Virus record (IMG/VR): IMGVR_UViG_3300044618_000958
Coordinates: 1-25,913 of that record
Source of the DNA: a virus
Strand: one strand, 5' to 3'
DNA length: 25,913 nt
Part shown: in pieces, positions 1-25,913 of the stretch
Numbering within the stretch: position 1 is the first letter of the stretch
Layout: every line of letters begins with the position of its first letter
Notes under the pieces: model-generated
The model's input: the letters and a program-made list of their open reading frames with translations, nothing else
The model's database searches: none
What the model was told of the DNA's origin: nothing
Made by a program: the position numbers and the translations under genes

Positions 1-90
1 TCTTACTATAGCATCTGCAGCTCTTTTACCAGCAGCTTTTATAACTTTTCCATACTGTGCTTTAGGTAAAGCTTTACTTGTTTTTTTCAT
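1..90 (-). CDS. small basic array protein, C-terminus beyond window edge
   Basis: Partial gene: the first 30 codons are visible, from ATG at 90 to the left edge with no stop. The N-terminus has the KAQ-x-GK-V/I-IK motif (KAQYGKVIK) that opens other members of the small basic array to its right, so this is most likely a further array member. Its ATG lies 1 nt after the TAG that ends the preceding member in that member's expected frame (92-94). It is also in frame with the upstream ATG at 372 because that upstream gene carries a one-base frame change, so it could be translated as the tail of a fusion. Function unknown; the residues seen are rich in Lys, Ala and Gly. Confidence 0.6.
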   Translation of the reverse strand, partial: MKKTSKALPKAQYGKVIKAAGKRAADAIVR

Positions 91-91
91 A

Positions 92-372
92 CTATTTCTT
101 TTTAATTGAGCCACCCATCTTTTTTTAAAAGACTTTGGATATTGTTTTTTTAAATCTTCATACTTTTTCTTTTGAGCAATACCTTCTGGACTTTTTTCTT
201 TTTCTGCAAATTGTTTTTTAGCTTGATATGTTGAGATAGCAGCTGCAGTTCCTAAACCACCAGTTATAGCACCAGCTGCACCAAAGACTTGTTTTGTAGG
301 TCTTTTCTTAAGAAGTGTATTACCTACAGATTTAACAATCTTGCCCATTTGAGCTTTTGCTAGTTTTTTCAT
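92..372 (-). CDS. small basic array protein with a frame change in its poly(A) tract
   Basis: From ATG at 372 the protein begins with the array motif KKLAKAQMGKIVK. A Gly/Ala-rich, possibly membrane-active stretch follows (about residues 30-48), then a Lys/Glu-rich helix. In the starting frame there is no stop before the window edge. A single -1 shift at the run of seven A followed by G (minus strand, about 119-126) restores the array's usual ending, KKKMGGSIKKK then TAG at 92-94. This gives a protein of about 93 aa, like its neighbours. Without the shift the frame runs on through the next gene's ATG at 90 and would make a fusion. Possible causes are a homopolymer mutation, a sequencing error, or real slippage on A-AAA-AAG. 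Function unknown; probably a virion or host-modifying basic protein. Confidence 0.55.
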
Positions 373-373
373 A

Positions 374-700
374 TTACTTCTTTTTAGTAGGACCACCCAT
401 TTTTTTAATAACACCTCTGCCTTTTAAGATATCAGCTTTAGTTACTTTTCCATCTTTATTAAGATCAGGGAAAGAACCACCTTTAGCCATAGTCTTAGTT
501 TTAGCTGCATTACTTATAGGACTATTTTTAACATCTTTGTTAAAGCTTTTACTCATATATTCATTAATAGCTTTTTTACTTTCAGCAGCTCTAGCACTAT
601 CTGATTTAGAAGGTTTTGATTTTAAAAAACTCTCTATAGAACCACCAGACTGCATTTTTTTCATTTTAGCTTTTTCACAAGCTGCACATTTTTTTGCCAT
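374..700 (-). CDS. small basic protein with an EF-hand-type loop and a CxxC motif
   Basis: 108 aa, Lys-rich. It opens with MAKKCAACEKAK (a CxxC), has a first tag-like KMQSGGS near residue 16 and ends with the array tag KKMGGPTKKK. About 30 residues before the end is DLNKDGKVTKAD, which fits the 12-residue EF-hand/dockerin-type calcium loop (D-x-N-x-D-G-x-V-T-x-x-D). It is followed by ILKGRGV. From memory, similar FPDLN-DGKVT-AD-L-GRG stretches occur in proteins of environmental phages; this was not checked. It starts 2 nt after the stop of the upstream member (703) and ends 1 nt before the next ATG (372). Calcium binding is an inference from the loop alone, since only one loop is present. Confidence 0.75.
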   Translation of the reverse strand: MAKKCAACEKAKMKKMQSGGSIESFLKSKPSKSDSARAAESKKAINEYMSKSFNKDVKNSPISNAAKTKTMAKGGSFPDLNKDGKVTKADILKGRGVIKKMGGPTKKK

Positions 701-702
701 GA

Positions 703-936
703 TTATTTCTTTTTTTTAGTTTTAGTGGCACCACCCATTTTTTTCTTAGATAAAGATTCAAGATGTGCTTTTAATCTAGCTCTTTCAGATAAAGCTACTG
801 CATTACCTACTTCTTTTTTTGAAATATCAAGCATAGGTTTTACAGCCTTAACTACAGGCTTTGCTTCTTTAGCTACTGTTTTAACAGCTGCTTTGATTAT
901 TTTACCAAATTGAGCTTTTGCTAATTTTTTTGCCAT
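703..936 (-). CDS. small basic array protein
   Basis: 77 aa, very Lys/Ala-rich and predicted mostly helical. It starts with the shared N-terminal motif KKLAKAQFGKIIKAAVK and ends with the shared tail KKKMGGATKTKKKK. The middle (VVKAVKPMLDISKKEVG and onward) is amphipathic and has no recognised domain. Start and stop lie 2 nt from both neighbours, so it is translated from a polycistronic message. The A-rich DNA coding for the upstream gene's lysine tail sits where a Bacteroidota-type A-rich initiation region would be. Function unknown. Candidate roles are a DNA-condensing or internal virion protein, or an injected host-takeover protein; a membrane-active peptide is an alternative. Confidence 0.75.
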   Translation of the reverse strand: MAKKLAKAQFGKIIKAAVKTVAKEAKPVVKAVKPMLDISKKEVGNAVALSERARLKAHLESLSKKKMGGATKTKKKK

Positions 937-938
937 TA

Positions 939-1190
939 CTATTTCTTTTTAGAATATCTATCAAATGCACCGGTTGATCCACCACTCTTCATCTTACGTG
1001 GTATAAGATTAGAAGGTTTTGGTGATGATGGACCAGACATTGGATTTTTTGCTGGAGGTAAATCAGCTATACTTTTTTCTCTAGTAGGACCTTTTCCAAT
1101 TACTGGACGAATCTTCTTAGTTGCAGTACCTGTTGTGCTAGTGATTGTAGCTTTAGATCCACCTGTTTGTTTTTTAGCTAACTTTTTCAT
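939..1190 (-). CDS. small basic, Pro/Ser/Thr-rich array protein
   Basis: 83 aa. It begins with a shortened form of the array N-terminus (MKKLAKKQTGG). The core is low in hydrophobic residues and rich in Thr, Pro, Lys and Gly, so probably disordered. It ends KMKSGGSTGAFDRYSKKK, a variant of the array C-terminal tag. The RK-(M)-KSGGS-x-G part closely resembles the C-terminal tail of the putative scaffold at 5361-6617 (RKKSGGSPG). It sits 1-2 nt from both neighbours. No recognised domain. Confidence 0.7.
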   Translation of the reverse strand: MKKLAKKQTGGSKATITSTTGTATKKIRPVIGKGPTREKSIADLPPAKNPMSGPSSPKPSNLIPRKMKSGGSTGAFDRYSKKK

Positions 1191-1191
1191 A

Positions 1192-1392
1192 TTAACAAGA
1201 TTTTTTAGATTTAACCATACCGCCTTTTTTCATCATAGTACCATACTTAGCAGCAGGAACTGCACCTTTTGGTGGAGTGTTAACTTTACCAGAAGGTTTA
1301 GCTTTAATACTTTTTTGTACTTTAGCAGTACCATTAGTACCACCTGTTTTACCTGTAGGTTTAGTAACCACTTTAGCTTTGATATCTTTCAT
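1192..1392 (-). CDS. small Lys/Gly/Thr-rich array protein
   Basis: 66 aa, low complexity, rich in Lys, Gly, Thr and Pro. The usual KAQ-GKI start is missing (it opens MKDIKAKVVTKPTGK). The C-terminal tag survives as MMKKGGMVKSKKSC, unusual in ending with a cysteine. Stop and start lie 1-2 nt from the flanking members, so it belongs to the same transcript. Probably disordered; function unknown. Confidence 0.65.
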   Translation of the reverse strand: MKDIKAKVVTKPTGKTGGTNGTAKVQKSIKAKPSGKVNTPPKGAVPAAKYGTMMKKGGMVKSKKSC

Positions 1393-1394
1393 AA

Positions 1395-1712
1395 TTATTT
1401 CTTTTTAGATTTAGTTGCTCCACCTGTTTTTTTATCGTCCATCCTTCGCATCTTAGCTCTTGTAGAATCTGCTACATTGTTTCCATATTTTTCTTTAATT
1501 GGTACTAAAGCTTTTTCTCTAGCTTCAACTTTCCGGATGGTTGGTGTTAGTGCAGCATAACCAGCACCTGCTCCAACACCTAATGCAGCTACGTAAGCTT
1601 TAGTTCTAGGCTGGTCTACATTCCTCATATAATTTTTATATGCGCCTTTAGCACCCTTGGCTACTGCTTTTACTATCTTACCCGCTTGGGCTTTTTCTAG
1701 TTTTTTTGCCAT
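1395..1712 (-). CDS. small basic array protein with a Gly/Ala hydrophobic stretch
   Basis: 105 aa. It begins MAKKLEKAQAGKIVKAVAK (shared N-terminal motif) and ends KKTGGATKSKKK (shared tail). The middle has a Gly/Ala-rich hydrophobic segment (about residues 41-55, YVAALGVGAGAGYAAL) that could be a short membrane helix, followed by a charged region. A comparable Gly/Ala segment sits in the member starting at 372, so those two may be the closest relatives. The neighbouring stop and start are 2-3 nt away. Function unknown. Confidence 0.75.
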   Translation of the reverse strand: MAKKLEKAQAGKIVKAVAKGAKGAYKNYMRNVDQPRTKAYVAALGVGAGAGYAALTPTIRKVEAREKALVPIKEKYGNNVADSTRAKMRRMDDKKTGGATKSKKK

Positions 1713-1715
1713 GTC

Positions 1716-1886
1716 TTATTTTTTTAATTTACCAGTTGGTACATCACAAGCAGCTTTATTAAAGCCACCAGTATACTTGGTTGGGTTAGTTAATACTGTT
1801 ACAGAAGCATTTGTGCCTCCTACGCGCCCGCCTGGAGTTGTTACAACTACAGGACATACATTTGGGTTTTTCATTTGTCCAGTCAT
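1716..1886 (-). CDS. 56-aa hypothetical protein at the head of the small-gene array
   Basis: ATG at 1886, TAA at 1716-1718. The protein opens MTGQMKNPNVCPVVVTTPGG and ends ACDVPTGKLKK. It is less basic than the array members, has two cysteines, and carries YTGG and a short lysine end that faintly echo the array tag. The 3-nt gap to the next ATG (1712) and 23-nt gap from the upstream stop fit one operon. The coding call rests on the tight spacing, the open frame and the sensible composition; no family recognised. Confidence 0.6.
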   Translation of the reverse strand: MTGQMKNPNVCPVVVTTPGGRVGGTNASVTVLTNPTKYTGGFNKAACDVPTGKLKK

Positions 1887-1909
1887 GATATATTATTTTT
1901 TAGTTTTTA

Positions 1910-2926
1910 TTATACACTCCAATACTTTTCTACTTTCTTAGTTAAATCAAGTAAGATAGAATCATTTAATGGATTCTTCAAATACTCTATACAATCAGAT
2001 ACATTTCTACCTAACATTGAAGCACTGTCTGTGTGGTAGATAAACCCGTCAGCTTTAGGAGAGATAAACTTATAAAAAGTTGCATCTTTTACAATTGACT
2101 TAATTTTAAGTGTCTCCATATCTAGCGCGCATGCATCCAAGAATGTCTGAGCAGCTCTTCTTAAGTTAGTCTCAATACCTTCTCCTGTAATGAATTTATC
2201 CATGTTGTCATATAGAACATCATTAGGAGTAGTCTTCTTGTATTGAACACTATTTCCATCAACAACTTTACATACATAAAACAACTTATTCTGGTTTTTA
2301 TCAAACATTTTAATAAGCTCAGATAATGCTTTATTACGGATTTTGCTGATCTCAGTTTTAGTAGATACAGTATCTATAAATCTGTCTAAGTAAAACTTAG
2401 GTGGAACAGCTTTACTGCGGGCCTCATCATAACTTTTACATACAATAGAGAATCCACCAGCATCAATTGCATATAACTTAATTAAGTCATAAGGATCTTT
2501 TGCAGGATCTAAATGCACCGGCTCATTACCACAACGGATTGAGATTCTTTCCCAGAACTCATGATTGTTTGGTTGAAGTAATTGAACTTTATTCCAAAAA
2601 TCAGGATCCTCAGGATCTAGCACATTAGTAGCAAGTTCTCTTTCAAGTTGTGTTACTATTGTACGGATCTCTCTGATCTTAGCTTCGCGTACTTCTTTGT
2701 CTGCAATAAGTTTAACCTCTGGGGCAAACTCATTAAGACCTGTAATGTATCTCTTGATACCATTACGCTCAATACAAGCAAGTTGCTCTTCATGAAATAC
2801 TCCATCAAATAATGCTAAGCCATATTTCTCTAGGCCTAGATTAGCTTTATTGGGGTCAAAGAACGGTTTAACAGATATACTGCCAGATTTAGCTGTCTCA
2901 GCTAGGGATACAATTGTGATACTCAT
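1910..2926 (-). CDS. phage protein of unknown function downstream of capsid genes
   Basis: 338 aa, soluble, mixed alpha/beta composition with no membrane segment or signal peptide. The stretch at about residues 70-105 (KEVREAKIREIRTIVTQLERE) is a probable helix or coiled coil. I recognise no catalytic motif. Its place, two genes after the major capsid protein in the same direction, suggests a head-completion, connector or other structural role. This is inference from position only. The start at 2926 follows a T-rich minus-complement (A-rich on mRNA) leader. Confidence 0.75.
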   Translation of the reverse strand: MSITIVSLAETAKSGSISVKPFFDPNKANLGLEKYGLALFDGVFHEEQLACIERNGIKRYITGLNEFAPEVKLIADKEVREAKIREIRTIVTQLERELATNVLDPEDPDFWNKVQLLQPNNHEFWERISIRCGNEPVHLDPAKDPYDLIKLYAIDAGGFSIVCKSYDEARSKAVPPKFYLDRFIDTVSTKTEISKIRNKALSELIKMFDKNQNKLFYVCKVVDGNSVQYKKTTPNDVLYDNMDKFITGEGIETNLRRAAQTFLDACALDMETLKIKSIVKDATFYKFISPKADGFIYHTDSASMLGRNVSDCIEYLKNPLNDSILLDLTKKVEKYWSV

Positions 2927-2964
2927 GTTGGTTTTTTTTGTTGGTTTATATTATTTATTTGATC

Positions 2965-3552
2965 TTAATTTACTCCTATAAAATAGGTTTTTGTAGCCAT
3001 TATAGTTTTATTTAAAATATTATCTGCAGGTACTGCTGCATTAAAAGTTTTAACTCTGTATGTGGCAATTAATGGATCAACAGTACCTCCAGATATTATT
3101 CTTTCAACAGCCACCTGATGAGCTATATCAGAAAAAGGAGTAAAAGAAAATCCTATATGGTCTATTCCTGTTGGATAAACCTTTGCATTAGCCTTAAAAG
3201 TAAAGTCGTATACACCAACCCCAATATAAACTACAGAGTCCATAACAAAGCCTACATCCTCTTTACTTTGTCCAGCACAACATGTTTGATAATTTGGATT
3301 ACAACTTACAGTACAACCTGTTTCATTATTACCACCAGTAGCAAGTAATCGAAAATTTTCTGGTTGAAAAACTGGACCAGGAATTGAGATTAACAAATCA
3401 TATACTCTATATGAAAGTATACTATTAAAATTTGTAATTACATCATTTACTTGTTGTATGCTTGCCCCAAGTCTATTATCTCCTTGAAAATAAGTTACAA
3501 ATTGTTTAATATTTTTAAAAGTACTTGCTGGATTGTTATTGAATAATTTCAT
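2965..3552 (-). CDS. putative structural protein after the capsid gene
   Basis: 195 aa. The N-terminal third is hydrophilic and helical. The rest looks beta-rich, with a Cys cluster at about residues 79-92 (CTVSCNPNYQTCC) that could hold disulfides or a metal. No known domain recognised. It is the first gene after the two stem-loops that follow the capsid gene, so its expression relative to capsid is probably tuned by them. A head decoration or fibre protein is a reasonable guess from the beta-rich character and position, unproven. Confidence 0.7.
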   Translation of the reverse strand: MKLFNNNPASTFKNIKQFVTYFQGDNRLGASIQQVNDVITNFNSILSYRVYDLLISIPGPVFQPENFRLLATGGNNETGCTVSCNPNYQTCCAGQSKEDVGFVMDSVVYIGVGVYDFTFKANAKVYPTGIDHIGFSFTPFSDIAHQVAVERIISGGTVDPLIATYRVKTFNAAVPADNILNKTIMATKTYFIGVN

Positions 3553-3583
3553 TGTATATGTTTTTAAATATTAATAATTAGTT

Positions 3584-3625
3584 CCTGGGCAGAGTTACGA
3601 GCTCTGTTAATGACGCATCCCCAGG
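3584..3625 (-). promoter_or_regulatory. stem-loop 2 between capsid gene and next gene
   Basis: On the minus-strand RNA, CCTGGG (3620-3625) pairs with CCCAGG (3584-3589). Inside it CAGAG (3602-3606) pairs with CTCTG (3590-3594) around a 7-nt loop, leaving a 12-nt one-sided bulge. The high GC of both stems stands out in an AT-rich genome. No U-tract follows, so this is more likely an RNA stability or processing element than a simple terminator. Confidence 0.55.
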
Positions 3626-3628
3626 CAG

Positions 3629-3675
3629 GTGCTTATATGAGGGAAGAAAAGTATGAAAAATCTTCCCTCAAGCAC
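3629..3675 (-). terminator. stem-loop 1 just after capsid stop (terminator or 3' stabiliser)
   Basis: On the minus-strand RNA, GTGCTT (3670-3675) pairs with AAGCAC (3629-3634), and directly inside, GAGGGAAGA (3661-3669) pairs with TCTTCCCTC (3639-3647), with a 13-nt loop and a 4-nt bulge (3635-3638). This is a perfect 9-bp plus 6-bp stem. It begins 5 nt past the capsid stop. No clear run of U follows, so it may be a partial terminator/attenuator or an exonuclease block that keeps capsid mRNA abundant. Confidence 0.6.
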
Positions 3676-3680
3676 AAGTA

Positions 3681-5318
3681 TTAGAATGATCCTCCAGTGA
3701 TAGGATTTCTCATTACAATCTTAAGAACCTTGGTAGGATCTTTTACCCAGATAGCTGGCATTGTTTGAGTCATCATAACACGGTATCCATTGAATTGTCC
3801 ACTAGATTGGAACCCTTGAGTTCTTCCCATGTAATCCATAGTACCATTTTGGTACCACCACTTTAATTGATTATCCCAAGATAATTTCAACATGAAGATG
3901 TTGTCATTTCCTGTATCAGTGATATCAAAGATCACAAAGCTATAAGAGCTTAATGGATTTCCATCAATGATTGGGTTCTCAATATCATTAGTGTGTAAGT
4001 TATCAAATGCTGGGTTAAGAACAAACTTAACATTAGCTAAGAAAGGAATTACATAACTAGTGAAAGAGAATCCAAAGTTTAGATCCATACCTTGACCAGT
4101 GATAGCTCCAATACCGCCTCCACCATTTTTACCATCACCCATGTTGATCATTAAACCTGTGTTTACTGCCTCACGCTTGATAGCCTCATTTACTAATCTC
4201 ATACCACCCATACCTGTTTGAACAATTAATTGTCTCTTAGGATCTGGACCTTGGAATTCAACACGTCCTGCATAGAAGTTATATAACTCAGCACGGAATA
4301 ATTCTAAGCTAAAGCTAGCTTTGTTATACACACGCTTGTAAGAGTTGTCTAATTGCTTCCATAAACCTACTGATAAACGCATGTCATCTGGACCATCTTG
4401 CTTAATACGTCCACCATGACCCCACATTAAGTAAGTCTCGATGTCAGTAGCAATCTTAGTTAAGTGAGCTGCTTCCATAGTAGTTAAGAAAGTACGGGTT
4501 AAAGTACCATTACCAATAGCACGCTTTAAGTAATCTTTACCCATTTTGCTTGCTACATCTTCAATCTTGCTAATAGCAGGATCTAATTGTGTATCAAAGT
4601 TTCTCCAGATCTCAGTTACAGGAACTGTACCATCTGCAGCCATTCCACCTTTTAACATCAAGTCAGCACGAGATGAGATAGAATAATGTACATGAGCTTC
4701 TGCACCTCCTACGAAGTTATAGAACTCACGGAATCCAGAGCGAGTCTGAATATCAGAGAATCTCTCACCATACTCTCCGCGGGCAGAACCTTTACGGAAT
4801 AATTTAGTTTGAGATACTAAATACTTGTTCTCAAGGAACTTGTAGTTGTCATTGTTTACTAATTGTACAGTGTAGATAAAACCATCACCCATAGGTAGGA
4901 TATCATCTGCAGTAATGTACATCTCACAACCATTGTATTTGTCATAAGTGATAATATCACCATGACCAAACTCACGCTTGTTAACTTTAATTTTGAAAGG
5001 AGTACCATCAACACCTTTAGTAAGGTTAGCTGGTTCAATGTCTTCAATGATGTATGGTAAGTCTTGACTAACAGGAGTTTGCCATTTGTACTCACCACGA
5101 GCATTTTCAACCATGATAATATTCTTACCACCAAATGAAGATAATTGGTAAAGAGGCATTTCAACTTTTTGAGCCATAGCCCAAATGTCTACCGGACCTA
5201 AGTCCATTGGTTCTGCATCTTTTAACATGTTTACTAAGTGGTATGAATCTACGTGAGAACTAGCATTGTAGTTTGTGTCACGCAAGAATATACCATTGTT
5301 TAATACTGGAGTTGCCAT
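3681..5318 (-). CDS. major capsid protein
   Basis: 545 aa, no signal peptide. It forms the head shell. Assignment rests on three things: the place directly after a scaffold-like gene and portal; the length and composition typical of large HK97-fold capsid proteins (beta-rich, few Cys, many aromatic and Asn residues, Gly-rich loop GDGKNGGGGIGAITG near residue 400); and my impression of similarity to capsid proteins of crAss-like and marine Bacteroidota phages. It starts MATPVLNNGIFLRDTNYN and ends RNPITGGSF. The ATG at 5318 follows an A/T-rich leader of about 40 nt. Two stem-loops directly follow the stop, fitting a highly expressed gene. No long N-terminal delta domain is evident, consistent with a separate scaffold. 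Confidence 0.85.
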   Translation of the reverse strand: MATPVLNNGIFLRDTNYNASSHVDSYHLVNMLKDAEPMDLGPVDIWAMAQKVEMPLYQLSSFGGKNIIMVENARGEYKWQTPVSQDLPYIIEDIEPANLTKGVDGTPFKIKVNKREFGHGDIITYDKYNGCEMYITADDILPMGDGFIYTVQLVNNDNYKFLENKYLVSQTKLFRKGSARGEYGERFSDIQTRSGFREFYNFVGGAEAHVHYSISSRADLMLKGGMAADGTVPVTEIWRNFDTQLDPAISKIEDVASKMGKDYLKRAIGNGTLTRTFLTTMEAAHLTKIATDIETYLMWGHGGRIKQDGPDDMRLSVGLWKQLDNSYKRVYNKASFSLELFRAELYNFYAGRVEFQGPDPKRQLIVQTGMGGMRLVNEAIKREAVNTGLMINMGDGKNGGGGIGAITGQGMDLNFGFSFTSYVIPFLANVKFVLNPAFDNLHTNDIENPIIDGNPLSSYSFVIFDITDTGNDNIFMLKLSWDNQLKWWYQNGTMDYMGRTQGFQSSGQFNGYRVMMTQTMPAIWVKDPTKVLKIVMRNPITGGSF

Positions 5319-5360
5319 TTTTTGTTTTTGTTTTTAGTTTATATTTATATTTAATTGTTG

Positions 5361-6617
5361 TTATTTATTTCTTGCAAAAAAGCTACCAGAAGGTCTTGCT
5401 AAACCTGGTGAACCACCTGATTTTTTTCTGCTAGCATTGTCATCTTCTTCTTGAAAGTTAGATGTAATTTTATTGTTTTGTTCTGTCTTCAGTGTACGCA
5501 CTGTTTTCTCTACTTGATCTTTACCACCTACAGCTTTAAGCTTAGCTTTGTATCCATCTGGATCAGCTAATAACCAAAGTGCTTCACTAATCAGAGCAGG
5601 ATTAGGTTCTACATATTGATACTTTTCTAATAAGTGACCAAGTAAGTTTGTATTTCTACCAGATACTGAAGGATAATTTGCTTGAGTTAAACCGCCAAAT
5701 AACATATTCTGTACTTTCTTGTCTATCTTAATTCCATTAATCTCACCAGGTTCAAGAGTTTTATATATTGAATCTGTGTATATTGCAGCTTGTTGTTGTT
5801 GTTGCTTACGCTTAACTTCTTGTTGTTGTAATTGTCTTGCAACAATTTGCTCTTGCATAGCATCTAATTTTGGTTTGAATTTGTTAGCCTTAGCCTCTAA
5901 TTCATCTCTATCTTTCCAAGCTTCTATTTCCTCTTCAATATCTTCAGCTGTACCAAATTGTGTAGCATGTAAATAGCTTCTAACAATTTGTTCTTGACTG
6001 GATTCATCAGAAGTATCTAACTGGCGAATTTCTTCTACCGCTGCTAAGGATCTAAATAAGCTCTTTAGGTCATTACCACCATTAGCAACATAGTGTGCTG
6101 CTACTTGTAATTCTTCAGGAAGTTGTTCATAGAATTCTTCAGAAGCTTCTTTACCAAACTTTTGTTTTTTGGCATTTTCATTAGATTCAAATAACTCTTC
6201 CCAATCTTTAAGAGTATATTTACTTACATCTTCTTCTCCTTCAAAAGGAGTTAAGATACCTTTTTCAATAAGTCTTGTACCTAATTCTACTAGGCCTGTA
6301 GGTCTTCCTGTTTTTTTAGAAGACTCTTCATTATTAGAAGTATCTTCTGGATTAGTAATAAGATTATCTAAAGTCTTATTAGCCTCTTCTACACTGATGT
6401 TAGGTGCAGCTTTATCAGCATTTTCACCAGCTTCTTCTGAAGAAGAATCATCAGCTTTATCAAGGAACGTAAGATCTACTTTAGAAGCTCTAGAAAACAT
6501 CCCTGGTTTCTCTTCTTTCTTTTCAGGCACCATGATGTTCTCTGCACCCGGTGTACCTAGTAAGTCATCAAGATTTATGTCTTGTTGATTTACTGTAGTT
6601 GTTTCATTATTACTCAT
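5361..6617 (-). CDS. putative head scaffolding protein
   Basis: 418 aa, strongly acidic N-terminal half (Glu/Asp/Ser-rich, probably disordered to about residue 105). A helical region with a long Gln-rich coiled coil follows (about 235-275, including QLQQQEVKRKQQQQQ), then a basic, Gly/Ser-rich C-terminal tail (RKKSGGSPGLARPSGSFF). An acidic coiled-coil protein between portal and capsid gene is the classic arrangement for scaffold, with the basic tail usually contacting capsid protein. The KSGGS-x-G motif in that tail recurs in the array protein at 939-1190. No protease motif seen. The promoter-like site near 6646 may give it extra transcription. Confidence 0.7.
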   Translation of the reverse strand: MSNNETTTVNQQDINLDDLLGTPGAENIMVPEKKEEKPGMFSRASKVDLTFLDKADDSSSEEAGENADKAAPNISVEEANKTLDNLITNPEDTSNNEESSKKTGRPTGLVELGTRLIEKGILTPFEGEEDVSKYTLKDWEELFESNENAKKQKFGKEASEEFYEQLPEELQVAAHYVANGGNDLKSLFRSLAAVEEIRQLDTSDESSQEQIVRSYLHATQFGTAEDIEEEIEAWKDRDELEAKANKFKPKLDAMQEQIVARQLQQQEVKRKQQQQQAAIYTDSIYKTLEPGEINGIKIDKKVQNMLFGGLTQANYPSVSGRNTNLLGHLLEKYQYVEPNPALISEALWLLADPDGYKAKLKAVGGKDQVEKTVRTLKTEQNNKITSNFQEEDDNASRKKSGGSPGLARPSGSFFARNK

Positions 6618-6645
6618 AGTTGTTGGTTTATTTAATTTACTGTAA

Positions 6646-6653
6646 CAAATTTA
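6646..6653 (-). promoter_or_regulatory. possible Bacteroidota-type promoter before scaffold/capsid genes
   Basis: The 108-nt gap between portal stop and scaffold start contains TAAATTTG on the minus strand, a match to the Bacteroidota -7 element TAnnTTTG. The matching -33 TTTG is missing; only TTTC lies near the expected distance. The site is about 30 nt before the scaffold ATG (6617). The rest of the gap is plain AT-rich sequence. Confidence 0.35.
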
Positions 6654-6725
6654 ACTAATTAAACTTTATACATTTGAAATATTCTATAAGCCCTATATTA
6701 AAATTTTGCAATATATAGCTATAGA

Positions 6726-9494
6726 CTATTTCTTCTTCTTTGTATCAGGCTTTTTATTATCAAATTTATTCTTATTTTCCCTGGCTATCTCCAAATCTGT
6801 TTGCTTTAACTTTATTTGAGTCTGCATTTTTTCTCTTTCAATTTGTGCTTTCTCTCTATCATTGGTCATTCTATTAGTTTCTTTGCTATTCTGAAGACCC
6901 ATTGTTTCCTGAAATTGTTCTGACTTTTGAATCTGACCTAATGCATCTAAATAATCACTTTGTTGATTAGCATTAATATCCTCCATAGCACCGTATCCTG
7001 CAGATTTAATCTCTGCAATAAGAATATCTTTTCTTCTATCTTTTTCTTTCTCTTGCATATCATGATCAAGCTGCATTTGCTTCTCTTGAAGTCTAGTTTG
7101 CATTTCTTGTTCTTGCATTTGCTGAGCATGCTGTTGCTCTTCTTGACGTTGAGCTGTAGTTTTTCTATCAATAGCTTTAAGTGAATTTGTAAGCTCACCC
7201 ATAGATTCTGTTTGCATGATAGTTCCTAGATCATAAATAGTAGCACCGGCAGTATTATTACTAACTGCTAAGTTTTTCATTTGTTCTAGAATAGCTCTTT
7301 GATTAGCCTTAGTTGTAGCAAAAATATTAAGATCTCTTAATAAAAGATCTGTACCATTCATTTCAAAATTAACTTTCTCATCACTAGATGTTATGTATTG
7401 TAATCTAATAGAAGGTTTAGTTGATTGATAATACTGGGCTAGGTCTGTGCGCATCTGGTGCACGCGAGGCATCAAGTAATCAGAGTGTTGAATAAAGTAT
7501 GGTTCTGTTTGAGCAAAAGATCCTGCAACAGCTTGTTCTATGCCTTTGGCTGTATCTGTTTGTCCAATCTGTTGACCTAATCTTTGTGGTGTAATTCCTA
7601 TTACTTCAAAACATTGTTGCTTGAAATAATTAGCCATTTGGATCCTAGACATCATACGGTTAGTCTGCTCTAAGTTCATTACCTGGAAAGGATTCTGAGA
7701 GATTGAGTTTTCTGTATTAGCAATAGATGTATCTAAAGGTAAGATCTGAAAATTCTTCATTGCTACATAAGCCTTGGCAAAGTTGTTCTTACCCCAGTCT
7801 TCTCCTAATGAGCGCTTAGGTAATGCATTCTGATCTAACATGATTACTGTGCCTAGCTCGTCAATAAGGATATCAGCAATCTGATTGTTTACAATATTGT
7901 ACCCGATCTGGAAAGGCTTCATTAAGTCAACCATAGAAGTTGATCTTGTATTTCTGTCATTGAATACAGCTCCCTCTACAGGTAGTTTACATCCATAAAG
8001 AGTATTCTCACCTTTGAACTGAAACTTAAGAGGACCCATTCTATTTTGATCAATACCTAAATACATAGGATTTATTCCTCCTGGATTATTCATACCCCAA
8101 AAGCTTGGATGATTAGGGCCAATCTTTACACCACCCCATGTTTGATTAATCCAAATCCAATCTATATGCTCACCAAAAATTAAATTATCTTTACTTTTAT
8201 TTTTTATTAAAGTTGTATCATAGATAGGTTTGTCTGTGATGATATAATCTTCACCAATGATATCTGTAGCTACTTCACCATTATCACTAATCTTAGTTAA
8301 GTGACCTACTTTTCTTTGTGATTTCCAATAAGCAGTTGTTACACGGAGTAAGAAAGCTGCACCCATAGGCGCGTAGTCTTCTCCTTCAGCCATGATCCAA
8401 TTAATAATATCACCACCATTATACACAAAGTTGTCATACATAGATGTAAACTGTCTGTAGGCTAAGGACGGCATATTAGTATTCCATTCATGAGACTTGG
8501 TAGCATCATAATATGATCCATCATTCTGGTAACCCTGTAGAGGATAACCAGCAGATCTAACCGGATAAATAGCTTCAATAGATTCCAATTGTTCTTGAGT
8601 CATGGCATAACCATACTTATCAATAACATCAGCAACAGTTAACATCTCAATTCTACCAACCCAATTACCTTGAGAGATATATCTTGCTTCAGGAGATTTA
8701 TGATAAAAAGTAGTCACAGGATTCCATAACTCAATATCATAATCATCTTCCATCATCTTAAAATGCCAGAACTCTCTATCTGTAATAAGAGAATCACGGA
8801 AACCACGCTCTTCTAATTCATCCATCTTAAAGCGCTCTTCATCAATTTTAGTTTGATGCATAGCCCATTGTTCACACATACTTCTATAATCTTTATCAAA
8901 GAAGTTTTGTATTTCAGGAAGTGTTTTAAGGTTTTCTGGAGACAGTTGTTGTTGCATTTGTTGCTGAACTTCAGGATCATTCTCATCAAGACCTTGCTCA
9001 AGCATTTTAGCTAAAAGCTTTTGTTCAGCTTGTTGTAGAAGAACATTCTCAACTTGAGATCTTTTTTGTTCTAGTTGTTCATTGTAAGAATACTCATCTT
9101 TTGCTTGAAAAGTGATTTTACTATTTCTTTTAGAAAACTCTGAGGTAAGAACATTTATAATATTAGGAATGATAGGATAGAACTTTAACTCAAGTACACT
9201 AGGATCTTCTTTAGTAAGAGTATCTACAAGATCTCTCATTTCATTATCTTCCTCTATGACATAATCATTTCTATCAATTACTCCTTTAGCTAACTTATAA
9301 TTTTTCATAAGCCTTCTTGCATTTCTGCGAAGTTGCTTAAGGCCGTTCCACTCAAGCCAGTCTAGATTCCAAGCAGCCCACTCCGGATCTTTGTCTTTTC
9401 TTGGCAAAAACTGTAAAGGCTGAGTAATAGAACCCATCCTATTATACTCGGCTTTTTTGCCGGATTTCATTTGTAATGCGTTGAGTACTTGCAT
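6726..9494 (-). CDS. portal protein
   Basis: 922 aa, long for a portal but in line with large Bacteroidota phages. It forms the dodecameric ring for DNA packaging and tail attachment. Evidence: directly downstream of TerL (6-nt gap), upstream of scaffold and capsid. The N-terminal region has DPEWAAWNLDWLEWNG and YPIIPNIINVLTSEF, of the type seen in crAss-like portals. A Gln/Glu-rich helical insertion lies at about residues 145-200. The C-terminal ~170 residues are an extended Gln/Glu/Lys coiled coil (QRQEEQQHAQQMQEQEMQ), a likely barrel/plug-type extension. It ends in a lysine run (TKKKK). Family placement is from order and resemblance, not search. Confidence 0.85.
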   Translation of the reverse strand: MQVLNALQMKSGKKAEYNRMGSITQPLQFLPRKDKDPEWAAWNLDWLEWNGLKQLRRNARRLMKNYKLAKGVIDRNDYVIEEDNEMRDLVDTLTKEDPSVLELKFYPIIPNIINVLTSEFSKRNSKITFQAKDEYSYNEQLEQKRSQVENVLLQQAEQKLLAKMLEQGLDENDPEVQQQMQQQLSPENLKTLPEIQNFFDKDYRSMCEQWAMHQTKIDEERFKMDELEERGFRDSLITDREFWHFKMMEDDYDIELWNPVTTFYHKSPEARYISQGNWVGRIEMLTVADVIDKYGYAMTQEQLESIEAIYPVRSAGYPLQGYQNDGSYYDATKSHEWNTNMPSLAYRQFTSMYDNFVYNGGDIINWIMAEGEDYAPMGAAFLLRVTTAYWKSQRKVGHLTKISDNGEVATDIIGEDYIITDKPIYDTTLIKNKSKDNLIFGEHIDWIWINQTWGGVKIGPNHPSFWGMNNPGGINPMYLGIDQNRMGPLKFQFKGENTLYGCKLPVEGAVFNDRNTRSTSMVDLMKPFQIGYNIVNNQIADILIDELGTVIMLDQNALPKRSLGEDWGKNNFAKAYVAMKNFQILPLDTSIANTENSISQNPFQVMNLEQTNRMMSRIQMANYFKQQCFEVIGITPQRLGQQIGQTDTAKGIEQAVAGSFAQTEPYFIQHSDYLMPRVHQMRTDLAQYYQSTKPSIRLQYITSSDEKVNFEMNGTDLLLRDLNIFATTKANQRAILEQMKNLAVSNNTAGATIYDLGTIMQTESMGELTNSLKAIDRKTTAQRQEEQQHAQQMQEQEMQTRLQEKQMQLDHDMQEKEKDRRKDILIAEIKSAGYGAMEDINANQQSDYLDALGQIQKSEQFQETMGLQNSKETNRMTNDREKAQIEREKMQTQIKLKQTDLEIARENKNKFDNKKPDTKKKK

Positions 9495-9500
9495 GGTATA

Positions 9501-11705
9501 TTATCTTATATTTTTAAAAGGATTTCTGACTGGTTTAGCATCATTCATAACTTTACTACCCCCTCCAATATGCCTGAAGGGATTGTTAGTAAATTTATAT
9601 AAATTTTCTGATTTGGACAAGTCTTTTTTATCAGTAGTATCTAATCTCTTTTTGATACCTCTATTTGCTTCTTGAACTTTTGCAAAAGCTATGAGAGCTC
9701 CTAGTGCAATTAATCTATCTACATTGAGTCCTTCCCTGTATTGTTGCATCTCAACCATAACCATCTTATCAGGAATTCTCTCAATACCATAAACTACTTT
9801 AACTACCTTACCTTCATCTGTGGTTACTTCTTCTAAAACTTCTTTACAAAAGTCTATTAGGTAAGGTAAGATGTGGGCCCGGAATATTGTTCCAGTATTT
9901 CTCCATCCATACTCCTGGTGATAAGTTTGAACATTATCAATGTCTTTTCTGAAAGTAATCTGACTCTTGGGAACTAAATACTTTTGTTTTTTTTGCTTGA
10001 TCATGTGAGTTATAAAGCCGGGGACGTTGCTCTCAACAAGGGTCCAGGCATTATACCATTCAATCATGTTCTCTAATCTTTTATGAGTCTCATTGATATC
10101 ATCAAATCTTCCACACCAGCTGGCTACAATTTTATCTTGTTCTATGTATGTAGATACATCTACACCATCTTGTCTAGTTACTTCAATAGGAATCTTATAA
10201 ATAAAGATAGAGCATAAGGATTCTGATGTTGTAGTTTTACCTTGTGACACGGGATCTATAGATGCATAGTATGTACCCCACTCAGCCTTTAAATCTGGTT
10301 TTTCATACATTACAATTACACCACTTTTATCTTCAGCATTCTTCTCTACTGGAAACTTTGATACAGGAAGCTTTTTACTTTTTTCTATAACCCATACACC
10401 TTGCGCATTCCTAGATAAATCTATAAATTCTGTATGGTATTCTTTATCTTCAATTCTTCTCTTCTGAGCAGCAACTAAATGACTAGGAAATAAGGATACA
10501 CTTCTTGTTGCAAAGGCCTCTTCAATATTGCGCGGATGCTGAGATACTTCTAATTGATAATCCTCAGGTGCTAAATCTTTTTTAATTTTAGCAAAATATT
10601 CATCAAGCATTACAAGAGCCTTTTCTACTTCAGAGTTACCAAACTTATCTACACAAGGTGGCATTGACCACTGCTCTGGAATAAATAAACCAGTTCTTCC
10701 TACCGTCCCTCTCTCATCTAGAAGATTAGAGTTAACATAAAATATCTCATTAGCCTCAGGAGTCTGAATCATTTTTCTTAAAGGCTCACACTGTTCTAAG
10801 TCACCCACGGATCCAGCTGCTATAAAAGTACCAGTTGTAATCATACCTGATTTCAAAGCAGGCTTCATGTATCCATAAGTAAACATCATGTCCGGAGCAA
10901 TCCCGGCTTCTTCATGAAAGAAATAAGTACAGGGTCCACCTACACCGGCTGTTGGATCTTGCTCAAAGGATGTTCCTTTAATAACACCTTTTAAACCTCT
11001 TAAGGTTTTTCTTGTAGTTCCTGGAATAGTTGTTTCAATTTGTTGTTGCCAGTCAAGAACCTTACCTGGATTCATAGGCCGGTACCAAGCTGTATTCTCA
11101 TCTAAGAAGTTTCTATACTCTGCTAAAAATCTCCAAGTATCTTGTACATAAGCTTTAAGACTTGCTCCCATTTTTAGAATAGGAGTTTGTTCAAACCAGA
11201 TCTGGTTAATCAGTTTAGCTGCATGAAAATACGAAGAGGCTATCTGCCGTTTCTTAAGAATAGCAGCATGCTTATAAAACAATTCAGCTAAGATCTCATA
11301 AAGAGCTAAGTGATATTGAGCATCGCGTATATCAGGGAAAGCAAACTTTCTTATTTCTTTGTTGTTGATAGGTAGGAAGTTTATCCACATATAGTACTCA
11401 CGCGTGAGGTACCAGGTCTTCTTCTTATTCTTAAAGATCACACCTTTTCTACATCGCGCATTCATCTCATCCCAATAAGTAATATAATCTTTACTTCTTA
11501 CAGGAGCTGGTGTATAAAATCCTTGCGCGTTATACTTAGCAGCTTCTTCATTAAATATGAAAGATGTTTCATCAAAATCATATTTACCTGGTTCTTTAAA
11601 TACAGATAAAACTAGATCTCTAAATTCTTCTCTAGTATCAAAACTGGTAGTAGTCCAAACACCATTATCCCAAGTGGGTATATCTGTATAGAAAAATTTA
11701 TCCAT
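9501..11705 (-). CDS. terL: terminase large subunit (TerL)
   Basis: 734 aa packaging motor with ATPase and nuclease domains. ATPase: a deviant Walker A at about 151-158 (KKRQIASS, of the K-x-RQ-x-G-[FI]-[ST] type but with Ala instead of Gly) and Walker B at 261-266 (YFFHEE). RNase H-like nuclease: candidate metal ligands D484 (ASIDPVSQG), E558 (LVESN) and D663 (NVDRLIALG). The start overlaps the upstream stop as TAATG, suggesting coupled translation with the putative small subunit. The portal follows 6 nt downstream. Very confident for TerL. Confidence 0.93.
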   Translation of the reverse strand: MDKFFYTDIPTWDNGVWTTTSFDTREEFRDLVLSVFKEPGKYDFDETSFIFNEEAAKYNAQGFYTPAPVRSKDYITYWDEMNARCRKGVIFKNKKKTWYLTREYYMWINFLPINNKEIRKFAFPDIRDAQYHLALYEILAELFYKHAAILKKRQIASSYFHAAKLINQIWFEQTPILKMGASLKAYVQDTWRFLAEYRNFLDENTAWYRPMNPGKVLDWQQQIETTIPGTTRKTLRGLKGVIKGTSFEQDPTAGVGGPCTYFFHEEAGIAPDMMFTYGYMKPALKSGMITTGTFIAAGSVGDLEQCEPLRKMIQTPEANEIFYVNSNLLDERGTVGRTGLFIPEQWSMPPCVDKFGNSEVEKALVMLDEYFAKIKKDLAPEDYQLEVSQHPRNIEEAFATRSVSLFPSHLVAAQKRRIEDKEYHTEFIDLSRNAQGVWVIEKSKKLPVSKFPVEKNAEDKSGVIVMYEKPDLKAEWGTYYASIDPVSQGKTTTSESLCSIFIYKIPIEVTRQDGVDVSTYIEQDKIVASWCGRFDDINETHKRLENMIEWYNAWTLVESNVPGFITHMIKQKKQKYLVPKSQITFRKDIDNVQTYHQEYGWRNTGTIFRAHILPYLIDFCKEVLEEVTTDEGKVVKVVYGIERIPDKMVMVEMQQYREGLNVDRLIALGALIAFAKVQEANRGIKKRLDTTDKKDLSKSENLYKFTNNPFRHIGGGSKVMNDAKPVRNPFKNIR

Positions 11706-12220
11706 TATTTCTGATCATAAGCTAGTTCTCCACCACCGCGAGTTCTTGTTTGTTGTTCTTCTTGAAGATCTTTATAAGCTCCTTTAAATGAGTTACGGAT
11801 TCCATCAAAGTTCTTAGCAGCACTCACCAGGGAGTTGATGTTTCCATCCCGTCCATGAGATACAGGAGTCTTCTCCATGTAACTTGCTAATCTATCTAGC
11901 ATAGCACTGATACCTCTGAAGGCTCTAACAGTAGGGGTTTCATACATCAATGTGCACTTACCTAATGCTGTAATTATCATATCTTCCTCAGGACTAAATT
12001 CTGCGCGAATATCTTGCAAGATAATATACTCCTTCTCATCAATAGGCATATTAAAGTATGGATTAATTTCAGGATTAGGACAGGTCATGTAAAAGAGATA
12101 CGCGTATATGCTTAGATGTTGTGCAGGATGCGCATCCATAATGTCTTTAAGAAATCCTAAAGTGTAACAATGTTCTGTAGGAATAATCTTCCCATTTTGT
12201 AAATCAAATAGCTTTATCAT
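11705..12220 (-). CDS. putative terminase small subunit or TerL-coupled protein
   Basis: 171 aa if started at MIKLFDLQNG (12220). An in-frame upstream ATG at 12274 would add 18 residues but lies inside the preceding gene, so the inner start is preferred. The sequence is helical, with a probable coiled region near the C-terminus (GAYKDLQEEQQTRTRGGG). Position directly before TerL with a 1-nt overlap is the usual place of TerS, and the size fits. No helix-turn-helix is obvious by eye. It could instead be another packaging accessory. Confidence 0.5.
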   Translation of the reverse strand: MIKLFDLQNGKIIPTEHCYTLGFLKDIMDAHPAQHLSIYAYLFYMTCPNPEINPYFNMPIDEKEYIILQDIRAEFSPEEDMIITALGKCTLMYETPTVRAFRGISAMLDRLASYMEKTPVSHGRDGNINSLVSAAKNFDGIRNSFKGAYKDLQEEQQTRTRGGGELAYDQK

Positions 12221-12383
12221 CTTTGTTGGTTTTAATCTCTTCACAGAAGAGTTTCTTTTCTTGTGATTCATCAAATAAAGGATCAGGTATAAAAGTAACT
12301 GTTATATTTTCACCCTTTATTGTTACAGCTTTTTTCTTTTCAAAGAAAGCCTTATGTTGATATTCATCTTCACTCATAGTCAT
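12204..12383 (-). CDS. 59-aa hypothetical protein, overlapping both neighbours
   Basis: ATG at 12383, TGA at 12204-12206. The protein runs MTMSEDEYQHKAFFEKKKA... to TNKDDKAI, with a beta-like stretch AVTIKGENITVTFIPD in the middle. The 5' end overlaps the previous stop by ATGA (12380-12383), and the 3' end overlaps the start of the next gene by 17 nt. This chained overlap is strong evidence that it is real. Function unknown. Confidence 0.65.
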   Translation of the reverse strand: MTMSEDEYQHKAFFEKKKAVTIKGENITVTFIPDPLFDESQEKKLFCEEIKTNKDDKAI

Positions 12384-12514
12384 CTTTTTCTAAATTTAAT
12401 ATGAATACCTACAAACAGTATAGTAATATACATATCACTATAATCAGTCCATGGAAAACCTACTCCTACACATAGGCCAGGAAAGGTTGTAAAAGTTATC
12501 TTAGGTATTCTCAT
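12380..12514 (-). CDS. 44-aa hydrophobic hypothetical protein
   Basis: ATG at 12514, TGA at 12380-12382. The sequence is hydrophobic and aromatic, with two halves (FTTFPGLCVGVGF and MYITILFVGIHI) and a basic end (KFRKR). It has ATGA overlaps on both sides: with the nuclease stop at 12511-12514 and with the next start at 12380-12383. The double overlap supports a real gene. It may be a small membrane-associated peptide; no family recognised. Confidence 0.6.
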   Translation of the reverse strand: MRIPKITFTTFPGLCVGVGFPWTDYSDMYITILFVGIHIKFRKR

Positions 12515-13329
12515 TTTGGGTTATTTTTAAGATGATCAATCATAGCTATTACTTCTGATTTCAAATAAGGCACCTCATAAGGAACTACAGTCTTCACAAT
12601 AGGATTTCCGGAAGTATCTTTTTTTACAATAGGGTAACCAAACTCATCCTCACCATCCTTCTCAAATATAACATGATGAAGCATTTGCTTTCCAACTTTA
12701 TACTGAGGATTATGTTTAAGAATAATATACATATAGGTACTTAATTGTAAAGCATAATGGTTAAAGTTACAATCATCTAGATGAGATAAAGGCCCAGTCA
12801 TCTTCTGAGACTTACCCTCCCAGTTTACAAAACTATTCTTTTTGATCTCTTTATTAGTTTTGTAATCAATAACATCTACTACACCTTTTACTACTTCAAC
12901 TCTATCTGATTGTCCACACACACCTGCTGACTTCAAATATACAAAATGTTCAGGATAAATCCCTTCTGTCAATCTTTGGTTAGGTGCATATTTAATTCCA
13001 CCTTCCCAAATTGGTTTAATAATAGCAACAGCTACACCCGATCTCTGAATAGTATCAATGCTTGTAATGTCTGCTTCTCTCTCATCATGATACCATGAAC
13101 CGGCTGTTACTGCACGATCACCTTCACCTGACCAGATCTCTTGAATCTTTTTAGGATCTATACCAAACCACTTAGAATTTTTATTTTTAGATGACTTAAT
13201 AGATTGGGCAACAGGATCAAACTTTTGCTTGAACTGTCCTACAAAACTAGTTACGCTTACCCAGTCTATCCTTTCATTAGGATCTAAGCTCTGATATTTG
13301 TGATTTCCCGCTGTAAATGTTACTGACAT
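12511..13329 (-). CDS. PD-(D/E)XK superfamily nuclease (RecB/Cas4-like exonuclease)
   Basis: 272 aa. Visible motifs: SVTSFVGQF near residue 25; a conserved helix with GSWYHDERE (about 77-85), typical of the RecB-like family; GQSDRVEVV (about 139-147), supplying the first catalytic Asp; and VIDYKTNKE (about 152-160), the D-x-K core. A QLSTYMYIL helix follows, as in RecB-type nucleases (QxxxY). Likely role: processing DNA ends in replication, recombination or packaging. No helicase domain and no Cys cluster for an Fe-S site as in true Cas4. It overlaps the upstream gene by 53 nt. Confidence 0.8.
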   Translation of the reverse strand: MSVTFTAGNHKYQSLDPNERIDWVSVTSFVGQFKQKFDPVAQSIKSSKNKNSKWFGIDPKKIQEIWSGEGDRAVTAGSWYHDEREADITSIDTIQRSGVAVAIIKPIWEGGIKYAPNQRLTEGIYPEHFVYLKSAGVCGQSDRVEVVKGVVDVIDYKTNKEIKKNSFVNWEGKSQKMTGPLSHLDDCNFNHYALQLSTYMYIILKHNPQYKVGKQMLHHVIFEKDGEDEFGYPIVKKDTSGNPIVKTVVPYEVPYLKSEVIAMIDHLKNNPK

Positions 13330-13594
13330 GTTGAATTGATTTTTGAGTTGATATTGTTTCTATAAGGATCTCTGCAAAGGTTAGATCTTCTCCTGCTGGA
13401 GAATCTATCATATCCATAATTCTTTTTTGCTCTGCTAAATCTACTTTGCCTTGTTTATATAAATCAGCAAGATCTAGCCTAAGCGCATTTCTTTTGTAAG
13501 AGTTATCACCCCACATAAGCTGACGCTCCGTCTCAATAGCTATTTGAGCTAGATGTTGTTTTTCTCTTTCAGCTATCCAGGTGTTCATATTCAT
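13277..13594 (-). CDS. 105-aa hypothetical protein
   Basis: Charged, helical protein (MNMNTWIAEREKQHLAQ... to SQISELRS). The segment DLYKQGKVDLAEQKRIMDMI looks like a short helix-turn-helix pair, resembling that in the next small protein (NKIELDEFEGLNKLI). The last 53 nt overlap the nuclease start in another frame, and the start overlaps the upstream stop (ATGA at 13591-13594). Function unknown. Confidence 0.65.
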   Translation of the reverse strand: MNMNTWIAEREKQHLAQIAIETERQLMWGDNSYKRNALRLDLADLYKQGKVDLAEQKRIMDMIDSPAGEDLTFAEILIETISTQKSIQHVSNIYSGKSQISELRS

Positions 13595-13788
13595 TTGTTA
13601 CTCTTTTGCTCCATCATAATTATTGCTAAGTTAATACTCTCAGCATCTTCAGATGCTATAAGTTTATTTAATCCTTCAAATTCGTCTAGCTCTATTTTAT
13701 TATCTAAAATAAGATGATGTCTGAAGTTTTCTGCAAACTGTCTTACATCCTTTATTACAGGATCTTTTAGAGTATACTGTGTGTTCAT
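13591..13788 (-). CDS. 65-aa hypothetical protein
   Basis: Small acidic helical protein (MNTQYTLKDPVIKDVRQF... to IMMEQKSNK). Its central part (DNKIELDEFEGLNKLIASEDAE) resembles a helix-loop-helix in the neighbour at 13277-13594. The two may be diverged copies, though similarity is slight. The 3' end overlaps the next ATG by 4 nt. No known family. Confidence 0.65.
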   Translation of the reverse strand: MNTQYTLKDPVIKDVRQFAENFRHHLILDNKIELDEFEGLNKLIASEDAESINLAIIMMEQKSNK

Positions 13789-13822
13789 TTGTGATATTCT
13801 TTTGCTTCTTTCTGTTTATTAC

Positions 13823-14104
13823 TCATAGTTCTACAGCTTTCCATTTAGGACCATCAGGATGTGGACATTCAGAATCCATAGATCTTAATTTCATAGCTAA
13901 GCTACAACCACAAATACCACAACAAGGTTGAGTACCAGTGATTACACATTTTGATCCTTGTGGATCTAGTTCTGGGCAAGTACTGCAGATCTTCATTCTT
14001 TTATTATGAATCTTCTCTACAGGTTCCTTCTTGATCAGACTGTTTAGAAAGCCCTCCCATATCAGGGCTTTGTTCTTCCATATTGTTTTTATTATTTCTA
14101 GCAT
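13823..14104 (-). CDS. Cys-rich zinc-ribbon phage protein (DUF6171-like)
   Basis: 93 aa. The N-terminus has a Trp-rich helix (IIKTIWKNKALIWEGFLNS), then RMKICSTCPEL, and a dense Cys set: CSTC, SKC, CCGICGC and SECPHP. This pattern with K-x-RS between the last ligands matches a small zinc-ribbon family common in Bacteroidota phages; I believe it is DUF6171, not verified. Starting at the first ATG makes its first 101 nt overlap the IHF-like gene. An internal ATG before KICSTC (13996) would avoid this, but the N-terminal helix before R-M-x-I-C looks like part of the family. Probably binds zinc; role unknown. Confidence 0.7.
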   Translation of the reverse strand: MLEIIKTIWKNKALIWEGFLNSLIKKEPVEKIHNKRMKICSTCPELDPQGSKCVITGTQPCCGICGCSLAMKLRSMDSECPHPDGPKWKAVEL

Positions 14105-14447
14105 CTCTTATTGCTTTAAATTTTAATTCAGTTTCTTCTACTGATTTTTTAACCAGATGAAGTTTAGCTATTCTTTCTTCTAAATCTCTTTTTACTATAT
14201 GCTCTGTAAACTTGCCTTCCATTCTGCTTATATGAAGTTTGTACTTCTCTACTGTTTCATCTATTTTCCAATGCTTAACTTTAAAAACTCCTAGATTAGG
14301 AATGCTTATGTTATCATAATCTAAAGCTGATATATGTTTTCTAACCTTAGCCCAGTAAAAATCAATTATATCATTTACTAGATTCTCCGGTAAACCTAAG
14401 TCTTCAGCTGTAGGTTTTTTAAAATCCTTAGCTTTCTTGGGTACCAA
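14004..14447 (-). CDS. IHF/HU-like DNA-binding protein
   Basis: 147 aa. Residues about 15-75 have the HU/IHF pattern: two N-terminal helices (PENLVNDIIDFYWAKVRKHIS) followed by the conserved strand turn ISIPNLGVFKVK (compare I-x-GLG-x-F in IHF), then a basic arm region. A charged C-terminal extension of about 60 residues is absent from host HU. Likely bends DNA for packaging, recombination or genome condensation; crAss-like phages encode IHF-type proteins near their structural genes. It overlaps the upstream gene by 20 nt and the downstream one by 101 nt. Confidence 0.7.
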   Translation of the reverse strand: MVPKKAKDFKKPTAEDLGLPENLVNDIIDFYWAKVRKHISALDYDNISIPNLGVFKVKHWKIDETVEKYKLHISRMEGKFTEHIVKRDLEERIAKLHLVKKSVEETELKFKAIRDARNNKNNMEEQSPDMGGLSKQSDQEGTCREDS

Positions 14448-14841
14448 TATGATACATTTTAAAGTTTAACAATATATTACCTTCTTCTTGAATACTCAGT
14501 TCAGGATTTAATTCAATCATTTTACTATGACTTAATGTATCCTTATTTATAAGATTAAAGTTACGCATCTTAGCAATACAGTTTCTTACAGTTTGTGGAG
14601 TTTTGAATATAGCCTTTTGGTAAGGTAATTCTGTGTCTCTATCTCTCTGATCCGCTGCACAAGAAGCATTACAAAAGTCTGAAAGCTCAGCCTTTTTATT
14701 AAGGCCGAGCAATGTTAGACAAGTTAAGTCAGCTTCGCTGATTACAATCTTATGAGTATAGCAGTATAGCATAATTTGGAATTTAATAATATCATCCAAA
14801 GACATGCTTATTTTTTTTTCTACTACATTAAACTTAGCCAT
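14428..14841 (-). CDS. conserved-looking phage protein, possible winged-helix type
   Basis: 137 aa. An N-terminal helical region (MSLDDIIKFQIMLYCYTH) is followed by a stretch that reads like a DNA-binding helical domain: FKTPQTVRNCIAKMRNFNLINKD, similar in layout to a replication-initiator or regulator wing. The C-terminus (GNILLNFKMYHIG) is beta-like. It precedes the IHF-like gene with 20-nt overlap. From memory similar proteins sit beside IHF-like genes in environmental phages. Role unknown; structural or DNA-binding are both possible. Confidence 0.65.
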   Translation of the reverse strand: MAKFNVVEKKISMSLDDIIKFQIMLYCYTHKIVISEADLTCLTLLGLNKKAELSDFCNASCAADQRDRDTELPYQKAIFKTPQTVRNCIAKMRNFNLINKDTLSHSKMIELNPELSIQEEGNILLNFKMYHIGTQES

Positions 14842-14859
14842 GTTGGTTTGTTTTGACTA

Positions 14860-15126
14860 TTATGATTTCTTTAGTTTTCTTTCTTTAGTTTCTTCAGGTT
14901 CTTCAGGTTCTTCTGGCGGGTTTGCCATTTGTGCTTGACGTATAATCATCTCCATCCTCTTGGCGCGAGATTGCTCAATGTCAGCCATTAGTTTTTCATA
15001 CTCAGCTTGTGCAGTGAGTAATTCAACTTGTAATTTGTAAAAGTTTAATGCTTTGATGCGGTTAGCTTCTAGCTGTTCTGATGTTAGTTTTTCAGCTTGA
15101 GGCTCAGTGTTGGTTTCTTTTGCCAT
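14860..15126 (-). CDS. 88-aa coiled-coil protein, first gene after the promoter
   Basis: Start chosen at 15126 (MAKETNTEPQ): an in-frame ATG at 15150 lies inside the -7 promoter element and cannot be translated from that transcript. The protein is a long amphipathic helix (about residues 18-65, including LQVELLTAQAEYEKLM) ending in a Pro/Glu-rich linker (PPEEPEEPEET) and a basic tail (KERKLKKS). It probably oligomerises. Function unknown; as first gene of the late/packaging message it should be well expressed. Confidence 0.7.
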   Translation of the reverse strand: MAKETNTEPQAEKLTSEQLEANRIKALNFYKLQVELLTAQAEYEKLMADIEQSRAKRMEMIIRQAQMANPPEEPEEPEETKERKLKKS

Positions 15127-15147
15127 AGTATATGTTTTAAATTTAAA

Positions 15148-15179
15148 CAAATATACTATTAAAGTTTAAACTTACCAAA
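15148..15179 (-). promoter_or_regulatory. Bacteroidota-type promoter for the packaging/head operon
   Basis: Minus strand: TTTG (15176-15179), 20-nt spacer, TATATTTG (15148-15155). This is an exact fit to the Bacteroidota sigma-factor consensus TTTG-N19-21-TAnnTTTG. Expected transcription start is about 15141, giving a leader of about 15 nt before ATG at 15126. The spacer contains GTTTAAAC and a nearby repeat (AAAGTTTAAAC / AAAAGTTTAAC), possible operator symmetry. Confidence 0.75.
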
Positions 15180-15202
15180 TTTATACTTTAAAAGTTTAAC
15201 TC

Positions 15203-15730
15203 CTATCTTCTAGATAATATCAGAATGCCTGTGAGTGCAGCTGTTGAACCAAACAGCCATTTTCTATGTTTCTTTAATTTTGTTACATCTTTCTCTAGCT
15301 TAGCAATCTTTATAGAATCTAAGACCATTACCTGAGCTTGACTATCCATGATTATGCTATCTGTATAAATAATGTCTCTAAGATCTTTAATATAAATACT
15401 ATCTTTTGAAATGATTGAATCACATGTGCTTACAACCATAGGTAGAATGCTATCACAAGGAATAGAGTCATGTTGGATTATAGTTTTAATCTTAGTTCTC
15501 CACTTGGTTATGTACTCTAGTCTTACAGAGTCATTACTATTAGCTACAAGCTTTAAGCTATCGGCTATTCTATTTTGATTTCTTATAGTTGTTTTTAGAC
15601 TGTCTTTAAGATGATCAGTTTCTACAGCTTTAGTATCATCACACTGCCTGGTTAGTAATCCAAACATTATAACAACAGCAGCTATAAGGCTTACCTTAAT
15701 CCAGTCAAAAGAATATTTTTTTTCTGTCAT
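15203..15730 (-). CDS. membrane-anchored coiled-coil protein of the lysis cassette
   Basis: 175 aa. N-terminal membrane segment (about 12-27, VSLIAAVVIMFGLLT), a long periplasmic-type helical region with repeated DSI motifs (DSIPCDSIL, CDSIISKDSIY, YTDSIIMDS), and a second hydrophobic segment at the end (WLFGSTAALTGILIL). Anchors at both ends joined by a coiled coil suggest an envelope-spanning or lysis-timing protein. The start overlaps the holin stop by 1 nt. Could be a spanin-like factor or a holin partner; uncertain. Confidence 0.65.
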   Translation of the reverse strand: MTEKKYSFDWIKVSLIAAVVIMFGLLTRQCDDTKAVETDHLKDSLKTTIRNQNRIADSLKLVANSNDSVRLEYITKWRTKIKTIIQHDSIPCDSILPMVVSTCDSIISKDSIYIKDLRDIIYTDSIIMDSQAQVMVLDSIKIAKLEKDVTKLKKHRKWLFGSTAALTGILILSRR

Positions 15731-16104
15731 TACTTCTTAAGCATTTTAATAAAGAGCCTGAACATACTTTGTCCAGTTATTTTTTCTATATTTTCATCTA
15801 TACTAAGTAACTCACTATAAACAATATAGCCAGCTATAATCTTGGTGGCAGGAACGTCTGGAAAAAACTGTCTTTGTATAACATGTGATACTAGTACAGC
15901 TACACCATATATTATAAACTTAGGAAATATAGTTCTGAATTTTCTTGATGTTATAGGCTCACCTTGTTTATAAGCAGCAGTCATTGCAGCTATGGTATCC
16001 ATAGTAACAAAGAATCCTACTAATAATAGTATACTATAAACTGGTTGAAAATAAACTACAAGTGATCCTAGTAATGCTAATAAGTGTTGCTTAATTGTTC
16101 CCAC
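15730..16104 (-). CDS. phage holin (Phage_holin_4 type)
   Basis: 124 aa with three or four hydrophobic helices. The family pattern is clear: TMDTIAAMTAAYKQGEPITS after the second helix, then RKFRTIFPKFIIYGVAVLVS, and an amphipathic C-terminus ending in MLKK. Such proteins make the inner-membrane hole that releases endolysin. The gene lies between other lysis-cassette genes, with 1-nt and 14-nt overlaps. Confidence 0.75.
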   Translation of the reverse strand: MGTIKQHLLALLGSLVVYFQPVYSILLLVGFFVTMDTIAAMTAAYKQGEPITSRKFRTIFPKFIIYGVAVLVSHVIQRQFFPDVPATKIIAGYIVYSELLSIDENIEKITGQSMFRLFIKMLKK

Positions 16105-16345
16105 TTTCTTCTGTATTGTGCTTTTTATTAATCCACTTATCTACAGAGGCTATACCAAAACAAGCTATTGTTATAACTTGGAATGAGTTGAAGATAAACT
16201 CATTAACCAGTAAAGGTCTATTAACTATTCCTGTGCCTATATCTACAAAGGCAAAAAGGATCATTACTATAAAGGCTATAAAGCCTACTACTGCTTTTTC
16301 ATTGATGCTGTTGTTGTCATCAAACATTGTCCAAAACTTTTTCAT
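16091..16345 (-). CDS. 84-aa two-helix membrane protein
   Basis: Two membrane segments (about 19-38, AVVGFIAFIVMILFAFVDI, and about 50-68, NSFQVITIACFGIASVD) with short charged ends. Topology and size resemble small holins or antiholins, and the gene overlaps both the lipoprotein gene (4 nt) and the holin gene (14 nt). Similar two-helix proteins accompany holins in many Bacteroidota phages, from memory. Role as second holin or antiholin is inferred. Confidence 0.6.
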   Translation of the reverse strand: MKKFWTMFDDNNSINEKAVVGFIAFIVMILFAFVDIGTGIVNRPLLVNEFIFNSFQVITIACFGIASVDKWINKKHNTEESGNN

Positions 16346-16704
16346 TGTGCTGTGTCTTTTTTAATTGTTGATATTACTTTTTGTAAAAATGTTCTTTTTT
16401 TCTTTTTTACTTCACTAGTTGTATCTGCTAATACAGCTTTAACTTCTTCAAGCTCAGCCTTAGTTTCTACAAGTTCTTTTTTAAGACTTGTGTTTTCTTT
16501 CTTCATTGCTTTAATCTCTGTTACTTTTTTCTCAACATGTTCTGTGCTTATTAAAAGAGTAGAGATTTTTTCTGAAATTGAGTCTATTCTAGTTGTGTCA
16601 AGTAAAACAACTGTATCCATTACAAAAGCTTCTTCTACTTTTGGAGCAGAATTATCTTGACAAGAAGAGAGTATGACCAAACTGATGATTATTAACTTTT
16701 TCAT
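16342..16704 (-). CDS. lipoprotein with coiled coil, candidate outer-membrane spanin
   Basis: 120 aa. A short signal peptide with lipobox (MKKLIIISLVILSSC, Cys at 15) is followed by Gln-Asp at +2/+3. A continuous coiled coil spans about residues 45-98 (VEKKVTEIKAMKKENTS...), and the end is basic (KKKKRTFLQKV). The adjacent upstream gene codes for an inner-membrane coiled-coil protein and overlaps by 4 nt. Together they fit a two-component spanin (o-spanin here) that fuses inner and outer membranes at lysis. Confidence 0.65.
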   Translation of the reverse strand: MKKLIIISLVILSSCQDNSAPKVEEAFVMDTVVLLDTTRIDSISEKISTLLISTEHVEKKVTEIKAMKKENTSLKKELVETKAELEEVKAVLADTTSEVKKKKRTFLQKVISTIKKDTAQ

Positions 16705-16982
16705 TTTATCTGATTTATTTCATTTAACACTTCTAATCTAGCTACTGAAATAGCCATAACACTATCAGCTCTTCTAAGTCTTTCTGTTTTCTGATCAAGC
16801 TTTTTTTCTAGAGCTTCTACTTTAACACCACAGTCAGTATACTGAGCTTTGTACTCTTTTGTTTGAGCTTGGTAGCTAGCTTTGTTGTCATAGTAAAGGT
16901 AGCCTACTGCTAATAATACTATGAATAAAAGACCTTTAACTGGGTCTTTAGAAAAGTCTTTGAAAGATATAGGTAGTTTCAT
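16701..16982 (-). CDS. inner-membrane coiled-coil protein, candidate i-spanin
   Basis: 93 aa. Short N-terminal cytoplasmic part, one membrane helix (about 15-27, VKGLLFIVLLAVGYLYY), then a periplasmic coiled coil (VEALEKKLDQKTERLRRADS). This N-in/C-out layout with coiled coil is the Rz/i-spanin plan. It sits directly after the endolysin gene (1 nt gap) and before the lipoprotein gene (4-nt overlap). Confidence 0.6.
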   Translation of the reverse strand: MKLPISFKDFSKDPVKGLLFIVLLAVGYLYYDNKASYQAQTKEYKAQYTDCGVKVEALEKKLDQKTERLRRADSVMAISVARLEVLNEINQIK

Positions 16983-16983
16983 A

Positions 16984-17529
16984 TTAGAATTCTTTTAATA
17001 AAGTGTATGTAAAAAACTTTTGCTTACTAGACTCAGCAGCAAACAATATTTTAGCAAAGTCTGCTGGATTGTTAAGTACTTGACAACCGGCTGACCACTT
17101 GTCTATAAGCTTAGAAGTAAACTTCTCATTAGCTCTGTGGATGTTTATACCAAACAAGCCTTTGTCTATAGTAGCTGTTTCTTCTGCTTTGTCATCTAAG
17201 TTTTTGTCACGGAATACTTCTACCGGTTTAACTTGGCAAAAAGCTTTGTACTTTCCTTGGTGCATACCTATAGACCAAGTATCTTTATACTGGTTAGCTT
17301 TAAGTAATGCAGCACCTTTTGGGTTAAGCAAGTTCTTTAACCAGTGTGTTCCTGGGTTAGTAGTGCATGTAAACCATTCTACTTTGTCACCATGTACCAT
17401 ACCAAACAAGTCATCAAACTGGTTAGGTAAGTTAGCTGTAGATCTAATGCCTACAAAGTGAAATGGAAGCCACTCATAATTGTGTTTTTGGAATTGAGCT
17501 TTAAGCTCTTCTACTGTATATTTTTTCAT
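16984..17529 (-). CDS. L,D-transpeptidase-like endolysin
   Basis: 181 aa. C-terminal motif: GINIHRA (His131), then WSAGCQV (Cys149), 18 residues apart. This is the His...S-x-G-C arrangement of the YkuD/L,D-transpeptidase-type catalytic site. Upstream are FHFVGIRS, GTHWLKNLLNPKGAALL and HQGKY, conserved-looking in a family widespread in Bacteroidota phages (from memory). Likely cleaves or remodels host peptidoglycan at lysis. No signal peptide, so export depends on the holin. It heads the lysis cassette. Whether it is a peptidase or transpeptidase cannot be read from sequence. Confidence 0.75.
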   Translation of the reverse strand: MKKYTVEELKAQFQKHNYEWLPFHFVGIRSTANLPNQFDDLFGMVHGDKVEWFTCTTNPGTHWLKNLLNPKGAALLKANQYKDTWSIGMHQGKYKAFCQVKPVEVFRDKNLDDKAEETATIDKGLFGINIHRANEKFTSKLIDKWSAGCQVLNNPADFAKILFAAESSKQKFFTYTLLKEF

Positions 17530-17547
17530 AGTTTAAAGTTAATATGT

Positions 17548-18852
17548 TTATCTACTTACTTCTTCCCAGTCCATAGAAGCATATACAAGTTCTGTGTTTG
17601 TACTAGCTGCTACTACTAAGGTTAATTCATAAGGGGTACTTGTAAAACTGTCTCTTTCTAGTTGAAAAGCAAACAAGGCTTCTTTTAAAATATCTAGTGC
17701 TACTGAAGCTAGTGCACTTGATGTAAGGAAACCAGATGCTAAAGTTCTACCTAAAGCAAAACTTGTTCCTGTAATGTTATATTCTACAGCAGATGTTGCT
17801 GAAGCAGGAACCCATGCTCCTCCTGTTGTTGTTCCTGTAGCTACTACTTTCCAGTTGTAAATACCTGATGAAACACCCATTATAGATAAAGCACTTGGTA
17901 TTACTACTGCATCCAAATAACTTGCTCCAAGTTTTATACTTATAACAGGATAATATGTACCAGCAACAGCTAAATTTGTAGGGGCTGTAATAGGTGTTCC
18001 TACAGTTTGTTGTGTACCTTTTAATTCATATCCTCCTTCTGAGATTACAGTAGAGCATACTTGTTTTAGTGTACTAGAAATTGCAGTTGCTCCTGTGTTA
18101 GTTATCTCATATCTCAGAGGAAGAGAAGCAGTTGTAATGTAAGTTGAGGTAATAATATTTGCATGGTTGAATCTGTGGCAAAGTATAAAATTACCATCTA
18201 TTACAAAGCCTAATCTTACAGTACCTTCACCAAGCCACTCAATATCCATAAAGAGAATCTGAGCTTTAGTGATGTCTAATGTAACACCAGATGGGCCGGT
18301 GCCATCCATTTTGTCTACACTCCAGGCTGATTGATTTACAACAGTTTCTGTAACAACTCCTGTAACTAAGCTTCTTTTTACAAAGCTTAAAGTACTATTG
18401 TTTAACTGAATGTATAGTCCATTTTGTGTACCAAAATAACCTACTCTTTGTCTAAGGTTAGTTTGAGCAGGAGCCATTACAAAAGTGTTAAACACTAGTA
18501 AAGACTTACCTGGCTGATAAGAAAATACTTTTGTAGTTTCTCTCAGTACTTGTGAACCACTAGTAGTATTTACATTAAGATTAACTAAACCTTCATTAGC
18601 ACTAAACACAGCGGCACCTCCACTAGCTGTAGAAGTATTCCACAAACCATTGTCTCTGTATCTATGAGATGAATCAAATAGTGTTAAAGGACTAGATACT
18701 CTTAGTCTACCAAAGGCATCGTTAGCCATAGGTCCAACAACTTGATTACTAACAGCATCACTTATATTACCTAATAGTTTTAGACTAGCTAGTTGGTATG
18801 GGTAATTATTACCATAATTATTATTCTTGTCTTTTGTATTACCTATGCTCAT
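17548..18852 (-). CDS. tail fibre / virion-surface protein
   Basis: 434 aa. The N-terminus (MSIGNTKDKNNNYGNNYPYQ, then LASLKLLGNIS) is shared with the protein at 20068-20685 and is probably a virion-attachment module. A large body follows, with DAFGRLRVSSPLTLFDS and SHRYRDNGLW, a domain I have seen in predicted fibre proteins of environmental tailed phages. The C-terminal half is beta-rich (TELVYASMDWEEVSR at the end). No enzyme motif found. Likely a receptor-binding or baseplate protein. Confidence 0.7.
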   Translation of the reverse strand: MSIGNTKDKNNNYGNNYPYQLASLKLLGNISDAVSNQVVGPMANDAFGRLRVSSPLTLFDSSHRYRDNGLWNTSTASGGAAVFSANEGLVNLNVNTTSGSQVLRETTKVFSYQPGKSLLVFNTFVMAPAQTNLRQRVGYFGTQNGLYIQLNNSTLSFVKRSLVTGVVTETVVNQSAWSVDKMDGTGPSGVTLDITKAQILFMDIEWLGEGTVRLGFVIDGNFILCHRFNHANIITSTYITTASLPLRYEITNTGATAISSTLKQVCSTVISEGGYELKGTQQTVGTPITAPTNLAVAGTYYPVISIKLGASYLDAVVIPSALSIMGVSSGIYNWKVVATGTTTGGAWVPASATSAVEYNITGTSFALGRTLASGFLTSSALASVALDILKEALFAFQLERDSFTSTPYELTLVVAASTNTELVYASMDWEEVSR

Positions 18853-18863
18853 AATTATATGTT

Positions 18864-20066
18864 TTAAATTATTGTTACGTTTGCTCCTACACCATTTACA
18901 AATATAGTTCCAAAACCATTTACAGTTACTGGTAAACTATTATCAATACCTAAGGATCCTTGCAGTACAGTGCAATTGTATATTGAACAACCTGGGCCAA
19001 TCTCCTCTATTGTTGGACTGATTCCTGATGTATCTACACCATCAAATACACAATTTGAGATAATAGAATTATCACCTACTTGTTCTATAGAATTGAAAGA
19101 GCTTAGTTTTGCTATTATTACTGTTAAGAAATCGGAAACTAACCTATTAGCAAATCTTGAATTTATAATGGTTAAAGTATTAGGAGTAAATGTTGGACTA
19201 GCATTAAATACAGTAAGAGCTCCAACTACAGCTTCCAATATAGTTATGTTGCCTGCTGTAGATAGGGTTAATTGATTTATTTGTCCATTCTGCATTGAGA
19301 ATGATGATTGTATGCCACCAACATTTGATATTGAAACAACTGATCCAAAAAAGTTTCCTCTTGCCTGGAGTGTTACACCTCCGTTTAAATTTCCATTTGC
19401 TGTAATGATTTGATTAAAGAAAAAAGAAGCCCCAATAATGATAACTGCTCCTGCAGAACTTGTTGAGCCTTGACTTGTAGTTCTTATATCTGCAAATACA
19501 ATAAAATTATTGGTGTTGAGTGCACCAATGGTTGCGGCAGTTCTTACCTCTCCGCCACTACCTGTTGTATTGCTTACATTAGTTATAGAAGTGTTTATAT
19601 TTCCTAACTGGACATTATTAAGGTTCATAGACACAGATCCTGAACTTCCTGTAGGACCTGTTGCATTAGTACTTATTGTTCCAATTCTTACATCTGTTAT
19701 AATAACACCTGCAGTAGTTTGACCCACATTAAATCCATTACCTGTTGCATTTGTAGCAATAATATTTCCAAGAACAGAACACTGAATGTTTATCCCTTTT
19801 ATTAAGACAAACCGGTTATAGTTTGCTGTAAGTGTAAGATTACCTACTGTTGCTGCGGTAGTATTTCCAACTAGTATGACAACGGTATTTGTTCCACCTA
19901 AAGATACTTGTAAAGCATTAGCTGCATCATAAGCTGTTTGAAAAGTAGTATACACATTACTTGGAGTACCTCCCATTCTAACAGCATCTGAAGAATCTCG
20001 TACTAAGTATACATATCTTACTATTGGTAAACTAGTTCCTGTACCACCTTGTATTAAAGTCCCCAT
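18864..20066 (-). CDS. tail spike-like protein with beta-helix
   Basis: 400 aa, rich in Thr, Asn, Gly, Ser, Val and Ile, with repeating short strands typical of a right-handed beta-helix (for example VIITDVRIGTIST, VNMNL-type rungs). The N-terminus (about 1-80) has FQTAYDAANALQ, a motif that in pectin-lyase-like spikes marks the start of the helix (compare FQTIDNAVANA in the spike at 20900-22405). Likely binds or degrades a surface polysaccharide; catalytic residues not visible. Confidence 0.65.
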   Translation of the reverse strand: MGTLIQGGTGTSLPIVRYVYLVRDSSDAVRMGGTPSNVYTTFQTAYDAANALQVSLGGTNTVVILVGNTTAATVGNLTLTANYNRFVLIKGINIQCSVLGNIIATNATGNGFNVGQTTAGVIITDVRIGTISTNATGPTGSSGSVSMNLNNVQLGNINTSITNVSNTTGSGGEVRTAATIGALNTNNFIVFADIRTTSQGSTSSAGAVIIIGASFFFNQIITANGNLNGGVTLQARGNFFGSVVSISNVGGIQSSFSMQNGQINQLTLSTAGNITILEAVVGALTVFNASPTFTPNTLTIINSRFANRLVSDFLTVIIAKLSSFNSIEQVGDNSIISNCVFDGVDTSGISPTIEEIGPGCSIYNCTVLQGSLGIDNSLPVTVNGFGTIFVNGVGANVTII

Positions 20067-20067
20067 G

Positions 20068-20685
20068 TTATACTATAGTTATAATTAATAAATCAGTACC
20101 TGTACCATCATAAGTAATAGCTCCTAGAGTATCTTTAAGAGATGCTGCATCAAAGTTTACTGTTTCTCCCGGAAGAAGGTTTGCCCCTAGTACTACACCA
20201 TTAGCTGAACCAGCATTTCTGATAGATACAGATCTTTTACCTGCAGTAACAGTTCCACTAGCAGATGTTCTAAACATTGCTGGAGTTCTTGCTGTAGGAG
20301 TATTTATTGATGTAACTTGTAACAATATGTCATTAAGAACATACTGTGGGTTTACATATACTAATGGACCTACCGGAATTACAACAGCTCCATTAGCATC
20401 ATAATAAGTAATTGTAAAGCCTATACCATTCCACACACTTACTTCAGAATAAGTTGGACAGTTTGTAGGACAGCCTACTCCACCTTGATCAATAACTAAG
20501 TTATTGAAGAAAAGAGATCCCCCTTGTATAGCAGCTAGCACTTGTTGTAAAGTAGCTTCAGTAGCTGCTGTAGGGCAGCATCCACTACTACTAGAAGATA
20601 TCTGTCCTAACAATTCAAGGACAGCTCTCTGATAAGGAAAGTTATTACCTTTATTACCTTGGTCTTTTAAGTTTCCTACACTCAT
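20068..20685 (-). CDS. virion protein sharing the fibre N-terminal anchor
   Basis: 205 aa. It opens MSVGNLKDQGNKGNNFPYQ then RAVLELLGQIS, clearly homologous to the start of the 17548-18852 fibre. A short linker (SSSSSGCC) and helix (ATEATLQQVLAAIQ) follow. The rest is beta-rich, ending VNFDAASLKDTLGAITYDG and TDLLIITIV. It is compact compared with its partner, so it may be a shorter fibre or adaptor. Adjacent genes lie 1-2 nt away. Confidence 0.65.
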   Translation of the reverse strand: MSVGNLKDQGNKGNNFPYQRAVLELLGQISSSSSGCCPTAATEATLQQVLAAIQGGSLFFNNLVIDQGGVGCPTNCPTYSEVSVWNGIGFTITYYDANGAVVIPVGPLVYVNPQYVLNDILLQVTSINTPTARTPAMFRTSASGTVTAGKRSVSIRNAGSANGVVLGANLLPGETVNFDAASLKDTLGAITYDGTGTDLLIITIV

Positions 20686-20687
20686 GA

Positions 20688-20882
20688 TTACTTGCTGTTT
20701 ATAAGATTAACAAATGCAGCCACTATTGCTTTTTCTCCAGAAGAAAAAGATTCAGTGTCTACAACTTTAGTAGATACCCCAGTCTTGCTAGCCTCTGCAT
20801 TAAAGTTTGTATTAGTAAGGCTAAAATTTGTACTGTTTGTGCCTTCTGCTTTTATTTCTAATGTATTGATTGATATTTTCAT
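20688..20882 (-). CDS. 64-aa hypothetical protein in the fibre cluster
   Basis: Small protein with Ser/Thr/Asn-rich middle and a helical end (GEKAIVAAFVNLINSK). No cysteines, membrane segment or known motif. It lies between two fibre genes, 2 nt and 17 nt from its neighbours. It might be a fibre assembly factor or small structural piece; position is the only hint. Confidence 0.55.
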   Translation of the reverse strand: MKISINTLEIKAEGTNSTNFSLTNTNFNAEASKTGVSTKVVDTESFSSGEKAIVAAFVNLINSK

Positions 20883-20899
20883 TGTTTTATTTTTAAATG

Positions 20900-22405
20900 T
20901 TAAAATCCTATGTCTGTCATGTTTGTATTGGTAAGCTCACCTATTGATTGATCTGGTGAACCTGTACCCAAACTATTACCTATAGTAGCATCCATTGCTA
21001 CATTATCATATAATGAATAAACTTCTGCTAGTAATGTTGTTGATGCTGTAGCTGAAAATGTATTAGCAAGATCTACTATAAACTTGGCATTAAATATTCT
21101 TAGTGTACAAGCCGCTTGTAGATTAAGGATTATATTTAGAAGACCTCCTGCATTAACTAGCTTACAGTTATTAATATCTATTTGTGGAGTTAATGCAGTT
21201 ACTGCAGGTACAACAAGAATTTGATTACCTATACTTCTAGTATCAGCATACAGTTTTAATTTGCCATCTCTTATATAATAGCAAGAAGCAAAATCTGATC
21301 TATAATCATTAGAATCATGGATAATATTACCTTTGATTATAGCTTGTGATGCAGCACCTCTTGAAACATAAACACTTACACCTATAAGATTCATTGTAGC
21401 ATCTATCTCTACAAAACTTTGTGAAGTATCATGAGAAACAATAGCTGTTGGAGCACTTATATCTCTGTATATTCCAGCATTGTTTTCTGCAAAGTAATTA
21501 CCTGTTACAAAGTATTTATTTTCAGGTGCACCATAGTCTAACTTTATAAGAGAGTGACCATTCTTTGAACTAATGTTAGTACTACCAAAGTTAAATCTAG
21601 ATGTTGTATTAAATCCTGTAACAGCACCAGCACCAAGATTAGTAAACCAAAAATCTCCCATAGTAAATGGAGGAGCAGCAACAACCGGTCTTTCTAAGGT
21701 TGTTACATCAACATTTACATTATAGTTTAATGCTATAAAAGCAAAGAATACACCTTGTATATCTAAGTAATTTGCTTTTAATGTAAAGTAACATGCTTGA
21801 CTATAGTCTTGATGATCTAGATAAAAAGGTACATCTTCAAATGCATACAACGCATTACACTCTATGTTTATATTAGCAAGCACACAAGGTGTTGTATTAA
21901 AGGCTGCACCAGATACAATATATATATCAGCATTACCTTTAATAGTAAGAGCTGTAAAAATTGATCCTGTTTGCGGTCCTCTAAATTGTAATGTACAATT
22001 CCATGCATAAATAGTCAGCTCTTTATCTAGAAGATTGTTTAGAACAAAATAAACTCCACCAGGCATTAACCAAAGAGTATCTCCGGTATTAGCATTAGCT
22101 ACAGCATTATCAATAGTCTGAAAAGGTTTGTTAAAGTCATAGTTGCCAGCAGCTGCTGCTGAAGCATCATCACCAAAAACTGAATCTACTACTATTATGT
22201 TCTTATTACTATTACTAACACTGTTTCCAGCAATCTCACTAATAGGAATAGCATAATTCTTATAGCTTGTACCATCTCCTTTAGATTTATTGGTGCCGTT
22301 TTGGTATACACCAACTACAATATAATCATTAGTAGGATCTAATAAGTCTGTTCTTTTTACTACTCTTTTCTGAGCTATTAGAGATTCAATTGTTGTGTCT
22401 TCCAT
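20900..22405 (-). CDS. tail spike with pectate-lyase-like beta-helix
   Basis: 501 aa. The N-terminal module (about 1-60: LIAQKRVVKRTDLLDPTNDY, IVVGVYQNG, YAIPISEIAG) matches the start of the protein at 22407-23003. A beta-helix follows, beginning with IIVVDSVFGDDASAAAAGNY and FQTIDNAVANANTGDTLWLM (the D-G-x-x...F-x-T-I-x-x-A type entrance of phage spikes), with repeated short rungs to about residue 430. Likely recognises or cleaves a host glycan. Catalytic residues cannot be assigned by eye. Confidence 0.75.
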   Translation of the reverse strand: MEDTTIESLIAQKRVVKRTDLLDPTNDYIVVGVYQNGTNKSKGDGTSYKNYAIPISEIAGNSVSNSNKNIIVVDSVFGDDASAAAAGNYDFNKPFQTIDNAVANANTGDTLWLMPGGVYFVLNNLLDKELTIYAWNCTLQFRGPQTGSIFTALTIKGNADIYIVSGAAFNTTPCVLANINIECNALYAFEDVPFYLDHQDYSQACYFTLKANYLDIQGVFFAFIALNYNVNVDVTTLERPVVAAPPFTMGDFWFTNLGAGAVTGFNTTSRFNFGSTNISSKNGHSLIKLDYGAPENKYFVTGNYFAENNAGIYRDISAPTAIVSHDTSQSFVEIDATMNLIGVSVYVSRGAASQAIIKGNIIHDSNDYRSDFASCYYIRDGKLKLYADTRSIGNQILVVPAVTALTPQIDINNCKLVNAGGLLNIILNLQAACTLRIFNAKFIVDLANTFSATASTTLLAEVYSLYDNVAMDATIGNSLGTGSPDQSIGELTNTNMTDIGF

Positions 22406-22406
22406 G

Positions 22407-23003
22407 TTATATTACATTTAATGTGTTAGCACCATCAATCATCAATACTCTATTAAACACAGTTAATGTAGATACAGTAGGAGTTGTTGGTATGATTTTG
22501 AATTTTACTTTAATTACTTTATTGGCTGGTAAACTATCTACTTGCCAGATTATACTTGTTCTATAGATACCTGTATTATTTGGAGACTCTATCACCTCGG
22601 TAGGAAGTATATCTACTCCATCAATATTTAAAATGAATTCAGCTGAAGATCCTAGATCTGAAAGTTGATAACTAGCTGAAAAATGTATTTGATAATTTCC
22701 AAGTGCTCCCGGTGTTGGTCCACCTAACTCTTGAGTTGTAAGAGTCATAAAAGGTACATCTATATATGTACTTAATAATGTTTGGAATGTTGTGTTTGAA
22801 TTTGCTTTTTGTTTATCTACAAAATTTATTTGTCCAAGAATATCAGAAGCTTTTACTAGATATAAAGGATAGTCAGTCCATTGATACTCCCTGCGTCTAT
22901 TATCATAATGACCAAGAACAAAATAATCCTTGTCTCTATTGATATCTGCTAAGTTAATTATCTGACCTCTTGCTTTTAGAGCATCCCAACTTATTGGATC
23001 CAT
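22407..23003 (-). CDS. tail fibre with anchor module and jelly-roll-like head
   Basis: 198 aa. Residues about 1-55 (LKARGQIINLADINRDKDYF, VLGHYDN, YPLYLVKASDILG) are the same anchor module seen in the spike at 20900-22405. From about residue 65 on (TFQTLLSTYIDVPFMTLTTQ, YQIHFSASYQLS, AEFILNIDGVDI) the sequence fits a TNF/C1q-like jelly-roll fibre tip. First gene of the fibre cluster, 1 nt upstream of the spike. Receptor binding is the likely job. Confidence 0.7.
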   Translation of the reverse strand: MDPISWDALKARGQIINLADINRDKDYFVLGHYDNRRREYQWTDYPLYLVKASDILGQINFVDKQKANSNTTFQTLLSTYIDVPFMTLTTQELGGPTPGALGNYQIHFSASYQLSDLGSSAEFILNIDGVDILPTEVIESPNNTGIYRTSIIWQVDSLPANKVIKVKFKIIPTTPTVSTLTVFNRVLMIDGANTLNVI

Positions 23004-23062
23004 GTTTTATACTTTATAAATAAAGTACTAATATACATATTATTATTATAACAAAATAAAAA

Positions 23063-23088
23063 ATCCTCAAAAATTTCTTAATGAGGAT
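23063..23088 (-). terminator. intrinsic terminator after the GroES gene (minus)
   Basis: Minus-strand RNA: ATCCTCA (23082-23088) pairs with TGAGGAT (23063-23069) around a 12-nt AU-rich loop and is followed by TTTTTTATTTTG. A classical rho-independent terminator. It separates the GroES message from the fibre cluster about 60 nt downstream, so the fibre genes must have their own promoter in 23004-23060, where I find only AT-rich sequence without a full consensus. Confidence 0.7.
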
Positions 23089-23124
23089 CTTTTACTGTTT
23101 TCCCTAAAAACATATCAATAGAAC

Positions 23125-23150
23125 AAGCCTTTAAAGTTAGGCTTTATTTT
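23125..23150 (+). terminator. terminator-like hairpin, plus orientation
   Basis: AAGCCT (23125-23130), 8-nt loop, AGGCTT (23139-23144), then TATTTTTT. It reads as a terminator on the plus strand and ends 1 nt before the GroES stop complement. No plus-strand gene is visible upstream, so it may stop antisense transcription, or act on the minus strand as a plain 3' hairpin. Confidence 0.45.
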
Positions 23151-23417
23151 TTACAATACACAAATAATATCTGGTTCACGCATAATTAAATATTCTTTTT
23201 CTTCCCATTCAAAAATGATTCCTGAGTGCTGACCATATTGAACAAGATCTCCTACTTTAACATCAGCTGAAACTTTCTCTCCTATGGCCATTACTTTTCC
23301 ACGAGTGGAAGGAGGCAGTTCTTTTTTCATGGTAATTAATCCGGAGGCTCTTACCTCTTCTGTCTCTTGATCTGTTGGTGAAATGATCACCCTGTTAGCT
23401 AATGGTTTTACTTTCAT
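23151..23417 (-). CDS. groES: GroES-like co-chaperonin
   Basis: 88 aa, close to the usual 95-100 of Cpn10. Family features: VKPLANRVIISP at the start (compare KPL-x-DRV), a short mobile-loop region with SGLI (about 26-29), GKVMAIGE (about 41-48), VKVGDLVQYGQHSG (compare GD-x-V-x-Y), and EYLIMREPDIICVL at the end (compare YLI-x-x-E-DI-x-A-I). It would act with host GroEL to fold phage proteins such as capsid protein, like T4 gp31. No GroEL gene is in view. Confidence 0.85.
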   Translation of the reverse strand: MKVKPLANRVIISPTDQETEEVRASGLITMKKELPPSTRGKVMAIGEKVSADVKVGDLVQYGQHSGIIFEWEEKEYLIMREPDIICVL

Positions 23418-23447
23418 ATTGTTGGTTTATTTATAGGTGCAAAGATA

Positions 23448-23612
23448 TCACTTATTTCCAATTAGCCTAACTTCTCTTTCCTTATATACCAGATAATCAA
23501 TAATACCATTTCTGCCGGTGAGATACTTCTTACCTTCCATCTCTATAGAATAGATCCCTTCCGGAATCTCAAGCTCTAGCTTTTCGCGGAGCAATACTTC
23601 CCATTCTTCCAT
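23448..23612 (-). CDS. 54-aa hypothetical protein upstream of GroES
   Basis: ATG at 23612, TGA at 23448-23450. Acidic, well-formed sequence: MEEWEVLLREKLELEIPEGI, then YSIEMEGKKYLTGRNGIIDYL and VYKEREVRLIGNK. A helix followed by a small beta unit is likely. The 30-nt gap to the GroES ATG suggests one transcript. Codon pattern and composition are those of a real protein; function unknown. Confidence 0.65.
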   Translation of the reverse strand: MEEWEVLLREKLELEIPEGIYSIEMEGKKYLTGRNGIIDYLVYKEREVRLIGNK

Positions 23613-23643
23613 ATATTAAAGATACATATATATAAGAACAAAA

Positions 23644-23686
23644 ACAAGATCTTGTAGGGTATATAGGAAATGGTATGGCAAATATA
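23644..23686 (-). promoter_or_regulatory. possible leftward promoter with palindromic operator
   Basis: Minus strand TATATTTG (23679-23686) matches the Bacteroidota -7 element TAnnTTTG; the -33 TTTG is absent, as the GC-rich tract begins there. Downstream, before the ATG at 23612, is a perfect 12-bp palindrome ACAAGATCTTGT (23644-23655), a candidate operator in the leader. Confidence 0.35.
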
Positions 23687-23696
23687 CTATATGTAC

Positions 23697-23757
23697 CAGG
23701 GGGTGGGGTCCTCAATCACAACCCCCCGGGGTCTAACATCAACCCCCCTACCCCCCA
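23697..23757. other. G/C-run tract at the divergent junction
   Basis: Within AT-rich DNA, runs of G and C cluster: GGGGG-T-GGGG, CCCCCC-GGGG, CCCCCC-TA-CCCCCC. They can pair with each other (ACCCC/GGGGT among several options) or, on the minus strand, form a G-quadruplex from at least three G6/G4 runs. It lies between leftward late genes and the rightward cassettes, so it may be a boundary, origin or regulatory element. Confidence 0.5.
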
Positions 23758-23879
23758 TGTTTTATACTAGGCAATCCTAAATCTATTCTAGTAAAATGTT
23801 TTTTTCTAACAGAAGAAGAAGCTAGATGGGTATGGTAGCTAGGAAGCTCTGCTACAAGCTCGTACTCAGCAGTGCTCAT
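23748..23879 (-). CDS. possible 43-aa protein at the junction
   Basis: ATG at 23879, TAG at 23748-23750. The protein reads MSTAEYELVAELPSYHTHLA then SSSVRKKHFTRIDLGLPSIK and HGG. The composition is protein-like. However, it is antisense to a promoter-type repeat at 23757 and its ATG lies inside another at 23875, and no promoter was found. It may be chance. Confidence 0.35.
   Translation of the reverse strand: MSTAEYELVAELPSYHTHLASSSVRKKHFTRIDLGLPSIKHGG
23757..23770 (+). promoter_or_regulatory. promoter-like repeat, copy 1 (partial)
   Basis: ATGTTTTATACTAG matches the left part of the cassette repeat but lacks TAACTCT. About 110 nt of plus-strand DNA follow without an ORF, including AGCTA...TAGCT pairing (about 23820-23840). 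Probably a diverged copy. Confidence 0.4.
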
Positions 23880-23896
23880 ATGTTTTACTTATTTAA
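23875..23896 (+). promoter_or_regulatory. promoter-like repeat, copy 2
   Basis: CTCATATGTTTTACTTATTT: left half of the repeat conserved, right half changed. TATG begins 44 nt before the ATG at 23923, the same spacing as other copies. Confidence 0.5.
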
Positions 23897-23922
23897 GTCT
23901 ATGTCTATGTCTAAACTATATT

Positions 23923-24213
23923 ATGAAAACAGAAAATAAAACTATGTCTTCTTTCCTATTGGGCTTAGAAGACTTTGGGTTTGAATACCCAACTAATCAA
24001 CCTAACACCTTTGGTATTAAGTTTATATCTAAAAGAGAAGTTGCCCGCAAGGTCTGGACTGACTTCTCTGTAGAATATCCTGAACTAAGATCAGGGTTGA
24101 TGTACCATGAATGCTCAAACAAAGATCTTATAATCTTTGGCGGTGCATTCCCTTCTAATAGTAAAGCTAAAGATATATTCTTTAGACTTATCAAGAAGAA
24201 CCTTGCTTCATAG
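23923..24213 (+). CDS. 96-aa hypothetical protein, rightward cassette 1
   Basis: Start chosen at 23923 (TATATT-ATG as in other cassettes) rather than the in-frame ATG at 23881 within the promoter repeat. The protein: MKTENKTMSSFLLGLEDFGF at the start, a possible helix-turn unit (SKREVARKVWTDFSVEYPEL), and C-terminal IFFRLIKKNLAS. No known family. Own promoter-like repeat and own terminator. Small early, host-takeover type protein is the natural guess from layout. Confidence 0.7.
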   Translation: MKTENKTMSSFLLGLEDFGFEYPTNQPNTFGIKFISKREVARKVWTDFSVEYPELRSGLMYHECSNKDLIIFGGAFPSNSKAKDIFFRLIKKNLAS

Positions 24214-24217
24214 AACA

Positions 24218-24244
24218 ATCCCCTTCGGGGGATATTCTTTTCTA
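24218..24244 (+). terminator. intrinsic terminator with UUCG tetraloop
   Basis: ATCCCC (24218-24223), loop TTCG, GGGGAT (24228-24233), then ATTCTTTT. The C(UUCG)G loop is exceptionally stable. It lies 4 nt after the stop of cassette 1. Confidence 0.8.
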
Positions 24245-24255
24245 TATATAGGGCT

Positions 24256-24282
24256 TCTCATATGTTTTATGATAACTCTTTG
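24256..24282 (+). promoter_or_regulatory. promoter-like repeat, copy 3
   Basis: TCTCATATGTTTTATGATAA then CTCTTTG: near-consensus copy. No ORF follows; the next 100 nt are structured and end in a terminator, so it probably drives the RNA at 24283-24385. Confidence 0.6.
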
Positions 24283-24385
24283 TTTAGTTTGAGAGTATGG
24301 ACCCATAATCCGGGGTGTAAAGGTTAGAACCCTTATCCAGAGTATTCTTACCCAAGGATCGAAACCATGGGTAAGTTCTTTTTTC
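24283..24385 (+). ncRNA. tRNA-like or other structured noncoding RNA
   Basis: About 100 nt between a promoter repeat and a strong terminator, without an ORF (the only ATG, 24297, is stopped after three codons). Visible structure: an anticodon-arm-like hairpin TGGA-CCCATAA-TCCG (loop with CAT in anticodon position, about 24298-24312), a T-arm-like hairpin AAGG-TTAGAAC-CCTT (about 24320-24334; loop near the TTCRANY pattern with A for C), and the terminator hairpin. No full acceptor stem or normal D-arm could be built. It could be a decayed or reduced Met-type tRNA or a phage small RNA of another kind. Confidence 0.5.
24347..24385 (+). terminator. strong intrinsic terminator ending the ncRNA
   Basis: CTTACCCAAGG (24347-24357) pairs with CCATGGGTAAG (24365-24375) with a single A-A mismatch, 7-nt loop ATCGAAA, then TTCTTTTTTC. 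Ten base pairs plus U-tract. Confidence 0.8.
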
Positions 24386-24396
24386 TATATATGTTA

Positions 24397-24424
24397 TACC
24401 CATTTGTTTTCACCTAACTCTTTG
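24397..24424 (+). promoter_or_regulatory. promoter-like repeat, copy 4
   Basis: CATTTGTTTTCACCTAACTC then TTTG: diverged at the left (TTTGTTTT for TATGTTTT) but TAACTCTTTG intact. About 43 nt before the ATG at 24446. Confidence 0.55.
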
Positions 24425-24445
24425 TATATCACTAACTTATATATT

Positions 24446-24667
24446 ATGGACACAACAACAGTAATGGAAATCATTAAGATGCTTGATGCAGGTATAGACT
24501 CTATTGACCTTGATGATTATAAAAAGTTTGATACTCCTTCAAGGGATGAACTACCTGATTATCAATATGCATTTGGTCAGAAGACTAGCTTAGAGCATTT
24601 CAGAGACCACCTTCAATCCTTCATTGAAGGACAGGTCAGTGCAATAGAGAATAGTACAGGGGAATAA
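24446..24667 (+). CDS. 73-aa acidic hypothetical protein, cassette 2
   Basis: Start at 24446, where TATATATT precedes ATG as in cassette 3; an upstream in-frame ATG at 24404 overlaps the promoter repeat. The protein is acidic and helical (MDTTTVMEIIKMLDAGIDSI, then LDDYKKFDTPSRDELPDYQY, ends FIEGQVSAIENSTGE). Its first residues MDTT match cassette 3. The TAA stop lies in the loop of the terminator. Acidity would suit a DNA mimic or protein-binding inhibitor, speculative. Confidence 0.7.
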   Translation: MDTTTVMEIIKMLDAGIDSIDLDDYKKFDTPSRDELPDYQYAFGQKTSLEHFRDHLQSFIEGQVSAIENSTGE

Positions 24668-24683
24668 CCTGTACTTTTTTTTT
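24654..24683 (+). terminator. terminator overlapping stop codon, cassette 2
   Basis: GTACAGG (24654-24660) pairs with CCTGTAC (24668-24674); the 7-nt loop contains the TAA stop (24665-24667); nine T follow. The last three sense codons form the 5' arm. Confidence 0.85.
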
Positions 24684-24693
24684 GATAAGCTAT

Positions 24694-24720
24694 GCCCTTA
24701 TGTTTTATAGTAACTCTATA
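24694..24720 (+). promoter_or_regulatory. promoter-like repeat, copy 5
   Basis: CCTTATGTTTTATAGTAACT then CTATA: near-consensus. TATG begins 42 nt before the ATG at 24741. Confidence 0.6.
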
Positions 24721-24740
24721 TATGAACTAAACTATATATT

Positions 24741-25085
24741 ATGGACACAACTAAACTCAATCAATTAGTATCTGTAACAGATGCATTTGCTAAGAAAACT
24801 AAGCTTGCTGAACAAGCTATATCTACAGCTAAATACCACCAAGAAAGATATTCATATCTTCAGTATGCTGTAGATCAATACAAAAAATATGGTCACTTAA
24901 CTTGTGAAGAAGGCAAGAAGCGTGGTGCAACTTGGTTTGGTGACTTCACTGTTACTAGAGATATTGTAGACGCGGGACAAAGAGCTAGATATTATAATAT
25001 CAATAAGTTCACAGCCTTGAGGGAATATCTAATGTCCAAGCAAGATCTGATTGACCAAATCAGTATAATAAGGACAGAGCAATAG
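24741..25085 (+). CDS. 114-aa hypothetical protein, cassette 3
   Basis: Starts MDTTKLNQLVSVTDAFAKK at 24741 after TATATATT. Mostly helical, Tyr/Lys-rich middle (YHQERYSYLQYAVDQYKKYG), a Cys at about residue 54 (LTCEEGKKRGATWFGDF), and a helical end (REYLMSKQDLIDQISII). No recognised family. The TAG stop lies in the terminator hairpin. Confidence 0.7.
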   Translation: MDTTKLNQLVSVTDAFAKKTKLAEQAISTAKYHQERYSYLQYAVDQYKKYGHLTCEEGKKRGATWFGDFTVTRDIVDAGQRARYYNINKFTALREYLMSKQDLIDQISIIRTEQ

Positions 25086-25098
25086 CTCTGTTCTTCTT
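25074..25098 (+). terminator. terminator overlapping stop codon, cassette 3
   Basis: ACAGAGC (25074-25080) pairs with GCTCTGT (25085-25091) around loop AATA; TAG stop is at 25083-25085, straddling loop and stem. TCTTCTTT follows. Confidence 0.8.
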
Positions 25099-25100
25099 TA

Positions 25101-25124
25101 CTCATATGTTTTATACTAACTCTT
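25101..25124 (+). promoter_or_regulatory. promoter-like repeat, copy 6
   Basis: CTCATATGTTTTATACTAAC then TCTT: closest to consensus. TATG begins 39 nt before the ATG at 25144. Confidence 0.65.
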
Positions 25125-25143
25125 CATTAACCTTAAATATTAT

Positions 25144-25314
25144 ATGTTACACTTCAAGCCAATGCCCGTAAAAACAGTTGAGTCAGCTCCTGTTAAAAAC
25201 ATTATCAATGTGCCTAAGTCACCACGCTTAGTGTTAAGCCCAAATGGAACTATTGTTCCTATTGAGACTATCATTGATTGGGACTTTGATAAACTTAATG
25301 GAGCAGGCGAATAG
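25144..25314 (+). CDS. 56-aa hypothetical protein, cassette 4
   Basis: ATG 25144, TAG 25312-25314. The protein: MLHFKPMPVKTVESAPVKNI, INVPKSPRLVLSPNGTIVPI, ETIIDWDFDKLNGAGE. A beta-like, Pro-rich body with an acidic end. Position 39 nt after a promoter repeat and the stop codon placed in the terminator stem-loop mark it as a true cassette gene. A second ATG (25162) in the same frame would give a slightly shorter protein. Confidence 0.7.
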   Translation: MLHFKPMPVKTVESAPVKNIINVPKSPRLVLSPNGTIVPIETIIDWDFDKLNGAGE

Positions 25315-25329
25315 CCTGTTCTTTTTTTC
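25304..25329 (+). terminator. terminator overlapping stop codon, cassette 4
   Basis: CAGGC (25304-25308) pairs with GCCTG (25314-25318); loop GAATA; TAG stop at 25312-25314; then TTCTTTTTTTC. Confidence 0.8.
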
Positions 25330-25340
25330 TCATATACTAT

Positions 25341-25368
25341 ACTCTTATGTTTTATATTAACTCTTTAC
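25341..25368 (+). promoter_or_regulatory. promoter-like repeat, copy 7
   Basis: CTCTTATGTTTTATATTAAC then TCTTTAC: near-consensus. TATG begins 54 nt before the ATG at 25400, slightly longer spacing than the rest. Confidence 0.6.
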
Positions 25369-25399
25369 TATGATGATAACCAATTAAAACTAAACAACT

Positions 25400-25702
25400 A
25401 TGACTAAAGCAATAATAACTAAAGAATATACTTGTTATGGCGGAGACCATGACCGTGTTCTATACCTTGACTTAGGTGTTAGAGGTAATGTACAATTATG
25501 TCTAACATTCGGAGGCAGTGCTGTTTGTAAGCATTTAACCTCTGATGAGGATTACAGAGATTGGTTGTATCTACATGTTAAGTCTTTGTTTATCATAGAC
25601 AAAACCAATTGGTATAGTGCTGTAGATAAAGGAGATAGCCGAGACTTCCACCAAGAGTTTCACTATATCCTTAAGAAGATAGCAGAACCTGTAAAAGATT
25701 AG
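25400..25702 (+). CDS. 100-aa hypothetical protein, cassette 5
   Basis: MTKAIITKEYTCYGGDHDRV at the start, then beta-like LYLDLGVRGNVQLCLTFGG, then an acidic/aromatic helical half (HLTSDEDYRDWLYLHVKSLF) ending KKIAEPVKD. Three Cys. No known family. The stop TAG overlaps the first bases of the terminator stem. Confidence 0.7.
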   Translation: MTKAIITKEYTCYGGDHDRVLYLDLGVRGNVQLCLTFGGSAVCKHLTSDEDYRDWLYLHVKSLFIIDKTNWYSAVDKGDSRDFHQEFHYILKKIAEPVKD

Positions 25703-25726
25703 GGCCTTAGGGCTCTTCTTTTTTTT
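25701..25726 (+). terminator. terminator overlapping stop codon, cassette 5
   Basis: AGGGCC (25701-25706) pairs with GGCTCT (25711-25716) with one G-U, loop TTAG, then TCTTTTTTTT. The TAG stop (25700-25702) overlaps the 5' arm. Confidence 0.8.
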
Positions 25727-25746
25727 ACTAGTGTAAATATGTTAAA

Positions 25747-25791
25747 ATGAGTGATAGTGGGATACTCACCGGTGGAGCAACCGCACTTTAA
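25747..25791 (+). other. double-hairpin element with a 14-codon ORF
   Basis: TGAGT (25748-25752) pairs with ACTCA (25764-25768), and directly after, CGGT (25770-25773) pairs with ACCG (25780-25783). The same stretch reads MSDSGILTGGATAL then TAA. GC-rich for this region. No clear promoter or terminator of its own. Could be a small RNA, a leader element or a peptide gene; undecided. Confidence 0.35.
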
Positions 25792-25808
25792 TATACTGTA
25801 CAAGCATT

Positions 25809-25860
25809 ACTCTTATGTTTTTTTTATGTAACTGTTTTTTTTGTGTAACTCTTTATTGAG
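25809..25860 (+). promoter_or_regulatory. promoter-like repeat, copy 8 (duplicated right half)
   Basis: CTCTTATGTTTTTTTTATGT then AACTG, followed by TTTTTTTTGTGTAACTCTTT. The left motif occurs once and the TAACT half twice, so the copy is expanded. Beyond it AAAACAG (25878-25884) and CTGTTTT (25891-25897) form a hairpin before the window ends. It presumably serves another cassette beyond the edge. Confidence 0.5.
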
Positions 25861-25913
25861 TGTGATATAGTTGGGTAAAAACAGTTATTGCTGTTTTCTC
25901 AGTAAAACCTATA

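Follow-up and report, generated by a model that had tools for sequence, protein, structure and literature searches.

The internal proteins of phage T4, IPI, IPII and IPIII, are small and basic, occur several to a phage, share a short common N-terminal sequence on divergent cores and are poorly conserved between relatives (PMC9026906). In phage crAss001 the cargo proteins C1 (gp45) and C2 (gp46) have been detected in virions by mass spectrometry, and cryo-EM has located parts of C1 both at the portal and within the tail barrel (PMC10172136). Here we describe an array of small basic genes from the head-tail region of an environmental crAss-like phage and its relatives, which is probably a hypervariable cassette of proteins that would be packed in the virion beside the large cargo and released with the DNA.

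An array of small basic genes in a crAss-like phage fragment

The DNA analysed (“the window”) covers 25.9 kb of an environmental crAss-like phage (IMG/VR record IMGVR_UViG_3300044618_000958). It encodes a crassvirus major capsid protein (PF23898, 6e-30), and the gene order is that of Crassvirales (TerL, portal, (scaffold), capsid, ring-type, muzzle, cargo and polymerase-type genes), with a ring match to crAss001 itself that is weak. The capsid, portal and terminase genes are all on the minus strand, and the array lies downstream of the capsid gene (Table 1). Among cultured phages the best-covered match of the window's capsid protein is that of Leptolyngbya phage Lbo-JY46 (27% identity), whose reported host is a cyanobacterium. 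The window also carries a GroES-like co-chaperonin gene.

As originally predicted for 1-1712, consecutive small basic genes spaced 1-3 nt apart are present; they fill positions 1-1886 on the minus strand, and the array is longer than was then stated: a 99.9%-identical contig (L004) completes it to 13 genes over 3.5 kb. The prediction had also given most of the genes a common N-terminal motif and all complete ones a common C-terminal tag. The KAQxGK form of the former is present in four window genes (1395-1712, 703-936, 91-372 and 1-90), but two others deviate from it and the gene at 1192-1392 is without it. The complete genes from 374 to 1712 carry the C-terminal GG tag with lysines, although the one at 1192-1392 ends in KKSC; the gene at 91-372 has lost the tag in the window through a frameshift near its 3' end, a homopolymer length difference near 121-126 relative to L004, where the frame is open, and as this homopolymer is close to the fragment end an assembly error is possible.

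Table 1. Positions of the array, its flanking and head genes, and related features in other genomes and contigs
Feature	Source	Position	Strand	Remarks
Tagged basic gene, N-terminal part, cut by window end	window	1..90	-	MKKTSKALPKAQYGKVIKAAG...; 96 aa in contig L004
Tagged basic gene	window	91..372	-	MKKLAKAQMGKIVK...; glycine-rich hydrophobic segment; in L004 93 aa, C-tag KKMGGSIKKK
108-aa basic protein	window	374..700	-	KKMQSGG near N-terminus; EF-hand-like loop DLNKDGKVTKAD; C-tag KKMGGPTKKK
77-aa basic protein	window	703..936	-	N-tag KKLAKAQFGKIIK; C-tag KKMGGATKTKKKK
83-aa basic protein	window	939..1190	-	N-tag variant KKLAKKQTGG; C-tag KSGGSTGAFDRYSKKK
66-aa basic protein	window	1192..1392	-	Without N-tag; C-end KKGGMVKSKKSC
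105-aa basic protein	window	1395..1712	-	N-tag KKLEKAQAGKIVK; glycine-rich hydrophobic segment; C-tag KKTGGATKSKKK
56-aa first slot gene	window	1716..1886	-	YTGG-repeat family
338-aa conserved gene, slot flank	window	1910..2926	-	Homologue in Lbo-JY46; profile match to crAss001 gp33
Crassvirus major capsid protein	window	3681..5318	-	PF23898
418-aa gene, scaffold position	window	5361..6617	-	No family match; C-end ...RKKSGGSPGLARPSGSFFARNK
Portal protein	window	6726..9494	-	phrog_6547
Terminase large subunit	window	9501..11705	-	phrog_6681
GroES-like co-chaperonin	window	23151-23417	-	phrog_3188
Second array	L215	10081-10863	reverse
Second array	L219	3249-4594	reverse
Second array	L223	5017-5399
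Large protein with internal repeats	G001:C1	44689-52794
Large protein with internal repeats	G007:C1	44564-51680	-
Large protein with internal repeats	G012:C1	70619-80275	-
C817-type protein in two open frames	G001:C1	52799-56254		706 and 437 aa
50-aa basic gene	G007:C1	73964-74116	-	Ends KKGGAVKK

The array occupies a variable slot between head and tail-ring-type genes

Eighty environmental loci were gathered via relatives of the capsid protein, and the “slot” was defined by its flanks, the 338-aa gene on one side and a ring/adaptor-type 234-aa gene on the other, both of which were present in 44 loci; slot genes were called with a purpose-written tiling script. Across these 44 loci the slot ranges in length from 0 (the cultured Lbo-JY46) to 4.2 kb, and in the 43 environmental contigs it spans 0.4-4.2 kb and holds 1-15 predicted genes, most of them with 20-35% K+R. 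Net charge, computed for six slots at one copy per protein, is +109 to +234. The 234-aa flank has homologues in phi4:1 (gp62, identified by MS as a virion protein) and in csAssE-Sib, where the gene carries a ring-protein annotation, and its “ring-type” label rests on these two homologies, since it falls below the Pfam crAss ring families and matches crAss001 gp34/gp35 weakly. Because no more than about 5 nt separate the genes at the flank positions in Lbo-JY46, phi4:1, csAssE-Sib and crAss001, the array is additional DNA that one environmental clade carries in its head-tail module. This location between head and tail-ring-type genes supports virion packaging of the slot proteins.

The slots of 66 loci yielded 302 distinct proteins. 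Some fall into recurrent families, among them a YTGG-repeat leader (48 loci), DUF6321 (28), a “WIQ” module (23) and an EF-hand-like module (22); others are cores seen once with tags on either side, and tags also occur on proteins that carry recurrent modules. The cores had originally been described as unrelated-looking and their double tag as belonging to no described family; several array genes do belong to known families, one representative matching DUF6321 (PF19846) above the cut-off (1e-25) and one of 30 matching DUF5872 (PF19197, 5.6e-15; none in the window itself), both families covering untagged array members only. In a PF19846 search of 13 records DUF6321 was found once each in nine and was absent from three short-slot records and Lbo-JY46. 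The 30 representatives had no NCBIfam match, and a tblastn query with the tagged 105-aa protein gave none in 50,697 phage records.

Tagged cores turn over fast and untagged modules persist: a homologue of the core (<95% identity) was found in another array for 13 of 30 N-tagged proteins, compared with 160 of 197 proteins that have neither tag. L004 and its near relative L006 have the same DUF6321 sequence and 98.5% identity in the 338-aa protein, but L006 lacks five tagged genes that are present in L004. The faster turnover of tagged than of untagged cores likewise favours packaging.

The terminal tags and the translation of closely spaced genes

An N-terminal tag of the KxQxG type is carried by 30 of the 302 slot proteins (4.2 expected after shuffling these proteins), a K..GG motif stands in the last 20 residues of 107 (25 in shuffles) and a K-rich tail is found in 162 (22 in shuffles), while the corresponding numbers for 581 non-slot ORFs of at least 120 aa from the same loci are 3, 12 and 62; both tags occur together in 21 slot proteins and in none of the 581. 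An exact DNA pattern for M-x-KK-L-x-KAQ-x-G at a start codon was found in only 18 stretches of 2.9 million viral contigs, all but about one (L218) from this crAss-like clade and mostly from the slot, with those of L215, L219 and L223 beside a lysis cassette instead. Most array genes of the relatives are without the N-tag. Tag codons vary synonymously (GCT/GCA/GCC, CAA/CAG and GGT/GGA/GGC), which indicates that the tag is conserved at the protein level. The same variation speaks against recombination between stretches of identical tag DNA as the only source of the shared tags.

Translation might instead account for the shared ends, or at least for the C-terminal lysines, if in tightly packed genes an A-rich initiation region for the next gene, read as AAA/AAG codons, gives KKK as a by-product; this alternative had been raised with the original prediction. 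K-rich tails are indeed commoner where the next gene is near, at 68% in slot genes whose successor begins within 5 nt and 27-31% otherwise, and translation initiation therefore explains part of the KKK; closely followed genes outside the slot are also A-rich in their last 15 nt (A 0.49, compared with 0.38 for the rest). However, it leaves unexplained the N-tag and the GG part of the C-tag (17 of 43 slot genes end in GG-x-x-K, compared with 2 of 562 others), AAG use is higher rather than lower in tail lysines than in core lysines, and about half of the GG-tagged proteins keep the K tail when the next gene is more distant. As an account of the shared ends it is a serious possibility, but one that we are inclined to doubt.

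The N-terminal motif recurs in large proteins at the cargo position

In five long genomes the pattern KAQ.G occurs 7 times in the 3,642 residues encoded by the slot (0.1 predicted by shuffles), 15 times in the 15,526 residues of the large genes between the muzzle and polymerase-type genes (two to four such genes per genome; shuffles 0.5) and once in the 152,174 residues encoded elsewhere (shuffles 1.6); since the first KAQ.G hits were already known when the large genes were grouped, P-values overstate this enrichment. Loci retrieved through the N-terminal domain of a single large protein offer a more independent test: in them KAQ.G occurs 20 times in that protein's family, 33 times in genes upstream and not at all in 90,377 residues downstream. 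The position of these large genes is that of crAss001 C1 and C2, and phi4:1 gp40/gp41, at the same position, are annotated as virion proteins from MS/MS. Several large cargo-position proteins start with the tag; a 484-aa gene there in Lbo-JY46 begins MKIRIIGLPKAQIG. Enrichment of KAQ.G at the C1/C2 position supports packaging, and near-confinement of the tag, outside the slot, to large proteins at a position known for packaged proteins suggests that the swappable small proteins are packed in particles as well.

GGWLD and LPKAQxG repeats also lie inside the chain of large cargo-position proteins, beyond the N-terminus (Table 1). In one genome the C817-type protein appears as two open frames, a split that may be real or a sequencing fault; in other genomes it is one longer protein.

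Short glycine-containing motifs that stand at protein ends and are repeated inside large proteins could also mark where a head-maturation protease recognises and trims cargo proteins, as T4 gp21 does, and T4 internal proteins shed propeptides (PMC9026906). We consider this quite unlikely: 52 proteins of one genome (G011), a scan that excluded its largest and many small proteins, contained no classical prohead protease family, the main text of the crAss001 structure paper mentions neither protease nor cleavage (PMC10172136), and the motif has no fixed hydrophobic residue. An adenain-like (M/I/L)xGG cleavage rule was tried and dropped, no hydrophobic residue being found at a fixed position.

A second connection to crAss001 runs through an 821-aa protein of genome G008. 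The WIQ module of the array matches its residues 239-306 (whole-protein E 2e-4; the sole non-array match among 605 proteins), and its residues 254-320 match gp45 375-440 (4e-15). A WIQ profile searched directly against gp45 gave no match, so that the array-gp45 link is transitive, via the 821-aa protein; with that qualification the chain supports packaging. The module sits in untagged array members, and tagged array proteins have only short motifs in common with gp45. The latter ends in GGTKKAKGGKVRTKKKK / GGTKKAKGGKVRTKKKKGLTYG, of the GG/lysine type, and like some array proteins has a hydrophobic glycine-rich N-terminal part; it differs from the array in being a single 842-aa protein, encoded elsewhere in the genome, with no KAQ motif; its cryo-EM models are 7qog and 8ckb. 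The C817 family (N-terminal domain HMM) has no detectable homology to gp45 or phi4:1 gp40, tblastn of its 817-aa protein against the 50,697 phage records gave no match, and a Pfam scan of six cargo-position proteins found only a tail lysozyme domain, in phi4:1 gp41.

Related modules in other aquatic phages

DUF6321 genes are present in 538 phage records, mostly of cyanophages and pelagiphages. The T7-like phages P-SCSP2 and HTVC168P have small basic genes with array modules between their scaffold and capsid genes, in Methylophilales phage MEP402 the module genes adjoin the terminase gene, and in P-HM1 they lie between the terminase genes; the fact that unrelated marine phages keep same-family basic modules next to their scaffold, capsid or terminase genes is further support for packaging. 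Four basic modules of one array (L220) have counterparts in P-SCSP2 genes 19, 20, 22 and 23, and an array protein shares 78% identity with HTVC168P gene 30. These genes have the same kind of head-gene position as the array, but they number 3-5, belong to an unrelated phage type, are annotated as hypothetical and show no KAQ tag. In G007 a 50-aa basic gene lies between the scaffold-position and capsid genes, the location of the small basic genes in T7-like marine phages. The main texts of cyanophage virion proteomics papers are silent on DUF6321 packaging, and a literature search that mostly excluded subscription papers returned none naming DUF6321 and none on lysine-rich proteins of crAss-like phages.

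Exchange of modules with phages of unrelated hosts, at up to about 78% identity, and high turnover would also be expected if the cassette consisted of host-takeover or counter-defence genes that are expressed in the infected cell and not packaged, their late-operon position being incidental. A second array of tagged and basic genes, outside the capsid-ring slot in L215, L219 and L223, adjoins a lysis cassette (endolysin-like and holin-like genes) downstream of a polymerase-type gene and would fit the same explanation. Against it, the motif is common to large cargo-position proteins and missing from the genes downstream of them, and the array stands among head genes, as in T7-like marine phages; we regard unpackaged takeover genes as unlikely.

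Comparison with T4 internal proteins and proposed function

Resemblance to T4 internal head proteins had been proposed for the array from the start. It gains from the concentration of the tag in proteins at the crAss001 cargo position and from the link of the WIQ module to gp45 through a relative, but the double tag is not universal. Like the T4 proteins, those of the array are small, basic and several per phage, with a common N-terminal sequence on divergent, replaceable cores. They differ in the sequence of that tag, in their additional C-terminal GG/lysine tag and in lying together in a single slot between the head and tail genes of a crAss-like phage; they have no Pfam, PHROG or NCBIfam match of the IPI/II/III kind. 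Our best reading is that the array would work like T4 internal proteins, by analogy and not by homology.

We judge it likelier than the contrary that the small basic slot proteins are packed in the virion. The phage would load them alongside the large cargo proteins; the tag L-x-KAQ-x-G[KG], or the related K-x-GG, might be recognised at assembly by the capsid wall, the portal, the tail barrel or a large cargo protein; and the slot proteins would enter the host together with the DNA. Their cores could diverge freely and be swapped, some of them as modules common to unrelated aquatic phages, and may act in DNA charge neutralisation, in membrane insertion (the glycine-rich members) or in counter-defence. 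At the net charges given above many copies could neutralise some of the DNA charge, which is a matter of arithmetic rather than evidence. Hydrophobic, glycine-rich segments occur in a few tagged members, and the N-terminal part of gp45 has a predicted transmembrane helix (PMC10172136), so that membrane insertion after ejection is possible. The fold models back neither a DNA-binding nor a membrane role: the AlphaFold model of the tagged 105-aa protein (mean pLDDT 51) is not usable, and that of DUF6321 is helical (pLDDT 78, pTM 0.42) and has no PDB fold match, which leaves DNA binding unsupported by structure.

If packaging is right, the Crassvirales gain a hypervariable set of small cargo proteins, whereas the described crAss001 cargo consists of large ones, and a short peptide that may direct proteins into crAss-like virions. 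We suggest more tentatively that KAQxG could be a modular virion-loading signal, common to the large ejected proteins and to the small basic ones of the swappable cassette; were this true, a core joined to the tag would be packed and delivered, and these phages would have a capsid-targeting system of their own, distinct from the one in T4-like phages. The array would also hint at a pool of small basic modules common to crAss-like, T7-like and T4-like aquatic phages, some of which are already cultured.
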